Assembly (NCBI GenBank): GCA_017453985.1
Contig: JAFTDT010000107.1
Coordinates: forward strand, 1-63,145
DNA: 63,145 bases
Direction: 5' to 3'
Origin: Clostridia bacterium
GTDB lineage: Bacteria; Bacillota; Clostridia; Oscillospirales; Butyricicoccaceae
Of this stretch, positions 1 through 63,145 are shown one piece after another. The notes under the pieces were generated by a model. That model searched no databases. It saw only the letters and a list, made by a program, of their open reading frames with translations, and was not told the DNA's origin. The position numbers were made by a program, and so were the translations under genes. Position 1 is the first letter of the stretch. Every line of letters starts with the position of its first letter.

Positions 1-79
1 CGTTCACCGCGTGAACCGTTTCAAAATCGCTCTGGTAGATGACCTCCAGATCCTTTATCTCCAGCAATTTATCCGCCAT
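1..79 (-). CDS. Peptide ABC transporter ATP-binding protein, N-terminal fragment
   Basis: Only the first 26 codons are in the window; the gene runs off the left edge. The start ATG (77-79) follows a strong GGAGGAG ribosome binding site at 83-90. The visible residues (MADKLLEIKDLEVIYQ) are the usual opening beta strands of a DppD/OppD-type ABC ATPase. It is the fourth gene of a minus-strand run (binding protein, two permeases, ATPase), which supports the assignment more than the 26 residues do. No Walker motif is visible yet. Confidence 0.8.
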   Translation of the reverse strand, partial: MADKLLEIKDLEVIYQSDFETVHAVN

Positions 80-94
80 TTCGCTCCTCCTCCC

Positions 95-967
95 TTAGTC
101 TCTCAGCTTCGGGTCAAGCGCGTCGCGCAGACCGTCGCCCACGAGGTTGATGGAAAACGCCGTCAGTATGATGGCAAGTCCGGGGAATATCAGCAGATGC
201 GGCGACGTGCGCAGATACTGCTTGGTATCTGACAGCATGGCGCCCCACTCCGGCGACGGCGGCTGAATTCCCAGTCCGAGGTATGAAAGTCCCGACGCGC
301 TGAGGATACAGCCCGCAACGGTCATCGTGGTATCGACGATTATCGTGCCCATGGCGTTGGGCATGATGTACTTGAGCATTATCCTCATATCGTTTGCGCC
401 ATAGGACTTCGCCGCCTCGACGTAATCATTCTCCGTGACGCCCATGACGACGCCTCTGATAAAGCGTATCGTACCCGGTATGCTGGTGACGACCATCGCC
501 AGCACCAGGTTGATGAAGTTCGGTCCCAGCGTCGCCACAATGGTTATCGACAGCAATATGCCGGGGATGCAGGTGAAGATATCGACGATACGCATTATCC
601 ACATATCCACCCTGCCGCCGTAGTAAGCGGCGATGATGCCGAACAGACCACCCACAACCATCGCCACGATGGTTGTCAGCAGACCGACCGCGATGGAAAC
701 GCGGCTGCCGTGCACAACGCGGGCAAACAGGTCGCGTCCCAGCGGATCCGTGCCGAACCAGTGATCCTTGGAGGGAGTCGCCATCAGGTTGCTGCTGTTC
801 TGCTCCAGCACCTTGTCATAAGGCACTATGAGGTCGGCAAACACCGCCACCAGCACTATCAGCACGAGCAGAACGAAGCCGATCATCGCCGTCTTGCTGC
901 GGGAGAATCTGAAGGCTATCTCGGTAAAGCCGCCTTTTTTGACTTTTCTTTTCTTTTCCTTAGCCAT
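95..967 (-). CDS. dppC: Dipeptide/oligopeptide ABC transporter permease (DppC/OppC type)
   Basis: Inner-membrane permease of 290 residues for peptide uptake. A basic N-terminus (MAKEKKRKVKKGG) is followed by a membrane helix at about 27-48, then the family hallmark HWFGTDPLGRDLFARV near residues 68-83. A conserved permease loop follows (EAAKSYGANDMRIM, about 184-197), which docks on the ATPase, with five further helices. It lies 19 bp after the other permease and 15 bp before the ATPase, so one operon is very likely. Substrate specificity cannot be read from the permease. Confidence 0.92.
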   Translation of the reverse strand: MAKEKKRKVKKGGFTEIAFRFSRSKTAMIGFVLLVLIVLVAVFADLIVPYDKVLEQNSSNLMATPSKDHWFGTDPLGRDLFARVVHGSRVSIAVGLLTTIVAMVVGGLFGIIAAYYGGRVDMWIMRIVDIFTCIPGILLSITIVATLGPNFINLVLAMVVTSIPGTIRFIRGVVMGVTENDYVEAAKSYGANDMRIMLKYIMPNAMGTIIVDTTMTVAGCILSASGLSYLGLGIQPPSPEWGAMLSDTKQYLRTSPHLLIFPGLAIILTAFSINLVGDGLRDALDPKLRD

Positions 968-986
968 TATTCAGCTCCCCCTTTCC

Positions 987-1916
987 TCAGGTCGTATATC
1001 TCGCCTTGATGCGCGGGTCGATAAAGCCGTAGGAAATATCCACCAGCAGCATTATAAGGCAGAAGAAGGTAGAGAGGATAAGTGTGGATGAAAGCACCGT
1101 AGGCATATCCTTCGCCTGCGTCGAGGTGACCGTATAGTTGCCGACGCCGGGGAAATTGAACACCCTTTCGGTGATGACCGAGCCGCCCATGATGCCGCCC
1201 AGACGCATGCCCAGCGTGGTGACGACGGGCAGCAGTCCGTTGCGCAGCGCGTGCTTCCAGATGACGGTGCTTTCCGAGGCGCCCTTGGCGCGCGCCGTGC
1301 GGATATAGTCCGAGCGTATCGTCTCCAGCATACTGGCGCGCGTCAGACGCAGCAGACCCGCCGCCATGCCGATGGAATTGGTGATGACCGGCATGATCCA
1401 GCCCTTCCAGTTCTGCACGCCGGAGGACGGCAGCCAGCCCAGTTTTAGCGAGAAGATATATATGGCGAACATGCCGAAGAAAAAGCCCGGCATTGCCGCC
1501 AGTATCATTGCCAGCGAGGTACATACGCCATCCATTATGGAGTACTGCCGCACCGCGGAGATGATGCCGAAGGCTATGCCTATCACCGCGCCGACTGCCA
1601 TGGAGAGCAGCGCCAGCCTGATGGTGTACGGCAGACGCTTGCCGATATCCTCCAGCACCGGATTTCTCGTGCGGTAGGATGTGCCGAAGTCACCCTGCAC
1701 AAGTCCCTTCATGTAATTGAAAAACCTGACGAAGAACGGCTGATCCACTCCGAACTCGTGATTAAGCTTGTCTACCTGCTCCTGCGACGCCGCCTGCCCC
1801 AGTATCAGACGACCGGGGTCGCCGGGCGAGAGCGCGAGGATGGTGAAAATCACGAACAGCACCACGAGCATGGTGGGTATGATCAGCAGTATCCTCTTGA
1901 TAACATATTTAATCAT
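987..1916 (-). CDS. dppB: Dipeptide/oligopeptide ABC transporter permease (DppB/OppB type)
   Basis: Permease of 309 residues with the DppB/OppB plan: a first helix at about 9-30, a large extracytoplasmic loop containing DFGTSYRTRNPV (about 95-106), then five helices. The cytoplasmic coupling loop reads RTARAKGASESTVIWKHALRN (split here across about 204-224). It pairs with the permease downstream to form the channel. A GC-rich hairpin separates it from the upstream binding-protein gene, so transcript levels of the two may differ. The family assignment is firm; the peptide specificity is unknown. Confidence 0.92.
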   Translation of the reverse strand: MIKYVIKRILLIIPTMLVVLFVIFTILALSPGDPGRLILGQAASQEQVDKLNHEFGVDQPFFVRFFNYMKGLVQGDFGTSYRTRNPVLEDIGKRLPYTIRLALLSMAVGAVIGIAFGIISAVRQYSIMDGVCTSLAMILAAMPGFFFGMFAIYIFSLKLGWLPSSGVQNWKGWIMPVITNSIGMAAGLLRLTRASMLETIRSDYIRTARAKGASESTVIWKHALRNGLLPVVTTLGMRLGGIMGGSVITERVFNFPGVGNYTVTSTQAKDMPTVLSSTLILSTFFCLIMLLVDISYGFIDPRIKARYTT

Positions 1917-1943
1917 TCAATACTGCCCCCTTTTTCTCTTATA

Positions 1944-1979
1944 TCCACAAGGCGGCGGCTGTCAGCCGCCGTCTGTGGA
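1944..1979 (-). other. Intercistronic hairpin between binding-protein and permease genes
   Basis: The arms TCCACA (1944-1949) and TGTGGA (1974-1979) enclose a near-perfect GCGGCGGCTG/CAGCCGCCG stem. No U-tract follows on the minus strand, so it does not look like a full intrinsic terminator. Hairpins here in other importers stabilise the binding-protein end of the mRNA, which would favour excess binding protein. That role is inferred. Confidence 0.6.
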
Positions 1980-1994
1980 AAAATAGTATTAAGC

Positions 1995-3578
1995 TCAGTT
2001 TTTCCAGTACCAATCCTTGATGAACCAGATGCCGTCATCATACATATTCTCAATGACGAGGTCCTTGGCATGACCGTCGATATACGCCTTGTCAAACAGG
2101 TGTATCAGCGGCAGGTCGGTCTGGAGTATGGTCAGCAGTTCCTTTGCCGCCTTGGGACGCTCATTGGGATCGACGGTCTGCGCATATTTCAGGGAAGCCG
2201 CATCCGCCGCGGGGCTGTTGTAATAAGAGAAGTTCATGCCCGCGCCGATCTTCTTGCTGTCAAACAGCTCGGCAAGGTGTCCGAGGTCAGAGCCCCAGGA
2301 CGCGCCGAAGAAGGAGATGTTCAGACCGCCGCCGAACGCCTGGTCAAACCACACGCTGTTGTCCATCATGTTGATGGTGACGTTGAGTCCGATCGCCGCC
2401 AGATTGCTCTGCACGATCTCCGCCCACTGCTTGAAGCGCTCGGTCAGATCCAGCGTGCCCGCATCGTACGGGGTCTGGAGTCCTGCCTCAGCCAGCAGCT
2501 CCTTTGCCTTTTCAACATTGTAATCATAGGTCGGGACATCCTCGGTATAGCCGATCATGGCGGAGGTACAGAGGATGGAGTTCGGTCTGCCGCCGCGCGG
2601 ATTTGCCACGTTGACCATCATCTGACGGTCGAGCGCGTAGGAAACAGCCTGACGCACCTTGACGTTGTCCCAAGGAGCCTTGGTGACGTTCATTACCAGG
2701 AAGGTGAGCTGGGTGCTGGGGACGGTCTCAACAACGACCTTGTCGTTGCCCTCGAGCGACGCCCACACGGTCTCGTCGATGGAAGCATAGTCGATCTCGC
2801 CGTTCTCAAGACCGACGCCGCGGGTATAAGCGTCCTGATAAAGCTGACCTACCGCCTCGCGGATAACGGGCTTCTCGCCCCAGTAATCCTCGTTGCGCAG
2901 CAGAACCAGTCTGCCGGTGACGTCATAGGAATCCAGCACGTACGGACCGGTGCCGACGACATTGGACTTGAACCAGTCGGCGCCCTTCTCCTCATAAGTG
3001 TCGGAGGGAACCATGTAAACCCAGGTCAGGTTGTACATGAGCAGACCGTTGGGCTTGGGTCCTTCTTCGTCGCCGGTGGTGATGACTACGGTGTAGTCGT
3101 CAACCTTTTCGACGTTGATGATGCCGTCCGTGTAGGTGGACTGATAGGCGGAGCCGCGGTTGTTCTCGATGGAGAACAGCACGTCGTCCGCGGTGAAGTC
3201 GGTGCCGTTGGTGAACTTGACGCCCTTGCGGAGGTGGAAAGTCACCTGAGTCTGGTCGTCGCTGAACTCCCAGCTCTCAGCCAGCAGCGGCTGCGGGTCA
3301 AGACCGTGGGTGTTGACCAGCGTCTCGTAGCAATGTCTCGCCACGATCTGGTCGCCGTCGCCCTGACGGTAGTTGGGGTCCATGATCTCAACCTCCGCGT
3401 TGAACGCGAAGTTGACGGTGTCCTTAGTGCTTACGTTCTGATTGTCATTCTGGTTGTTGTTCTGATTCTGGTTCTGATTCTGGTTATTGTTATTGTTGTT
3501 CCCGCTGTTGTCGTTACAGCCGGCAATCAGCGCAAACAGCATAACAGCCGCCAGAAGAACAGCCAAAAGCTTCTTCAT
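1995..3578 (-). CDS. dppA: Peptide-binding lipoprotein of ABC transporter (family 5)
   Basis: Extracellular solute-binding protein of 527 residues, first gene of the importer run. The signal peptide ends in a lipobox with Cys21 (ALIAGC), so the mature protein is lipid-anchored. Residues 22-49 are an Asn/Gln-rich linker of low complexity. The body has family-5 signatures: [20 protein letters not shown] near 101-120, then a C-terminal lobe with [10 protein letters not shown] and [13 protein letters not shown]. Length is typical of DppA/OppA. The linker is coded by repetitive AAC/CAG codons and could vary in length between strains. Confidence 0.93.
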
Positions 3579-3648
3579 TTTCTTCCCTACTTTCTTTATG
3601 ATTTTTTAATTTTCAGGCATTCTGAATAAGTCAGTCACCTATGTTCAG

Positions 3649-3678
3649 ATTATACATCAGAACGCATATGAAAATCAA
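3649..3678 (-). promoter_or_regulatory. Predicted sigma-A promoter for the peptide importer
   Basis: On the minus strand TTGATT (3673-3678) and TATAAT (3649-3654) are separated by 18 bp, and TG precedes the -10 box (TGTATAAT, extended -10). The start codon is about 70 bp downstream, leaving a short AT-rich leader. Nothing else is visible in 3579-3804 beyond AT-rich DNA. Confidence 0.55.
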
Positions 3679-3804
3679 CCGCTTTGAAGTAAATTTTTTT
3701 GTAGAAAACAACCAAAATTAGTGAAGGAATTTTTAACCTCATATTTTTCCGGCGTTAATAATTTTTTGCTCTTTTGCACGAAAATATCCGCGCGCAGATG
3801 ACTT

Positions 3805-4608
3805 TTATCCCTCGGAAGTCTTTGCCCGTACCTGCATGCCGCTGTGGTCGATCTCGTAAGCCTCTGTCAGCAGCAGCTCTGATACCGGCACGAAGGAATA
3901 TCCCTTCTGCATCAGTCCCTCGATCACCGTCGGCAGCGCCTGCGGCGTGTATTTGGCGGCGTTGTGGAAAAGGACTATGGAGCCGGGCTTTGCCCGCTCC
4001 AGCACGCGCTTGCAGATGGCGTCGGCGCCGTATTCCTTCCAGTCCAGACTGTCGCAGTCCCACTGTATCGCCTGCATGCCTATCCCTCGCACCGTCTGGA
4101 TCACCGAGTCGTTATAGTCTCCGTAGGGCGGCCGGAACAGCGTCGGGCGCACGCCCGTGACCTTTTCTATCTTATCGTTGCATCTGTTGAGATTTTCCGT
4201 CATCTGCTCCGCAGAGAGCTTGGGAAAATGCGGGTGATCGTCCGAATGGTTCATCACCTCATGTCCGGCGTCCGCCAGCGCCTTTACAGACTCGGGATAT
4301 TTATCCACCCACTCGCCCACGACGAAAAAGGTGGCGCGCACTCCGTATCTGCCGAGTATCGAAATCAGCTCCTCGGTGTCCTCATTGCCCCACGCCGCGT
4401 CAAAGGTGAGAGACAGCACCTTGCTGTCCTTTTCCACGCAGTAAATGGGAAGCTCGCGTTTTTTTGCCGACGCCAGCGCCGCCCTGCCGGCGGTCAGCAG
4501 CGGCGCCGCGCACAGCACGAGCGCCAGCACCAGCACCAGCCAAACTATGCGGCGGTTTTCCGCCAGCAGTCTTTTGCCCGGATTTTTCCAGACGGATATT
4601 ATTTTCAT
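3805..4608 (-). CDS. Polysaccharide deacetylase, PdaB-like (CE4 family)
   Basis: Membrane-anchored CE4 deacetylase of 267 residues acting outside the membrane, probably on peptidoglycan. A single N-terminal helix (about 21-44) anchors it. The metal-site motif is TFDAAWG (68-74), the variant in PdaB-like sporulation proteins where Asp71 of canonical TFDDGP is Ala. The second motif HSDDH (121-125) supplies the metal histidines and RPPYGDYN follows at about 158-165. The His motif LFHN is at about 214-217. PdaB-like proteins act in spore formation, in line with other sporulation genes here. The Asp-to-Ala change leaves activity uncertain. A hairpin abuts the ribosome binding site GGGAGGG. Confidence 0.88.
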   Translation of the reverse strand: MKIISVWKNPGKRLLAENRRIVWLVLVLALVLCAAPLLTAGRAALASAKKRELPIYCVEKDSKVLSLTFDAAWGNEDTEELISILGRYGVRATFFVVGEWVDKYPESVKALADAGHEVMNHSDDHPHFPKLSAEQMTENLNRCNDKIEKVTGVRPTLFRPPYGDYNDSVIQTVRGIGMQAIQWDCDSLDWKEYGADAICKRVLERAKPGSIVLFHNAAKYTPQALPTVIEGLMQKGYSFVPVSELLLTEAYEIDHSGMQVRAKTSEG

Positions 4609-4620
4609 ACAGTTTCCCTC

Positions 4621-4663
4621 CCGCAGATATGTTTGCTATATTCCTATTCGCAAACAGTCTGCG
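4621..4663 (-). other. Leader hairpin upstream of the deacetylase gene
   Basis: Two nested inverted repeats, CCGCAGA/TCTGCGG and GTTTGC/GCAAAC, form a long imperfect hairpin. Its 3' arm on the minus strand runs directly into the ribosome binding site GGGAGGG of the deacetylase gene. It could modulate translation or simply isolate the leader from the rny terminator. The role is unknown. Confidence 0.4.
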
Positions 4664-4670
4664 GTAGAAA

Positions 4671-4704
4671 TAAAAAAAGCCGCCGCGACATTTATCGCGG
4701 CGGC
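4671..4704 (-). terminator. Intrinsic terminator of rny
   Basis: A perfect 10-bp stem GCCGCCGCGA/TCGCGGCGGC with a 6-nt loop (4679-4704) is followed on the minus strand by seven T residues (4672-4678). It lies 17 bp after the rny stop codon. Confidence 0.9.
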
Positions 4705-4721
4705 ATGCCGTTTTCAGCTTT

Positions 4722-6278
4722 TTACTTTGCGTACTCCACGGCGCGGGTCTCGCGCACTACATGTACCTTGATCTGTCCGGGATAGTTCATCTCGTCCTCG
4801 ATCTTCTTTGCCAGATCGCGCGCAAGCAGCACCATATCGTCGTCCGAGACCTCGTCCGGCTTGACGATGATGCGCAGCTCCCTGCCCGCCTGGAATGCAA
4901 AGCTCTTTTCGACGCCCTTCATGCCGCCGGCAAGCTCCTCCAGCTTTTCAAGACGCTTGATGTACATCTCCAGGTTTTCACGGCGAGCGCCCGGCCGCGC
5001 CGCCGAAATGGCGTCCGCCGCCTGCACGATGCATGCCGTGACCGTCTCCGCCTCCACGTCGCCGTGATGCGCGTGTATGGCGTGTATGACCTCTTCCTTC
5101 TCGCGGTATTTCTTTGCCATCTCCACGCCGATGTTGACGTGGGAGCCTTCTACCTCGTGAGTGACCGCCTTGCCGATATCATGCAGCAGTCCCGCACGCT
5201 TTGCCGTGGTGACGTCGGCGCCCAGCTCGCTTGCCAGCAAGCCGGAGATATGCGCGACCTCCACGGAATGATTGAGCACGTTCTGCCCATAGCTGGAGCG
5301 GTAATGCATGCGTCCCAGCAGCTTCACCAGCTCCGGATGGATGCCGTGGATGCCCACCTCGAACATCGCACGCTCGCCCTCCTGCTTGATCGTGGCTTCG
5401 ACTTCCTTCTTTGCCTTTTCCACTGTTTCCTCGATGCGCGCGGGATGAATACGCCCATCGGTGATAAGCTTTTCCAAAGACAGCCTTGCGATCTCTCTGC
5501 GCACGGGGTCGAAGCTCGAAAGCGTGATCGCCTCCGGCGTGTCGTCGATTATCAGATCGACGCCCGTCAGCGTCTCCAGCGTGCGTATGTTGCGTCCCTC
5601 TCTGCCTATTATGCGCCCCTTCATATCGTCGTTGGGCAGGGGCACGACCGATACGGTCGCCTCGCTGGCATGATCTGCCGCACAGCGCTGTATCGCTATC
5701 GACAGGATCTTTCTCGCCTTCACATCCGCTTCTTCCTTGAGCTGCCGCTCGATCTCCTTGATCTTCACGGCGGCGTCATGCTTTGCCTCGGTCTCGACAT
5801 GCGAGATGAGATAGTTCTTCGCCTCCTCGACCGTCAGCCCGGAGATCTTCTCCAGCATCTCAAGCTGTCCCTTCTTGATGCTCTTGATCTCCTCCTGCTG
5901 CTCCTCCACCTGCTTCAGCTTCTGGCTCAGCTTTTCTTCCTTTGCCTCTATGTTCTCGTACTTCTTGTCTATCGCTTCTTCCTTCTGCTGAATGCGGCGC
6001 TCCAGCTTCTGCACCTCGATGCGGCGCTCCTTGCATTCGCGCTCGTTCTCCGTCCGGATGCGATAGACCTCTTCTCTTGCCTCTACTACCGTTTCCTTCT
6101 TCTTGGCTTCCGCAGCCTTGATGGCATCGTTGATGATGCGCTTGGCTCCGTCCTCGGCACTTCCTATTTCTTTTTCTGCAATCTTCTTTCTGATCAAATA
6201 TCCTGCAAAAATTCCAACAGCAAGCGCCGCGATCAGAGCACAAATAAAGATTATTATTTGCGTTGTACTAAGCGGCAC
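4722..6278 (-). CDS. rny: Ribonuclease Y
   Basis: Membrane-bound endoribonuclease of 518 residues that initiates mRNA decay in Firmicutes. Domains in order: one N-terminal membrane helix (about 7-29), a long charged coiled coil (about 35-190), a KH RNA-binding domain with the GREGRNIR loop near 226-233, and an HD metal-hydrolase domain with LLHDIGK at about 362-368. The C-terminal domain ends in [12 protein letters not shown]. Size and order match the family. The start is GTG at 6276-6278 preceded by GGGAGGA. It is followed by a strong terminator and seems to be a single-gene unit. Confidence 0.97.
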
Positions 6279-6436
6279 GCTTAAATTCCTCCCAAAAATA
6301 TATGTTTTTTATTATATAAAATCAGCAGCTTCATCCCTATACCGCAGAAATTTTATATCACTTTAGATTTTATTACTTATACTAAAAACTGTCAAGAAAA
6401 TATTCGCTTTAATTTACAAAAATTATTTTTTGCCGC

Positions 6437-6467
6437 AAAAAACGACCGTCTCCGAAGGGAGACGGCC
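6437..6467 (-). terminator. Intrinsic terminator of the zinc-ribbon gene
   Basis: Stem GGCCGTCTCC/GGAGACGGTC with a CTTC tetraloop (6444-6467), followed on the minus strand by GTTTTTTG. It sits 22 bp after the stop codon of the zinc-ribbon gene. Confidence 0.9.
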
Positions 6468-6488
6468 GCTCTTGATCTTTACTTTTTC

Positions 6489-6770
6489 TCAGTTCTGCTC
6501 CTCGCGCATCTTGGCGAAGCACTCGCTGCAGTATACCGGTCTGTCGGTCTTGGGCTCGAAGGGAACCTTCGCTTCCTTGCCGCACGCCGCGCAGGTCGCG
6601 GTGAAATACTCTCTCGGTCCGCGAGCCGCCTGCTTGCGGGCGTCTCTGCACTCCTTGCAGCGCTGGGGCTCGTTCTGGAAGCCGCGCTCTGCGTAAAACT
6701 CCTGCTCGCCTGCCGCAAATATGAACTCTTTGCCGCATTCCTTGCACACCAATGTTTTGTCTTCGTACAT
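6489..6770 (-). CDS. Small zinc-ribbon protein (two CxxC pairs per ribbon)
   Basis: Protein of 93 residues with four CxxC pairs: CKEC (9-12), CKEC (38-41), CAAC (60-63) and CSEC (80-83). The arrangement gives two treble-clef/zinc-ribbon units, as in the CxxC-x17-CxxC family found widely in Firmicutes. The spacer ARKQAARGPREYFTATC is typical. These proteins have no settled function; nucleic-acid or protein binding is suggested by the fold. The ATG follows GAGGTAAAAACATG. It has its own terminator. Confidence 0.85.
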   Translation of the reverse strand: MYEDKTLVCKECGKEFIFAAGEQEFYAERGFQNEPQRCKECRDARKQAARGPREYFTATCAACGKEAKVPFEPKTDRPVYCSECFAKMREEQN

Positions 6771-6821
6771 GTTTTTACCTCTCTTTTCCGCTTTGCGGTA
6801 GAATGATTTATGCGAACAGGA

Positions 6822-7379
6822 CTATGGCCTGATGTCGCCTCTAAGCAATATCTGCGCGAGCTTCCTCCTCACGCGCTGTACGGCGTTGTCAACGGATTTT
6901 ACCGGTCGGTCAAGCATGACCGCGATCTCTCTCACCGTGTAACCCTCCAGATAAGGGTCCAAAACAGACGCCTCAAAAGCAGACAGCAAGCCGCTGAGCT
7001 CGGTCTTGATCTCTTTCACGGATTCGTTTGCCAGACACAATGCCTCGGGATCGCTGAATATATCCTCGGTGGATCGCTCCGCCGTGATCTGCAGCCTTTC
7101 AAACAAACTTTTTTCCTTTTCACTGAATGCGATATCGCTGCGCACCGCATCGTACAAGCAGCTCTTTATGCACAGCGCGGCATACGCCTCAAAATTATCC
7201 GAACGCGCCGGGTCGTACGACCTTATCGCCTTTAGCAGCCCGATCATGCCCTCCTGATACAGGTCGTCATGATCGCCGCCGCGCAGAAAAAACGGGCGCA
7301 CCATACGCGACACCAGCCGGGAATATTCCCGCGCAGAGGCGTCTTCCGAAATGCGGTCGTCATATTTTTTCAGTTCCAT
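6822..7379 (-). CDS. sigH: RNA polymerase sigma factor, SigH-like
   Basis: Sigma-70 family factor of 185 residues. Region 2 contains DLYQEGMIGLLKAI (about 39-52), the core-binding helix, and region 4 contains the helix-turn-helix VREIAVMLDRPVKSVDNAVQ (about 148-167). The KSVDNAVQRVRRKL sequence resembles the end of sporulation sigma-H. It lacks the long region 1.1 of SigA. SigH drives early sporulation and transition-state genes in Firmicutes, which fits dpaAB elsewhere in the window. An ECF or phage-type sigma is less likely given the region 2 sequence. The ribosome binding site is weak (GGCGGCGGAT). Confidence 0.85.
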   Translation of the reverse strand: MELKKYDDRISEDASAREYSRLVSRMVRPFFLRGGDHDDLYQEGMIGLLKAIRSYDPARSDNFEAYAALCIKSCLYDAVRSDIAFSEKEKSLFERLQITAERSTEDIFSDPEALCLANESVKEIKTELSGLLSAFEASVLDPYLEGYTVREIAVMLDRPVKSVDNAVQRVRRKLAQILLRGDIRP

Positions 7380-7487
7380 ATCCGCCGCCGTCTGGGGCTA
7401 TCTGTCCGCAAGCGCCGATAAGCCCTCTGTTTTCATAAATGCAGTATATACCCTTTTTATAAACAATGTCAAGCAAAATCAGTTTTT

Positions 7488-7949
7488 TTATTTCGTCGGC
7501 AGCTCGTCCGGGTCTACGCAGTGCTCATTTTTGACGGTGGACAGGATCACTATGGTTTCCGTTCCCTGCACTCCCGTAACGCCCTTGATGGAGTTCAGCA
7601 GCCGCTCGAGCGTCTGAGTGTTGTCCGTCATGACCTTCAGAATAAAGTCGGAATCCCCCGTTATGTAATGGCATTCCAATATCTGCCTGTTGTTCCTTAC
7701 GAAATCCGTAAATGCGTCGATATGCTTGGGGTGCTCCAGACTGACGGATATGAACGCCGTGACATCCTTGCCGACCTTACTGCCGTCGATTATCGTCGTA
7801 TGACGCACGATCAGACCGGAGTTCTCAAGCTTGCGGATACGCTCGATGACCGCCGAAACGGACATGCTGACCTTTTCGCTGATCACGCTCGCATTTTCCC
7901 TCGCATTTGCCTTCAGGCATTTGAGTATTTTTACATCTATTTCATCCAT
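7488..7949 (-). CDS. Lrp/AsnC family transcriptional regulator
   Basis: Regulator of 153 residues. The N-terminal winged helix (DEIDVKILKCLKANARENAS, 2-21) binds DNA. The C-terminal RAM domain contains the conserved CHYITGDSDFILKV (about 92-105), the effector-binding fold of Lrp proteins. I chose the ATG at 7947-7949 because GGAGG lies 9 nt upstream; a second in-frame ATG seven codons earlier has no ribosome binding site. The targets are probably amino-acid metabolism genes, but none can be assigned from sequence. It is preceded by its own promoter. Confidence 0.92.
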   Translation of the reverse strand: MDEIDVKILKCLKANARENASVISEKVSMSVSAVIERIRKLENSGLIVRHTTIIDGSKVGKDVTAFISVSLEHPKHIDAFTDFVRNNRQILECHYITGDSDFILKVMTDNTQTLERLLNSIKGVTGVQGTETIVILSTVKNEHCVDPDELPTK

Positions 7950-7972
7950 GCTGCTGCCTCCTTTTTTCATTC

Positions 7973-8000
7973 ATTATATCCGTTTTTAAACATTTTGCAA
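7973..8000 (-). promoter_or_regulatory. Predicted promoter of the Lrp-family gene
   Basis: On the minus strand TTGCAA (7995-8000) and TATAAT (7973-7978) are 16 bp apart, about 24 bp upstream of the chosen start codon. The -10 box is a perfect consensus match. Confidence 0.6.
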
Positions 8001-8089
8001 GAATAATTTTGATCATACATAAAAAATTCATTTTTTGCTCACAAATTATCTTACTTCCGCCGTATCTTTCGGAAAGGCAAGACTCGCTT

Positions 8090-8740
8090 TTATATTCCGT
8101 ATTTTTCTGCTTCGCCGTAATTTTGCAGATAAATATCCGCTATCGCGCGTATTTTTTCATTCTGAGCCTCCGCGCTTTTGTCATATACCGCCACCACCGG
8201 AAATCCGGCGGTCTTTGCCGTCAGCATGGCGAAATATGCGTCCTCGAACACGGGCGTATGCTCCTTTTCGCCGCCCAGCCATTCAAGCGCCCGCATAAAT
8301 ATTTCCGGGCTGTCCTTGCCGGCGCCGACCTCCTCGCAGGTGAATATCTCCCCGATATAGCGCGTCAATCCGCAGCGCCGCAGCGCCGCCTCCGTCAGAT
8401 ATCGCGCCGTGGAGGTCGCCACGCACATCCTCACGCCGCGCTCCTGCAGCCGCACCAGCAGCGCCTCTGCGCCCGGCTTTGGCTGCACGACGTGAAAATA
8501 CTGCTCTTCCAGCATGCCGTTTATCTCCGCCATTATCGCGTCCTCCGGCATGTCCGCACCGTAATGCTCGCGGTAATATACCGCGCTCTGCCGCAGGCTC
8601 TTTGCCCGCAGCCGCTCGCGCAGATCAGGCTCCGGCTGCATGCTGTGCGCCAGCAGAAAGTCACGCCCCACGTTTTCCCAAATATGCATGGACTCCAGCA
8701 GGGTCCCGTCCATATCGAATATTGCTCCCGTTATCTTCAT
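8090..8740 (-). CDS. HAD-superfamily hydrolase, beta-phosphoglucomutase-like
   Basis: Cytoplasmic haloacid dehalogenase-type phosphatase of 216 residues. Motif I is FDMDGTLLES (8-17) with the Asp nucleophile and acid, motif II is ATSTAR (about 107-112), the motif III lysine is in GAGKDSPEIF (about 134-143), and motif IV is VFEDAYFAM (about 158-166). The helical cap between motifs I and II places it with phosphoglycolate phosphatase and beta-phosphoglucomutase-like enzymes. The substrate cannot be told. It starts 12 bp after the thiN stop and is probably cotranscribed. Confidence 0.88.
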   Translation of the reverse strand: MKITGAIFDMDGTLLESMHIWENVGRDFLLAHSMQPEPDLRERLRAKSLRQSAVYYREHYGADMPEDAIMAEINGMLEEQYFHVVQPKPGAEALLVRLQERGVRMCVATSTARYLTEAALRRCGLTRYIGEIFTCEEVGAGKDSPEIFMRALEWLGGEKEHTPVFEDAYFAMLTAKTAGFPVVAVYDKSAEAQNEKIRAIADIYLQNYGEAEKYGI

Positions 8741-8752
8741 CTCATCACCGCT

Positions 8753-9397
8753 TTAAAAATCCTTTACCGCCTCAACGCCGCCCGACCACATGATAAGCAG
8801 CGCGCCGCTCCTCACCTCGACGCGGCTCTCCGCGCCGGTGAACTCGTTGCTGACGCCGAGCGTCACGCCGCTGGGCAGACGAGCGTCCGTCAGCTCATAT
8901 TTCAGCCCGCGCAGCGTCACCCCCTCCGCGCAGTCTCCCGCGCTGAATACGGAGAGATTGCCTCGCGCCGTGCTTTTGAAGCCGATGGCTCCGTTCTCTA
9001 TCGCCGTCGCCGTCATGCCGCCTCCGGGCAGATATCCGCGCGCGCCGCGGCGGGCAAGATATATCAGCGTGTGCATGTTGCCCATGGTGTGATCCGGTCT
9101 GCCGCCGAAGCCTCCGCACAGCACGAACGTGCGGTATCCCGCCTGCAAGCCCATCTCCGCCGCCAGCATCATGTCCGTGTCGTCCTTCATCACCGGATGG
9201 CGCACCACGTTGCCGCCCTCCGGCACGCAGCCCAGCGAGTCAAAGTCCCCGACGATGAGGTCCGGCTCGATGCCGCGCCGCTGCAGCCGCTCCAGCCCCT
9301 TGTCCGCCGCGATCACGAGGTCGCCCGGCAGCGGCGCGATATCGCCCTCAAGCTCCATCGCGCCCGCTATATAGCATATTTTATTTCTTTTATCCAT
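8753..9397 (-). CDS. thiN: Thiamine pyrophosphokinase
   Basis: Transfers pyrophosphate from ATP to thiamine to give thiamine diphosphate; cytoplasmic, 214 residues. Diagnostic motifs are AADKGLERL (30-38), VGDFDSLG (49-56), KDDTDMMLA (71-79), GGFGGRPDHTMGN (95-107) and GVTLGVSNEF (about 177-186), which hold the catalytic Asp residues and thiamine site. The length is typical. It lies 85 bp downstream of glmS across a perfect inverted repeat. I see no thiamine riboswitch upstream. Confidence 0.94.
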   Translation of the reverse strand: MDKRNKICYIAGAMELEGDIAPLPGDLVIAADKGLERLQRRGIEPDLIVGDFDSLGCVPEGGNVVRHPVMKDDTDMMLAAEMGLQAGYRTFVLCGGFGGRPDHTMGNMHTLIYLARRGARGYLPGGGMTATAIENGAIGFKSTARGNLSVFSAGDCAEGVTLRGLKYELTDARLPSGVTLGVSNEFTGAESRVEVRSGALLIMWSGGVEAVKDF

Positions 9398-9445
9398 ATC
9401 AACACGTCCTTTGGCAAACGAGGAAAAATCTTATCTGTCGCTTAT

Positions 9446-9476
9446 TTAGGGCAGGGAGCGACGCTCCCTGCCCTAA
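9446..9476. repeat. Perfect 15-bp inverted repeat between glmS and thiN
   Basis: TTAGGGCAGGGAGCG (9446-9460) is followed after one base by its exact reverse complement (9462-9476). The hairpin is strong but lacks a clear U-tract on either strand. It may act as a processing or stabilising element, or as a partial terminator for glmS. Confidence 0.7.
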
Positions 9477-9482
9477 GTCCTC

Positions 9483-11312
9483 TTACTCCACGGTGACGGA
9501 TTTTGCCAGATTTCTCGGCTTATCCACGTCGCATCCGCGATGCACGCCAACATAATAGGCAAAGAGCTGCATGGGAATATTTGACAGCGAGGCGGAAAGC
9601 TCCGCCGCGCAGGCGGGTATCCTTATCAGATGGTCACATATCTCCGGATCCGGCTGGAATGAGGCGACGCTCGTGACCATAATCACCTTTGCGCCGCGCG
9701 CCTTGACGGACTTGATATTCGACACGCTCTTTTCCAGCAGCGCGGGGTCGCAGCAAAGCGCCACCACCAGCGTGCCGTCCTCTATCAGCGAGATCGTGCC
9801 GTGCTTCAGCTCGCCGCCGGCGTAAGCCTCGCTGTGGATATAGGAAATTTCCTTCAGCTTGAGCGACGCCTCCTGCGCCGCGGCGTAGTCTATGCCGCGA
9901 CCGAGGAAGAATATGCTCTGGCGGTTGGAATAGAGCGAAGCGAGATACTGCATATCCTCGCGGCAGGCGAGCGTCCTCTCTATCAGCTCCGGCAGCGCCG
10001 CTATCTCCGCGCAGCAGCGCCGCGCCGCCTCCTCGCTCAGCGTGCCTCTGGCAAGCCCTGCCCGCACCGCTATCAGGTACATGGCGGCAAGCTGCGCCGA
10101 ATATGCCTTGGTCGTCGCCACGGCTATCTCCGGCCCCGCCCAGGTATACAGCACGCCGTCCGCCTCTCTGGCGGCGTCGGACGCCACCACATTTACCACC
10201 GCCACCGTCCTTGCCCCGCGAGCCTTTGCCTCGCGCAGCGCGGCGAGCGTGTCCGCCGTCGTCCCGGACTGGCTTATCACGATGCAGAGGTCGTCCGGTC
10301 CGATTATCGGGTCGCAGTAGCGGAACTCCGAAGCCACCTGCGCGATGACGGGTATGCGCGCCAGCTTTTCTCTCACGACCTTACCCACCAGCCCCGCGTG
10401 CAGCGCGGAGCCGCAGCAGGTGATGTGGATATTGCGCACGTTTTCAAACAGCGCGTCGGAAAGTCCGCAGTCGTCCAGCGCGGGCATTCCGTCCTTGATG
10501 CGCGGCTGCACCGTGTCGCGCACCGCCTTGGGCTGCTCCATTATCTCCTTTATCATAAAATGCTCGTAGCCGCCCTTTTCCGCCGCGGAAACGTCCCAGG
10601 TGACGGTGTTTATCTCCTTTTCCACCGTCTCTCCCAGCGAATTGTACACCGTCACGCCGCCGGCGTCCACGCGCACCACCTCGCCGTCGGCGATGACTAT
10701 ATAGTTCTTTGTGACCGCCAGTATGGCGGGGATATCGGAGGCTATCATATTCTCCCCCTCGCCCACGCCGACTATCAGCGGATTGTCGCGGCGCGTGCAG
10801 ACTATCTGCCCCGGCTCGTCCGCCGACAGCACCGCCAGCGCGTAGGAACCGCGCAGATATTTCACCGTCTCCACCATCGCTCTGACGGCGTCGCCGTGAT
10901 AGTTCATCTCGAACAGATGCGCCACCACCTCGGTATCCGTCTGAGTGGTGATGCGGTAGCCCGCGCCGCGCAGCATCTCGCGCAGCTCCATGTAGTTTTC
11001 GATGATGCCGTTATGCACTATCGCAACCTTGCCTCCCTGACTGAGATGGGGATGGGCGTTAAGGTCGGAGGGCGCGCCGTGCGTCGCCCAGCGCGTATGC
11101 CCGATGCCGCAGCAGGCGGACAGCTCGCCGTAGTGCTTTACTTTCTTTTCCAAATCGTCTATGCGTCCGCTGGTCTTGATGACCTCGATGCCTCCGCCCT
11201 CGGGCAGAGCGACGCCCGCCGAATCGTAGCCGCGGTATTCCAGCTTGTGCAAGCCCTGCAGCAGCATCGGCACCGCCCGGCTCTTTCCGACATAACCTAC
11301 TATTCCGCACAT
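9483..11312 (-). CDS. glmS: Glutamine--fructose-6-phosphate aminotransferase (isomerizing)
   Basis: Makes glucosamine 6-phosphate from fructose 6-phosphate and glutamine, the first step to UDP-GlcNAc and peptidoglycan. It has 609 residues. The N-terminal glutaminase domain starts MCGIVGYVG with Cys2 as nucleophile after Met removal, then YRGYDSAGVA (29-38). Two SIS domains follow (about 290-600), with SQSGTTADT (about 350-358) and the C-terminal LAKSVTVE that closes the sugar site. The length matches the family. A glmS ribozyme lies immediately upstream, so product feedback on the mRNA is expected. It follows glmM, the next enzyme of the pathway. Confidence 0.98.
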   Translation of the reverse strand: MCGIVGYVGKSRAVPMLLQGLHKLEYRGYDSAGVALPEGGGIEVIKTSGRIDDLEKKVKHYGELSACCGIGHTRWATHGAPSDLNAHPHLSQGGKVAIVHNGIIENYMELREMLRGAGYRITTQTDTEVVAHLFEMNYHGDAVRAMVETVKYLRGSYALAVLSADEPGQIVCTRRDNPLIVGVGEGENMIASDIPAILAVTKNYIVIADGEVVRVDAGGVTVYNSLGETVEKEINTVTWDVSAAEKGGYEHFMIKEIMEQPKAVRDTVQPRIKDGMPALDDCGLSDALFENVRNIHITCCGSALHAGLVGKVVREKLARIPVIAQVASEFRYCDPIIGPDDLCIVISQSGTTADTLAALREAKARGARTVAVVNVVASDAAREADGVLYTWAGPEIAVATTKAYSAQLAAMYLIAVRAGLARGTLSEEAARRCCAEIAALPELIERTLACREDMQYLASLYSNRQSIFFLGRGIDYAAAQEASLKLKEISYIHSEAYAGGELKHGTISLIEDGTLVVALCCDPALLEKSVSNIKSVKARGAKVIMVTSVASFQPDPEICDHLIRIPACAAELSASLSNIPMQLFAYYVGVHRGCDVDKPRNLAKSVTVE

Positions 11313-11344
11313 ATGTAAAATCTCCTTAAAATATCAGTTTTTCC

Positions 11345-11510
11345 GCCTTGCCGTCATTTTTGTCCCCGCGGTCGCCCACGGGCTTTGTTGACGGCTCATG
11401 CCGCAGCGGCAGCGGCAGGAGGCATCCGCCGAACCTGTCGATATTACGGGTCTCCCCAACCTCCGTCCTCGTCAACTGCCGTTTTCCCCGGCAGCTCCGG
11501 CGCTTGTATG
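11345..11510 (-). promoter_or_regulatory. glmS ribozyme (glucosamine-6-phosphate-activated self-cleaving riboswitch)
   Basis: Read on the minus strand, this leader carries the conserved 5' core AAGCGCCGGAGCTGCC, a short hairpin (GGGGAAAAC loop), then GGCAGTTGACGAGGACGGAG. Further conserved segments TAATATCGACAG, GTTCGGCGGATG and a 3' GC-rich domain follow. This is the arrangement of the glmS ribozyme. Cleavage is expected just 5' of GCGCC, between positions 11504 and 11503. When glucosamine 6-phosphate is bound the glmS transcript is cut and degraded. Boundaries are approximate. The ribosome binding site AAGGAG of glmS follows at about 11322-11327. Confidence 0.92.
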
Positions 11511-11565
11511 CTCCGCTCCCTCCTTTCGTCTTTCCGAACTGTTTATATCATGACGCTCCCGCGCC

Positions 11566-12936
11566 TTATTTTCCGCCGTTTTTGAGATGCTCTATCTCTA
11601 TGCGTATCACGTTCTCCGCCAGCTCCGCCAGCTCGCGCACCACCAGCGGGTCCTTGCCCTCCGCCATGATGCGTACCTTGTTCTCCGTGCCGGAGGGACG
11701 CACAAGCACACGCGCGCGGTTTTCAAAGGTATTCTCCATATGGCTGACCTTGCTGCGTACGCTCTCGCTCGCGGCGATAAGCTTTTTTATCTCCGCCGGC
11801 ACCTCGATATTCACGATGACCTGCGGATACCTCTCTATCGCCGCGGCAAGCTCGCTCGCCCGGCAGCCGCGCCGCCGCAGGCAGCTCAGCAGCCGCACCG
11901 CCGTGAGCTGACCGTCGCCGGTGGTCGCCCAGTCGCGCAGTATCACGTGTCCGGACTGCTCGCCGCCGATGTTGAAGCCGCTGCGCTCCATCTCCTCCAG
12001 CACATAGCGGTCGCCGACGGCGGTTGTACGCACCGCGATGCCGCGCTCCGCCAGAAAAGCCAGCAGCCCCATATTGCTCATCACCGTCACCGCCGCGCCG
12101 CCGCGCAGCGTGCCGCCGCGCTGCATATCCTCCGCCAACACGCCTATGACCTTGTCTCCGTCTATCAGCTCGCCGTGCTCGTCCGTGAACAGGCAGCGGT
12201 CTGCATCTCCGTCAAAGGCAACGCCGATATCAAAGCCGCCGGCGCGGACAAAGCTTGCCAGCGCGTCCATATCCGTCGAGCCGCAGCCATCGTTTATGTT
12301 CACGCCGTCCGGCTTATCCGCCAGAAACACCGCCTCCGCGCCCAGCTCCGCGAAGATGCGCCGCGCTGTCACGCTCGCCGCGCCGTTGGCGCAGTCCACG
12401 GCAACGCGCAGTCCGTTCAGCCCCTCCGGCGCCGCCCGCACGATATGCTCGATATAGCTCCGCGCCGCGTTCTCATCCGCACGCTCCGCCGTGCCGATGG
12501 CGCCGCCGGTCTTTATAATATGCTCCGGCAGCGCATCTATGTATTCCTCTATGCGCGCCTCCTGCCCGTCCGTGAGCTTGAAGCCGCCCGCGCCGAATAT
12601 CTTTATCCCGTTGTCGCCAAAGGGATTGTGCGAGGCGGATATCACGATGCCGGCGTCCGCCGCCGCGTCCCCCGCCGTGACGAATGCCACCGCCGGCGTG
12701 GGCAGCACGCCCAGCGATACCGCCGCGCCGCCCGCCGCACAGATGCCGGCGATCAGCGCCGCCTCCAGCATGCTGCCGGAAATACGGGTATCTCTGCCTA
12801 TCAGTATGCGCGGGGCGCTGCCGCGCTCCTCCCCTATCACATGCGCCAGCGCGGCGCCCGTCCTGTATGCCAGCTCGCAGGTCAGCGTATCGTTTGCCCT
12901 GCCACGTATGCCATCCGTACCGAAATACTTGCCCAT
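11566..12936 (-). CDS. glmM: Phosphoglucosamine mutase
   Basis: Converts glucosamine 6-phosphate to glucosamine 1-phosphate; 456 residues, cytoplasmic. It begins MGKYFGTDGIRG, has the phosphoserine loop SASHNPFGDNG (about 101-111), the metal-binding loop DGDADR (about 239-244), the sugar-binding GEQSG (about 323-327) and the phosphate-binding RPSGTE (about 421-426). All four hallmark loops are intact. It follows ruvB by 21 bp and precedes the ribozyme-glmS unit, so ruvAB-glmM-glmS may be one transcript cut by the ribozyme. Confidence 0.97.
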   Translation of the reverse strand: MGKYFGTDGIRGRANDTLTCELAYRTGAALAHVIGEERGSAPRILIGRDTRISGSMLEAALIAGICAAGGAAVSLGVLPTPAVAFVTAGDAAADAGIVISASHNPFGDNGIKIFGAGGFKLTDGQEARIEEYIDALPEHIIKTGGAIGTAERADENAARSYIEHIVRAAPEGLNGLRVAVDCANGAASVTARRIFAELGAEAVFLADKPDGVNINDGCGSTDMDALASFVRAGGFDIGVAFDGDADRCLFTDEHGELIDGDKVIGVLAEDMQRGGTLRGGAAVTVMSNMGLLAFLAERGIAVRTTAVGDRYVLEEMERSGFNIGGEQSGHVILRDWATTGDGQLTAVRLLSCLRRRGCRASELAAAIERYPQVIVNIEVPAEIKKLIAASESVRSKVSHMENTFENRARVLVRPSGTENKVRIMAEGKDPLVVRELAELAENVIRIEIEHLKNGGK

Positions 12937-12957
12937 ATCCGTAATTCTCCCTTAAAA

Positions 12958-13989
12958 TTATATCTCCATCTGCCCCTCAAAGGGTATGTGCAGGTGCTCG
13001 TAAGCCCTGCGCGTGACGCACCTGCCGCGCGGCGTGCGGTTTAAAAAGCCCATCTGCATCAGATACGGCTCGTACACATCCTCAAGCGTCACGCTCTCCT
13101 CACCGATGGTCGCCGCCAGCGTGTCCAGCCCCACCGGCCCGCCGCCGAAATTGCGTATGATGCTCTCCAGCATGTGGCGGTCGGTGTTGTCCAGCCCGAT
13201 GTGGTCTATCTCCAGCGCGGAAAGCGCCACGTCCGCCGTCTGCCGGTCTATCACCCCGCTGCCCTTCACCTGCGCGAAGTCGCGCACGCGCTTGAGTATG
13301 CGGTTGGCTATACGCGGCGTCCCGCGCGAGCGGGCGGCTATCTCCGCCGCGCCGGACGGCTCCGTTTCGATGCCCAATATTTCCGCCGAGCGCACCACGA
13401 TGCGCTGCAGCTCCTCCGGCGTGTACATTTCCAGCTTGAGCTGCACGCCGAAGCGGTCGCGCAGAGGCGAGCTGAGCTGCCCCGCGCGCGTGGTCGCGCC
13501 TATCAGCGTGAACTTTGGCAGGTCGTAGCGTATCGAGCGCGCCGCCGGACCCTTGCCGATGATGATATCCAGCGCATAGTCCTCCATCGCCGGGTACAGC
13601 ACCTCCTCCACGCTGCGGTTGAGGCGGTGTATCTCGTCGATAAACAGCACGTCGTTGTCGTTGAGATTGGTCAGCAGCGCAACCAAATCGCCCGTGCGCT
13701 CTATCGCCGGACCGCTCGTCACGCGGATATTGACGCCCATCTCGTTGGCTATTATCCCCGCCAGCGTGGTCTTGCCCAAGCCCGGCGGACCGTAGAGCAG
13801 CACATGATCGAGCGGCTCCCCGCGCAGGCGCGCCGCCTGGATAAAGACGGAGAGGTTCTCCTTCGCCTTCTCCTGTCCGGTGTATTCATGCAGATAGTGC
13901 GGACGCAGGGAAAGCTCCGCCTCGTCCCCGCTCAAAAGCGAGCCGGTGACTATGCGCTCCTCCATCTCCTGACCGTATTCTATCGCCAT
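12958..13989 (-). CDS. ruvB: Holliday junction DNA helicase RuvB
   Basis: AAA+ motor of branch migration; 343 residues. Walker A is [12 protein letters not shown] (about 66-77), Walker B is DEIHRL (about 118-123), sensor 1 is in LIGATTRAG (about 162-170), and the C-terminal winged helix includes FLNRTPRGR (about 314-322). The N-terminal [12 protein letters not shown] matches the family. It works with RuvA, coded 13 bp upstream, as the canonical ruvAB pair. Confidence 0.98.
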
Positions 13990-14002
13990 GCGCCCTCACC
14001 TC

Positions 14003-14596
14003 CTAAAACAGCTTTTTCAGCGCGGCGCGGATTATCTCGTCCGTGCTCATGCCTGCCACGTCCACGCCGCGCAGCGCCGCCAGCGCCTCGGCGCGGGAAT
14101 AGCCCATCACCACCAGCGCCGCCACCGCGTCGTCCGAGGCGCCGCCCGTCTGTATCGGCACATAGCCTTCGCCGCTCGCCGCCGCCTCAAGGTCGGACTT
14201 CGCCAGCTTGTCTTTCAGCTCTAAAATGATGCGCTGCGCCAGCTTTTTGCCGATGCCGGGCGCGGCGCAGAGCGCCTTTTCATCGCCGGTTATCACACAG
14301 AGCGCCAGCTTATCCGGCGTGACCGCGCTGAGTATCGCCAGCGCCGCCTTCGGTCCCACGCCGGAGATGGAAACGAGCTGACGGAAGCACTCCAGCTCCT
14401 CCCGGCGGTAAAACCCGTACAGGTCAAATATATCCTCGCGCACATGCAGATATGTATAGAAGGTCGCCGTGTCGCCCGTCTTTACCGCCGTGGCGCTGGT
14501 ATACGAGGTGTTGAGCGCATAGCCCACGCCGCCCGCGTCCAGCACCACGAGCGCCGGCTCCGTGAGCGCCACCGTGCCCTTGATATAGTAAAACAA
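14003..14596 (-). CDS. ruvA: Holliday junction DNA helicase RuvA
   Basis: Tetrameric junction-binding partner of RuvB; 197 residues. It starts MFYYIKGTV (OB-fold domain), has the acidic pin region with HVREDIFDLYGF (about 52-63), two helix-hairpin-helix motifs (VSISGVGPKAALAILSA at about 74-90 and CAAPGIGKKLAQRII at about 109-123), and a C-terminal UBA-like RuvB-binding domain ending AALKKLF. It is the first gene of the ruvA-ruvB-glmM-glmS run and is preceded by a promoter. Confidence 0.97.
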   Translation of the reverse strand: MFYYIKGTVALTEPALVVLDAGGVGYALNTSYTSATAVKTGDTATFYTYLHVREDIFDLYGFYRREELECFRQLVSISGVGPKAALAILSAVTPDKLALCVITGDEKALCAAPGIGKKLAQRIILELKDKLAKSDLEAAASGEGYVPIQTGGASDDAVAALVVMGYSRAEALAALRGVDVAGMSTDEIIRAALKKLF

Positions 14597-14661
14597 GTCC
14601 GTTTCCTCCTTCTCTGCCCCGCGCCGCCCGCAAAAACGCCGCAGAACTCCATATTATCTTT

Positions 14662-14690
14662 ATAATAGCATATTTTTCCCCGTGCTACAA
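14662..14690 (-). promoter_or_regulatory. Predicted promoter of the ruvAB-glmM-glmS run
   Basis: On the minus strand TTGTAG (14685-14690) and TATTAT (14662-14667) are separated by 17 bp, about 66 bp upstream of ruvA. It is back to back with the promoter of the glycyl-radical operon. Confidence 0.5.
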
Positions 14691-14746
14691 GGCAAATCTG
14701 CAAGGCTGCGTTTATGCCGTCGCCCGATGGTTTCGCGCAAAAGTTG

Positions 14747-14775
14747 TTGCAAACATCTTCTGCCGGTATTATAAT
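14747..14775 (+). promoter_or_regulatory. Predicted promoter of the glycyl-radical enzyme operon
   Basis: TTGCAA (14747-14752) and a perfect TATAAT (14770-14775) are exactly 17 bp apart, followed 35 bp later by the GGAGGGAG ribosome binding site and TTG start of the activase. Confidence 0.65.
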
Positions 14776-14809
14776 TATAAGCAACATTACGTTTTACGGA
14801 GGGAGAGCC

Positions 14810-15715
14810 TTGCCGGACGCCGCCGCGCTTGTGACGAACATACAAAAATATTCCATACACGACGGACCGGGCATACGCAGCACGGTCTTTCTCAAGGGCT
14901 GCCCGCTGGGCTGCCTCTGGTGCCACAATCCTGAAAACCGCTCGTACCATGTGCAGCTTACCCGCAAGCCGGAGAAATGCATCGGCTGCCTAAGCTGCCT
15001 TGCCGCCTGTCCCTCCGGCGCGCTGGCGGCGGGAGACTCCGCGCCGCTGCGCGACGAGGCGCGCTGCACGGGCTGCGGCGCCTGCGCGGAGGCGTGTCCC
15101 GCCCTCGCCATCGAGCGGCTGGGCAGGCGCATGACCGCCGCGGAGGCTTTTGCCGAGGTGCTGCGCGACGCGCCCTTTTACGGCGCTGAGGGCGGCGTGA
15201 CCCTCTCCGGCGGCGAGCCGCTGTCCTTCCCGGATTTTACCCTTGAGCTGCTGCGGCTGGCGCGGCGCGAGCATATCCACACCTGCGTGGACACCTGCGG
15301 CTGCGTGCCATGGGAAAACATGGAGCGGGCGGCGGAGATATGCGAGCTGTTTTTATACGATATCAAGCACCTCGATTCGCGGGAGCATATCAAATACACC
15401 GGCGCGGACAATGCGCTGATACTGGAAAATCTGCGCCGTCTGGCGCGCATTACCAAAAGCATCTGGCTGCGCGTGCCGGTCGTGCCGGGGATAAACGACG
15501 CGCCGGAGCATGTGCGCCGCATCGGCGAGCTGGCGGGCGAGCTGGGGCTGAGCCGCGTGCATCTGCTGCCATATCACGCTATCGCCCGCGGGAAATATGC
15601 CGCGCTGGGGCTGGAATATGCCCTGCCGGACGTACCGGAGCCTCCATCTGCGCAGATGGAGGGACTTTGCGATATTTTAACTCAACTGGGGCTTGACGCC
15701 CGAACAGGAGGCTGA
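14810..15715 (+). CDS. Glycyl-radical enzyme activating protein (radical SAM)
   Basis: Radical SAM enzyme that installs the glycyl radical on its partner; 301 residues. The SAM cluster motif is GCPLGCLWCHNPEN with Cys31, Cys35 and Cys38. Two ferredoxin-type clusters follow (Cys57/60/63/67 and Cys86/89/92/96), as in activases other than PflA. GGEPL (about 130-134) is the SAM-binding motif. I chose TTG at 14810 because GGAGGGAG lies just upstream; an in-frame ATG at 14714 overlaps the predicted promoter and has no ribosome binding site. It ends 5 bp before the glycyl-radical enzyme, its obvious substrate (HypD/HypE-type pair). Confidence 0.92.
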   Translation: MPDAAALVTNIQKYSIHDGPGIRSTVFLKGCPLGCLWCHNPENRSYHVQLTRKPEKCIGCLSCLAACPSGALAAGDSAPLRDEARCTGCGACAEACPALAIERLGRRMTAAEAFAEVLRDAPFYGAEGGVTLSGGEPLSFPDFTLELLRLARREHIHTCVDTCGCVPWENMERAAEICELFLYDIKHLDSREHIKYTGADNALILENLRRLARITKSIWLRVPVVPGINDAPEHVRRIGELAGELGLSRVHLLPYHAIARGKYAALGLEYALPDVPEPPSAQMEGLCDILTQLGLDARTGG

Positions 15716-15720
15716 TAGAG

Positions 15721-18099
15721 ATGGAAAAGGTCTGCGGAATGAACGAGCGCGTGCGCAAGCTGCGCCGTCAAAGTCTTGATACGCCGCCCACGCTCTCCAT
15801 CGAGCGTGCGTTGCTGATGACCGAGGCTTATCAAAAATACCAGGGCAAGGTATCCGTGCCCCGTCTGCGGGCGCTGGCATTCAAGCATCTGATGGAGAAC
15901 AAGACCGTCGTGATCAACGACGGCGAGCTGATCGTGGGCGAGCGCGGCCCCGTGCCGCAGGCGGCGCCCACCTATCCGGAGCTGTGCTGCCACACTCTGG
16001 AGGACTTCGATGTGATAGACAAGCGGGAGAAGATCTCCTTTGCCGTCAGCGATGAGACGCGCGATGTTCAGCGCGACGTGATAATCCCCTACTGGCAGGG
16101 CAAGAGCATCCGCGACCTGATATTTGACCAGATGACCCCGCTGTGGAAGGACTGCTACGAGGCGGGCATCTTCACCGAGTTCATGGAGCAGCGCTCGCCG
16201 GGGCATACCGTCTGCGACGACAAGATTTACCGCTGCGGCATGCTGGATTTCAAGCGCGATATCGCGGAGGCGATCGCCGCCATCGACCCCGCGCGCGATG
16301 CGGACGCCTATGACCGCCGCGAGGAGCTGGCGGCGATGGATATCGTCTGCGACGCGCTTATCGCCTTTGCGGAGCGGTACGCCGCGCTGGCGGAGGAACT
16401 GGCGGAGGCGGAGCCGGACGAGCGCCGCCGCGCCGAGCTGCGGAAGATCGCGGAGGTCTGCCGCTATGTTCCGGCGCACGCCCCGCGCGACTTCCACGAG
16501 GCGCTGCAGATGTATTTCTTCGTGCATCTGGGCGTGATAACCGAGCTGAATACCTGGGACTCCTTCTGCCCCGGGCATCTCGACCAGCATCTTGACCCCT
16601 TCTACCGCAAGGGGCTGGAGGACGGCACCCTCACGCGCGAGAGCGCGATGGAGCTGCTGGAATGCTTCTGGATAAAGTTCAACAACCAGCCCGCGCCGCC
16701 CAAGGTGGGCATCACCCTCAAGGAGAGCGCGACCTACACGGACTTCTGCAATATCAACATCGGCGGCATCCGTCCCGACGGCAGCGACGGCGTGACGGAG
16801 ATGAGCTATCTGCTGCTTGACGTGATACGCGATATGCGGCTGCTGCAGCCGTCCACCAACGTGCAGGTCAGCCGCAAGAACCCCGACCGCTTTGTTCTCG
16901 CCGCCGCGGAGGTGATACGCGAAGGCATGGGCTTCCCCTCCGTGTTCAACTGCGACATGGTGGTGGAGGAGCTGCTGCGTCAGGGCAAGAGCATCGTTGA
17001 CGCCCGCTGCGGCGGCACCAGCGGCTGCGTGGAGGTGGGCGCCTTTGGCAAAGAGGCGTATATCCTCACCGGCTATTTCAACATGGTAAAGGTGCTGGAG
17101 ATAACGCTGCACGGCGGCACAGACCCCGAAACGGGCAAGAAGATAGGCGCGGACACTCCGCCCGCCGCAGAGCTGCGCTCCATGGAGGAGCTGCTGGCGG
17201 CATTCCGCACGCAGATAGAGCATTTCATCGACGTGGATATCGCCGGCAACAACATCATCGAGATGCTGTATGCCCGCTATATGCCCGCGCCGTTCCTCTC
17301 CGTCGTCACCGACGACTGCATCAAAAACGGCAGGGATTACAACAACGGCGGCGCGCGCTACAACAGCCGCTATATCCAGTTCGTCGGGCTGGGCAGCATC
17401 ACGGACTGCCTCTCCGCACTGAGCCTGCACGTTTTTGAAAACAAGACCTTCACGCTGGAGGAGCTGAATAAAATACTGTCGGCGAACTTCGAGGGCTATG
17501 AAAAGGAGCGGCTGACGCTGCTCAACAAAACGCCCAAATACGGCAACGACGACGACCGTGCCGACCGCTTTATACAGGACACCTTTGAGATAATCTACAA
17601 CGCGGTGAACGGGCGTCCCACGCCCACCGGCGGAACCTATCGCATAGAGATGCTGCCCACCACCTGCCACGTGTATTTCGGCTCCGTCATCGGCGCGACG
17701 CCGGACGGCAGACGGGCGCACGACACGCTCTCCGAGGGTATTTCCCCCGTGCAGGGCGCCGACCGCCGCGGTCCCACCGCCGTCATCCGCTCCGCCGCCA
17801 AGATAGACCAAGTGCGCACCGGCGGCACACTGCTCAATCAGAAGTTTTCGCCCTCCGTGCTGGCGGGCGAGCGCGGGCTGGGCGCGCTCAAAGACCTGAT
17901 ACGCGCGTATTTCAAGCTGGACGGGCATCATATCCAGTTCAACGTGGTCAGCGCGGACACCCTGCGCGACGCCCAGCGCCGCCCGGAGAAATACGGCGAT
18001 TTGATAGTCCGCGTGGCGGGGTACAGCGATTATTTCAACAACCTCACCCCAGAGCTGCAGAATGAGATAATCTCCCGCACCGAGCAGGAGGAATTCTGA
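15721..18099 (+). CDS. hypD: Glycyl-radical enzyme, probable trans-4-hydroxy-L-proline dehydratase
   Basis: Glycyl-radical enzyme of 792 residues. The thiyl-radical Cys436 lies in GGTSGCVEVG with Glu438 two residues on (CVE), and the radical Gly767 lies in VRVAGYSDYF. The GTSGCVE context, the N-terminal TLSIERALLMTEAY, MEQRSPGHTVC and the C-terminal ISRTEQ resemble trans-4-hydroxyproline dehydratase (HypD) as I remember it. HypD converts 4-hydroxyproline to pyrroline-5-carboxylate and is oxygen-sensitive. The usual proC neighbour is absent here. A glycerol or propanediol dehydratase is the alternative but fits the active-site context less well. Its last 84 bp recur at 32353-32436. Confidence 0.82.
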   Translation: MEKVCGMNERVRKLRRQSLDTPPTLSIERALLMTEAYQKYQGKVSVPRLRALAFKHLMENKTVVINDGELIVGERGPVPQAAPTYPELCCHTLEDFDVIDKREKISFAVSDETRDVQRDVIIPYWQGKSIRDLIFDQMTPLWKDCYEAGIFTEFMEQRSPGHTVCDDKIYRCGMLDFKRDIAEAIAAIDPARDADAYDRREELAAMDIVCDALIAFAERYAALAEELAEAEPDERRRAELRKIAEVCRYVPAHAPRDFHEALQMYFFVHLGVITELNTWDSFCPGHLDQHLDPFYRKGLEDGTLTRESAMELLECFWIKFNNQPAPPKVGITLKESATYTDFCNINIGGIRPDGSDGVTEMSYLLLDVIRDMRLLQPSTNVQVSRKNPDRFVLAAAEVIREGMGFPSVFNCDMVVEELLRQGKSIVDARCGGTSGCVEVGAFGKEAYILTGYFNMVKVLEITLHGGTDPETGKKIGADTPPAAELRSMEELLAAFRTQIEHFIDVDIAGNNIIEMLYARYMPAPFLSVVTDDCIKNGRDYNNGGARYNSRYIQFVGLGSITDCLSALSLHVFENKTFTLEELNKILSANFEGYEKERLTLLNKTPKYGNDDDRADRFIQDTFEIIYNAVNGRPTPTGGTYRIEMLPTTCHVYFGSVIGATPDGRRAHDTLSEGISPVQGADRRGPTAVIRSAAKIDQVRTGGTLLNQKFSPSVLAGERGLGALKDLIRAYFKLDGHHIQFNVVSADTLRDAQRRPEKYGDLIVRVAGYSDYFNNLTPELQNEIISRTEQEEF
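18016..18099 (+). repeat. Direct repeat copy A: 3' end of the hypD-like gene
   Basis: These 84 bp, from codon 766 to the stop, recur in the same orientation 14,337 bp downstream at 32353-32436 with 80 of 84 positions identical and no gap. The four differences are at 18021, at two bases of the Asn-Asn codon pair and at one third position. The two copies bracket the beta-aspartyl peptide module. Confidence 0.95.
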
Positions 18100-18297
18100 C
18101 GCAGGCGCTTTCTCCGCAAATCTCGTCAACAAGGAAATGCGGCAAATAACAGCAGCTTTCAAAAGAGGGCGCAGATGCGGAAATCCCCTTTCGCCTTTTC
18201 ATTTCATAAATTTACCGAATAAATGCCCGAATGCCCTCCGGCGTCAGCCTAAGCGATGTGCCAGTCCGGAGATAAAATCTCAATATCAAGGTATGAT

Positions 18298-18326
18298 AAA
18301 AGCCTCCGGCATAGCCGGAGGCTTTT
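18298..18326. terminator. Bidirectional intrinsic terminator
   Basis: AAAAGCCTCCGGC and GCCGGAGGCTTTT form a perfect 13-bp stem with a 3-nt loop. The A/T tails work on both strands. It separates the convergent hypD-like gene (ends 18099) and iadA (ends 18396). The rest of 18100-18395 shows no gene. Confidence 0.88.
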
Positions 18327-18395
18327 ATTTCAAACCGATTTTCAGGCGGTGCGCCTGTCAAGGCGCCGCGCCGCCGTTTGCCCTGCTCGCAGGCG

Positions 18396-19553
18396 TCATT
18401 CCTGAAAGCGCCCCTTCAGGACTGCTGCGCCGCTGCGGACGGCTTCTCTGCCCTTTGCCATCACGTGACGGACGGAAAAATCTTCGTTCAGCACCAGCAG
18501 ATCGGCGTCGGCGCCGACGCCGATGCAGCCCTTTTTGCCCGCCTGCCCGATGAGCCGGGCGGGATTTTCGGTGAAGAACCGCAGAGCGGTCTCCATCGGC
18601 AAGCCCTCCCGACTGATTATGCGGCGCAGCTCCTGCAGCAGAGTCGCGCTGGTGGAGTATGTCAACCCGATGCACTCGCCCCGCTCGTTGAAGGTGGGCT
18701 GGCTCCCGCCGGCGTCGGAGCTCATCGTGATGCGGCTGACCTCCGCGCCCTGCCTCAGCGCGCTGACCAGAGCCGCCGCCGAGCCTGCCTCGCTGGCGGG
18801 CAGATCGGCGGTGAAGTCGATATAGGCGCCCCTCTTGTTGAGTCTCGCGGCGTCCGCCACCAGCTCCGGCGAACGGCAGCAATGGGTGGGGAGAAAGCTC
18901 TGCGCGGGAACCTCGGAATGCTCCAGCGCCCAGAATATCTCGTCCATCCGGTGCTCGTGAGCACCCATATGGATCGTGACAAAGCCCGGCTTGCCGGAGA
19001 GCATGCCGCCGATGCGCGCCTCGGAAGCCAGACGGGCAAGCTCCTGCCCCGTGACGGCGGAGCCGCGATGGTCGGAAAGGGCGGTCTTGACGCCGATAAA
19101 CTTGTCGATCAGGGCGACGTCCTTTTCCACGTCGCCGAACAGGGTCTTGGCGGGCATGCGATAGCTGCCGGTGAGCGCCCATGCGGAGATGCCCTCCTCC
19201 TCCAGCGCGCGCACCTTGAACAGCAGGTTTTCCAGCCCGCGGGAGACGCCGTCGGTGCCCAGCAGCCCCACCACCGAGGTGACGCCGCTCAGGGTGAAGT
19301 CCGTGACCTGCAGCTCCGGCGTGCGGGAGGCAGGCCCCTGCTCGCCGCCGCCGCCGGTGACGTGGGTGTGGATATCCACCAGCCCGGGGCAAACGAGGGC
19401 GCCCTCCATATCCGGTACGGAGAGCTGCGGCGCGCCGAGCCATGCGCTCAGATTCTCTCCCACGGCGGCGATGCTGCATCCCTCAACGAGAATATCCCTT
19501 TTGCCCAGATGCTCGGGCGCATAAACGTCGCAGTTTTTCCATAATGTCAGCAT
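18396..19553 (-). CDS. iadA: Isoaspartyl dipeptidase (beta-aspartyl peptidase)
   Basis: Zinc amidohydrolase of 385 residues that splits beta-aspartyl dipeptides. Metal ligands align with E. coli IadA as I recall it: HTH (His62, His64), carbamylated Lys156 in GVK, His195 in IHMG, His224 in LPTH, and Asp280 in SSDAGGSQP. The substrate loop GGGGEQGP (67-74) and catalytic Tyr131 are present. It is typically cytoplasmic, with no signal peptide. It lies 30 bp after the RpiR regulator. IadA would finish the job of a cyanophycinase by splitting beta-Asp-Arg dipeptides; two cyanophycinase-family genes lie in the divergent operon. Confidence 0.93.
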   Translation of the reverse strand: MLTLWKNCDVYAPEHLGKRDILVEGCSIAAVGENLSAWLGAPQLSVPDMEGALVCPGLVDIHTHVTGGGGEQGPASRTPELQVTDFTLSGVTSVVGLLGTDGVSRGLENLLFKVRALEEEGISAWALTGSYRMPAKTLFGDVEKDVALIDKFIGVKTALSDHRGSAVTGQELARLASEARIGGMLSGKPGFVTIHMGAHEHRMDEIFWALEHSEVPAQSFLPTHCCRSPELVADAARLNKRGAYIDFTADLPASEAGSAAALVSALRQGAEVSRITMSSDAGGSQPTFNERGECIGLTYSTSATLLQELRRIISREGLPMETALRFFTENPARLIGQAGKKGCIGVGADADLLVLNEDFSVRHVMAKGREAVRSGAAVLKGRFQE

Positions 19554-19583
19554 AGCTCCTCCTATGTCATCTATCGTTTGATT

Positions 19584-20480
19584 TTATTTATTATCTTTCA
19601 CGGACTCGGCGCGGCTGCCGGTGTGGGCGGTAAAAATAAAGTCGCTGACGGCTTTTTCCTCCGCCAGAATATCGTCAAAGCGCGCGCCCAGCAGGTAGGA
19701 AATGCAGGACGCCAGCACGTTCATAAAGCTGACGGTGGCGCAGTGGGAGTTGTAATAATACCGTGCCGCCGTTCTGCAGAGAAAAACGCCGACGCCCTCC
19801 GCCGCCACCGGCGACTCCGTGCTGTCGGTGATGGCGATCATGCGCACGCCGCGGTAGCGGCAGAAGTCCACGATGCTTTCGATGGGCTGGTGATAGGGCG
19901 GGAAGGAAAGAAAAACAGCCCAGTCGTTTTTCCCCATCCGCGCCAGCGCCGACTGGATCGAATCGCTGTCGCCGACCTTGATGGAGGTGCACTTGATGCG
20001 CAGGAAGTTCAGCCTGTAGGAGAGATAATCCGCAAAAAGAAAGGATGCATCATGGGCAAACACCGTCACCTGCTCTGCCTCCAGCAGTCCGCGCGCGCAG
20101 TCAAAAAGAGCCTCCCTGTCCAGCCCGTTTATCATGCTGTGTATATTGCCGACGTCGTCCTCGCAAACGGCAGTCAGCATATCGCCGGCGTCGGCAAGCT
20201 CGCGATTTGCCGCGTCGCTTAAAAACGCGGGCGCAGCCGCCAGCCGCAGGCGCTCTTTGTTGTATTCCCGCAGTGCCTGCTTCAGCTCCACAAAGCTTTC
20301 CAGCCCCAGCGCCCGGCACATGCGGAGCACCGACACTTCGGACGCGCCTACCTTGACGCTCAGCTCCTTGAGGGTCAGATACGCCGCCTCATCGGGCGCG
20401 CCGATGATATACTCCGCGATAGACCGCTGTCTTGCCGTCAAGCCGTCCAGATTATGAAACAATTCCCCCAGCGATTTCAT
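19584..20480 (-). CDS. RpiR/MurR family transcriptional regulator
   Basis: Regulator of 298 residues. The N-terminal HTH_6 domain spans about 1-77, with LTLKELSVKVGASEVSVLRM (about 35-54) as the DNA-reading region. A C-terminal SIS domain (about 110-260) normally binds phosphosugars, but here the pocket residues VFAHDASFLFADYLSYRLN differ from the usual sugar-phosphate loop. RpiR proteins divergent from peptide or amino-acid uptake operons are known, so the ligand may not be a sugar. It is divergent from the peptide importer and its promoter overlaps a perfect palindrome, AAAGTATTTACTTT, so self-regulation is likely. Confidence 0.9.
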   Translation of the reverse strand: MKSLGELFHNLDGLTARQRSIAEYIIGAPDEAAYLTLKELSVKVGASEVSVLRMCRALGLESFVELKQALREYNKERLRLAAAPAFLSDAANRELADAGDMLTAVCEDDVGNIHSMINGLDREALFDCARGLLEAEQVTVFAHDASFLFADYLSYRLNFLRIKCTSIKVGDSDSIQSALARMGKNDWAVFLSFPPYHQPIESIVDFCRYRGVRMIAITDSTESPVAAEGVGVFLCRTAARYYYNSHCATVSFMNVLASCISYLLGARFDDILAEEKAVSDFIFTAHTGSRAESVKDNK

Positions 20481-20504
20481 CCGCTTCCTCCAAATTGGTA
20501 TTTT

Positions 20505-20547
20505 AAAGTATTTACTTTATTCTAACGGATTTTTTCACCAATTTCAA
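20505..20547 (-). promoter_or_regulatory. Predicted rpiR promoter with overlapping operator
   Basis: On the minus strand TTGAAA (20542-20547) and TAGAAT (20519-20524) are exactly 17 bp apart. Directly after the -10 box lies a perfect palindrome AAAGTA-TT-TACTTT (20505-20518), covering the expected transcription start. An outer inverted repeat AAATTGGT (20492-20499) / ACCAATTT (20537-20544) also spans the promoter. A repressor bound here would block initiation. Confidence 0.65.
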
Positions 20548-20632
20548 GCCCTGCAGAGCAATCTTCTCTCGGCATTTTTACTGAAAATTTCATTATTTGT
20601 TTGAACATGCTTAACAAAACATCAGAAAACGC

Positions 20633-20667
20633 AAAGTTTTTACTTTACTTTTCCGGCGGCGTATGAT
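20633..20667 (+). promoter_or_regulatory. Predicted promoter and operator of the peptide-uptake operon
   Basis: TTTACT (20639-20644) and TATGAT (20662-20667) are 17 bp apart. The -35 box lies inside AAAGTTTTTACTTT (20633-20646), which differs by one base from the palindrome in the rpiR promoter. The shared 14-mer in two divergent promoters is the candidate binding site of the RpiR regulator. Confidence 0.6.
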
Positions 20668-20726
20668 AGCATAAACATAACCGTAAGGCATGTATTAACT
20701 GATGTTTTTTGTAAAAAAGGAGTGTT

Positions 20727-22676
20727 ATGGACATGAAGCGAGCATTGGCACTGATACTGTGCGTCGTTATGCTGATCGCGATCTCGGCGGGCTGCGAAAA
20801 GGGAAACGATCCCGCCGGCGGAAACGGCACGGCGGGCGGCGGACAAATCGACCCCAACGCGAATTATTTAAAGGAATACAAATCCACCTTTTCCAAGCCG
20901 ATTACTACCATGAACCCATATACCACCACCGGTACCTCCGACTATATATTCATCGCCAATCTGGTAGACGGACTGGTGGAGACAGACCGCTATGACCGCG
21001 TCGTGGGCGCTCTCGCCGAGTCGTGGGAGCACAACGAGGATTACAGCGTCTGGACATTTTATCTCCGGCAGGGCGTCCGCTGGGTGGATCACACCGGCGC
21101 GGAGACCGATTATGAGGTGACGGCGGAGGACTTTGTCAGCGGCATCCGCTATGTGGCAGACCCAAATCATGCCGCCAGCAGCTTCAGCACCATCCGCAGC
21201 GTCATCAGCGGGCTTTATGACTACTATTATCTGCTGGTGGACGTGGATGACGGCACCGAGACCTCCATGACCCGCGAGCAGGCGGAGGCTGCCTTTGAGG
21301 ATACCGTCGGCGTCAAGGCGCTGGACAAATACACCGTGCAGTATACCCTTTCCGGCTCTTATCCTTACTTCCTCAGCTATGCGCAGCTCGACCTGATGCT
21401 GCCCGTCAATCAGGCGTTTCTGGACGCCGTGGGCGACGAGTTCGGCATCGCCAAGGAAAAGATGCTCTATAACGGCGGCTATTATATTTCGCAGTGGGAT
21501 CTGGACAAGATGGTCGTTCTGAGCAAGAACACCCATTACTGGGATCCGGACAGCCTGACCGTCGATACCCTCAGCTGGGAATACGTTTCCGACGGCATTT
21601 CCAGCCTGGAGATGTTCGAGCGCGGCAACATCACCTCCACCTCCCTCAGCTCGGAGGAGGTCGCCAGCGTCCGCGGCTCGGAGTGGGAGGATTACGTTTA
21701 CCTGTCTGAAAAGACGGTCACCACCTTCTGGTATTCCTTCAACTTTGCCACCGACAACCCCGAGATGGCTGCCGCCGTGCAGAACGAGAACTTCCGCAAG
21801 GCAATTTTCACCGCTATCGACAGCGTGACCGTTTCCGCCATCTGGGAGCCGAACGACCCCGCGTTTTTCTGCCGCTTCACCCTGCTGCCGGAAAACTGCA
21901 TGTTTGACGAAAACGGCAAGGACTATACCGACTACGACGCGCTGAAGCCCTACAAGGGCGTCGATCCATTCAGCGCCGAGACCGCAAGAGCTTATATGGA
22001 GCAGGCGGCAAAGGAGCTGTGCGAGAGCGACGGCGTCACCCTGAAGGGAGTTGCGCCCGGCGATGTGGACATGCTGCCCATCACCCAGTTCCACGCCGAC
22101 GGCAAGCTGCCCATCGACATCGTTTATTCCTCCAGCAGCTCCGACAGCGAAATGAAGAAGGCGACGCTGGTAAAGCAGATGCTGGAGACGTATCTGGGAA
22201 CCGATTACGTCAACGTGATCCTCGGCTATTCCTCCAACAGCTTCAGCGCCGACGTTTACGACCTCGGCAACTGGGATCTGGTGGACGACAGCTACGGCTT
22301 CCGTTACGCCGACCCCTCCGCCAATCTGGACCGCTGCACCTCCGATTACGATATCACCTACAGCTTTTACGACGTTCCGGAGTTTGACAGCATGGTAGAG
22401 CGCGCTACCGCCATATACGATATCAACGAACGCTATGAGGCATATTCGCAGGCGGAGGCGTGGCTGCTGGAGCATGCCTATATCAAGCCCTACATGTCCG
22501 GCGGCGGCTCCTATAAAATGACCCGCATCGTTCCTTACACCGTGCCCGGCGGCTATTTCGGCATGTCGCGGTTTAAGATGAAGGGCGCGCTCATTCGCGA
22601 GGATCCCATCACAGCGGCGGAGTATGCGGCGTTCACCGAGACTTACAACAAGGAAAAGGCAGCCTTCTCCAACTAA
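20727..22676 (+). CDS. Peptide-binding lipoprotein of ABC transporter (family 5)
   Basis: Solute-binding protein of 649 residues, lipid-anchored at Cys23 (lipobox AISAGC). Family-5 features include LVDGLVETDRYDRVVGALAE (about 75-94) and the C-terminal lobe with KPYMSGGGSYKMTRIVPY. It is longer than typical DppA (about 530), like OppA-type proteins from gut Firmicutes. As first gene after the regulated promoter it should capture the peptides released outside. Two ATG codons 6 bp apart follow AAGGAG; either may be used. Amino-acid similarity to the DppA at 1995-3578 is low beyond the fold. Confidence 0.92.
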   Translation: MDMKRALALILCVVMLIAISAGCEKGNDPAGGNGTAGGGQIDPNANYLKEYKSTFSKPITTMNPYTTTGTSDYIFIANLVDGLVETDRYDRVVGALAESWEHNEDYSVWTFYLRQGVRWVDHTGAETDYEVTAEDFVSGIRYVADPNHAASSFSTIRSVISGLYDYYYLLVDVDDGTETSMTREQAEAAFEDTVGVKALDKYTVQYTLSGSYPYFLSYAQLDLMLPVNQAFLDAVGDEFGIAKEKMLYNGGYYISQWDLDKMVVLSKNTHYWDPDSLTVDTLSWEYVSDGISSLEMFERGNITSTSLSSEEVASVRGSEWEDYVYLSEKTVTTFWYSFNFATDNPEMAAAVQNENFRKAIFTAIDSVTVSAIWEPNDPAFFCRFTLLPENCMFDENGKDYTDYDALKPYKGVDPFSAETARAYMEQAAKELCESDGVTLKGVAPGDVDMLPITQFHADGKLPIDIVYSSSSSDSEMKKATLVKQMLETYLGTDYVNVILGYSSNSFSADVYDLGNWDLVDDSYGFRYADPSANLDRCTSDYDITYSFYDVPEFDSMVERATAIYDINERYEAYSQAEAWLLEHAYIKPYMSGGGSYKMTRIVPYTVPGGYFGMSRFKMKGALIREDPITAAEYAAFTETYNKEKAAFSN

Positions 22677-22743
22677 AACCGCTGCCGACACATCCGGGGG
22701 GGACGGCGGCGGCCGCCCCCTCTCTAAAAAAGCGAGGTAAAAC

Positions 22744-23685
22744 ATGGGACGTTATCTGTTATCAAAGCTGGGGCAGGCAGTCGTCACCATAAGTCTGGTG
22801 ATGCTGGTGGTCTTTACCCTGCTGCGCTTTATGCCCACCGCAGGCTATTTTTCCAAGGAGCAATGGAAGGACATGACGGAGGCGGAAAAAACGGCATATC
22901 TGCGCAATATGGGCGTGCTTGACCCCTTGCCCCTCCAGCTTAAAAACTTTGTGACGAATCTGTTCCGCGGAGATTTGGGGCGAAGCATCGTCCTCTATCC
23001 GAACTCGCCCATCGGCGGGATTTTGGCGGAGAAGATACCCTATTCAATTCTGCTGAATATGATCTCGTGGTTCATTTCCGCCGCCATCGGCTTGCCGCTG
23101 GGCGTGGCGATGGCGCGGAGCAAGGGAGGGCTGGCGGACAAGCTGGGCACGGTTTACGTCGTTATCATTCGGGCGGTGCCGTCCATCATCATCCACTTCT
23201 TCATTCAGGTGTTTTTCTCCAAGTGGCTGGGTCTGCCCATGCTCTTTTACATCGAGCAGCCGATCTCGTGGATCTTGCCCACTATATCCATGTCTATCGG
23301 CTCGATCGCCGGCTACGGCGTATGGCTGCGCCGCTATATCGTGGACGAGGAGAACAAGGACTATATCAAGTTCGCCCGCGTCAAAGGGCTGCCGCAGAAA
23401 TACATCATGTGGCGGCACGTTTTCCGCAACGCCATCGTGCCCATCGCCATCAATATCCCTTCCGATTTTCTGCTGATGCTGTCCGGCTCGCTGGTCATCG
23501 AGAGCATGTATTCCATTCCCGGCACCGGCGGGCTGCTCATCAAATCCATCAAGGCGATGGACAACCCCATGGTGCAGGTGCTGGTGCTGATGTACGGCGC
23601 GCTGTCGGTTTTGGGCGTCTTTCTGGGCGACATCGTGGTATCCTTCGTGGATCCGCGCATCAAGCTGGTTGACAGCAACGACTGA
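22744..23685 (+). CDS. Peptide ABC transporter permease (DppB/OppB type)
   Basis: Permease of 313 residues. First helix about 7-29, extracytoplasmic loop with NLFRGDLGRSIVLYPN (about 72-87), coupling loop with YIKFARVKGLPQKYIMWRHV (about 207-226), and six helices overall. It follows the binding protein by 67 bp, with GCGAGGT as ribosome binding site, and pairs with the permease that starts 12 bp after it. Confidence 0.92.
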   Translation: MGRYLLSKLGQAVVTISLVMLVVFTLLRFMPTAGYFSKEQWKDMTEAEKTAYLRNMGVLDPLPLQLKNFVTNLFRGDLGRSIVLYPNSPIGGILAEKIPYSILLNMISWFISAAIGLPLGVAMARSKGGLADKLGTVYVVIIRAVPSIIIHFFIQVFFSKWLGLPMLFYIEQPISWILPTISMSIGSIAGYGVWLRRYIVDEENKDYIKFARVKGLPQKYIMWRHVFRNAIVPIAINIPSDFLLMLSGSLVIESMYSIPGTGGLLIKSIKAMDNPMVQVLVLMYGALSVLGVFLGDIVVSFVDPRIKLVDSND

Positions 23686-23697
23686 GGAGGGGCGAGC

Positions 23698-24642
23698 ATG
23701 GACGAAAAAACCGTATCCGTTCCGGAAAATCTTCCGCAGGAGCTTTTTGCCAGAGCGGAGTTTCACGAGGAAAAGCTGGAGGACACCGGCTTTTCCAACT
23801 ATTCCTATTGGCGCAGCACCATCAACACCTTTTTCAAAAGCACGACCGTAAAGGTTGTCGTGGCGCTGGTGCTGATCATGGCGGCGTACACCGTCATCTA
23901 TCCAATGGTCACGGAGCGCGACCCCTATACCGTTTCTCTCTCGGCGCGCGAGTGGAATCTCCCGCCCTCGCGGGAGCATCCCTTTGGCACCGACGGCGTG
24001 GGCAGGGACATCTGGGCGCGCGTCTGGTTCGGCACCCGCACCTCGCTGCTGCTGAGCGTGGCGGTGGCGGTGTTTGAGGTGGGGCTGGGCGTCGTCATCG
24101 GCGCGCTGTGGGGCTTTTACCGCAAGCTGGATACCGTGATGTTTGCCATATACAACACGCTGACCAACGTACCCAGCACCATCTATCTGGTGCTGATTGC
24201 CTATATCATGAAGCCCAGCGTCGTCACCATCATCATCGCGCTGGTGGCGACGGGCTGGATCAGGGAGGCGCGGTGGTTCCGCAGCCGCATTCTTGCGCTG
24301 CGCGAGGTGGATTACAACGTCGCCTCCATCTGTCTCAACACCCCCACCCGCCGCATTATTGGGCGCAACGTCATCCCGCATCTGGTCAGCCTGATCATCA
24401 TGGACGCGGCGCTGACCATACCCTATTCCATCGGCTCGGAGGTGTTTCTCAGCTATATCGGCGTGGGACTGCCCGCCGACCTGTGTACTCTGGGCAATCT
24501 GGTCAATCAGGGGCGCTCCGCCTTTCTGGTATATCCCTTCCAGATGATTTTCCCGACCATGATCCTCTGCTTTATCACCGTTTCGTTTTATATCATCGGA
24601 AACAAGTTCGCGGATGCTTCCGACCCGAAAAACCATCTGTGA
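23698..24642 (+). CDS. Peptide ABC transporter permease (DppC/OppC type)
   Basis: Permease of 314 residues with a cytoplasmic N-terminal extension of about 50 residues before the first helix (about 56-73). The DppC hallmark HPFGTDGVGRDIWARVWFGT is at about 97-116 and the coupling loop at about 203-220. An extended, charged N-terminus (ELFARAEFHEEKLED) is common in OppC proteins. It is cotranscribed with the neighbouring transport genes. Confidence 0.92.
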   Translation: MDEKTVSVPENLPQELFARAEFHEEKLEDTGFSNYSYWRSTINTFFKSTTVKVVVALVLIMAAYTVIYPMVTERDPYTVSLSAREWNLPPSREHPFGTDGVGRDIWARVWFGTRTSLLLSVAVAVFEVGLGVVIGALWGFYRKLDTVMFAIYNTLTNVPSTIYLVLIAYIMKPSVVTIIIALVATGWIREARWFRSRILALREVDYNVASICLNTPTRRIIGRNVIPHLVSLIIMDAALTIPYSIGSEVFLSYIGVGLPADLCTLGNLVNQGRSAFLVYPFQMIFPTMILCFITVSFYIIGNKFADASDPKNHL

Positions 24643-24657
24643 GGGGAGGCGGAGAAT

Positions 24658-26643
24658 GTGAAGGAAAAGATATTTGAAGCAAAGGACGTCGTTATCAAGT
24701 TCAATCTCCGCGGCAAGGTGCTCACCGCCATCCGCGGCGCCTCCATCGACTTATATCACGGCGAAACGCTGGCGATCGTGGGCGAGTCCGGCTCCGGCAA
24801 GAGCGTCTTTACCAAGTCGTTTATCGGCATGCTGGACAAAAACGGCTGGGTGGAAAGCGGCACGATGAAAATGGACGGCGTGGACTTTTCGCAATATAAG
24901 ACGGAAAAGGAATGGCTCGCCATCCGCGGCAAAAAAATCGCCATGGTCTTTCAGGACCCCATGACCTCGCTCAATCCGGTAAAGACCGTGGGAGAACAGA
25001 TCCGCGAGGTGATAACGTGGAACTTCGGCACGGAGAAGGAGGAGGCAAAGCGGCAGGCGATCGAGCTGCTGCGTCAGGTAGGTATTCCCGAGCCGGAGCT
25101 GAGGTACAGGCAGTATCCGCACCAGTTTTCCGGCGGTATGCGGCAGCGCGTCGTCATCGCCACCGCCATCGCCTGCCGTCCCCGCATCCTCATCTGCGAC
25201 GAGCCGACCACCGCGCTGGACGTGACCGTGCAGGCGCAGATACTGGAGCTTATCAAACGGCTGCAGAAGGAGCTGGACATGTCGGTGATCTACATAACCC
25301 ACGATCTGGGCGTGGTCGCCAACGTCGCCGACAGGGTGGCGGTTATATACGCCGGTCAGATCGTGGAGCACGGGCTGGCGGACGAGATCTTCAAGGATCC
25401 GCGCCATCCCTATACCAAGGCGCTGCTGCGATCTCTGCCGCAGCTGGGCGTGCGCGGGCACGACCTCCATTCCATCAAAGGCTCGCCGCCCAATCTGTAT
25501 AAGGAGATCAAGGGCGACGCCTTTGCGCCGCGCAACCCCGAGGCGATGAAGATCGACTACGTTTGCGAGCCGCCCTTCTTCAAGGTAACGGACACGCATT
25601 ACGCCAAGACGTGGCTTTTGAGCGAGCAGGCGGCGGATTATCGCCGCGAGCTGGAGCAAAAGAACGGAGAGCAGGAGCTTTTGCCCGCCGCCCCCGTCGA
25701 CTTCAGCTCGGCGGAAAAGCTGGTACAGGTAAAAAACCTGACCGTCCAGTTCAAGCTGGGGCGCAGCCGCTTCAGCGCCGTGAAAAACGTCACCTTCGAC
25801 ATTCATCGCGGCGAGACGCTCTCGCTGGTGGGCGAGTCCGGCTCGGGCAAGACCACCATCGGCAAGGCGATCCTAAAGATCTGTCACAGCAGCGGCGGAG
25901 ACATACTCTACAAGGGCAAGTCGGTCATCGGCAAGCTGCCGCGTCAGGAGATGGCAGCGTTTCGCAAAAGCGTGCAGATGATCTTTCAGGACCCCATGGC
26001 TTCGCTCAACGAGCGCGCCAAGGTGGAATATATCATATCCGAGGGACTTTACAACTTCCGTCTGTTCAAAAACGACCGGGAGCGGCAGGACAAGGTGGCG
26101 CAGGCAATGCGCAGCGTGGGGCTGCTGCCGGAATACGTCACCCGCTTTCCCCATGAGTTTTCCGGCGGACAGCGGCAGCGCATCGGCATCGCCCGCGCGC
26201 TGGCGCTCGAGCCGGAGTTCATCGTGGCGGACGAGCCGATCTCCGCGCTGGACGTTTCCATTCGGGCGCAGGTGATCAATCTGCTCAATAAGCTCAAGCG
26301 GGAAAAGGGCTTTACCTATCTGTTCATGGCGCATGACCTCAGCGTGGTGCGCTTTATCTCCGACCGCATCGCCGTGCTGTACAAGGGGCAGCTGGTGGAG
26401 CTGGCGGAGGCGGAGGAGCTTTTCGCCCATCCGCTGCACCCATACACCAACGCGCTTTTGCAGGCGGCGCCAGTGCCCGACCCGGACGTGGAGCGCGGCA
26501 AAAAGGTCGCGGTCTATAACCCCGCCATGCACGATTATGCGACCGATCTGCCGGAGTGGACGGAAATTCGTCCCGGGCATTTCATCCGGGCAAACCGCGC
26601 CGAGCTGGAGAGCTATCGCCGCCGGCTGGAGGCGGAGGCATAA
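24658..26643 (+). CDS. Fused double ATPase of peptide ABC transporter (OppD-OppF fusion)
   Basis: 661 residues with two complete ABC ATPase domains in one chain. Domain 1 has Walker A GESGSGKS (42-49), signature FSGGMRQRV (about 157-165) and Walker [13 protein letters not shown] (about 178-189), then the oligopeptide C-terminal extension (about 270-310). Domain 2 has Walker [10 protein letters not shown] (about 393-401), signature FSGGQRQRI and Walker [13 protein letters not shown]. The importer at the window start instead uses separate ATPases, at least for its first. Start GTG at 24658 follows GGGGAGGCGGAG. The fusion ensures equal amounts of the two motor halves. Confidence 0.94.
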
Positions 26644-26673
26644 GGCGTATCACGAACAAAAGGAGATGTGCTT

Positions 26674-27858
26674 ATGAGCGGCACGCTGTTGATCGTCGGC
26701 GGAGGACTGACCGCCTCGCAGGACGAGGTTTTTTCCGCCCTGATAGAAAAGGCGGGCGGCGCGGAAAACGCCCGCATCGCTTTCATTCTCACCGCCTCCG
26801 GCGAAAATCCGGACGAGCTGTTCCGCAGCTATCGCAGCGATCTCGTAAGGCTGGGGCTGAGGGAGGAGCAGGTCCTGCTGGTCCCGATTTATGCCCCGCA
26901 TGTGCTGGACGAGCGGGGATATAACGCCGTGACCGGCGACGCCGAGGGGCTGCCGGACTGTCTTGAGGGCGTCACCGGCGTCTGGTTCACCGGAGGCGAC
27001 CAATATTTTACCCATCAATGCCTGCTGCGACGCGACGGCAGCGACACCGCCCTGCTCGCCCGTCTGCGCGAGCTTTACGAAAGCGGCGGAGTTATCGGCG
27101 GCTCAAGCGCGGGAGCCGCCATCATGAGCAGGGTGATGATCGGCAGCGGCAACGATCGGGGTATTCTGACACACCCCGTCGTTTGGGGATATGCGGATTA
27201 TGACGCTCAATGCGAAGCGGACGACCCCTGCGAGCCGCTGATCTTGGCGAGAGGGCTGGGGTTTTTCCCCGAAGGCGTCGTGGATCAGCATTTCAACAAG
27301 CGTCCTCGCATGCTGCGGCTGATCGAGGCGTGCCTCAGCAATACCGAGGGCTTTCGCGTGGGCTACGCCGTTTCGGAGGATACCGCGCTGGTCTATCACG
27401 CGGGACGCTTCACCGTTTTGGGCAGCGCAGGCGTTTATGTGGCGGACTGCCGCGGAGCCGTCCGCCTCGGCGCGGGAAATTACCGCGGCGTGGTGATGCA
27501 CGCCCTCCACCGCGGCGACGGCTTTGACTGCCGGAGCCTGCGGGCAAGCATGGCGCGGGAGTCCCCGGAGAGGGACTGCGACTTTTTTCCCGACTACGTC
27601 TCCGGCGGCATGCTCCACAGTCCGCTGTTTGACGATATGATTGAAAAGCGGCTGCTGCGCGCAAAGGACGGCGCCGCGCCCATCAACGGCGAAGGGCTTC
27701 CCTGCGTCAGGGGCGCGGAGATCAGCGACCTTCACGGCGAGACCGCGATAACGGTGGCGGAATACGTCCTCCGTCCCGAGACGCGGGGCTATCGCGGCGC
27801 GCACGCCTCCTTTACCGAGCTGGGGCTGAATATCCTCTCCAAAAAAATCGAGCTGTAA
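26674..27858 (+). CDS. Cyanophycinase-family peptidase (S51), cytoplasmic
   Basis: Serine peptidase of 394 residues, no signal peptide. The nucleophile elbow GGSSAGAA puts Ser145 in the GxSAGA motif of cyanophycinase/peptidase E. FTGGDQ (105-110) matches the oxyanion-side FxGGxQ motif, and DQHFNKRPRMLRL (204-216) matches the cyanophycinase active-site histidine segment (His206). Cyanophycinases cut multi-L-arginyl-poly-L-aspartate to beta-Asp-Arg dipeptides. Start ATG at 26674 is 8-9 nt from AAGGAG; the GTG two codons earlier is too close. Its place behind a peptide importer suggests it trims imported beta-linked peptides. Substrate identity is inferred. Confidence 0.88.
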   Translation: MSGTLLIVGGGLTASQDEVFSALIEKAGGAENARIAFILTASGENPDELFRSYRSDLVRLGLREEQVLLVPIYAPHVLDERGYNAVTGDAEGLPDCLEGVTGVWFTGGDQYFTHQCLLRRDGSDTALLARLRELYESGGVIGGSSAGAAIMSRVMIGSGNDRGILTHPVVWGYADYDAQCEADDPCEPLILARGLGFFPEGVVDQHFNKRPRMLRLIEACLSNTEGFRVGYAVSEDTALVYHAGRFTVLGSAGVYVADCRGAVRLGAGNYRGVVMHALHRGDGFDCRSLRASMARESPERDCDFFPDYVSGGMLHSPLFDDMIEKRLLRAKDGAAPINGEGLPCVRGAEISDLHGETAITVAEYVLRPETRGYRGAHASFTELGLNILSKKIEL

Positions 27859-27924
27859 AAAAACGCACCCGGCACTGTATGTCGAATGCGTTGGGATATA
27901 CCGCGGCAGGCTGACCGCGCCGCG

Positions 27925-28362
27925 TCAAAACGCGGAAAGGAGCAGCAGCGTCGCCCCTGCCGCCGCCCAGGCGACGGCGCGAATAACATGGATATCGTCC
28001 TTGTCAAAGGCTTCGCCGAGCGCGTCGGCAGTCTCCGCCAAATCGTCGTCGAAGGTGTGGCGGCTTCCGTTGAGGCTGAGGCGCGGGCGGACGGACTTGT
28101 CCGCGCCGCGAAGATAATAGGGCGTCTCGGGTGGGCGTCTGCGCCGCAGCAGCGCGCCGAAATCTGTGCCGCGGCGCCGCAGCCAGCTTATCCAGCCCGC
28201 CAGCAGATAGCACGCACCCAGCAGAGCGGCAGTCCAGCCCGCGTAAACGCGCCCCTGCGGGGAAAAGACGCGCACCAGCAGCCAGACGGCGGCTCCGGCA
28301 GAGGCGTGCCAGAGATACTTTTTCAAGATTGGCGCCAGCAAATCTCGCTTTTCGCTATTCAT
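27925..28362 (-). CDS. Small membrane protein of unknown function
   Basis: 145 residues on the opposite strand inside an otherwise plus-strand run. I do not recognise the family. Two adjacent hydrophobic segments at about 15-33 and 39-59, a charged RRRG linker, a cytoplasmic middle region, and a C-terminal hydrophobic segment (about 127-144) give three membrane helices. The start ATG follows AGGCGGTGAAGCG, one mismatch from the consensus ribosome binding site, which supports it as a real gene. It could limit read-through between the peptidase gene and the next operon part. Confidence 0.6.
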   Translation of the reverse strand: MNSEKRDLLAPILKKYLWHASAGAAVWLLVRVFSPQGRVYAGWTAALLGACYLLAGWISWLRRRGTDFGALLRRRRPPETPYYLRGADKSVRPRLSLNGSRHTFDDDLAETADALGEAFDKDDIHVIRAVAWAAAGATLLLLSAF

Positions 28363-28417
28363 CGCTTCACCGCCTTTTTTTCATCATATCACATACCTGC
28401 AGGGAGGTCAATTCCGC

Positions 28418-29296
28418 ATGAAAGAGATAACAGTCACGGAATGCGGCGTGTCCGCGACCATCGAACGTCATACCTTCGGCAGCGGCTCGCCCCATATCTT
28501 TTTCACCGGCGGCGTTCACGGCAACGAGGTGACGGGGATCTGGGTCGCGCGCAGGCTGGCGGACTTTTTTGCCGCCAACCCTCCGGTAAAAGGCACGGTC
28601 TCCGTCATGCCGCAGGTCAATCCCGCCGCCGCCCGCTGTATGCAGCGGCGCAACCCCTTTGACGGCAGCGATCTTAACCGCATTTTCCCCGGCGATCCGG
28701 ACGGCACGATGGGACAGCGTCTGGCGGACGCCGTCTGGTGTGAAACTGCCGACGCCGATATCCTCGTCGATCTGCACTGCTGCGGGCAGCACGGCTTGCC
28801 CTATATCCTTTCGATATACGGCGAGTCGCGGGAGGTGCGCGAGCTGGTGCGGCAGATCACCCTGCCGACGGCAATTCACTCCGAGGGCACGTCCGGACAG
28901 CTTTTCACCGAGGCAGTCCGCCGGAGGCGGCAGGCGGCGTGCATCATCGAGCTGCCCTCCGGCGTGTGCGGAGGCGCGGTCAACGTTCAGGTTGGCGAGC
29001 AATGTCTGGCGGCGCTGCTGGATATGCTGCGGGCGAGGGGCGTCGTCTCCGGCGCCGTCGAGGGCGATGAGCCTGCCTTTTACGGCAGGCTGCTGGACGC
29101 CGAGGCACCGCGGGCAGGGCTGTGGAGTCCCGCCGTCCGCAAGGGAGAGAGCGTTTCGGCAGGGCAGGTCATCGGCACGGTGGACGGCGAGCCGGTCGCG
29201 GCTCCCGCCGAAGGCTTTGTCATGAGCGTTATGCCCTGCGCCTATCTCATGCCGGGCGACACGTGGGTGATGACCTATATTCAGCCGGAGGCATAG
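28418..29296 (+). CDS. Succinylglutamate desuccinylase/aspartoacylase-family zinc hydrolase
   Basis: M14-type zinc deacylase or carboxypeptidase of 292 residues, no signal peptide. Zinc ligands are His34 and Glu37 in GGVHGNEVTG and His120 in DLHCCG; the catalytic Glu is Glu178 in IIELP. RRNPFDGSDLNRIFPG (78-93) matches the conserved substrate loop of the AspA/AstE family. A C-terminal beta domain (about 240-290) includes AGQVIGTVDGEPV. Family members release acyl groups from N-acyl amino acids such as N-acetylaspartate or N-succinylglutamate. In this neighbourhood an aspartyl or arginyl amide is a reasonable guess, not shown by the sequence. Confidence 0.85.
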   Translation: MKEITVTECGVSATIERHTFGSGSPHIFFTGGVHGNEVTGIWVARRLADFFAANPPVKGTVSVMPQVNPAAARCMQRRNPFDGSDLNRIFPGDPDGTMGQRLADAVWCETADADILVDLHCCGQHGLPYILSIYGESREVRELVRQITLPTAIHSEGTSGQLFTEAVRRRRQAACIIELPSGVCGGAVNVQVGEQCLAALLDMLRARGVVSGAVEGDEPAFYGRLLDAEAPRAGLWSPAVRKGESVSAGQVIGTVDGEPVAAPAEGFVMSVMPCAYLMPGDTWVMTYIQPEA

Positions 29297-29376
29297 ATCC
29301 GGCGAGAGCGTCCCGTCTTTCACGTTTTGAGCTTCATATTTAAAAATAAAAAAACTACTGTTGAGGAGGCTTTCCC

Positions 29377-32337
29377 ATGAAAAAAGCGATCCTGTCCGTT
29401 GCGCTGCTGCTGGCGCTGCTGTGCGTTCTGACGGCATGCGATCAGAACCAGAGCAAGACCGAGCCGAGCATGCTTTACAGCGAAGCGCCGTCCCGCTATG
29501 ATTACGGCGTTTTTGTCAACCTGGATCTCAACGCGGGCGACGCCGTCAGCGACTACGCGGTGGCGTTCAACAACTTTGCCGACCGCACGGCGTACGTCGT
29601 CTACTCCGAGCTGGGACAGACCCCCGTCAGCGAGCGTCTGTCCGCCATGAACGAGGCGGAGCTGCAGGCGCTGGCGGGAGAAAACAAGGCGCTTGAGATC
29701 AAGAGCAACGACGGCTTTCACAGCCTGCCCGCCTCGCTGCTCAGTCTGGACGGTCACGCCTTTTCCGGCGCGGAAAAGGAGACCTTCTATTATGTTTACG
29801 TCGCCTACAAAGACACCGACGGGATTGCCGTGGAAAAGGCTCCCCGCATGATCACGCCCAAGGACGGTCCCGAGGCGCTCAAGCAGTATGGCGCAAGCTC
29901 CGTCGGAGCCATCGTCCCCGCCGGCGGCGCCACCTCGATCTATGCCGAGGACTCTGCCTACTCGCCGGAATATATCGACGCGCTCAAGCAGGGCGCGGCG
30001 GAGGCGGGAATACAGACGCCGCGCGTGGCTGTCATCGAGACCACCGTGGGCGCCGAGAGGGACATGTACGACGACATGTTTCTGCCGGACGGCGATTATG
30101 CCTCTTACGCCGATACCTTCCGGGCGCGGGGCATGGAGCCGGTGTATATCCCGTTGGGCATCGACAACTTTGAGCACGTGCAGAACTGCAAATATTTTGC
30201 CGATCTGATCCGCTCCTGCCATATCGTGTTCTTTACCGGCGGCGATCAGGTCTATTACGGGCTGGTGCTGGCAAACCGCGACGGCAGCAATTCGCTGGTG
30301 GCGGAGGCGATACTCGACGTGCTCCGCGCCGGCGGCACGCTGGGCGGCAGCAGCGCGGGCGCGGCGGCGATGTCCGGAACGGTCCTCACCAACGGAGCCT
30401 CCGGCTCTTACCTGCCTTTCTACTGGAACGGCGCGGAAAAGGTCAGCGTTACCTCCTATTCCGCAGAAACCGTGGCGGACAACGCCGCGAAAAACGAGGG
30501 CAACAACATGATCTACGACAGCATCGGCTTTGTGGAGCCGGTTCTTGGGCGCGACGTGCTGTTTGACACCCACGTGGACGCCAGAGGGCGTCTCGGGCGC
30601 GTCATCGCCGGCTTGAGAGACGCCGACCCCGCGGGGCTGGCGATCGCCATGGACGAGACCGCCGGCATCCGCATTGACGGCGCGAGCAAGACCGGCACGG
30701 TCTTCGGTACCAGCGGCGTATATATCATAGACGCGGCAAACGCCGAGTGGAATCCCGCCGGCGTCGTCGGCGAGTTCGGCGTTACCGGGCTGAAGCTGCA
30801 CTACCTCACCGCGGGCGACAGCTATGACTTCGCCTCCGGCGCGGTCACTCCCGCAAGCGACAAGCAGCTCATCACAGCCGCCTCCGGCGCGAGCTATGCC
30901 TCTGCCGATATCTTCGGCACCGACGAGACGGGAGCCACCGTGCTTTCGCTGGCGCACAGCGCCGACTCCTCCGTGACGGCGGAGGTGCTCAACGTCTCCC
31001 TCATGCCCTATCTGGCGGAGAACAGCTTTACCGTCACCTTTGACAAGACGGCGGACACCGCCTGCTATACAAATGGCAAGCTCTTCCCAAACGAGAAATA
31101 TTTCCACGACTTCCAGCAGACCGCCGTGGCGGGGCTGAGCGTCAGCGTCGCTTACGGTCCCAGCCGCTTTGATCCCTCTGCCGCCAACGGCTTTGCCGCG
31201 CTGTCCGCCGAGACGGAGAGCAATGAATACGCGGTGGATATCAAGTTCTCCGCGCCCATCTCCGTGGGCTACGAGGGCAACAACAAGTACTTCCTCGACT
31301 GCGAGGAGCCGGAAAACGTGCCCACCGACTACGTTGAGGTCTACGATGCCGCAGGCAGTGTAAAGGAGCAGGACCGCACCTATACCTTCAAGATATTGGA
31401 CGACGACACGCTGCGCATCGTGCTGGTGGACGACGTTTATTTTGCCGAGGGCGACGTGATCATCACTAAGACCACTATCACCAGCCTCTACGGTGAAAAC
31501 GCCGAGGCAAACGTGACTTTTACCCTGCAGGGCGGCGTCTGGACTGCCGAAAGCGGCGGCAGCGCGCCGTTCCTGCCCCAGTCCGCCAAGACCGAGGGCA
31601 ATGAATACGCCGTGGAGATCACCTTCAGCGAGGCGCTGAGCGTGGGCTATGAGGGCAGCAACAACTACTTCCTCGACTGCGAGGAGCCGGAGAACGTGCC
31701 CACCGACTACGTTGAGGTCTACGACGCCGCGGGCAGCGTAAAGGAGCAGGACCGCACCTATACCTTCAAGCTGCCGAAGCCCAACGTGCTGCGCATCGTG
31801 CTGGTGGACGACGTTTATTTCGCCGAGGGCGACGTGATCACCGTCAAGACCTCCGTCACCTCCGCCGGCGGGACCAACGCGGCGCGCGACGTCACCTTCA
31901 CGCTTACTGACGGTCAGTGGCTGAAGGAGGGCGAAGAGGCGCAGCCCGTGGAGGAGCCTGTCCCCGCCGAGCATTTTCTGGCGGAGAGCGCCGTGACCGA
32001 GGATAACGAATACGCCGTGGAGGTCACCTTCAGCGACCTGCTGAGCGTGGGCTATGAGGGCAGCAACAAGTACTTCCTCGACTGCGAGGAGCCGGAGAAC
32101 GTGCCCACCGACTACGTCGAGGTCTACGACGCCGCGGGGAGCGTAAAGGAGCAGGACCGCACCTATACCTTCAAGCTGCCCGAGGACAACGTGCTGCGCA
32201 TCGTGCTGGTGGACGACGTCTATTTCGCCGAGGGCGACGTGATTACCGTCAAGACCTCCGTCACCAGCCTGTTCGGCGCCGCCCTTGAGGAGGAGGCGAC
32301 CTTCAAGCTGGAAAACGGCGTCTGGAACAAGCAGTAA
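29377..32337 (+). CDS. Surface lipoprotein cyanophycinase with three C-terminal repeats
   Basis: 986 residues. Signal peptide with lipobox ending at Cys21 (CVLTAC) predicts anchoring outside the membrane. After an N-terminal beta-rich region (about 30-160) comes a cyanophycinase domain (about 175-470): FFTGGDQ, nucleophile Ser326 in GGSSAGAA, and DTHVDARGRLGRV with His399 in place of the catalytic-His segment. Residues about 610-986 hold three nearly identical repeats of roughly 126-135 residues, each with GYEG, FLDCEEPENVPTDYVEVYD and RIVLVDDVYFAEGDVI. Secreted cyanophycinases let bacteria attack extracellular polymer. The repeats may bind substrate or cell wall. Ribosome binding site GAGGAGG; GC content matches the neighbours. 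Confidence 0.88.
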   Translation: MKKAILSVALLLALLCVLTACDQNQSKTEPSMLYSEAPSRYDYGVFVNLDLNAGDAVSDYAVAFNNFADRTAYVVYSELGQTPVSERLSAMNEAELQALAGENKALEIKSNDGFHSLPASLLSLDGHAFSGAEKETFYYVYVAYKDTDGIAVEKAPRMITPKDGPEALKQYGASSVGAIVPAGGATSIYAEDSAYSPEYIDALKQGAAEAGIQTPRVAVIETTVGAERDMYDDMFLPDGDYASYADTFRARGMEPVYIPLGIDNFEHVQNCKYFADLIRSCHIVFFTGGDQVYYGLVLANRDGSNSLVAEAILDVLRAGGTLGGSSAGAAAMSGTVLTNGASGSYLPFYWNGAEKVSVTSYSAETVADNAAKNEGNNMIYDSIGFVEPVLGRDVLFDTHVDARGRLGRVIAGLRDADPAGLAIAMDETAGIRIDGASKTGTVFGTSGVYIIDAANAEWNPAGVVGEFGVTGLKLHYLTAGDSYDFASGAVTPASDKQLITAASGASYASADIFGTDETGATVLSLAHSADSSVTAEVLNVSLMPYLAENSFTVTFDKTADTACYTNGKLFPNEKYFHDFQQTAVAGLSVSVAYGPSRFDPSAANGFAALSAETESNEYAVDIKFSAPISVGYEGNNKYFLDCEEPENVPTDYVEVYDAAGSVKEQDRTYTFKILDDDTLRIVLVDDVYFAEGDVIITKTTITSLYGENAEANVTFTLQGGVWTAESGGSAPFLPQSAKTEGNEYAVEITFSEALSVGYEGSNNYFLDCEEPENVPTDYVEVYDAAGSVKEQDRTYTFKLPKPNVLRIVLVDDVYFAEGDVITVKTSVTSAGGTNAARDVTFTLTDGQWLKEGEEAQPVEEPVPAEHFLAESAVTEDNEYAVEVTFSDLLSVGYEGSNKYFLDCEEPENVPTDYVEVYDAAGSVKEQDRTYTFKLPEDNVLRIVLVDDVYFAEGDVITVKTSVTSLFGAALEEEATFKLENGVWNKQ
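31200..32334 (+). repeat. Three tandem coding repeats in the lipoprotein cyanophycinase
   Basis: Three units start near 31204, 31588 and 31987; the shared TTCCTCGACT falls at 31291, 31669 and 32074, giving periods of 378 and 405 bp. Units 2 and 3 share long identical stretches, so copy number may vary by recombination and assemblies may collapse them. Confidence 0.9.
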
Positions 32338-32352
32338 GCGCCGCCGCAAGCT

Positions 32353-32436
32353 GCGGGATACAGCGATTATTTCAACTATCTCACGCCAGAGCTGCAGAAT
32401 GAGATAATCTCCCGCACCGAGCAGGAGGAATTCTGA
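32353..32436 (+). pseudogene. Remnant of a hypD-like gene (last 27 codons and stop)
   Basis: This 84-bp stretch directly after the lipoprotein gene encodes, in frame, AGYSDYFNYLTPELQNEI... through to the stop, the glycyl-radical loop and C-terminus of the enzyme at 15721-18099. It is 80/84 identical to 18016-18099 and in the same orientation. No start codon, ribosome binding site or upstream part of the gene precedes it. It is a fragment, not a gene. Confidence 0.93.
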
Positions 32437-32439
32437 GCA

Positions 32440-32514
32440 GAATAGGCAATGCCGAACATGAAAATACCGGTCTCCGCAAAAGCGCAGAGACCGGTATTTT
32501 TCCGTTGCCTATTC
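32440..32514. terminator. Large bidirectional terminator
   Basis: A 14-bp stem AAAATACCGGTCTC/GAGACCGGTATTTT (32461-32474 with 32487-32500) lies inside an outer stem GAATAGGCAA/TTGCCTATTC (32440-32449 with 32505-32514). It separates the convergent lipoprotein-cyanophycinase gene with its remnant tail from the dockerin-like gene. Confidence 0.88.
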
Positions 32515-32515
32515 T

Positions 32516-34936
32516 TTATTTCTTCCACGCCTGAAGCGTGAGATACATGATGGTCGTCCAGTCGTTGGCGTCCACCCTGTTACTGCGGCTGCCGCCGGCA
32601 GCCGTGCCTGTCATATCCGCCAGCAGCGCCCAGAGGTCAAAGCTCTGCCCGTTCAGCGTAAAACCCGGATAGTCCATCACGTCATACCGTGACGACGCCT
32701 GCAGCGTCCAGCGCATGATGGTCGTCCAGTCATTGGCGTCCATGCTGCCGTCAAGGTTCACGTCGCCCGGCGTGGCGATCAGGCATTCGCTGCCGTCCGC
32801 CATCGTCAGCCGCATCGCCACCGGCTTCAGCGCCGTCACCGTCGCGGTAATGTTGCCGCCGGAGCTGCCAAAGCTGATTTTGAGCTTGTCCCCCACAGTC
32901 AGGCTGCCGTCCGCCTGCTCCGTCACCTGCTGCGAAACCGCGCCGCTGTGCGTGAGGCTTTCATATTTTACGCCTTTGAACAGCTCCTTTGCCTTGGCGA
33001 GATTTGCTGCGCTGTATGCCATCGGCGCGCCGTTGAGCCTTATGCCCACGGTATCGCTCGTCTGTGTGGGATCATATCCGCGATTTCTCGGCTCGCCCGT
33101 CGCTTCCGCGTCCATGCCCTGCCAGCGCAGCAGCTTGATCGCGTCGGTTTCCACATCGTCCTTGGTGAAGGAAAGCACGCCGTTCGCTTCGGGGATCGTG
33201 ATGACGCCGCTCTTGCTTTCCACGACGTTCATACGCTCGGATATACTGCCCGACGAAGATTGGTAGCTGATTTGTCCCGTTCCGTCGTTAACCCAGCCGT
33301 CCAGCTTCAGCTCAAAGCTGTCGCCCGGCTTGGCAAGCACTCCGCGCAGGATTATATCAAACTCAAAATATCTGTTGCCTGCCTCGTCCACTGAGGAAAT
33401 GTCGCCGCCCACAGCAAACGCATAGCGCGCCTTGTATATCCCTGCCGCTTCCTCGTCCGTCATGCTGCCGACATAGTTTGTAGCCGAACCATAAACACCA
33501 AACTTATCGTCGCCCTCGAAAGACACAAGCTTATTATTCGCCAGCGCCTCCTGCGTAGGATATACCGCGCCGCTCTCCGCAGCGCCCACGGCAAGCATGA
33601 ATATGCCGCCAGACGGATACATGCCCTCCACCGTCTCGTCGTAGGTCAGCCGCGCCCTTGCGCTTAACTGATAATAGCCGTAGCCCTCCGGCGCTTCGCC
33701 AAGTCCCAGCGTGCCAAGATAGCGCGGCTCCTCCTCCGTCGCCTCGGCGTCGAACACGGTAAATCTGCCCTCATACGCGCCCAGCTTGTCCGTGGGAGAT
33801 TCCTCATATACAGTAAAAGCAGCAAACGCCGTTGCCCACTCGCCGTTGTAGCCGTCCTCTCCCAGCGCTGCCAGCGCTATGGTATACGTCCCCGCCTCGG
33901 TTGGCGTGAAAGTTGCAGTACCGGTAAAATACGACTTTACAAACACTTCTTCACCTGTAAGATAATCGCCAAACCAAATTCCCATGTCATAATTGACGGC
34001 ATTTTTTGCCGACGGGGTGATAGTCACAGTTTCACCAAGTAGATATGTTTCTTTATTGGTGTGTACACTTGCATTGGAGGGCTTATCTATAACGGTAAAC
34101 ATGCAAGAAGCGTCGACAAAGCCCGCGCTATTTATTGCGCTTATGAAAATCTTATACGATCCTTCCTTATCCGGCTTATATGCAGTCGTCCCCGTAAAGC
34201 CGTTATAATTGCTGTATACGACATTTCCATCGAGCTCTATTCGCATTGTATAACTCGTTGCTCCTGTTGCCGACGGGGTGATGGTTACCGTTTCTCCAAG
34301 TGTATATGTTGATTTATTAGTCCGCACACTTGCATTGGAGGGCTTTGCAGACGCTCCCACCACATTTTTAGTACAGCGATACAGCGACAATGCGTAGCCC
34401 GAAGCCGAAAAGTCGCCGATTCCTTTGCTCGTCGTCAGGTCTGTCCATGTATGAGTAGCCGATCTTACTCCCACGGACGATACGTTGTCATACTTCGTAA
34501 TTCCGCTATCCGTCACCTCATATACCATTGCGATGTGCCGCGACGTCGCCTTTGAGTTTCTATACTGAAAGACATCTCCCGATTGCGCGGTCTTCAGCAG
34601 CGCCAGAACTGCGTTGTTGGTAGATGCGGTAGAGCCGACCTGATACCAATTGCTGTTCACCGTCAGCTCGGTCGCCGATTTCTGGCTCGGTACACCTACG
34701 CCAAACAAGTCTATAGAAAAGTTGTATAGGAACGCCCAACAGCCCGACATCGTCGGAGTATCAAAAGCCGTATACGATTTCCCCTTGTATTTGCTGCTGT
34801 TGAACAGCTCATACATTCTGCTTCTGATAACGCTCGGATGGGACGCCGCCTCCACCTCAAGGCTGAGTCCCGCATGTACAAGGCTGCATATCATCAGGAT
34901 TGCCAATACTGCGGATAAAATTCGTTTTCTTTTCAT
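32516..34936 (-). CDS. Secreted cysteine-peptidase-fold protein with Ig-like repeats and dockerin-like C-terminus
   Basis: 806 residues with signal peptide (about 1-31). Residues 32-190 look like an NlpC/P60- or CHAP-like fold: Cys66 in MSGCWAF, SGDVFQY (119-125) and His134 in SRHIAMV. Two Ig-like repeats start at about 198 and 285 (KPSNASV... GETVTITPSA). A large beta-rich region follows (about 370-650). The C-terminus has two dockerin-like calcium motifs, GDVNLDGSMDANDWTTI and RVDANDWTTI, the usual duplicated pair. It would be secreted and may dock to a cohesin partner, none of which is in the window. Substrate unknown. The gene is divergent from a small XRE regulator. Confidence 0.78.
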   Translation of the reverse strand: MKRKRILSAVLAILMICSLVHAGLSLEVEAASHPSVIRSRMYELFNSSKYKGKSYTAFDTPTMSGCWAFLYNFSIDLFGVGVPSQKSATELTVNSNWYQVGSTASTNNAVLALLKTAQSGDVFQYRNSKATSRHIAMVYEVTDSGITKYDNVSSVGVRSATHTWTDLTTSKGIGDFSASGYALSLYRCTKNVVGASAKPSNASVRTNKSTYTLGETVTITPSATGATSYTMRIELDGNVVYSNYNGFTGTTAYKPDKEGSYKIFISAINSAGFVDASCMFTVIDKPSNASVHTNKETYLLGETVTITPSAKNAVNYDMGIWFGDYLTGEEVFVKSYFTGTATFTPTEAGTYTIALAALGEDGYNGEWATAFAAFTVYEESPTDKLGAYEGRFTVFDAEATEEEPRYLGTLGLGEAPEGYGYYQLSARARLTYDETVEGMYPSGGIFMLAVGAAESGAVYPTQEALANNKLVSFEGDDKFGVYGSATNYVGSMTDEEAAGIYKARYAFAVGGDISSVDEAGNRYFEFDIILRGVLAKPGDSFELKLDGWVNDGTGQISYQSSSGSISERMNVVESKSGVITIPEANGVLSFTKDDVETDAIKLLRWQGMDAEATGEPRNRGYDPTQTSDTVGIRLNGAPMAYSAANLAKAKELFKGVKYESLTHSGAVSQQVTEQADGSLTVGDKLKISFGSSGGNITATVTALKPVAMRLTMADGSECLIATPGDVNLDGSMDANDWTTIMRWTLQASSRYDVMDYPGFTLNGQSFDLWALLADMTGTAAGGSRSNRVDANDWTTIMYLTLQAWKK

Positions 34937-34972
34937 ATTTGCCCTCCCACAACATAAAATAATTTAGAATTG

Positions 34973-35023
34973 TGCCACAAAATTGTGGCATTTCTTTGTT
35001 TATTATGCCACTAAATAGTAGCA
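34973..35023. promoter_or_regulatory. Tandem 18-bp palindromic operators
   Basis: TGCCACAAAATTGTGGCA (34973-34990) is a perfect palindrome. TGCCACTAAATAGTAGCA (35006-35023) is a near-palindrome of the same type 33 bp downstream, about three helical turns. They lie between the divergent secreted-protein and XRE genes, so the XRE protein probably binds both. Confidence 0.7.
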
Positions 35024-35046
35024 TATGTCAAGAGGAGGCTGATAAA

Positions 35047-35241
35047 ATGTTTTTTAAAAGACTTGCCGACCTGCGGATAGACCATGACCTGACTCAGCAG
35101 CAGGTAGCCGATCTTTTATGCTGCAAGCGTGAGGTATACAGAAGATATGAAAAGGGCATCCATACCATCCCCGTTGAATTTCTAATCAAGCTTGCCGACT
35201 ATTACGGCGTGAGCATAGACTATATCGTAGGCAGAGAATAA
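35047..35241 (+). CDS. Small XRE-family transcriptional regulator
   Basis: 64 residues, essentially one helix-turn-helix domain: LADLRIDHDLTQQQVADLL (6-24) then KREVYRRYEKG, and a C-terminal DYIVGRE seen in many Cro/CI-like repressors. ATG at 35047 follows AAGAGGAGG; an upstream in-frame ATG at 34972 falls inside an operator. The two palindromes upstream suggest self-regulation and control of the divergent secreted protein gene. Confidence 0.85.
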   Translation: MFFKRLADLRIDHDLTQQQVADLLCCKREVYRRYEKGIHTIPVEFLIKLADYYGVSIDYIVGRE

Positions 35242-35245
35242 TATG

Positions 35246-35278
35246 CCGTCCGGCAAATGCGGACGGTATTATTTTTTT
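35246..35278 (+). terminator. Terminator of the XRE gene
   Basis: Stem CCGTCCG/CGGACGG (35246-35252 with 35260-35266), then TATTATTTTTTT. Confidence 0.85.
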
Positions 35279-35530
35279 CATCAGACAAATACGTTAAGGG
35301 ACTGCTATCGGCAGACATTCACCGCCTGGCTCGCCTGAGAACAGGAGAGCTGGCACAACCGCAGGGAGTGCGGAAAGCGAAGCGTAAAAGCTCAAAACAA
35401 AGCCCGGCGAACTGCGGCGGAAGATACCCCCCGCTCTACTGTGCGCTGACATAGAATAATCTAATGGAATACTCCAGTTTTCACATATGCAAGACCGCCT
35501 CCCTTGCTTTTCACGCAAAGAAAGCGAATT
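35279..35530. other. Intergenic stretch with no supported gene
   Basis: Between the two terminators I see no ribosome-binding-site-led reading frame or strong repeat. Open frames on both strands have biased, non-coding-like composition. Confidence 0.5.
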
Positions 35531-35563
35531 AAGAAACAAGCGGCGGAGATATGCCTCCGCCGC
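35531..35563 (-). terminator. Terminator of dpaAB
   Basis: Stem GCGGCGGAG/CTCCGCCGC (35540-35548 with 35555-35563) followed on the minus strand by TTGTTTCTT. Confidence 0.75.
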
Positions 35564-35569
35564 CTGTCT

Positions 35570-36139
35570 TTACATTATCATCGGCTGGATCTGTCTGCCC
35601 TGCATGGCGTATTCCACCGCCTTGGCACAGAGTCCGAAGCGCGCGACCATCGAGCGCGGCTTTTTATCCGGGTCGTCCTGACTGAACGGGACGAAATATA
35701 TATTCTTCTTGTTCATCAGCATGCCGATATTCGCCGCCGCGTTTGAGAGCGCGTCGTTGGTGGACGGCGCGATCACCAGCGGCGCGCCGTTGCGCAGATG
35801 CGCCTTTGCCGCCATCAGCACCGGCGTATCGACCACGCCCAAATTGAGCTTTGCCAGCGTGTTGCCCGTGCAGGGCGCTATCAGCATGACGTCGAAAAGC
35901 CGCTTGGGACCAATCGGCTCTGCGTCCACGATGCTGTCTATCGGCTGCACGCCGGTTATTCGCACCAGCTCCGAGCGAAACTCCTCCGCGCGGTAAAAGC
36001 GCGTATCATACTGCGCCGCGGCGTAGGAGAGCACCGGCGTGACGCGGTTTTCGCGGCACAGATGCTCGAGCATGGGCAGCACCTGCGAAAACATGCAGAA
36101 CGAGCCGCATATTCCGACTCCTATCCTGAGGTCTGTCAG
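35570..36139 (-). CDS. dpaB: Dipicolinate synthase subunit B
   Basis: Flavoprotein subunit making dipicolinic acid, the calcium chelator of the spore core; 189 residues. Family features: GVGICGSFCMF (about 7-17) for flavin binding, PIDSIVDAEPIGP, MLIAPCTGNTLAKL, and the C-terminal IYFVPFSQDDPDKKP. The reading frame runs upstream of the first ATG (36094) through this conserved segment, so the true start must be earlier. The only plausible codon is CTG (36137-36139), 7 nt after GGAGG and overlapping the dpaA stop (CTGA). Use of CTG is unusual. Confidence 0.9.
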   Translation of the reverse strand: MTDLRIGVGICGSFCMFSQVLPMLEHLCRENRVTPVLSYAAAQYDTRFYRAEEFRSELVRITGVQPIDSIVDAEPIGPKRLFDVMLIAPCTGNTLAKLNLGVVDTPVLMAAKAHLRNGAPLVIAPSTNDALSNAAANIGMLMNKKNIYFVPFSQDDPDKKPRSMVARFGLCAKAVEYAMQGRQIQPMIM

Positions 36140-36858
36140 AAATCTCCCTCCTTTATCATGTTATATACCGCCGCACGGATCTCGCGCGCGGCGGAGAGCG
36201 GCGCGAGTCTGCCCGGCAGCGCCAGCGCATGCACGCAGTTTATCCCCAGCCGCTCGGCGGCGGCGAAGTCCGTGCCTCCGGGGCGCGAAGCGAGGTCGAG
36301 GACGAGCGCGCCGCGCGGCAGCAGCCGCAGCCGCTCCTCCGGGAGCACCATGGCGGGCACGGTGTTGAATACGATATCCGCTTGCGGCAGAGCGTCGTCC
36401 GCCGCCGCGATATCCTCCGCCGCGACGCCCAGCGCCGCCAGCTCGCGCCGCGTTTCGCTGCGGCGGGCATATGCCGTGACGCAGGCGCCCAGCGCCCGCA
36501 GCTTCACCGCCAGCAGCCGTCCGATGCGACCGCCGCCCATGACCGCCGTTCTGCTGCCGCACAGCACGGCGCGGCTGCGCTCTATGGCGAGGCAGATTGC
36601 ACACTCCGCCGTGATCTCCGCGTTGCCGAGCAGATAGTCCTCGCGCCCGGCATATGCCAGCACCCGCGCTCCCGCCGTCTCCGCACGCGCCCGCAGCTCT
36701 GCGGACGCCGCGGGAGCTATTATGTACGCCCCGCGCAAATCGCTCTTTTCATCTATAAAACAAGCCGTATATCCGTCCCCGCGCAGCAGCTCGCAGAGCA
36801 GCTCCTGCCTTGCGTCGCCGGGCTGCAGGACGAAATACGGCTCCTTGCCGTTTTTCAA
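36136..36858 (-). CDS. dpaA: Dipicolinate synthase subunit A
   Basis: Partner of DpaB in dipicolinate synthesis, expressed in the mother cell. About 240 residues; Rossmann motif AVMGGGRIGRLLAVKL (about 106-121 counted from the TTG) binds NADPH. ITAECAICLAIE and LDLASRPGGTDF match DpaA as I remember it. TTG at 36856-36858 sits 6 nt after GGAGGG; a GTG seven codons upstream lacks a ribosome binding site. It overlaps dpaB by 3 bp, so translation is probably coupled. No sporulation promoter could be pinned down upstream. Confidence 0.88.
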   Translation of the reverse strand: MKNGKEPYFVLQPGDARQELLCELLRGDGYTACFIDEKSDLRGAYIIAPAASAELRARAETAGARVLAYAGREDYLLGNAEITAECAICLAIERSRAVLCGSRTAVMGGGRIGRLLAVKLRALGACVTAYARRSETRRELAALGVAAEDIAAADDALPQADIVFNTVPAMVLPEERLRLLPRGALVLDLASRPGGTDFAAAERLGINCVHALALPGRLAPLSAAREIRAAVYNMIKEGDF

Positions 36859-36927
36859 AAGCATCCCTCCTTCACTCACAGTTTATGTGCGCCCGCCGCC
36901 GACGGTTACTGCCCGCGCGCGGGAGTA

Positions 36928-36986
36928 TTGACATATTGAAAAATCCGTGCTATATTCATGCTATATATTCAACAAGTAGAATATAG
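36928..36986 (+). promoter_or_regulatory. PadR promoter with inverted-repeat operator
   Basis: TTGACA (36928-36933), 17 bp, TATATT (36951-36956): close to consensus. CTATATTC (36950-36957) overlaps the -10 box and is repeated inverted as GAATATAG (36979-36986); a further TATATTC lies between them. The arrangement suggests autorepression by PadR. Confidence 0.7.
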
Positions 36987-36995
36987 GAGGGCGAC

Positions 36996-37556
36996 ATGCT
37001 GAAGCACGGAATTCTTGGTCTGTTAAGCTACGGCGACATGACCGGCTATGAAATAATGCTGACCTTCAGGGACTCTCTCAGTCATTTTTGGTCTGCCCAG
37101 ACCAGCCAAATATACCGCGAGCTTCAGGCGCTGGAAAAAAGCGGCTGGCTCGGCGTCACGCATGTGACGCAGGAGGGCAGACCGGACAAGAACGTTCTTT
37201 CCATCACGCCGGAGGGACGCGCCGAGCTGGCGCGCTGGGTGCGGAGTTCAAGCTCCAAGACCGCGCTGCGCAATCCCATGATGATGAAAACCTTTTTTCG
37301 CGGCGAGTGCAGCATAGAGGAAAACATCGCCTATTTCAAGGCGCTGCCGGAAAGCGAGAGCGTACTGCCGCACGGCGGCGAGGCGCCTGCCGCGGCGATT
37401 GCCCAATACGGCAAAATCATAGACGAGCCGCTCAAGGCGCTGTATTGGAGGTTTACCGTTGATTTCGGCGTCATGTACGACAAGATGCTGCGGCAGTGGT
37501 GCCGGCATTGCATTGAGGAATTGGAGGGACTGAGGCTTGAAAATACTGTTGATTAA
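36996..37556 (+). CDS. PadR-family transcriptional regulator
   Basis: 186 residues. N-terminal winged helix with GILGLLSYGDMTGYEI (5-20) and QIYRELQALEKSGWL (about 38-52), then RPDKNVLSITPEG (about 62-74). C-terminal helical dimerisation domain of the AphA/Vir_act type. The next gene overlaps its end by 20 bp, so the regulator and flavoprotein fusion are one unit. PadR proteins usually sense toxic or aromatic compounds and repress efflux or detoxification genes. Confidence 0.9.
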   Translation: MLKHGILGLLSYGDMTGYEIMLTFRDSLSHFWSAQTSQIYRELQALEKSGWLGVTHVTQEGRPDKNVLSITPEGRAELARWVRSSSSKTALRNPMMMKTFFRGECSIEENIAYFKALPESESVLPHGGEAPAAAIAQYGKIIDEPLKALYWRFTVDFGVMYDKMLRQWCRHCIEELEGLRLENTVD

Positions 37557-39183
37557 CGGCAGCCCGAAGGGGACGAACAGCAATTCTCTCCGCCTTGCCG
37601 AGCGGTTTGTCTCCGGCGTGCGAGCGGAGCGCGAAAAAAGCGGCGAGAGCGTCAGCGTGGAGGCGCTGCACGCCGCTTCCCTGACGATAAATCCCTGCCG
37701 CGGCTGCTTTTCCTGCTGGCGGGTCACGCCGGGGAGCTGCTGCATCAAGGACGACATGCAGACGGTCATAAAAAAGCAAACCGAGGCGGAGCTTATCGTA
37801 TGGAGCTTTCCGCTTTACTATTACAGTGTGCCCGGCATTCTGAAAAATCTGATCGACCGGCAGCTTCCGATGAATTTGCCCTTCATGAGCGCGCGCCGGG
37901 ACGGATACGGCAGCGGAAGTCACGAGTCCCGATATGACATGAGCGACACCCGCCACGTCGTCATATCGACCTGCGGCTTTTATTCCGCGGAGGGCAATTA
38001 TGACAGCGTCACCCGCATGTTTGACCACTTTCTCGGCAAGGATAATTACACGGGCATCTTTTGCGGACAGGGCGAGCTTTTCCGCGTCAGGGAGCTTTCT
38101 GCGAGAACCGACGAATATCTGGCAGCCGTCGAGACTGCCGGCAAAGAGTATGCCGCAGGGCGCATATCCGACGAGACAAGCAGGCGGCTGCGCGCGCTCC
38201 TGTTCCCCAGAGAGGTATTTGAAAAAATGGCTGACGCAAGCTGGGGCGTCAGCCGCGATTCCGGCGAAAAGGAGCCGGACGCGCTTATCTTCACCAGACA
38301 GATGGCGGCGCTGTACGACGCGGCGGCTTATGACGGGAGCGACCGCGTGCTTGAAATCTGCTATACGGATTTGGGCGTCACGTATCAAATCATGCTCGGC
38401 AAGGACGGCAGCAGGGTCTATACGGACGGCAGTCTGACGGCGACTACCCGCATCGACACTCCCTTTGAGGTATGGGCGGCTATTTCCAGAGGCGAGATCG
38501 GCGGCGCAGAGGCGCTTGCCAAGCGGCTGTACACGGTGAGCGGGGACTTTTCCCTGATGATACGCTGGGATGATTTTTTCGGCAGCGGCAGCCCCGAAGC
38601 CGCGAGCAAAGCTCCGCAGAAGAATGCGGAAAAGGAGAAAAAGCCGCTTATGGCGGCGATGCTTATCCCGTGGATAGCTTTCTGGACTGCGGCATCCATC
38701 GAGCCTCGGTACGGCTCCGCTGCCGCGCTTGCCATATCGGCGCTTGTCCCGCTTATCATGCACGGACGCAGGCTCATCCTTTGGGACAGGCTTTCCGCCG
38801 CCGCTGTCGCCCTGCTTTCCCTTTTTGCCAATATCACGGGGGCGGGCGACGCCGCCATCAACCTCGGATATCTGATATTCGGGCTTTTTTGGCTGGGCTC
38901 ATGCTTTACAAGGGAGCCGCTGTGCGCGGCATATGTAAAATATGCCTACGGCGGCGAGGCGGCGTTTCAAAACCCTCTTTTCATGAAAACCAATTATATT
39001 CTGGCGGCGTGCTGGGGCGTCCTCTATGTTTTGATCGCCGTTTGGACATTCTTTTTGAAAAGAGCCGGCTGCGGCTCTCTGACGCTGCTCGTCAACAACG
39101 CCGCTACGATTGCTATGGGCATTTTCACGGTTTGGTTTGAAAAATGGTATCCGGCGCATCTCGCCCGCGGCGGCAAAAAATAA
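37537..39183 (+). CDS. Flavodoxin-fold reductase fused to SCP2-like and membrane domains
   Basis: 548 residues in three parts. Residues 1-200: NAD(P)H-dependent FMN-reductase fold (LLINGSPKGTNSN) with a compact cysteine cluster Cys54-x2-Cys57-x2-Cys60-x7-Cys68, like iron-sulfur flavoproteins. Residues about 248-350: an SCP2 sterol-carrier-like domain (VLEICYTDLGVTYQIMLG, AAISRGEIGGAEAL). Residues about 370-540: six or so membrane helices. TTG start follows GGAGGG 8 nt upstream and lies inside padR. The fusion suggests redox chemistry on a hydrophobic substrate at the membrane. I do not know a characterised homologue. Confidence 0.82.
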   Translation: MKILLINGSPKGTNSNSLRLAERFVSGVRAEREKSGESVSVEALHAASLTINPCRGCFSCWRVTPGSCCIKDDMQTVIKKQTEAELIVWSFPLYYYSVPGILKNLIDRQLPMNLPFMSARRDGYGSGSHESRYDMSDTRHVVISTCGFYSAEGNYDSVTRMFDHFLGKDNYTGIFCGQGELFRVRELSARTDEYLAAVETAGKEYAAGRISDETSRRLRALLFPREVFEKMADASWGVSRDSGEKEPDALIFTRQMAALYDAAAYDGSDRVLEICYTDLGVTYQIMLGKDGSRVYTDGSLTATTRIDTPFEVWAAISRGEIGGAEALAKRLYTVSGDFSLMIRWDDFFGSGSPEAASKAPQKNAEKEKKPLMAAMLIPWIAFWTAASIEPRYGSAAALAISALVPLIMHGRRLILWDRLSAAAVALLSLFANITGAGDAAINLGYLIFGLFWLGSCFTREPLCAAYVKYAYGGEAAFQNPLFMKTNYILAACWGVLYVLIAVWTFFLKRAGCGSLTLLVNNAATIAMGIFTVWFEKWYPAHLARGGKK

Positions 39184-39251
39184 CCGGCTTGCGCCCCGCT
39201 CTCCCGCAAGCATATGCCGCAGAGGATTTGCGGATAATTCAAATTAGGTAT

Positions 39252-39280
39252 TTATATTTTCCAAATTGTGTAATATAATA
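39252..39280 (+). promoter_or_regulatory. Possible promoter of murC
   Basis: TTTATA (39252-39257), 17 bp, TATAAT (39275-39280), 30 bp upstream of the murC start. The -35 match is weak; the -10 is perfect. Confidence 0.4.
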
Positions 39281-39310
39281 ATATCGTATTTATGTTTTGG
39301 GGGAGCATTT

Positions 39311-40690
39311 ATGGAGCTGGATTATACTGCCTTTAGGGATATGATAGATACGAAAAAGCCGATACATCTGGTCGGTATCGGCGGCGTTTCCATGCGCGCG
39401 CTTGCCGGTATGCTGCTGGACATGGGCGCGAGCGTCAGCGGCTCGGACCGCGACGACTCGGAGGCGACGGAGCGCCTGCGCGAGAGCGGCATACCCGTCG
39501 CCGTCGGGCACGACCCGGAGAATGTGCGCGGTAAGAGCCTCGTGATACGCACCGCCGCCGTGCCGGACAGCAATCCGGAGATAGCCGCGGCGCGGGAGGC
39601 GGGCATACCCGTGATAGAGCGCGCCGAGGCGTGGGGGCTTATCATGAGCCGCTACGCGCAGGCGGTGTGCATCGCCGGCACGCACGGCAAGACCTCCACC
39701 ACCTCCATGGCGGCTTCGATGGCTATGGAGGCGGGGCTTGACCCCACGGTGATGGTCGGCGGCGAGCTGCCGCGCATCGGCGGTACGCTGCGCATCGGGC
39801 GCAGCCCGCTCTTCATCGCTGAGGCGTGTGAATACAAGAACTCGTACCACAGCTTTACTCCCCGCATCGCCGTCATACTTAACGTAGACCACGACCACCC
39901 GGACTTCTTCAAGGACACAAATGAGATAGTCTCCTCCTTCCGCCGCTTTGCCGAGCTGGTGCCACGCGAGGACGGCGTCGTTATCGCCAATCTCGACGAC
40001 AGCAAGACCATGCGCGCCGTGCGCGGCGTGTCGCGCCGCACCGTCACCTTCGGCATGAGCGACTCTGCGGACATATATCCGCGCAATGTGTCCTCCGTAT
40101 CGGGCTATTACCACTGCGACGTCTGGAACGGACCGCATTATTTCTGCCATATCGGGCTGTCCGTGCCGGGGTTGCACAATCTGTACAACGCGCTTGCCTG
40201 CGCCGCCATCGCCGTGGAGCTGGGCATCTCCGGCGAGGCCTTTGAGGCGGGCGTCAACGACTATACCGGCGTGGGGCGCCGCTTTGAGCTGAAGCGCGAG
40301 TGGCGCGGTGCGACCGTCTACGACGACTACGCCCACCACCCCAGCGAAATACAGGCGACGCTGATGGCGGCTAAAAGCATGGCGAAGGGGCGCGTTATCT
40401 GCATCTTTCAACCGCACACCTTCTCGCGTACGGATTCGCTGCTGGAGGACTTTGCCGACACGCTCTCCCTCGCAGATATCGCGGTGATCTGCCCCATCTT
40501 CGCCGCCCGCGAGGAAAACACCTCCGGCGTCAGCTCCGCCGATCTGGCGCAGCGCATACCCGGCGCCCTCGCCGCCGACAGTCTCGCGCACGCCGCCGAG
40601 CTGCTGCGCGGACTGGTGCAGCCGGGCGACATGATATTCACCATGGGCGCGGGCGACGTGTATAAAGTGGCAGAAATGCTGGAGGGCTGA
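39311..40690 (+). CDS. murC: UDP-N-acetylmuramate--L-alanine ligase
   Basis: Adds L-alanine to UDP-MurNAc in peptidoglycan synthesis; 459 residues. N-terminal UDP-binding GIGGVSMRALAG (about 21-32), ATP loop GTHGKTST (about 122-129), NVDHDHPDFF (about 190-199), and C-terminal YAHHPSEIQATL (about 336-347). ATG at 39311 follows GGGGGAG; an in-frame codon 15 triplets earlier has no ribosome binding site. The acetyltransferase gene starts 2 bp after it. Confidence 0.97.
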   Translation: MELDYTAFRDMIDTKKPIHLVGIGGVSMRALAGMLLDMGASVSGSDRDDSEATERLRESGIPVAVGHDPENVRGKSLVIRTAAVPDSNPEIAAAREAGIPVIERAEAWGLIMSRYAQAVCIAGTHGKTSTTSMAASMAMEAGLDPTVMVGGELPRIGGTLRIGRSPLFIAEACEYKNSYHSFTPRIAVILNVDHDHPDFFKDTNEIVSSFRRFAELVPREDGVVIANLDDSKTMRAVRGVSRRTVTFGMSDSADIYPRNVSSVSGYYHCDVWNGPHYFCHIGLSVPGLHNLYNALACAAIAVELGISGEAFEAGVNDYTGVGRRFELKREWRGATVYDDYAHHPSEIQATLMAAKSMAKGRVICIFQPHTFSRTDSLLEDFADTLSLADIAVICPIFAAREENTSGVSSADLAQRIPGALAADSLAHAAELLRGLVQPGDMIFTMGAGDVYKVAEMLEG

Positions 40691-40692
40691 AG

Positions 40693-41154
40693 ATGGAGGT
40701 CATTTCCCTGCGGGAAAATCCCGAATACCGCACTGCCGCCATCAGATATTTTCAGGAGCACTGGGCGACGGAAAACAGCATGATGGTTTACGAAAACTGC
40801 ATAAGCTACAGTCTTATGACGGAGAGCGCGCTGCCGCTGTGGTATCTGCTGGAGGACGACGACCGCATCATCGGCTGCGCCGGACTCATCACCAACGATT
40901 TCATCAGCCGCATGGACCTCTGTCCGTGGATATGTGCGCTGTTCATCGAGCCGGACATGCGCGGGCGCAGGCTCGGCGGGCTGCTGCTCGCACGGGCGCG
41001 CGCCGACGCTGCGGCGGCGGGCTTTGAACGGGTGTATCTGGCGACGGATATCATGGGCTATTACGAGCAGTTCGGCTTCCGCCACATCGGCAAGGGCTAC
41101 CACCCGTGGGGCGACAGCTCGCTGATATTTGAGGCGCAGACAAGAGAAAAGTAA
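40693..41154 (+). CDS. GNAT-family N-acetyltransferase
   Basis: 153 residues, one Gcn5-related acetyltransferase domain. Motif A, RGRRLGGLLLARARADA (about 97-113), binds acetyl-CoA, and GYYEQFGFRHIG (about 122-133) is the motif B region. The substrate is not predictable. It begins 2 bp after murC with GGAGG inside the murC end, so the two are cotranscribed and probably translationally coupled. Confidence 0.9.
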   Translation: MEVISLRENPEYRTAAIRYFQEHWATENSMMVYENCISYSLMTESALPLWYLLEDDDRIIGCAGLITNDFISRMDLCPWICALFIEPDMRGRRLGGLLLARARADAAAAGFERVYLATDIMGYYEQFGFRHIGKGYHPWGDSSLIFEAQTREK

Positions 41155-41200
41155 AGTGCAAAAATGCAGCTTGCCTCTCCGGCGCGGCTTTCATGCACGG

Positions 41201-41683
41201 TCAGCCTGCGTCTGCCAAGTCCGCAAGCCGCCGCATCATAGCCCAATTTCCATGCGCCTCAATAAGCACCTTTTCACCGTTCTCGCCGCGATAAATGCGC
41301 ACCGCAAACACTTCCGTACTCTCATACCCTGTTTTTTCATCCTTATACTGCTTGAATACGTCCTTACGCGGCGTTTCGGCTTCATAAACAAAGGTTATTC
41401 CGTCGTACAGCTCCTGTTTATGCGCTTCATGCTTTGGATAAAACTCCAGCTTATCGGCTGCGCTGCCGTCCACCACCAGCGCCATCACGGAATCGCCGGA
41501 CTGCGACGCGGACAGCAGATACAGGTATTCCGCCCCTTCCGCAAGGCTCGTATTTAATTCGCATATGCCCATGAAAGCTTCTATCTGCGCTTGATTTTGG
41601 TTTTCGTATACATATTCCGTATGTTCAAACACTATGACAAAGTTCCGCATTATTATTCCCGCGTGTACGGCAATGCATGCCAA
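41201..41683 (-). CDS. Membrane-anchored protein of unknown function, apparent N-terminal frameshift
   Basis: About 160 residues; not recognised. The frame contains one hydrophobic segment (FFGVLACIAVHAGII) that begins upstream of the first usable codon (TTG 41683). An ATG at 41716-41718 followed by six A residues would read into this frame if one more A were present, giving a natural MKKTLW... start. So either the start is a rare codon, or a base is missing in the A tract (real mutation, slippage or sequence error). The soluble part carries EHTEYVYEN, LSASQSGDSVMALV and FAVRIYRGENGEKV. It lies 10 bp after the next gene and is probably cotranscribed. Confidence 0.6.
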   Translation of the reverse strand: MACIAVHAGIIMRNFVIVFEHTEYVYENQNQAQIEAFMGICELNTSLAEGAEYLYLLSASQSGDSVMALVVDGSAADKLEFYPKHEAHKQELYDGITFVYEAETPRKDVFKQYKDEKTGYESTEVFAVRIYRGENGEKVLIEAHGNWAMMRRLADLADAG

Positions 41684-41728
41684 AACTCCGAAAAAGATGC
41701 TCCACAGCGTTTTTTCATTTCCGCACTT

Positions 41729-42217
41729 TCATCTTTTCGGGGCTGTTTCATAATAGTAATAGTGCTCACGCAAAGCTTCAAGAAAATTAAACTGATCCCC
41801 ATCATGGTAGAAATCTTTTGGCGTTGCCAGTGAAAACGCAATTCCGGCTGAAGTGTCAAGCGTAGAAGTAAACTGAAAGAAGACTTGCAGACCGGTTTTA
41901 TATATTACCTCGCACTTTGCGTCAGCAAATACTCGTTTCAAAGCTTCTGCCGCTTCAGAATTTTCCACCGCCTCTTTTCTCGTACGATGATTTTCTATAA
42001 CTGTGATTAATCCCTCTAATGCTTCTTTTTCGTCCACATCTATTGATTCATATTCCAACTCTTTCAGATATCTGGCAACAATTTCAAAATCTTTTGAATA
42101 TTTCATGCATTTCTGCTTATATCGCCAAACTCTGCTGCAGTCCCAAACGCAAATCAGCACGCTGATAAAAGACAGTATCAAGACCGCTCTGATAACAGGC
42201 TTTTTAAATATTTTCAT
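41729..42217 (-). CDS. Small membrane-anchored protein of unknown function
   Basis: 162 residues; I do not recognise the family. One N-terminal membrane helix (about 9-25) after KIFKKP, then a helical region rich in charged residues (about 40-100) and a beta-rich C-terminus. The ATG follows GGAGGTAATGTA, a good ribosome binding site. Its size and layout resemble its downstream neighbour. Base composition is lower in GC than the neighbours, which may indicate transfer. Confidence 0.65.
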   Translation of the reverse strand: MKIFKKPVIRAVLILSFISVLICVWDCSRVWRYKQKCMKYSKDFEIVARYLKELEYESIDVDEKEALEGLITVIENHRTRKEAVENSEAAEALKRVFADAKCEVIYKTGLQVFFQFTSTLDTSAGIAFSLATPKDFYHDGDQFNFLEALREHYYYYETAPKR

Positions 42218-42330
42218 TACATTACCTCCGTTTTTATCCCGTTCTTTTTCTGTTGCAATTTGAGCATAACATATGTTATTTTGAAAATCAATATATTTTT
42301 ATTGTTTTTCAATAAAAGTGTAAGTGATGC

Positions 42331-42373
42331 AAAGCCGCGCCGGAGAGGGGCTTTCCTCTGCGGCGCGGCTTTT
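42331..42373 (-). terminator. Terminator hairpin after the ABC exporter
   Basis: AAAGCCGCGCC (42331-42341) pairs with GGCGCGGCTTT (42362-42372), with further AGAGG/CCTCT pairing inside. It lies just after the permease stop codon on the minus strand. Confidence 0.7.
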
Positions 42374-42392
42374 ATGCTTTCTATTCTCTGCC

Positions 42393-44006
42393 TTACAGCC
42401 TGTCGAAAATCCGCTCTCCGCGGCGCATGAGCCACACGCAGCCCGCGGCGGCGAGCGCAGCGTACAGCACGCCGCAGCACAGCAGCAGCGCGCGCAGTCC
42501 CAGCACCCCATTGGCAGACAGCACGACCGTCGCAAGCGCGCTCACTCCCACCAGCGCCATGCTCACGAGCATAGTAACGATGATGCTGCCGCTCTGCTTT
42601 ATCACCACTGTTTCATTTATCCAGTCAAAGCGCGGCATGCGCAGATTGACCGCCAGCCCCAGCGCGGCGACGAACACCTGAAAAGCCGCCGGCACGAAAA
42701 GCAGCAGCAGCGCGTCCTGCCAGCCCAGCCCCAGCGCCGCCGTGCATACCGCCGCCGCGATGAATATCGGCGGCAGCGCCACGACGAGATTGGCGCTCAG
42801 CTTGGCGAAAAGCACCTGCCGCGCGCTGACCGGCACGGAGCGCAGTATCCACAGGCGCTTGCCCTCCAGCGATATAGACGGCGCGGTGATGCAGGCGGTG
42901 GACGTCATGAACATCATGACGGCGCACAGCAGCGCGGCGGTCAGCCCCGCGACGGAAACCTCCCTTTCCAGCAGGAAAAGCGTCTCGCGCACCTCCGCAC
43001 CGCGCACGGCGATATAGCCGGAGCCGATGAGCAGCAGCAGCGGTCCCAGACCGAGATTTATCATATACATCGGCGTGCCGAAAAAGCGGCGCAGCTCCTT
43101 GCGCAGCAACGCGGCACGCGGACTGCTGACGCGCAGCGCCCGCTCGCGGTACTTCACCCGCGCGGAGCCTTTTCCAGCCGTGGCGACCTTGATAAAGCTG
43201 CGCGAAAGCAGCAGATACAGCGCCGCAAAGGGCAGCACGCACCACATCGCCAGCAAAAGCAGCTGCACTGCGCTGCGCTCTGACACCGCCATGCCGAAGT
43301 GATACAGCGGCGGCAGCGCGCGCCGCAGAGCCGCGGCAACGTCCGCACCGTTTGCCAGTAGCGAGCTTATCAGCCGATTCATATTCATGTAAAAATACAT
43401 GTACGCGCCCAGCAGCGCAAAGGTCAGCACCGTGGAAACGAGATTTTTGCGGCTGACACGGGCGAGCACCAGCGCGGCAAGCCAGCCGAACAGACTGGCA
43501 AGCGCGCAGGCAAGCAGCGTCAGCAGCAGTATCCCCACGACAAAGACGGCTATCAGCCCCGGAAAATAGCCCACGCGGACGATATAGACCACTGCCGCCG
43601 GCAGCATGACGAACAGGTTGTATATCATCTCCAGCGCGAGCAGAGCGATGATGCGGCTCGCCAGAATATAGCGCGGCGGCACCGGCATGCTGAGCAGCAG
43701 CTCGTTGTCATTGGCGTCGAAAAGCATGCTGCGTGCCGCGAACACGCTGCCGATGAAGCTGAGCACCAGCGCCATCGCGCCGCTGACGGCAAAATACAGC
43801 CAGCCCAGCCCGACCCCGACGAACGCCGCCACTATCTGCGAGAACAGCATGCCCAGGGAAAGCATCACCACGGCGAAGCAATAGACGAGCAGCAGCGCCA
43901 TCAGCGCCTTGCCCGCCTTGCCGCGCTCCCTGCCGCCGCGTCCCATGCGGTTGAACATCGAGCGCCCCAGCGCGATAAGGCGTATTTTTATAAGCGTTTT
44001 AAGCAT
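42393..44006 (-). CDS. ABC exporter permease
   Basis: 537 residues with about 12 hydrophobic helices and no signal peptide. A long cytoplasmic stretch after helix 6 (about 265-305, including KYRERALRVSS) is rich in Arg/Lys. The gene starts inside the end of the ATPase gene (8-bp overlap). It resembles ABC-2 or putative ABC exporter permeases of Clostridia. The exported substrate is unknown. Confidence 0.82.
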   Translation of the reverse strand: MLKTLIKIRLIALGRSMFNRMGRGGRERGKAGKALMALLLVYCFAVVMLSLGMLFSQIVAAFVGVGLGWLYFAVSGAMALVLSFIGSVFAARSMLFDANDNELLLSMPVPPRYILASRIIALLALEMIYNLFVMLPAAVVYIVRVGYFPGLIAVFVVGILLLTLLACALASLFGWLAALVLARVSRKNLVSTVLTFALLGAYMYFYMNMNRLISSLLANGADVAAALRRALPPLYHFGMAVSERSAVQLLLLAMWCVLPFAALYLLLSRSFIKVATAGKGSARVKYRERALRVSSPRAALLRKELRRFFGTPMYMINLGLGPLLLLIGSGYIAVRGAEVRETLFLLEREVSVAGLTAALLCAVMMFMTSTACITAPSISLEGKRLWILRSVPVSARQVLFAKLSANLVVALPPIFIAAAVCTAALGLGWQDALLLLFVPAAFQVFVAALGLAVNLRMPRFDWINETVVIKQSGSIIVTMLVSMALVGVSALATVVLSANGVLGLRALLLCCGVLYAALAAAGCVWLMRRGERIFDRL

Positions 44007-44712
44007 TTTCTTCCACCAGCTCCAGGAAAACTTCTTCCAGCGAGGCGTCGCCGCGCACCTGCTCGGTGGGACCGGAGATGACCAGCCTGCCGTTTTTGAT
44101 GATGGCTATCTTGTCGCACAGCTTTTCCGCCACCTCCAGCACGTGGGTGGAGAAAAAGATTGCCCCGCCCGCATTGCACATGTCGCGCATGAGTGCCTTG
44201 ACGGTGTGCGCCGACTTGGGGTCAAGCCCGACAAACGGCTCGTCAAGCAGCATCAACCGCGGGTGATGTATCAGCGCGGAGATTATCGCCAGCTTCTGCT
44301 TCATGCCGTGGGAATACGCGCTTATCGGCTGCGCCAGATCCTGCGTCAGCTCGAACATATCCGCGTATTTCCGTATCTCCTCCTCGCGATTCTGCTTTGT
44401 TATACCGTACATATCAGCGATGAAATTGAGATATTTTATCCCCGAAAGAAAGTCGTACAGGTCGGGATTGTCCGGTATATAGGCTATCTGCCGTTTGCAT
44501 TCCAGCGGCTCCTCGCGTATCGACTTGCCGCCGACGAATATCTCGCCCTCGTCAAAGTCCAGTATGCCGCAGCACGCCTTGATGGTGGTGGTCTTGCCCG
44601 CGCCGTTGTGCCCGATGAAGCCGTATATCTCCCCCGGCGCTATCTCCAGCGAGAGGTCGTCCACCGCGCGCTTTTCCCCATATCTCTTGGTCAGATGTGA
44701 AATTTTCAGCAT
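43999..44712 (-). CDS. ABC transporter ATP-binding protein (exporter type)
   Basis: 237 residues. Walker A GHNGAGKTT (about 34-42), Q-loop near YIPDNPDLYDFL (about 77-88), signature YSHGMKQKL, which has SHG in place of SGG (about 133-141), and Walker B LMLLDEPFVGLD (about 153-164). This form is typical of drug, lantibiotic or lipid exporters (CcmA-like). It starts 4 bp after the dihydroorotase-like gene and overlaps the permease, so the three form one operon. Confidence 0.92.
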   Translation of the reverse strand: MLKISHLTKRYGEKRAVDDLSLEIAPGEIYGFIGHNGAGKTTTIKACCGILDFDEGEIFVGGKSIREEPLECKRQIAYIPDNPDLYDFLSGIKYLNFIADMYGITKQNREEEIRKYADMFELTQDLAQPISAYSHGMKQKLAIISALIHHPRLMLLDEPFVGLDPKSAHTVKALMRDMCNAGGAIFFSTHVLEVAEKLCDKIAIIKNGRLVISGPTEQVRGDASLEEVFLELVEENA

Positions 44713-44716
44713 AATC

Positions 44717-45973
44717 TCATTGTCCTCCGTCTTTTGCCAGTATCCTGCCGGATTTCAGCGTATATGTCACTCTGCCGCGCAGGGTCTTGCCCTCAAACGG
44801 CGTGTTCTTGCCCTGCGAAACAAAGCTCTTGCCCTCGCATACCCATTCCGCGTCGGGGTCGAAAAGCACCAGATCCGCCACCGCGCCCACGCGCAGTCCG
44901 ATATCCAGCCCCAGCAGCGCCGCCGGCGCCGCGCTCATGCGGTGGAGTATGTCCGCCAGCGGCATGGCGCCGTTGTGATATAGATAGGTGAGCGCCGCGC
45001 TCAAAGCTGTCTCCAGCGACGAGGCGCCGCTCTCCGCCGTGACCAGCGAGCGGTATTTGCCCGCTGCCGTGACCGGCGTATGTCCGGACGCGATGCAGTC
45101 TATTGTGCCGTCCGCCAGACCTGCGCGCAGCGCGGCGATATCCTCCGGCGTGCCGAGCGGCGGGTCGAGCTTTGCCAGCGTGTTGTAGCCGAGCAGCTCT
45201 CTGGACTCCAGCGCGAAATAATGCGGCTCCGTCGAGCAGGTGACGGGCACGCCCTGCGCCTTTGCCAGACGCACCACCTCCACCGCGCCCGCCGTGCTGA
45301 TATGCCCGATATGCAGCGGTGAGCCGGATTCCTTGGCAAGAATGATGTCGCGCGCCACCACGGTGGACTCCGCGCTGGCAGGGATTATAGGCAGCTCCAG
45401 CAGCAGCGCCTGCTGCCCCTCGCGGATTATGCCCTCGCGGTACAGTCTGCGGTCGCGGCAGCGATCCAGCAGCAGCATATTATGCTTGCGCGCACGGAAC
45501 ATCACGTCACGCATGCGCAGCGGATTGTCTATCCCCTCGTCGTCGTACACCGCCGCGGCGCCCGCCAGCTTCAGCTCGCCGTAATTGAGCAGCTCCCTGC
45601 CCAGCGTCGCCTTCACCGCCGGAAGTATGTCGCAGCTTGCATATTCGCCGCGCTCGCGGATATACTGTATCTGCTCGGCGGTGTGCGCGCCTGTGTCCAC
45701 GCAGACGGCGGTATATCCGCCCGCCGCCGCTGCCGCGGACAGCGAGAGGATATCCTCCACGTTCTCCTCCTGCGGCTCTGTGGCGTGCGCGAACAGATCC
45801 ACCAGCCCCGTGCCGAGGCACAGTCCGGCGGCATTCAGCTCCTCGCCGCTCTCGTCCACCGTCAGATTTTCACCTATCGCGGCTATTTTCCCATCCTCTA
45901 TCAGCAAATCTCCCGTACGGTCAAGCCCGTCCGCGGCGCTGATGAGTCTCGCTCCCTTTACCAGAAGTTTCAT
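44717..45973 (-). CDS. Dihydroorotase homologue lacking most catalytic residues
   Basis: 418 residues with the cyclic amidohydrolase fold and overall order of bacterial dihydroorotase, ending KGKNTPFEGKTLRGRV. However the metal motif HxH is FAH (Phe61, His63), the substrate Arg of HxxREP is Thr65, the usual AHCED is LDRCRD, and ATDHAPH is ASGHTPV. His in GHIST and the VYDDEG acidic pair remain. It is probably a pseudoenzyme, as known for inactive PyrC homologues that support aspartate transcarbamoylase, but no pyrB lies nearby. ATG at 45973 follows GGGGGTG. It is cotranscribed with an ABC exporter. Confidence 0.85.
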   Translation of the reverse strand: MKLLVKGARLISAADGLDRTGDLLIEDGKIAAIGENLTVDESGEELNAAGLCLGTGLVDLFAHATEPQEENVEDILSLSAAAAAGGYTAVCVDTGAHTAEQIQYIRERGEYASCDILPAVKATLGRELLNYGELKLAGAAAVYDDEGIDNPLRMRDVMFRARKHNMLLLDRCRDRRLYREGIIREGQQALLLELPIIPASAESTVVARDIILAKESGSPLHIGHISTAGAVEVVRLAKAQGVPVTCSTEPHYFALESRELLGYNTLAKLDPPLGTPEDIAALRAGLADGTIDCIASGHTPVTAAGKYRSLVTAESGASSLETALSAALTYLYHNGAMPLADILHRMSAAPAALLGLDIGLRVGAVADLVLFDPDAEWVCEGKSFVSQGKNTPFEGKTLRGRVTYTLKSGRILAKDGGQ

Positions 45974-46111
45974 AAGCACCCCCAAAAAACTGCGTTTTTT
46001 GCGCAAAAAGCTCCATGCTGTAGCTATTTAAAGTATAACATGCCTTATTATTCCATGTAAAGTTAAATCAGCGCCGCATATAATATATTTGATAAAGGAG
46101 GAGATTTGAAA

Positions 46112-46300
46112 ATGACCAATAAAGGCTCGGGCTTTTTGTCCCATATGGCGATCGGGCTTGTCGCCGGCACGGTGCTCGGCGCCGCCGCCATCGGCATGAC
46201 CAGCAGGCAGAGCCGCAGGCGGCTCATGCGCCATGCCAACCAGACGATGCGCTCCATGGGCGATATCGCCGGCGACCTTGTGAATATGGTAAAAAACTGA
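46112..46300 (+). CDS. Small membrane protein (YtxH-like)
   Basis: 62 residues. A glycine-rich hydrophobic segment (about 9-30, GLVAGTVLGAAAIGM) is followed by a basic, helical tail (SRQSRRRLMRHANQ). The ATG follows AAAGGAGGAG, a very strong ribosome binding site. It resembles small stress-related membrane proteins of Firmicutes; no defined function. Confidence 0.7.
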   Translation: MTNKGSGFLSHMAIGLVAGTVLGAAAIGMTSRQSRRRLMRHANQTMRSMGDIAGDLVNMVKN

Positions 46301-46315
46301 CCCCCTTTCAATCAC

Positions 46316-46370
46316 GCCGCCGCAGAATATTTCTGCGGCGGCAGCATGTCAAAAAACTTTTTGACATGCT
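46316..46370 (+). terminator. Two tandem hairpins after the small membrane protein
   Basis: GCCGCCGCAGAA/TTCTGCGGCGGC (46316-46342) is followed at once by AGCATGTCAAAAA/TTTTTGACATGCT (46343-46370). The first is repeated identically at 46588-46614. Confidence 0.8.
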
Positions 46371-46681
46371 GACAGGCTTTCAAAAAAGGGGCAGAATGCC
46401 GCGAACGCGACCTGTCGGCGTATGCAGATACGGTAAGGTCGCGTTCGTGACATAGGTGAAAACCTTTGAAAAGCCTTATATTTTGAAGAAAGCAAAATCC
46501 TGCGTAACAATATGAGATATATTTATTTATAAAAAAACCGGTTTTGTTATGTCCGTTTTCACCGCTCTGACCATTTTTTGACAGTCTGCCGCCGCAGAAT
46601 ATTTCTGCGGCGGCTTACATATGGAAATATGCGCCGTTTTGTGTTATACTTTGAAAAACACATCACGGGAGAGTGAGGAAT
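46371..46681. other. Structured intergenic region with inverted repeats
   Basis: No gene is visible. CGAACGCGACCT (46402-46413) pairs with AGGTCGCGTTCG (46436-46447); an outer AGGCTTTCAAAA / TTTGAAAAGCCT pairing (about 46373-46384 and 46466-46477) encloses it. The 27-bp hairpin seen at 46316-46342 recurs exactly at 46588-46614, just before the phzF-like gene. It could be a structured RNA, a remnant of a small mobile repeat, or complex terminators. Confidence 0.5.
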
Positions 46682-47464
46682 ATGAAATATTTCGTTGCCG
46701 ACGCCTTTACCGACGTGCCGTTCCAAGGCAACCCTGCCGGAGTGTGCCTGACGGAGCGCGAGCTGCCGGACGAGCTGATGCAGCGCATTGCGGCGGAAAA
46801 CGGTCTGCCGGAGACGGCATTCCTGCGCCGCACGGCGGAGGGCTGGCACATACGCTGGTTCACTCCCGCCTTTGAGATGGACCTCTGCGGGCACGCCACG
46901 CTTGCCTCAGGCTTTGTGCTGCTGGAGCACGTGACGCCCGATGCGGGCGAGATAGTCTTTTCCTCGCGCAGCGGCAGGCTTCGCGTCAGCCGCGACGGAG
47001 CGATGTACACCCTGGATTTTCCCGCCCGTCCGCCGCAGCCCTGCCCCGTGCCGGAGGGTCTGGCGGAGGCGCTGGGCGCAAGGGTGACGGAATGCGCCCT
47101 CTCCCGCGACCTTGTGACCGTGCTGGAAAGCGCGGAGGCGGTGCGTGCTCTTGCACCGGACTTTGTGCGCATGCGTACTATCCCAAATCTGCCGCCGGTA
47201 GTCGTGACCGCCGCGGGCGATGACTGCGACTTTGTCTCGCGCTATTTTGACGTGCATGACGCCATCATCGAGGACCCCGTCACCGGCTCCGCTCATTGCA
47301 GCCTTGCGCCGTTCTGGAGCGGGCGGCTGGGCAAAGATACGCTGCTTGCCCGCCAGCTTTCCCTCCGCGGCGGCACGCTGCGCTGCCGCGTGGATGGCGG
47401 GCGCGTGTTCATCTCCGGCAGCGCGGTGCTGTATCTGCGCGGCGAGATAGTCGCACCGGCTTGA
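46682..47464 (+). CDS. PhzF-family epimerase/isomerase
   Basis: 260 residues, PhzF/DAP-epimerase-like fold made of two related halves. N-terminal FVADAFTDVPFQGNPAGVCL (4-23), Glu44 in LPETAFL as the usual catalytic Glu, and DLCGHATLAS (about 67-76). C-terminal EDPVTGSAHCSLAPFW (about 198-213) is the second conserved loop. PhzF homologues isomerise small acids; the substrate here is unknown. ATG at 46682 after GAGTGAGGAAT. Confidence 0.92.
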   Translation: MKYFVADAFTDVPFQGNPAGVCLTERELPDELMQRIAAENGLPETAFLRRTAEGWHIRWFTPAFEMDLCGHATLASGFVLLEHVTPDAGEIVFSSRSGRLRVSRDGAMYTLDFPARPPQPCPVPEGLAEALGARVTECALSRDLVTVLESAEAVRALAPDFVRMRTIPNLPPVVVTAAGDDCDFVSRYFDVHDAIIEDPVTGSAHCSLAPFWSGRLGKDTLLARQLSLRGGTLRCRVDGGRVFISGSAVLYLRGEIVAPA

Positions 47465-47547
47465 CGTATGCTGCAAAATATGCTAAACTTTTTGGCAGAC
47501 TCAGCAAATATTACCGTATGGCTGATCAAGAAAGAGAGGTATTTTTT

Positions 47548-48159
47548 ATGACTTGCAAAAAATGCGGAGCACAGCTCCCGGACGACACGAAGTTCTGCCC
47601 CGAATGCGGCGAAACGGTGAGCGCGCAGCCCGCCGAGGCTAATATTCAGCCTCCCGCAAATGCCGATGTTCAGTACGCCGCCGTGCCGACTCCTGCCGCG
47701 GACAAATATCAGGGATTTTCCATGAAATGGCACAAGTTCCTCGTATATTTTGCGCTCTGGGCAGGCGCGCTGGTAAACCTTTTCAGCGGCTTTTCGATGC
47801 TGACAGGCGCGCAGTATGGCGACGCCTCCGACTATGTCTATGCCGTCTTTCCAAAGCTGAAGACGGCTGACCTTATCGGCGGCGTTCTTACGCTGCTTGC
47901 CGCGCTGCTCGCCATCGTCACCGCCATCAACCTCATCAAGCTGAAAAGAGGCGCGCCGAAGCTGCTTACCGCTACATATGTTGCCGCGCTGCTCAGCGGC
48001 ATCGTATATATCGTGCTTGCCATCTCCGCTATGAACGGGCTTGCCAGCATTGGCGACCTGCTGCAGCCGAACGTGATATCGAATATGGTAATGTCTGTTA
48101 TCATGATATTCGTCAACTACATCTACTACAAAAAGAGATCGTCGCTTTTCGTAAACTGA
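47548..48159 (+). CDS. Zinc-ribbon membrane protein
   Basis: 203 residues. An N-terminal zinc ribbon, CKKCGAQLPDDTKFCPECG (3-21), is followed by a flexible Pro/Ala segment (about 25-55) and four membrane helices (about 66-190). Proteins of this layout are common in gut Firmicutes and have no settled function. ATG follows GAGAGGT. The mobile element starts only 8 bp after its stop codon. Confidence 0.85.
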   Translation: MTCKKCGAQLPDDTKFCPECGETVSAQPAEANIQPPANADVQYAAVPTPAADKYQGFSMKWHKFLVYFALWAGALVNLFSGFSMLTGAQYGDASDYVYAVFPKLKTADLIGGVLTLLAALLAIVTAINLIKLKRGAPKLLTATYVAALLSGIVYIVLAISAMNGLASIGDLLQPNVISNMVMSVIMIFVNYIYYKKRSSLFVN

Positions 48160-48166
48160 ATATAAG

Positions 48167-48209
48167 TTAAAAAGGCTGTGAGGACGTTCTGATATTGTCC
48201 ATAGGGACA
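48167..48209 (+). repeat. Left inverted terminus of the element
   Basis: TTAAAAAGGCTGTGAGGAC (48167-48185) and TATTGTCCATAGGGACA (48193-48209). The right end read inward gives TTAAAAAGGGCTGTGAGGAC and TATTGCTCAAAGGGACA with the same overall spacing. Serine-integrase attP arms would leave such inverted ends after integration. Confidence 0.8.
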
Positions 48210-48232
48210 CTATTTGAAAGGTCAGGGTAATA

Positions 48233-48260
48233 GAGGCGGACGGCGGAAGTTGTCCGCCTC
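48233..48260 (-). terminator. Hairpin after the recombinase gene
   Basis: GAGGCGGAC (48233-48241) pairs with GTCCGCCTC (48252-48260), about 22 bp after the recombinase stop. The U-tract is poor. Confidence 0.55.
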
Positions 48261-48281
48261 TGTTGCGTGTTGCGTTGCTTG

Positions 48282-49961
48282 TTATGCTGGGATCTCTGCC
48301 GGCTCCGATGGCAACTCCGCAATGTGCGGCTGTTCTTCCTCCGCGGTCATCTCATAGTCCCATTCACCGATGTCGCGGTAGACGATGCGGATCTTCTGTG
48401 TAGAATTGCGAGAGTACTTGACCTCCCGCTCACCGATCTCGATCCGGGCGATGAACAGCCGCACCAGCTCCGGCGTCAGCTTGTCGATGCTGCGGTAGCG
48501 CTTCGCCTTTTCAATGAAGGCGTCCACGTTTGCCGCCGACGCTCTCAGTTTCTCCATCCGCGCTTCCTTTTCGGGGATCGTCTCGTCCAATGCCTGCTGT
48601 TCTGCATTGTAATCGGCAGAGAGGAGACGGAACTGCTCGTTTGTGATATGGCCGAGGACGTTGTCCTCATAGAGCCGCTTGAACAACCGGGTCAGCTCGT
48701 CCCGACGCTTCCGCATCCCATCCAATTCCTTTTGCAGACCGTTCAACTCCCGACGCAGCCCTGTGGAGTTCCTCCGGTTGATGTGCTCTGCGAACAGCTT
48801 CTGCTTCATGCGCGCAAAGTGTGTCACCCGGCGCAGATCGTCCAGCACGATGGCGTAGAGCTCGTCCTCCCGAATGTGGTGAGGCGTACACTCTGTGCGT
48901 CCGCGCTTTCCGTAGGTGTAGCACTTGAAATTGAACTGACTCTTTTTCATTGTGCTGGCGCGGTGCAGTACCATCGACCGTCCACAGTCGGCGCAGTAGG
49001 CCAGCCCCGAGAAGATGTTCGGCTCATCCATTTGCTTCGCCGTCCGCTTTTTATGCATCCTTACATTCTGTGCGATGTCCCACAACTCCTTTGAGATCAG
49101 TGCGGGGTGCGTGTTCTCGACCAGTGCGTATTCGCTTTCAGGCTTGCGCACGGTCTTTTTGTTTTTGTAGGACAGCGTGGTTGTCCGCAGGCCGACGGTG
49201 TGGCCGAGATAGGTCTTGTTGTCCAGGATTGCTACTACAGAGCTGGAACTCCAGGAACAGGGACGCGAAAGATCCATGAGCTTGTGACCTTTTCCATGCT
49301 GCCGGTAGTAATACGTCGTGGGCTTGATGACCTTGTCTTCTGTCAGAATGCGGGCGATCTGGCTGGGGCCTTTGCCTGAAGCGCAGAGCTGGAAGATCCG
49401 CTGGACGACAGGCGCGACCTCCTCATCGGGGACGATCTCCTTGCTGTCCTTGTTCACCTTGCGGTACCCGTAAGGTGGTCTGCCGCCGAGACGCTCGCCG
49501 CGCTCCGCCTGCATCTTTTTGACGGCGCGCACCTTCTTGCTGGAATCCTTGGCGTGAAGCTCGTTGGCCCAGTTGCGGATGGGGCTGAAGTCGCTGCTGC
49601 TCTCGACGAGAGAATCCACGGAATCGTTGATGGCGATAAAGCGAACGCCCTTCTGCGGTAAGTATATTTCCGTCAGATATCCTACCTGCAGATACTCACG
49701 TCCGAGACGGCTGAGATCCTTGACGATCAACGTTTCCACCTCACCGTTTTCGATCATCGCCTCGATCTTTTTCCATGACGGTCGCTCGAAGCTCGTACCC
49801 GAGTATCCGTCGTCCGCCAGAAAGATCGTGTTATCGAAGCCCTGATCGGCAGCGTATGCTTCGAGGATTCTGCGCTGATTCACAATGCTGTTCGAGTCCC
49901 CGGCTCTGGCGTCCTCCTGGCTGAGTCTGCCATAGAGTATATTGTATTTTGGGCTTGCCAT
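48282..49961 (-). CDS. Large serine recombinase (site-specific integrase)
   Basis: 560 residues from the ATG at 49961, which follows AAGGAGG. The resolvase domain has the catalytic Ser14 in YGRLSQEDA and the arginine motif KDLSRLGREYLQVG (about 84-97). The recombinase domain is followed by a zinc ribbon with CADCGRSMVLHR, then a coiled-coil region and a C-terminal DUF4368-like tail. It integrates and excises the element, probably acting on the inverted-arm ends at 48167 and 63096. The last gene of the left end, as usual for such elements. Confidence 0.95.
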   Translation of the reverse strand: MASPKYNILYGRLSQEDARAGDSNSIVNQRRILEAYAADQGFDNTIFLADDGYSGTSFERPSWKKIEAMIENGEVETLIVKDLSRLGREYLQVGYLTEIYLPQKGVRFIAINDSVDSLVESSSDFSPIRNWANELHAKDSSKKVRAVKKMQAERGERLGGRPPYGYRKVNKDSKEIVPDEEVAPVVQRIFQLCASGKGPSQIARILTEDKVIKPTTYYYRQHGKGHKLMDLSRPCSWSSSSVVAILDNKTYLGHTVGLRTTTLSYKNKKTVRKPESEYALVENTHPALISKELWDIAQNVRMHKKRTAKQMDEPNIFSGLAYCADCGRSMVLHRASTMKKSQFNFKCYTYGKRGRTECTPHHIREDELYAIVLDDLRRVTHFARMKQKLFAEHINRRNSTGLRRELNGLQKELDGMRKRRDELTRLFKRLYEDNVLGHITNEQFRLLSADYNAEQQALDETIPEKEARMEKLRASAANVDAFIEKAKRYRSIDKLTPELVRLFIARIEIGEREVKYSRNSTQKIRIVYRDIGEWDYEMTAEEEQPHIAELPSEPAEIPA

Positions 49962-50031
49962 TATTCTTTTCCTCCTTCTGTGGGCAAGCCGGTACGGTAA
50001 CACAGAGTATACCGCATCGGCTCCCACAAGT

Positions 50032-50337
50032 CTATTCAGAATCTGTAACTTTTCGCATAACTTCTTTCCTGTCCTTCAGCTCGCCGTCGATGACGGCGAG
50101 CATCTTCTCTGTCGGAGTTGCTGTCACGTCCGTTGGGAATACGGAGGTGACAATGAATCGCTTACCGCGGATCAGCATCTGTCGTTCGCGAGAATACTCA
50201 TTCTCCGAGATAGTGTAGTGCGAATCCCGGTACAGCGTATTGATGCCGCCGCCCTCCGCTTTGCGAAGGACAGCTTCCTCCGGTCGGTAGCTGCCAAGGA
50301 TACCGGTTTCCAAATAGATTTCACTTTCAGATTTCAT
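50032..50337 (-). CDS. TnpW-like small mobile-element protein
   Basis: About 101 residues. RGKRFIVTSVFPTDVTATPTEKM in pattern matches the TnpW group, small proteins coded beside serine recombinases in Tn4451-like elements. The start ATG follows AAAGGAAAGCT. Function is not known. It lies between the relaxase and the recombinase, a typical position. Confidence 0.65.
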   Translation of the reverse strand: MKSESEIYLETGILGSYRPEEAVLRKAEGGGINTLYRDSHYTISENEYSRERQMLIRGKRFIVTSVFPTDVTATPTEKMLAVIDGELKDRKEVMRKVTDSE

Positions 50338-50351
50338 AGCTTTCCTTTCCG

Positions 50352-51722
50352 TCACATGCCGCCCATGACGGGGCCGTGACCTTGTTCTTTCTTTTTTCTC
50401 TGCTTGCGAGCCTGCGGCAGCGTGGTGCTGTCCTCGATCTGCCGCCCGTCGTCTAAAAGATTCGAGAGATCAGCGGCGAGATAAGCGGCGTCAGATAGTA
50501 GATGACCGTGACCACCGATGGGATCACCGTGATCCAGAAGATCCTCTTCATATAGTTCCTCATCGTATCTTTCGTCTCTGAGAGATTCTCCGAGAAGCTC
50601 TCGCTCATTCTCCCAACCTGTTTCGATGAATCGGAGATCGCCGTTTTCATTGAGGCGATATATTCTTCCGACGCCCGTCTCATCGTCGTTTGAAAGTCCT
50701 CGGTGATCGTATAGCTGTTCTCCGTCTGCTCCGTCAGCACTTCGAGCTGACGCTCCAGATATTTCACAATCTCGGTCTTCGTCGCCAGCGCCTGCGCCGT
50801 ATCCATGAGCTGCGTCAGCATAGCAAGCTGCGCTTTCTGCGTGTCGATCATTGCTTTCCAGTTGGGCTCCGTCACTGCCACGCAGGGCTGTGCCTGCTCT
50901 GCCGTATGGAGACTCCTTCTCGCCTGATTCTTCAGCTCCGCCGAAGACCTCGTACCGTATTCTGAACTCATTTTCCATGTTCCCCTTTAAGAATTTTTCT
51001 TCGTGTAATTTGTTGTCCCGACATCGCTGACCGTCGGGCGTGGTGTAGGTGATATACTTCCTCTCCGGCGTCCACCTGACGCTGTAGCCCTCGGCTTCCA
51101 TCATGCGGATGAATTCCTCCTGCGTCCGTGCTGCTGCCATCGCCTCCTCGACGGTAACCACCAGCCGCAGCTTCCAACTCTCTCCGCGATCCGCCGCCCG
51201 ATATTCCCGTGAGGACATCTGCTCAGTTCGCCGGGACTTTTTCTTCGGCCCTACCACGGATAGACCGTATTCCATGCACAGCCTGTCCGACGCTTCCCGC
51301 AGCCTCGGAAGGAACTCCTTATCCGCGTGCAGCTTCCTGCCGTCCTCGCAGCTCACGCTGTTGACAACGAAATGTGAATGAACGTGGTGCTTGTCCATAT
51401 GGGTGGCGACAAGAACCTCGAAGCCGGAAAACTGTTTCGAAGCAAATCGAACAGCGATCTCGTGAGCCGTCTCCGGTGCAATCCGTTCCTCCGGCGAGAA
51501 GGATTGCACAAGGTGATAGAACATTCTGCCGTCTGCTTTTCCGTATTGCAGCTTCGTGTTCATCATCTCACGGTAGGCGGACGCGGCCACGCAATTGATG
51601 CCCGTCACCAGCTTTTTGCTTTCGTACTGCGTCTTTGCGTCCCGTTTGCAGTAGGCGAGTATGAACGCAAGGCCGGCTCTCGTCTGTGAGCGGACGTTCT
51701 TCATGATATTAACCGTTGCCAT
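50352..51722 (-). CDS. Relaxase (MobP-type mobilization nuclease)
   Basis: 456 residues; nicks the element at oriT to begin transfer. The metal-binding triad lies in THMDKHHVHSHFVVN (107-121: His108, His113, His115, His117 region), and conserved AYCKRDAKT is at about 23-31. Start ATG at 51722 follows GGAGGTGG inside mobC, with 14 bp of overlap. From about residue 250 on it shares its DNA with another frame (50453-50971), and the C-terminus is rich in Gly, Asp, Arg and Glu. Confidence 0.9.
   Translation of the reverse strand: MATVNIMKNVRSQTRAGLAFILAYCKRDAKTQYESKKLVTGINCVAASAYREMMNTKLQYGKADGRMFYHLVQSFSPEERIAPETAHEIAVRFASKQFSGFEVLVATHMDKHHVHSHFVVNSVSCEDGRKLHADKEFLPRLREASDRLCMEYGLSVVGPKKKSRRTEQMSSREYRAADRGESWKLRLVVTVEEAMAAARTQEEFIRMMEAEGYSVRWTPERKYITYTTPDGQRCRDNKLHEEKFLKGNMENEFRIRYEVFGGAEESGEKESPYGRAGTALRGSDGAQLESNDRHAESAACYADAAHGYGAGAGDEDRDCEISGASARSADGADGEQLYDHRGLSNDDETGVGRIYRLNENGDLRFIETGWENERELLGESLRDERYDEELYEEDLLDHGDPIGGHGHLLSDAAYLAADLSNLLDDGRQIEDSTTLPQARKQRKKKEQGHGPVMGGM
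50453..50971 (-). CDS. MobB-like coiled-coil protein nested in the relaxase gene
   Basis: 172 residues read from a different frame entirely inside the relaxase gene. A helical, Gln/Thr-rich coiled coil (about 40-130) is followed by a C-terminal membrane helix (about 147-168, FWITVIPSVVTVIYYL). The ATG follows AAAGGGGAACATGGAAA. ColE1-type plasmids nest mobB and mobD in the relaxase gene in the same way. The membrane helix suggests it docks the relaxosome. The long relaxase-frame C-terminus is low complexity, which is expected if this frame is the constrained one. Confidence 0.72.
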   Translation of the reverse strand: MSSEYGTRSSAELKNQARRSLHTAEQAQPCVAVTEPNWKAMIDTQKAQLAMLTQLMDTAQALATKTEIVKYLERQLEVLTEQTENSYTITEDFQTTMRRASEEYIASMKTAISDSSKQVGRMSESFSENLSETKDTMRNYMKRIFWITVIPSVVTVIYYLTPLISPLISRIF

Positions 51723-52032
51723 CCGACCACCTCCGTCGCTCCAGGATCTCCGACAGCTTTTCACTGACGGAAGCATACTGGGCAGTAAGCGCCGAGAGAT
51801 CCGCAACCGAGATCCGCCCCATGTTGCAGAGCATAGTGAGCTGATTGAGGTTTCGTCCGATTGCTTTTTGCTGCTGTATGACCTCGTCGAGACCGTCGAT
51901 GACCACGATCTGTCTGCCGAGACAGGCGCGTGTAACATAGTCGGTGAAGGACAGTCTTGCCTGTCCCGCTTTCCGATGGACGGCAGCAAGGTCGCTCTCG
52001 CTGATGCGAATGCTCATCTTTTTGTCTTTCAT
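51709..52032 (-). CDS. mobC: MobC-like relaxosome accessory protein
   Basis: 107 residues from the ATG at 52032, which follows AAAGGAAGC. Ribbon-helix-helix-like N-terminus (SIRISESDLAAVHRKAGQ, 7-24) and the RNLNQLTMLCNMG motif (about 66-78) mark MobC. It binds oriT DNA and helps the relaxase. Overlaps the relaxase start. Confidence 0.88.
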   Translation of the reverse strand: MKDKKMSIRISESDLAAVHRKAGQARLSFTDYVTRACLGRQIVVIDGLDEVIQQQKAIGRNLNQLTMLCNMGRISVADLSALTAQYASVSEKLSEILERRRWSDGNG

Positions 52033-52431
52033 ATTCGTAAGCTTCCTTTCGATAAATAGTGAGTGCGGGCTGCCGCCCGCAAAGAGTGGCATTTGGCGGG
52101 GCGGCGGCTTTGCCGACGACCAGTCAAATGCGATGCTTGCACTCTCCCGAAGGAGAGTACAGAAGCGGTAATTCGCCCTGTGTTTGATTTACGGCAGAAA
52201 AAGGATAATATCTGCTCCGCGGATCTGCGATTTCTGCGTCTATATTGGCTCTTAACCCTTGCGGCTGATACTTTCTCGCCCCCGCGAGAAAAAGCGGAAA
52301 CAGGGCATTCTGCGGGCTTACAGCGAGCGGAAAAAGAAGAATGCAACAACAATGCAGAGGAGCCCCATCGCAATCTTCTTCCTCTGACATCTTTAAGAAT
52401 GCATAGGGGATACCTTGCAATGTTGCAATCT
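52033..52431. other. Intergenic region, candidate oriT
   Basis: Upstream of mobC and downstream of the RepA-like gene. It has a hairpin TGCGGGC/GCCCGCA (52064-52081) and no supported gene. Transfer origins normally lie next to mobC. The nic site cannot be assigned from sequence alone. Confidence 0.4.
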
Positions 52432-53454
52432 TCATTCGTGGAGCGACCACACCCAGCCATTGCCGACCTTCCTTGTGACGATGCTGGAGATATTCTTCTT
52501 CGCCTCATTCACGGTGCGGCGGGAGATGTTTTTCTGCTGTGCTCTGCGGAAGATTTCCTCACATGGAACCTCTGTGCCGCTCTCCAGCATCGTACAGATC
52601 AGTTCCTCCGCCACTGCCGTCTTCGTTTCCTGCGAGATCCCGCAGAGCAGTTCTTCCGCGGAGATCTCGGTGTATCCATCCAGCCAGCGGAAGCCGTTTT
52701 CATCTCCCAAAGAGAAGGCCAGCGACTTTCCCTCCGGCGCAAGAGAAGATTTGTCGTGGACGAGGACGCGCACATGCGGTTCCTTCTTCAGTCGTCCGAT
52801 TAGAAGAACGCTTCGCGCCGCCGCACGGAAGTCGATAGAGCCGAGTCCACGATAGCTGCTGTTCGAGCCTACCGTCTTGTTCAGATGTCCGACCAGTACG
52901 ATAGCGCAACCGGTTTGTTCTGCGACGGCAGCAACCTTTTTCAGAACGGTACGTACCTCGTTGGCGCGGTTCATATCCACTCTCTCACCCATGTAGGCTT
53001 GTACGGGATCGAGAATCATTAGCCGTGCGCCTGTTTCTCGGATGGCGGATTCGATCCGCTCGTCCAGCAGAGAAAGAGAATGCTCCCGCTCGTCGATGCA
53101 GAAGATTCTGCTCTCGTCTGCTCCTGCGTCCATAAGCCGTGGTTTAATGGTATCTCCGAGACCGTCCTCCGCAGTCTGATAGAGAATGCTGAACGGTTCG
53201 TGGCGCTCCATGCCGGTAAGAGCTTCTCCGCGGGAACAGGCGGCAGCAAGACGGAGCGCAAGCGTTGTTTTTCCTTCGCCGGGGTCGCCCTGAATCATGG
53301 CAAGCTTTCCGAAGGGGAGGTATGGATACCACAGCCAGTCCACCGGCTGCAGCTTGACCTCCGACATGCGGATCAGTTGCAATTTGTTTTCTGTTGTCAT
53401 TCTCAAATTCCTTTCGTAGATTTCATCTTGTTCGTACAGCGTTGGCACAATCAT
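52432..53454 (-). CDS. RepA-like AAA ATPase (AAA_25)
   Basis: About 340 residues. Walker A is GDPGEGKTTLALR (about 56-68 from the chosen start), Walker B is RLMILDPVQAYMG, and LVGHLNK follows, as in RepA-like hexameric helicases of mobilizable elements. The C-terminal region is a winged helix. ATG at 53454 follows AAAGGAGG; a second start (MTTEN) 18 codons on also has a ribosome binding site. It probably helps replication of the excised circle. Confidence 0.85.
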   Translation of the reverse strand: MIVPTLYEQDEIYERNLRMTTENKLQLIRMSEVKLQPVDWLWYPYLPFGKLAMIQGDPGEGKTTLALRLAAACSRGEALTGMERHEPFSILYQTAEDGLGDTIKPRLMDAGADESRIFCIDEREHSLSLLDERIESAIRETGARLMILDPVQAYMGERVDMNRANEVRTVLKKVAAVAEQTGCAIVLVGHLNKTVGSNSSYRGLGSIDFRAAARSVLLIGRLKKEPHVRVLVHDKSSLAPEGKSLAFSLGDENGFRWLDGYTEISAEELLCGISQETKTAVAEELICTMLESGTEVPCEEIFRRAQQKNISRRTVNEAKKNISSIVTRKVGNGWVWSLHE

Positions 53455-54107
53455 ATGACCACCGCCTCCTTTCTGATAGCTCCCGAAGGTGGGAGCAGTA
53501 TTCATTTTGCATTTTCAGACGGAGACTCTCCCGCGAGAGAGAAAGTTCAAGCGGCGCGCGGCGCCGTCTGAAAGATTTTCGTATTTTCCTGTATGTCCGA
53601 CGCCGTTCCTGTGCTCTTGTGCTTCGACCACGTTTTCTCTCCGTCTTCGCCTCGCTCTCCGTCCGCTTCTCAGCGGGCGCATTGCTGCCCCTTTCTCCTG
53701 GGCACGGGTCATTCGATCCGCTGTCATGGCAAGGTCGTTTCGGGAAGTATCCCGTCGGCAGGATATTCAGTTGTTATGTGTAGAGGAAAAGACCCCCTCA
53801 CTTGGTAGAGCACGGAAACGGGCATTTTTATACCCCTTACTCGAGCTTTTTTATTTTTCTCCCACTTGTATAGGCGCGAAAATCGGAGTTTGACGCCCTT
53901 TTAGAAGAAAAATTTTAAAATTATTTACAAAAAGAGCGCAAAAAAGCGCCCCACACAGCTCTGCGGCAGGAATATGATTCCTTGCTCGAAGGCTATGTGG
54001 GGCGGCTTTGGTTTCAAAGACAACCTCGGTGATTTTAGCGTCTATCTCTGTTTTATTTTATTATTGCAATAGCGATGCTCCCGCCGTGCTTGAGTGTATT
54101 TGCTTTC
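53455..54107. other. Intergenic region between the replication and cargo genes
   Basis: No reading frame with a good ribosome binding site and convincing composition is visible. The left part (53480-53800) has purine/pyrimidine-biased open frames on both strands. A complex terminator lies at 53940-54007. This is probably the joint between the mobilization core and the cargo. Confidence 0.5.
53940..54007 (-). terminator. Terminator of the S-layer-homology gene
   Basis: AAAAAGCGCCCCACACAGC pairs with GCTATGTGGGGCGGCTTT, with an inner GGAAT/ATTCC hairpin. GCTTTTTTGCGC follows on the minus strand. Confidence 0.75.
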
Positions 54108-57100
54108 TTACTTCACGTTCTCAATAAACCTTTTCAGGATCGCCGCGGCTTCCGCTCTCGTGGCATCGCCTTTCGGCGCAAGCGTGCTCTCCGTGCGACC
54201 GCTGATCAGGCCGGAGCCGACTGCCCACTGCATGGCCTCCATCGCCCAACCGCTTACGTCAAAGGCGTCGTCATAGGAGAGGATATTCGTGTCCTGCCCC
54301 ACGCTCACATCATAGCCCTTGAAGTTGGCGTAGCGATACATGATCGCCGCAAACTGCTCACGGGTGATGGGGTCCGCAGTACCGAACTTGCCGTTGCCAT
54401 AGCCGTTGACGATGTCGTTTTCCTCAGCCCATGCAACAGCGTCCGCATACCAGGAGCCTGCCACAACATCGTCGAAGGATGCTTTTCCGTTCGGTGCGGG
54501 CTTGCCCTCCAGACGGTGGAGGATGGTGACGATCATGGCACGGGAGGTTGTAAGGTTAGGTGCGAACTGATCTGCAGCCACGCCCTGCATGAGACCCTTT
54601 TCCACGACGTAATCCACATATTCGTGATACCAGGCGTTCACATCCACGTCCTTCAGATGCTTGGACGGGCAATCGTGCTCGGAGCCGGTTTCCTTCCAGC
54701 CCGCGTAAACGGTCTTATTGCCGTCCATCTTGATAGAGGTGATCTTATTGGTCAAAGATGCATCGGAATACCAGCCGTCAAAGGTGAAGCCTTCGCGGGT
54801 CGGCGTGGCGGTGAGATTGACCGTCGTGCCGCTGTTGTGCTTGGTCGCCGTGACAGCGCTGCCGCCATTGGTGTTGTAGGTCAGCGTGTACTGCGTGGTG
54901 ATACCACCGCCACCGCCTCCACCGCCGGTGTACGTCCAGTGGGCATAGATCGTGGTGTCCGCAGTAAATACGGTACCTGTAGTGACCTTCGTGCCGCCGC
55001 TTGCCGCCGTAAACCATCCGTCAAAGGTGTGATTTGCGCGGGTGGGCGTGGGCAGACTCGTCAGCTTACCGTCCGTGCCCGTTGTTCCGCTGGTGGGCGT
55101 TACGCTGCCGCCGTTTGCGTCAAAGGTCACGGTATAGGTATTCGGTGAAGGCGGCGTTACGCCGTTCTCCGTCCACTTGGCAAATAAGATCATGCTATCT
55201 GTGATGGGAGTAGAGAAGGAAAATGCATTTGTATCGTCCACATCTGTGTACCAGCCACCAAAGGCATAGCCCTCCGCAGTTGGCTGCTCGGGCATTTGCG
55301 CAGACTCGCCGTGGGTAACTCTTTGCTGATCCGGTTCTTCTCCTATACCCATCATGTCAAAATAAACGGTGTGGGTGGCGATCTCAGCCGTGGCGGTCAG
55401 AGCAGCGAGGGCGGTCGCAGCGTTGCCGGCTGCGTCGGACGCGGAGACTGCCACGACGACGGCTTGGGTAGGCGCAGCTGCGTCCTTGGGGAGGAACAGC
55501 GCTTCGGCCACCCCTTCATACAGCTGCCCCTCGATGGAGAACCTTCCATCCGCTTCCATGTTGACCGTGACATTTTTCACCCACTGACCACTCTGTTCAT
55601 CATATATGTACTCCAGCACATCTCCTGGGGAGACGGTAAGCATGCTTCCCGGCTCAGTCATGCCGGTGATTGTAAAGCTGCCGTCCTGCGCTGCCACGAA
55701 GCTATTCTGATCCAGCGTGAGAACGGGCGGAACCTCATCCCTCCGCAACGCCAAATAGTCCACAATGCGGTCGCCCTCGCTGTCCTCCGCCTCGATCTGT
55801 ACGATGAGAGAGCCCTCAAAGTCCGGAACGGCGAAGCTGCACCAGGTATCGTCCCCTCGGGATTTGCAAAGGGTCTCCTCGGTATCCATCCGGGTTACGG
55901 TAAAGGTAACCTTTTCATCCGCCGTCACCTCCACCGCATCCGGATAACGGACATTGATGATCTTCATGTTGCTGTCCTCCAGCACATCGGGCCTGGGTAA
56001 GTAGCTTAGAACCGGATAGGTCGCTTTGGGCAGGTAGGTTCCGCTGTCCGGGGAATATGCCTCGGGGCTCCGCTGGGGCAGAACGTCCGTCTCGCCGTCG
56101 CCGTCCAGATCGCCCACCGTCAGGTCGGACAGGGCGCTGACGCTGATCCGGTAGCTCTGCTCCGCGGTGAGAAGCTGCGGATCAGCCTCATCGTCTTCGC
56201 CGTGAATGGTCAGCGCCATATCCAGAGAGGTGGGCAGGACGCCGTTTTCCGACCGGACCTCATAGCCAGCCCCTGTCGCTGTCCATTCGCCGTTGAGCTT
56301 CTGATAGACGGTGACATAATATCCATCCAGGCTCCGTCCGTCGGGCATAGAGGCGGGCGCCTCCCAGCTGGCCCGGAGAGCCTCGCTGCCGATGGCGGTC
56401 AGGGTCACATTGGTGGGGGTGGGAAGCTGGTTGGGATTGACATTGCGGATGACTGTGCCGGTGTTCTGCTCATCCAGGGAAATGTAATAGCTGGTCTGCA
56501 TACCATTCTCGTCCAAAGCGGGGTCCCCATTCTCCTCCACGGCGGCGAGCTTCTCGTAGAGACGATAGACCAGGGTATAGTCGCCGGTGGGGAGATTTTC
56601 ATAGGTGTCCTCGGAGGGAATGGAAAAGGCGTTTGCCAAGGAGGTCCCAGCCGCTACGGCGGCTTCCTCCACCAGATGATAGTCACCCTCGCCGTCAACC
56701 AGGTAGGCGCGGAGAGTATATTCCTTCTCCTCCAGCCGAAGATTGGACAGGCGTCCGTCAGACTCCAGGGACTCCGGCAGGTGGAAGCCGAAGCATTCAA
56801 TGTCAAATGCGATGGAATTTTGAGAGGAAATCGTCCATTCGCCCGTCTCCGGCAGCTTGACCAGCAGAGAGCGGAGGCCGTTGTCGTCCTCTCCGACATC
56901 CGCGTTGGCGTTCGGGACACTGGAGCTGCCGTTCTCGTCATAGTCCTCGAAGACCAAGGCAAGCGGTTCGGATTCGCCGGTTTTCTGAATGGTCAGCAGC
57001 GACTTCAGCTCGTCCTCAGTCATATTGTCGTGGGGCGTCAGCTGGAACAGGAGCTGATCCGGCTTGGCCTTGGCCTCGTCCAGCAGGACAGTATAGCTGC

Positions 57101-60050
57101 TCTCGTCGGCTCCGTTGGAGGTGATGGTGATACCTGCGGCCTCCAGCGGATCGCCGGGGTCGTTGCCCACGGCGAGGAGCTGCGCCGAGGCGCCGAGAGC
57201 CTCCATGTCAGACACAAGATAGGTGGCGTAGTACTGTCCATCCTCCGTCTCTCCGGCGGATAGCAATGTCCCCTTCTTTGAATTGCCCCAATTGAAGGAG
57301 GAGTTGATGTCAACAAGCCATGTATCGAAGGTGATTTTCAGCGATTTCTTTTTGAAAACGGTGACGATCTTCAGCTTTTGCTTTAAGAAGGTGGTTTCGT
57401 AAGTAAGGGTCGCGTTCCCCGAGGCGTTTTTCACCCCGCTCCATACGATATCGACGGGCTTTTTCTTGCCCAGCTCGACCACGGTCTTGCCCGAGAGGGC
57501 CAGCGCCAGCTTCGCGCTGGCGATGTTCTTTCCGCCGAGCTTTCCAAGGCTCATTCCCCCGATCTTTTTCGGGAAAGCCAAGGCGGCCGTCACGTTACCG
57601 TCGCCGTCTATCTCCAGGTAGACTTCCTTTCCGGCGAGATTAAGCCCAGCGAAGGCATCCAGTGCCAGACCGGTGTCCAAAAGGATGATACCGGTGCTGG
57701 TGCTGGGCAGGGAAAGCTTCAGACGTCTGGACCCGCCTATAGCCAGGCCGGTGTAAATCGACCTGTTGTACGCCCGCTGATCTGCCGTGAAGTAGAGCGA
57801 CTCCTCAAATTCGGCTCCAAGCTTTAAATTGAAAAACTTGGGGTCGTTCAGCTTCATCTGGTAATAGCCGGCGCCCACAGTCAGCGTTGCATCGCCGTCC
57901 AGCATATGCAGCACCTTCGCCGTGGCCTTGAAGCTCAGCCGCAGGGGCGGCACATAGAAGAAGCCTCCGTTGATGGTGTCGGCCAGCTTGTCAAAGCCGC
58001 CGCCCACGCCGGTGAGCTCCGCTACCACCACCGGCGGGATTAGGGGAATGCCCGCGGCGCTGCTGTTTCCATACATCCAAAGCTTGTTGGGGACCAAAGC
58101 GCCGTTGTTAAGGCGCCGCAGATTCAGCTCGAACTCCCCTTCAAAGAAATTGGGGACCTCCAGGTTCAGAGAAAAGTCATACTTTTCATTCGGCTTAAAG
58201 GTGTCGATGTCAGCCTTTACGCCCCATGACGGCATGCCCAGCAGCTCTGGCATTTCAACGCCTCCGGAGGCGGCAAGCCCCGTCACGGTGTAATTGCTGC
58301 CCTTATAGCCCATGCCGACTCTCGACAGGTTGATATCCGCGATATCCAGTATGGGCGTACTGATCCCCATTTCTCCCGTAAACTCCAGCGAGCCGCTGAG
58401 CCCCACCGTCGCCTGCCTAAGCTCGGAGGTCGCCCCCGGGATGTCCAGATGGAGAACGGAGCCGTTGGTCTCGGGCTTCATATTGATCGTGAACTTGCCG
58501 CCCGTGGCGGAAAAGCTCAGACCGTCCGGAGTCTTGGGAGAATAAAAGCGGAAGGCCGGGCAGGAGAGGGAGACCCCCTTGGCCGTGAACTCTCCCCGGG
58601 GAGAGACCTTAAATTCCCCCGACTGGTCCCATGTGGCGGTAACGGAGGAGGACAGGGCCGCTTCGCCCTTCTGGAATACGTAATTACCCTGCGCATCCTG
58701 GGCAAAAGTACCTCGCAGCACGGCAAGAATGTTGTCGGCTCTGCCAGCCGCTTTCGCAATGTCCGATACGTTTTTTCCCGGCGCAGCCGTTATTGTTCCG
58801 GCTTTATCTTTGATGATGCCGAGACACTGATTGCCCTCCGGGATATCAAACTTGAAATCGGGATCCCGCGGGATTTCGCTCTCCTGTCCCGTATACAGAT
58901 CCCGGAAGCCCCACAGGCCGTTGACCTGCCGGGTGACCTTACCTTCTCCCTCACGAAATACCGCCCAGTTGTAGGTGGTGAGGGTCTGTTTGCTCTTGAG
59001 CTTGGATACTTTAACACCTAAGAGTGTTGTCCCTCCGCCGAAATAATTTTTGAAGGAGCGTTTCTCATAGGAATACTCCAAGGGATAGTGGCCGCCCTCA
59101 TAAAACCACGGATCATCCGGGTCGCCGGTCCAGTGCCCGTCGACGCCTCCCTTCGGCCCCTCCCCGGTCGCGCCGTAGGGGCCGTAATTCCCCACTGCCA
59201 CAAACTGATTGTCTGCGCCGAAGGCGCGGGTATACGCCTCATTGTGGCCGAACCAATAGGTCGAAGTACGGGGCACCACATCGGAGGACTGCCACACGCT
59301 CTCTTTACCTCCGCCGGAGAGCATAAGCGGGCCCGTTTTATCATGATGGACCTGGGCAAAGCCGATGTGGTCGGTGACCATCACCAGTGCGTGGCCAGTT
59401 TCATTCTCTCCAAGTGTCGGAAAGAAGGTGTGCCTATTCGTATCATAGGCGAGATCGAAGTCGGCGCGGACAGCCCAGGTGGTCCCGCTGAGGTCAGCGC
59501 CATTGTAGTTGCCGTTGCCTACCTTTACCAGCCGATAGGTTGCCTTGACGGTGGTGGAGGGCTCATTGTTCCGTGTGTAGTGGGCGGTGAGCGTGTCTCC
59601 GTCTCGGGAGGTTTGCAGGCTGGTTTCCATGGTGAGCTGCAACCTACCCGAGCCTGTTCTGTCATGATAAAACCGATGCTCCTCGGTCAGGGGGAGCTTC
59701 GTCAGCAGGGAACCCATATTATCGCCGGCCCCAGCCCTCAGCTTTTCCAGCGTATCCCGGTACAGCCGGGTGGGCAGCGTGGAGGTGTTGCCGTCGGGCC
59801 GCAGGATAAAGGTGATATAATCGTTTGAAAGAAAGTGATAGGTTCCTGTCGGGGTACTTTCGGCATAATCCCAGAGCGAATCTGACAGATTGCTCAGATT
59901 CACCTGGAAATAGGAAACCTCATCTTCGTCGGCCTCATACATCGGGCCGAGCTGCGCCATGGCGTTTAGCGGCAGCAGAGTCAGGAAAAGAAGCAGGCTT
60001 AAGGCGGCTGTTGCCATCCGCTTTAACCGGCTGTGTTGGTTCGTTTTCAT
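54108..60050 (-). CDS. Giant surface protein with InlB-type repeats and S-layer homology domains
   Basis: 1980 residues; signal peptide about 1-32. Residues about 40-1100 are beta-rich without a family I recognise, with FN3-like domains around 1200-1330 (PTPTNVTLTAIGSEALRASW). Three InlB/Listeria-Bacteroides repeats follow at about 1560, 1637 and 1723, each with FDGW or FGGW. A glycine linker (about 1704-1711) and then three SLH domains (about 1800-1978) attach it to the cell wall. Likely an adhesin. The start overlaps the tetR stop (ATGA). As cargo on a mobilizable element it is unusual in size. Confidence 0.85.
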   Translation of the reverse strand: MKTNQHSRLKRMATAALSLLLFLTLLPLNAMAQLGPMYEADEDEVSYFQVNLSNLSDSLWDYAESTPTGTYHFLSNDYITFILRPDGNTSTLPTRLYRDTLEKLRAGAGDNMGSLLTKLPLTEEHRFYHDRTGSGRLQLTMETSLQTSRDGDTLTAHYTRNNEPSTTVKATYRLVKVGNGNYNGADLSGTTWAVRADFDLAYDTNRHTFFPTLGENETGHALVMVTDHIGFAQVHHDKTGPLMLSGGGKESVWQSSDVVPRTSTYWFGHNEAYTRAFGADNQFVAVGNYGPYGATGEGPKGGVDGHWTGDPDDPWFYEGGHYPLEYSYEKRSFKNYFGGGTTLLGVKVSKLKSKQTLTTYNWAVFREGEGKVTRQVNGLWGFRDLYTGQESEIPRDPDFKFDIPEGNQCLGIIKDKAGTITAAPGKNVSDIAKAAGRADNILAVLRGTFAQDAQGNYVFQKGEAALSSSVTATWDQSGEFKVSPRGEFTAKGVSLSCPAFRFYSPKTPDGLSFSATGGKFTINMKPETNGSVLHLDIPGATSELRQATVGLSGSLEFTGEMGISTPILDIADINLSRVGMGYKGSNYTVTGLAASGGVEMPELLGMPSWGVKADIDTFKPNEKYDFSLNLEVPNFFEGEFELNLRRLNNGALVPNKLWMYGNSSAAGIPLIPPVVVAELTGVGGGFDKLADTINGGFFYVPPLRLSFKATAKVLHMLDGDATLTVGAGYYQMKLNDPKFFNLKLGAEFEESLYFTADQRAYNRSIYTGLAIGGSRRLKLSLPSTSTGIILLDTGLALDAFAGLNLAGKEVYLEIDGDGNVTAALAFPKKIGGMSLGKLGGKNIASAKLALALSGKTVVELGKKKPVDIVWSGVKNASGNATLTYETTFLKQKLKIVTVFKKKSLKITFDTWLVDINSSFNWGNSKKGTLLSAGETEDGQYYATYLVSDMEALGASAQLLAVGNDPGDPLEAAGITITSNGADESSYTVLLDEAKAKPDQLLFQLTPHDNMTEDELKSLLTIQKTGESEPLALVFEDYDENGSSSVPNANADVGEDDNGLRSLLVKLPETGEWTISSQNSIAFDIECFGFHLPESLESDGRLSNLRLEEKEYTLRAYLVDGEGDYHLVEEAAVAAGTSLANAFSIPSEDTYENLPTGDYTLVYRLYEKLAAVEENGDPALDENGMQTSYYISLDEQNTGTVIRNVNPNQLPTPTNVTLTAIGSEALRASWEAPASMPDGRSLDGYYVTVYQKLNGEWTATGAGYEVRSENGVLPTSLDMALTIHGEDDEADPQLLTAEQSYRISVSALSDLTVGDLDGDGETDVLPQRSPEAYSPDSGTYLPKATYPVLSYLPRPDVLEDSNMKIINVRYPDAVEVTADEKVTFTVTRMDTEETLCKSRGDDTWCSFAVPDFEGSLIVQIEAEDSEGDRIVDYLALRRDEVPPVLTLDQNSFVAAQDGSFTITGMTEPGSMLTVSPGDVLEYIYDEQSGQWVKNVTVNMEADGRFSIEGQLYEGVAEALFLPKDAAAPTQAVVVAVSASDAAGNAATALAALTATAEIATHTVYFDMMGIGEEPDQQRVTHGESAQMPEQPTAEGYAFGGWYTDVDDTNAFSFSTPITDSMILFAKWTENGVTPPSPNTYTVTFDANGGSVTPTSGTTGTDGKLTSLPTPTRANHTFDGWFTAASGGTKVTTGTVFTADTTIYAHWTYTGGGGGGGGITTQYTLTYNTNGGSAVTATKHNSGTTVNLTATPTREGFTFDGWYSDASLTNKITSIKMDGNKTVYAGWKETGSEHDCPSKHLKDVDVNAWYHEYVDYVVEKGLMQGVAADQFAPNLTTSRAMIVTILHRLEGKPAPNGKASFDDVVAGSWYADAVAWAEENDIVNGYGNGKFGTADPITREQFAAIMYRYANFKGYDVSVGQDTNILSYDDAFDVSGWAMEAMQWAVGSGLISGRTESTLAPKGDATRAEAAAILKRFIENVK

Positions 60051-60772
60051 TTCAAAATCCTCCTGTTTTTGTCGTTGATGTGCCGTATATGTTGATGCAC
60101 GGTATCACCGGCCCCGCCGTAATAGGTGATAACGTCCGCGACCATTTGCACGGCGACCTCCTCCATCGGCAGCGCATGGATCGATGCGATCACATTCTTT
60201 CGCTTTTCCGGCGGAACGCGATAGATGCTCATTCCCGTTTCCAGAAAACGATCTATCTTGTTTTCCAAGGTAAAGTACATGTTACAGGGATACGCCAAAT
60301 ACCCTCGCATCAGTCCCGCTGTCCCGATTTCCAGCTCATAGAAATCCTTTTCGCCATAGTCGGGGAAGGCGTCTTTAAATGATCTGTAAATCATTTTGGT
60401 TACCATTTTGTGGATTTGCGCAGTCGTTGTGGGAAGGCTGTAGGCAGATACGTACACATCTCTAAGGGACTCGTTCAGCTCAGCAATGTGAAATTGCAGA
60501 GCCGCCTTCGTGCCATACTGCAACGCAGGATCAGAAGATGGCAGAATGCGCTCCACGGTGCTGAGCTGCTTGCGGAACATCTCTTGGACGATTTCACACA
60601 GCACCGCCTCCTTACTGTCAAAATAATTGAACATACCGCCGGTCGTCACTTCTGCTCGTTCGCTGATAGCCTGCGCCGTAGCGCCGGTGAAGCCTCGCTC
60701 CAAAAACAAAACGGCGGCGGAGCGCAGAACAGCCTGTTTGGTATCCGCGTCTTCAGCATTTCGTGCGCGCAA
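60047..60772 (-). CDS. TetR-family transcriptional regulator
   Basis: About 241 residues. The N-terminal helix-turn-helix is AVLFLERGFTGATAQAISER with TTGGMFNYFDSKEAVL following, a typical TetR head. The C-terminal ligand domain is not recognisable. TTG at 60772 has AGAGGA 9 nt upstream; a GTG eight codons earlier has none. Its stop overlaps the start of the giant surface protein gene, so both are cotranscribed and coupled. A palindrome upstream (60814-60825) is a likely operator. Confidence 0.85.
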   Translation of the reverse strand: MRARNAEDADTKQAVLRSAAVLFLERGFTGATAQAISERAEVTTGGMFNYFDSKEAVLCEIVQEMFRKQLSTVERILPSSDPALQYGTKAALQFHIAELNESLRDVYVSAYSLPTTTAQIHKMVTKMIYRSFKDAFPDYGEKDFYELEIGTAGLMRGYLAYPCNMYFTLENKIDRFLETGMSIYRVPPEKRKNVIASIHALPMEEVAVQMVADVITYYGGAGDTVHQHIRHINDKNRRILK

Positions 60773-60813
60773 GGTCTCACATCCTCTCTTTTTCACAATT
60801 TACACCACAGTGG

Positions 60814-60825
60814 ATAACGCGTTAT
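60814..60825. promoter_or_regulatory. Candidate TetR operator
   Basis: ATAACGCGTTAT is a perfect 12-bp palindrome about 42 bp upstream of the TetR start. Confidence 0.5.
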
Positions 60826-60833
60826 TACAAGCG

Positions 60834-60875
60834 CAAAAAACAATCCCCTACACCTATCTAAGCTAAGTGTAAGGG
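60834..60875 (-). terminator. Terminator of the LuxR-type gene
   Basis: CCCTACAC (60846-60853) pairs with GTGTAAGGG (60867-60875) with one bulge, followed on the minus strand by TTGTTTTTTG. Confidence 0.6.
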
Positions 60876-60924
60876 AAATCAATACTATTTTAAACATACC
60901 AAAGCGGACAAAAAAGTTAGTATT

Positions 60925-62100
60925 TTACAAATGCTTATTCAGTTCTCGGCGATTTTTGGTATCCGTCTTATTCATTACATTATGGAGCGTCTGCTTAATT
61001 GTGCTCACGGTGAGATTCAGTCTCTCCGCGATCTCCTGATTGCTCAGACCAACCGTCGCCAATCTCGCCACCTCGTGTTCCCTGACGGTAAGCTCATTGG
61101 ATACTGTGCGGTCAAGAACGGCGTTATGCAGCTTTACCCAGCCGTGAAGAAGCTTCTTGTTGAGCGCGCGCACCTTAGAAACCGCCTCCGGCGAGATTTT
61201 ACGCAGCCGGTCGTCCATCAGAAAGTGCAGTTGTCTGCGATATTCCGCAAGCGGAGAGAGGAGCCGATCGGGGAGCGCAAGTTCTATCGCGCGGTCCACG
61301 TGAATCGAGGCCAGCGCGGCGTCGCCGCAGTCGTGCAGGCCAACGGCACATAGAAGGCGCAGATATATTTCCGGGAGCAGCGCCCCGTCAGCCTGAGCTT
61401 GAGAAATCAAAGGCTCGGCGATTGCCGGGATCACCCGCAGAGTGCTTAACTGCTTGCTGTCCAGTTTCCAAAGAACCGCCGTTTCCTGACAAAACACCAA
61501 TAGCTGCTTTATATAAAAAAAGTAAGCAGAAGGATATGAATCTACAGGTAAATGCTCAAAGGAGCCGCGTTGAAACCAGTCGGGGAAGCTTTTCGTGTCA
61601 TAAATTGCGCTGCTCGCAGCGGCAAGCCAAAATAATCGCTGTTCTTCATCCTCCGTGTTATGACATGGCGCGGCTTCTATGTATGACATTGCCTCTTGCC
61701 AAAGATGCTTGTCTCCGCGGTACATTGCCACCAAGGAGAGTATCATACCTGTTCCGATATGTGTATTGAGGTCAGAATCCTGATTTAAACATCTGCGAGA
61801 CGCAGCGCAAGCAACGTCGATCTCACCTCTGTAATAAGCAAGCTGGGCGCGAAAAAGCAGGGCCTCGTCTGGCGGCAAGACCTCTGCCACATGGTCTGCG
61901 CTGCCTGGGGCAGAATACAGATTTGTCATGGAAAGAAACGGGCAGCACCGAGACACAGGCCGCCGCGCGTCCGCCGGCACCAGCCAATCCCCGTTTTGTT
62001 CTAATGCGCCCGGAATGCGCTTCTTTCTGCATGCCTCCTCCACTTGATACAGGGTCATATTCCATTTTACACTTGCTTCTGCTGTATATATATATTCCAT
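60925..62100 (-). CDS. LuxR-type regulator with an excisionase-like N-terminal domain
   Basis: 391 residues. The N-terminus (TAEASVKWNMTLYQVEEACR, then RIPGAL and WLVPADA) resembles the MerR/excisionase-like HTH of short DNA-binding proteins. A helical, TPR-like middle (about 75-320) is followed by a LuxR HTH: ELTVREHEVARLATVGLSNQ and EIAERLNLTVSTIKQTLHNV. It would control cargo genes in response to an unknown signal. Start choice is uncertain as the ribosome binding site is weak; an in-frame ATG lies 12 codons upstream. Confidence 0.8.
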   Translation of the reverse strand: MEYIYTAEASVKWNMTLYQVEEACRKKRIPGALEQNGDWLVPADARRPVSRCCPFLSMTNLYSAPGSADHVAEVLPPDEALLFRAQLAYYRGEIDVACAASRRCLNQDSDLNTHIGTGMILSLVAMYRGDKHLWQEAMSYIEAAPCHNTEDEEQRLFWLAAASSAIYDTKSFPDWFQRGSFEHLPVDSYPSAYFFYIKQLLVFCQETAVLWKLDSKQLSTLRVIPAIAEPLISQAQADGALLPEIYLRLLCAVGLHDCGDAALASIHVDRAIELALPDRLLSPLAEYRRQLHFLMDDRLRKISPEAVSKVRALNKKLLHGWVKLHNAVLDRTVSNELTVREHEVARLATVGLSNQEIAERLNLTVSTIKQTLHNVMNKTDTKNRRELNKHL

Positions 62101-62173
62101 GTTACCATTTCTTTCATAATTTATAAGAGGGTTCATTTGGTTTATAGATGATATGCGACAGGGTGATTAATAA

Positions 62174-62491
62174 CTATTCCCTCTCTCCAAAAAGCAGACG
62201 AAGATAGTCCTGTCTCCCGTTGAAAACACGGGCTACGGAAACAGTTTTCCCCTCAATACGATAGATGGCGATATAGTTGCCGCACACAAGAAAATGGAGG
62301 TCTGTTTTGTAACCGGTAGCAGCCTCAACCGAAGGCCCCGCCTCGGCGTGTCTTGTGAGAAGCCGCAGGGAGGTTGTAATGCGCCGCACAGTATTCTCTG
62401 CGGCGGAGGGGTTTTGCAGCTTGTCGGAGATATATGTTTTAATCTCCAAAAGATCGTTTACCGCCTCCGGCGTGAGGCGCAGCTTATTCAT
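62174..62491 (-). CDS. RelE/ParE-family toxin
   Basis: 105 residues. LTPEAVNDLLEIKTYISDKL (6-25) and the C-terminal VSVARVFNGRQDYLRLLF match the RelE/ParE fold; ParE-type toxins poison gyrase while RelE-type cut mRNA on the ribosome. Which applies cannot be told. It overlaps the antitoxin gene by 8 bp. Such pairs stabilise mobile elements. Confidence 0.9.
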   Translation of the reverse strand: MNKLRLTPEAVNDLLEIKTYISDKLQNPSAAENTVRRITTSLRLLTRHAEAGPSVEAATGYKTDLHFLVCGNYIAIYRIEGKTVSVARVFNGRQDYLRLLFGERE

Positions 62492-62810
62492 GGGCGATCC
62501 CCAGCCTCTTTTCCGCTTCCTCTAAGCTGACCCAGCCGTCCTGCTCCGCCGACTGCCATCCCTTTTCTACCTCGACCATCAGCCGCTCCATAGCCTTGCC
62601 CTTCAGGTATGCCTTGTTCTCCGGTGACATGAGAAACGGCAGCCCATTAGAGTTTAGGGATTGCTGAATGAAAATATTGACGGCGTCCGTCAACGTGAGG
62701 CCATAGCTTGCATAGAGCGTTTCGGCTTTTTTCTTCACGTCGGGATTGATACGCATTTGAAAAGAGGCGGTCTTTGCCGCAGAGGTCGTATTTACATTTT
62801 GCTTGTTCAT
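62484..62810 (-). CDS. RelB/DinJ-family antitoxin
   Basis: 108 residues. N-terminal ribbon-helix-helix: SFQMRINPDVKKKAETLYASYGL with LTLTDAVNIFIQQS, the usual RelB/DinJ signature. The C-terminal part (KAMERLMVEVEKGWQ) wraps the toxin. ATG follows GGAGCGTGAAGTAA. First gene of the toxin-antitoxin operon; probably autoregulated. Confidence 0.9.
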   Translation of the reverse strand: MNKQNVNTTSAAKTASFQMRINPDVKKKAETLYASYGLTLTDAVNIFIQQSLNSNGLPFLMSPENKAYLKGKAMERLMVEVEKGWQSAEQDGWVSLEEAEKRLGIAHE

Positions 62811-62974
62811 TTACTTCACGCTCCTTTGCCTTTAGTATATCCGCACGAGGGCGAAATGTCAATGCGTTGTCACTACATTATGCGTTAAAGATTTTCCGCT
62901 CGTTGAGAGGTTAGAGAGCAAGTTTATAAATAGTAACGAGCCCACCCGCAGATTGACTCGTTGCACATATAAAC

Positions 62975-63011
62975 AAAGACGCCACAGACCGCTTCGATCT
63001 GTGGCGTCTTT
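62975..63011. terminator. Strong hairpin at the right end of the element
   Basis: AAAGACGCCACAGA and TCTGTGGCGTCTTT form a perfect 14-bp stem with a 9-nt loop; works on both strands. It would insulate element genes from flanking transcription. The rest of 62811-63053 holds no supported gene. Confidence 0.85.
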
Positions 63012-63053
63012 GTACCCTTGTTCCGTACCGATATTGCCCTTAAGTTCACTTTT

Positions 63054-63096
63054 TGTCCCTTTGAGCAATACCACTTGTCCTCACAGCCCTTTTTAA
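63054..63096 (-). repeat. Right inverted terminus of the element
   Basis: Read inward on the minus strand: TTAAAAAGGGCTGTGAGGAC (63077-63096) then TATTGCTCAAAGGGACA (63054-63070). It mirrors 48167-48209. Confidence 0.8.
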
Positions 63097-63105
63097 TTCA
63101 GCCGT

Positions 63106-63145
63106 TTATTCCTGCGCGTGCTTTGCCTCAAGGTTTTCCTTCACC
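63106..63145 (-). CDS. C-terminal end of a chromosomal gene, cut by the window edge
   Basis: The last codons read (V)KENLEAKHAQE followed by TAA (63106-63108). Only about 12 residues are visible, too few to identify. It may be unrelated non-coding sequence. If real, the element inserted about 10 bp after its stop codon. Confidence 0.35.
   Translation of the reverse strand, partial: VKENLEAKHAQE

Follow-up and report, generated by a model that had tools for sequence, protein, structure and literature searches.

A lipid-anchored CphE-type cyanophycinase with three C-terminal repeats in a putative cyanophycin-scavenging locus of a Clostridia bacterium

A lipoprotein enzyme with a repeated C-terminal tail

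We analyzed a 63,145-nt stretch of DNA from a gut-type Clostridia bacterium (the window). The lipoprotein encoded near its middle is best read as a new architecture within the known cyanophycin pathway: a CphE-type cyanophycinase with a lipid anchor at its N-terminus and three direct repeats in its C-terminal 377 residues. Its gene forms the end of a cyanophycin-scavenging gene set. Taken as a whole, the system is tentatively interpreted as an outer, tethered CphE-type enzyme of a scavenging locus that carries an Ig-like, granule-binding tail. The layout of the gene is as follows.

29377-32337, plus strand: lipoprotein CphE-type cyanophycinase with three C-terminal repeats (986 aa, ATG start)
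29377-29439, plus strand: signal peptide and lipobox LTAC with lipidated Cys21 (read from the sequence)
29482-29871, plus strand: N-terminal domain, residues 36-165, without a family (the S51 relative L046 aligns to part of it)
29872-30846, plus strand: S51 catalytic region, residues 166-490 (from alignment with S51 domains)
30847-31203, plus strand: C-terminal extension of the enzyme, residues 491-609, partly common to L046 and L035
31204-31581, plus strand: repeat 1, residues 610-735 (repeat alignment)
31582-31986, plus strand: repeat 2, residues 736-870 (repeat alignment)
31987-32334, plus strand: repeat 3, residues 871-986 (repeat alignment)
32461-32501, no strand: inverted repeat AAAATACCGGTCTC...GAGACCGGTATTTT between two convergent genes (read from the sequence)

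The sequence GAGGAGG lies close 5' of the ATG. Export, as in extracellular CphE, is indicated by the signal peptide and the LTAC lipobox, which were recognized by eye; the lipobox Cys is retained in the lipoproteins of three relatives (L025, L026, and L019), and all four lipoproteins compared have a lipobox followed by two to four repeats. The inverted repeat downstream of the gene is likely a bidirectional terminator, and it was absent from the output of a consensus scan. Beyond it, on the minus strand (32516-34936), lies the gene for a secreted 806-aa protein with repeated beta-rich domains and two C-terminal dockerin-like motifs (DANDWTTIM...), for which no Pfam match was found at E 0.001.

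The S51 enzyme domain

In profile searches the central region of the lipoprotein matched the solved cyanophycinases 7uqv, 3en0, and 7uqw with E-values of 7e-14 to 7e-8. The protein scored 68.1 bits against TIGR02069 (cut-off 126.6) and 12.8 bits against Pfam S51 (gathering score 23.9); because both scores are below the cut-offs, we label it CphE-type and not a certified equivalog. Alignment with eleven other S51 domains recovered the full set of key residues (Gln291, Ser326, Asp397, Thr398, His399, Arg403, Arg405, Arg408, and Glu427). Ser326, the nucleophile within GxSxG, is aligned together with His399 and Glu427, and the CphB pocket residues Gln101, Asp172, Arg178, Arg180, and Arg183 correspond to Gln291, Asp397, Arg403, Arg405, and Arg408. 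Thr398 stands at CphB position 173, which is Gln in CphB and Thr in the extracellular CphEal (PMC3235067). This position is Thr in all of the lipoproteins and Gln in all of the neighboring non-exported S51 proteins, which makes the lipoprotein CphE-like and the neighboring S51 protein CphB/CphI-like. The original prediction of a lipoprotein cyanophycinase with three C-terminal repeats was borne out by the ORF, the LTAC lipobox, and the S51 active-site set; by alignment, the label of cyanophycinase is justified at the level of family S51 and of the active-site residues, though it does not extend to the TIGR02069 cut-off.

CphE of Pseudomonas alcaligenes/P. anguilliseptica (PMC3235067) is likewise an exported S51 enzyme with catalytic Ser, His, and Glu; it shares the pocket Gln, Asp, and three Arg, and it too has Thr in place of CphB Gln173. 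CphEal is encoded by a 1260-bp gene and has a cleaved Sec signal (PMC3235067), whereas the protein described here has a lipid anchor instead, an additional N-terminal domain, and 377 residues of repeats (Ig-like by model). The C-terminal extension had been flagged as not known from cyanophycinases; indeed, it is absent from characterized CphE and is without a named sequence family.

A gene set for cyanophycin scavenging

The genes upstream of the lipoprotein gene are listed below.

18396-19553, minus strand: iadA, isoaspartyl dipeptidase (M38), predicted to cleave beta-Asp-Arg (TIGR01975, 402.6 bits against 331.25)
19584-20480, minus strand: RpiR/MurR-type regulator (HTH_6 and SIS), 64% identical to the same-place gene in G078
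20727-22676, plus strand: OppA-type peptide-binding protein (SBP_bac_5, E 2.8e-44)
22744-23685, plus strand: OppB-type permease (profile matches)
23698-24642, plus strand: OppC-type permease (profile matches)
24658-26643, plus strand: fused OppD-OppF ATPases (two ABC_tran domains, oligo_HPY)
26668-27858, plus strand: second cyanophycinase, cytosolic-type, CphB/CphI-like (TIGR02069, 142.2 bits against 126.6)
27925-28362, minus strand: small membrane protein within the locus, kept at the matching place in G078
28418-29296, plus strand: AstE/AspA-family zinc hydrolase (PF24827, E 9e-24), 64% identical to the syntenic L026 gene

The iadA product matches the isoaspartyl dipeptidases 1onw (E. coli) and 8dqn, with E-values down to 1.7e-93. 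The second cyanophycinase is without a signal peptide, has the DQH motif and the pocket residues, and matches 7uqv and 3en0. No Pfam match was found for the small membrane protein. Cyanophycinase, isoaspartyl dipeptidase, and transporter genes are thus clustered, and the set resembles the "cyanophycin utilization locus" of Ben Hania et al. (cited in PMC10206079). A search of three genomes for cyanophycin synthetase returned none, the matches being partial ligase hits of at most 150 bits (cut-off 850); in the organism's own genome (97.7% complete) the best match reached 147 bits, in the ligase part only, against the same cut-off. As a reading of the pathway, the resemblance together with the missing synthetase makes it well supported that the locus would serve to scavenge cyanophycin from the surroundings. 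Relative to the utilization locus as it is cited in PMC10206079, the locus here has in addition the AstE/AspA-family hydrolase, the RpiR-type regulator, and the repeat-bearing lipoprotein.

AstE/AspA-family genes act as beta-Asp-Arg hydrolases in Proteobacteria, and the Firmicutes enzyme has been reported as undiscovered (PMC10206079). Given that role and that gap, the gene at 28418-29296, which lies between the two cyanophycinase genes as its counterparts do in L019, L025, and L026, is a candidate for a second beta-Asp-Arg hydrolase, though iadA is also present. In the proposed pathway the membrane-tethered lipoprotein would cut external cyanophycin to beta-Asp-Arg, and the Opp transporter would import the dipeptide and perhaps short oligomers too. 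The cytosolic-type cyanophycinase would finish such imported oligomers, and IadA, perhaps with the AstE/AspA enzyme, would split beta-Asp-Arg into Asp and Arg.

Sequence, composition, and predicted fold of the repeats

Over 90 residues the three repeats are pairwise 79, 81, and 91% identical in protein and 83, 83, and 92% identical in DNA. An independent repeat scan also recovered three copies of 300 nt each, with 80-81% identity to the copy taken as reference. Judged by these alignments, the similarity lies far beyond chance. Both motifs of the predicted common core are found in all three repeats, with FLDCEEPENVP at positions 639, 765, and 900 of the protein and DDVYFAEGDV at positions 685, 811, and 946. 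A predicted length of 126-135 residues fits the first two repeats (126 and 135), but the third, at the C-terminus, has 116.

Twelve repeat copies, taken from four proteins that have 2, 3, 3, and 4 of them, align over 113 positions. Across the twelve copies, residues 21-62 are invariant at 23 of 42 positions and residues 87-113 at 6 of 27; the mean entropy was 0.47 in the middle segment (21-62) vs. 1.21 in codons 87-113. The description of the repeats as near-identical applies to their middle segment only. The conserved segment holds YFLDC and QDR[TV]YTF. Each repeat of this exported protein also contains one invariant Cys (residues 642, 768, and 903) without a partner Cys inside the repeat.

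The repeats are acidic (20% D+E, 6% K+R, pI 4.05). Their acidity had been offered as suited to binding an arginine-rich polymer, an argument that is weak, as the adjoining secreted OppA is acidic too (16% D+E, 7% K+R, pI 4.27). Moreover, cyanophycin has one free carboxylate per arginine, and it is therefore not simply a polycation.

Single repeats gave nothing over the gathering cut-off in Pfam (best E 0.014), and a PDB profile search with the repeat returned no matching chain. A Pfam hit to pNTSase1 (27 bits on the whole protein) was rejected, since it summed three weak copies. The fold prediction suggested with the original claim was carried out on one repeat: the AlphaFold model, built from 9 sequences (pLDDT 72, pTM 0.65, loop 23-29 below 50), is a beta-sandwich. 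Its nearest solved folds are the MG-type domain of E. coli alpha-2-macroglobulin, SbsC, TssM, SbsB, CopC, and Sap, at Z 6-8 (maximum 8.0), a range that does not discriminate, with rmsd 2.3-3.0 over 75-89 residues. Since a Z under 8 may mean no more than a common arrangement, we regard an Ig-like fold of the repeat as probable rather than proven. In a viral fold library the model found generic Ig-like matches only. A model of the full-length lipoprotein (pLDDT 38, three sequences) was set aside. The repeats would resemble SbsC, SbsB, Sap, the MG domains, and CopC in their predicted beta-sandwich (Z 6-8); they differ in having no sequence match to them and in carrying YFLDC, QDR[TV]YTF, and one Cys each.

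Evolution of the repeats

High DNA identity had been taken as a sign of recent expansion. If the copies were recent, every part of the repeat should be closer within the gene than to its counterparts in the sister genus (L025). In codons 1-20, matching positions in the window and L025 are 91% identical, vs. 72% for copies within the window. The order is reversed in codons 31-50, with 78% between genomes vs. 96% within the window. Site counts follow the same division: codons 1-20 have 0 gene-specific and 17 position-specific sites, and codons 21-62 have 8 and 2, respectively. Third codon positions in codons 21-66 gave 0.67 between genomes and 0.84 within the gene; the enzyme-domain background at third positions (same-amino-acid codons only) was 0.66, equal to the between-genome level of the repeat.

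Copies 1-3 thus pair one-to-one with the sister-genus copies at the repeat edges, and only codons 21-62 are homogenized. This pattern indicates that the arrangement of copies 1-3 predates the split of the two genera and that the middle was homogenized afterwards, most simply by intragenic gene conversion. On this sequence pattern we replace recent expansion with concerted evolution.

Relatives and distribution

The locus is retained in G078, G079, and L026/G1194, with iadA nearby in G078 and L026/G1194. The rumen-type MAG RUG14283 (G079/L025) has a contig that begins inside the Opp genes, and its iadA is found on a different contig. A comparison of repeat copies, also proposed at the outset, gave 2, 3, and 4 repeats in the lipoproteins of the three relatives. 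G078 has an arginase gene beside the cluster (TIGR01229, 268 bits). The three relatives also have a gene for a beta-lactamase-fold serine hydrolase between OppDF and the cytosolic cyanophycinase, which is missing from the window:

L025, 3533-4924: beta-lactamase-fold serine hydrolase
L019, 14753-16129: beta-lactamase-fold serine hydrolase
L026, 14793-16172: beta-lactamase-fold serine hydrolase

True repeat copies were found in 3 of 87 genomes of the family. There was no further copy elsewhere in the organism's own genome (2.06 Mb, 97.7% complete). A search of 394 genomes of the order turned up none beyond the family, and in 398 genomes of the phylum the only matches were short and weak, with E-values of 0.005 or above. 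A match in G082 was rejected as a chance match to an ABC-F protein. Viral contigs gave nothing with the repeat; in plasmids, the sole match to the full-length lipoprotein was to the S51 domain of one archaeal cyanophycinase.

Other S51 proteins also carry accessory regions. L034 and L036 are secreted Bacillota S51 proteins with a C-terminal LysM. L046, from another family, is 36% identical to the lipoprotein in the S51 region and ends in a single domain of repeat-like size, a Pro/Glu-rich stretch, and an IPQTG sortase signal. That domain resembles the repeat by eye. Its homology to the repeat was not established: the HMM gave no match, and 38 of 1000 shuffles scored as well. These secreted proteins are like the lipoprotein in joining an exported enzyme to a C-terminal attachment or accessory region; the module itself is different in L034, L036, and L046, with homology only suggestive for the last. 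C-terminal attachment modules are therefore not unique to the lipoprotein. L035 (1126-3474, minus strand; G794) encodes a membrane-anchored S51 relative with Ig-like domains, in which catalytic Ser and His have been lost but the RGRLGR pocket motif is kept; it is an apparent pseudoenzyme. Profile comparison of the repeat with its Ig-like part gave nothing. L047 (283-2808, minus strand; G1071) encodes a secreted protein with two tandem S51 domains, beside an amidohydrolase-like ORF.

Possible roles of the repeats

The repeats probably hold the enzyme either to its insoluble substrate or to the surface of the cell, and on balance we favor a binding role for them. They follow the enzyme domain at the end away from the lipid anchor and would form a multivalent tail that keeps the enzyme on the insoluble polymer, a role that may be likened to that of carbohydrate-binding modules in glycosidases. 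With some reservation, we slightly favor the cyanophycin granule as the target, on two grounds: cyanophycin is an insoluble substrate, and attachment to the cell is already provided by the lipid anchor. The middle segment is both conserved and homogenized, as would fit a binding surface that is repeated, acts through avidity, and tolerates changes in the number of copies. Folding could instead account for the conservation of residues 21-62. A fuller proposal, possible but rather doubtful, sees in the repeats the first modules dedicated to cyanophycin binding: Ig-like domains that would dock the surface enzyme multivalently to insoluble granules and be kept similar by intragenic gene conversion.

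It is also conceivable, if somewhat doubtful, that the repeats bind or pack on the cell's own surface (peptidoglycan, a secondary wall polymer, or an S-layer) or serve as plain structural Ig-like filler. The LysM of L034 and L036 and the Pro/Glu-rich stretch with IPQTG of L046 occur at the same end of their S51 proteins and make the wall a serious rival target, and structural Ig-like domains of S-layer proteins (SbsC, SbsB, and Sap) are among the solved folds closest to the model, at Z values that do not discriminate. However, no wall- or S-layer-binding family, the kind of match named at the outset as refuting the original reading, fits the repeats in sequence. The suggestion that they span the wall sits poorly with the layout of the protein: with the anchor N-terminal and the repeats at the opposite end, beyond the enzyme, they are not a stalk and cannot lift the enzyme from the membrane. 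The filler version leaves the 23 invariant residues of the 42 in the middle segment unexplained.

We consider it unlikely that the repeats make protein-protein contacts, either in oligomerization of the enzyme or in docking to the OppA lipoprotein for dipeptide hand-over; the lipoprotein and OppA share one locus and the invariant Cys of each repeat could join contacts, but no partner domain was identified. It is very improbable that the locus is a general dipeptide-scavenging system whose S51 peptidase acts on different isoaspartyl or acidic peptides: despite the lipoprotein's sub-threshold TIGR02069 score and the promiscuity of the IadA and Opp families, both S51 proteins have all of the cyanophycinase pocket residues, the partner S51 protein passes the cyanophycinase cut-off, and the arginase gene adjoins the cluster in G078.

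Significance

If the repeats are structural, the lipoprotein represents an ordinary architecture within a scavenging pathway that is already known. The locus also supplies, with its AstE/AspA-family gene, a testable Bacillota candidate for beta-Asp-Arg hydrolysis. If the repeats bind cyanophycin, they would constitute a module for a nitrogen-rich peptide polymer, with use in the purification or labeling of granules. Granule docking, if true, would give gut Clostridia modules for a peptide polymer that parallel carbohydrate-binding modules, and would show how these bacteria exploit the cyanophycin of ingested or resident bacteria.
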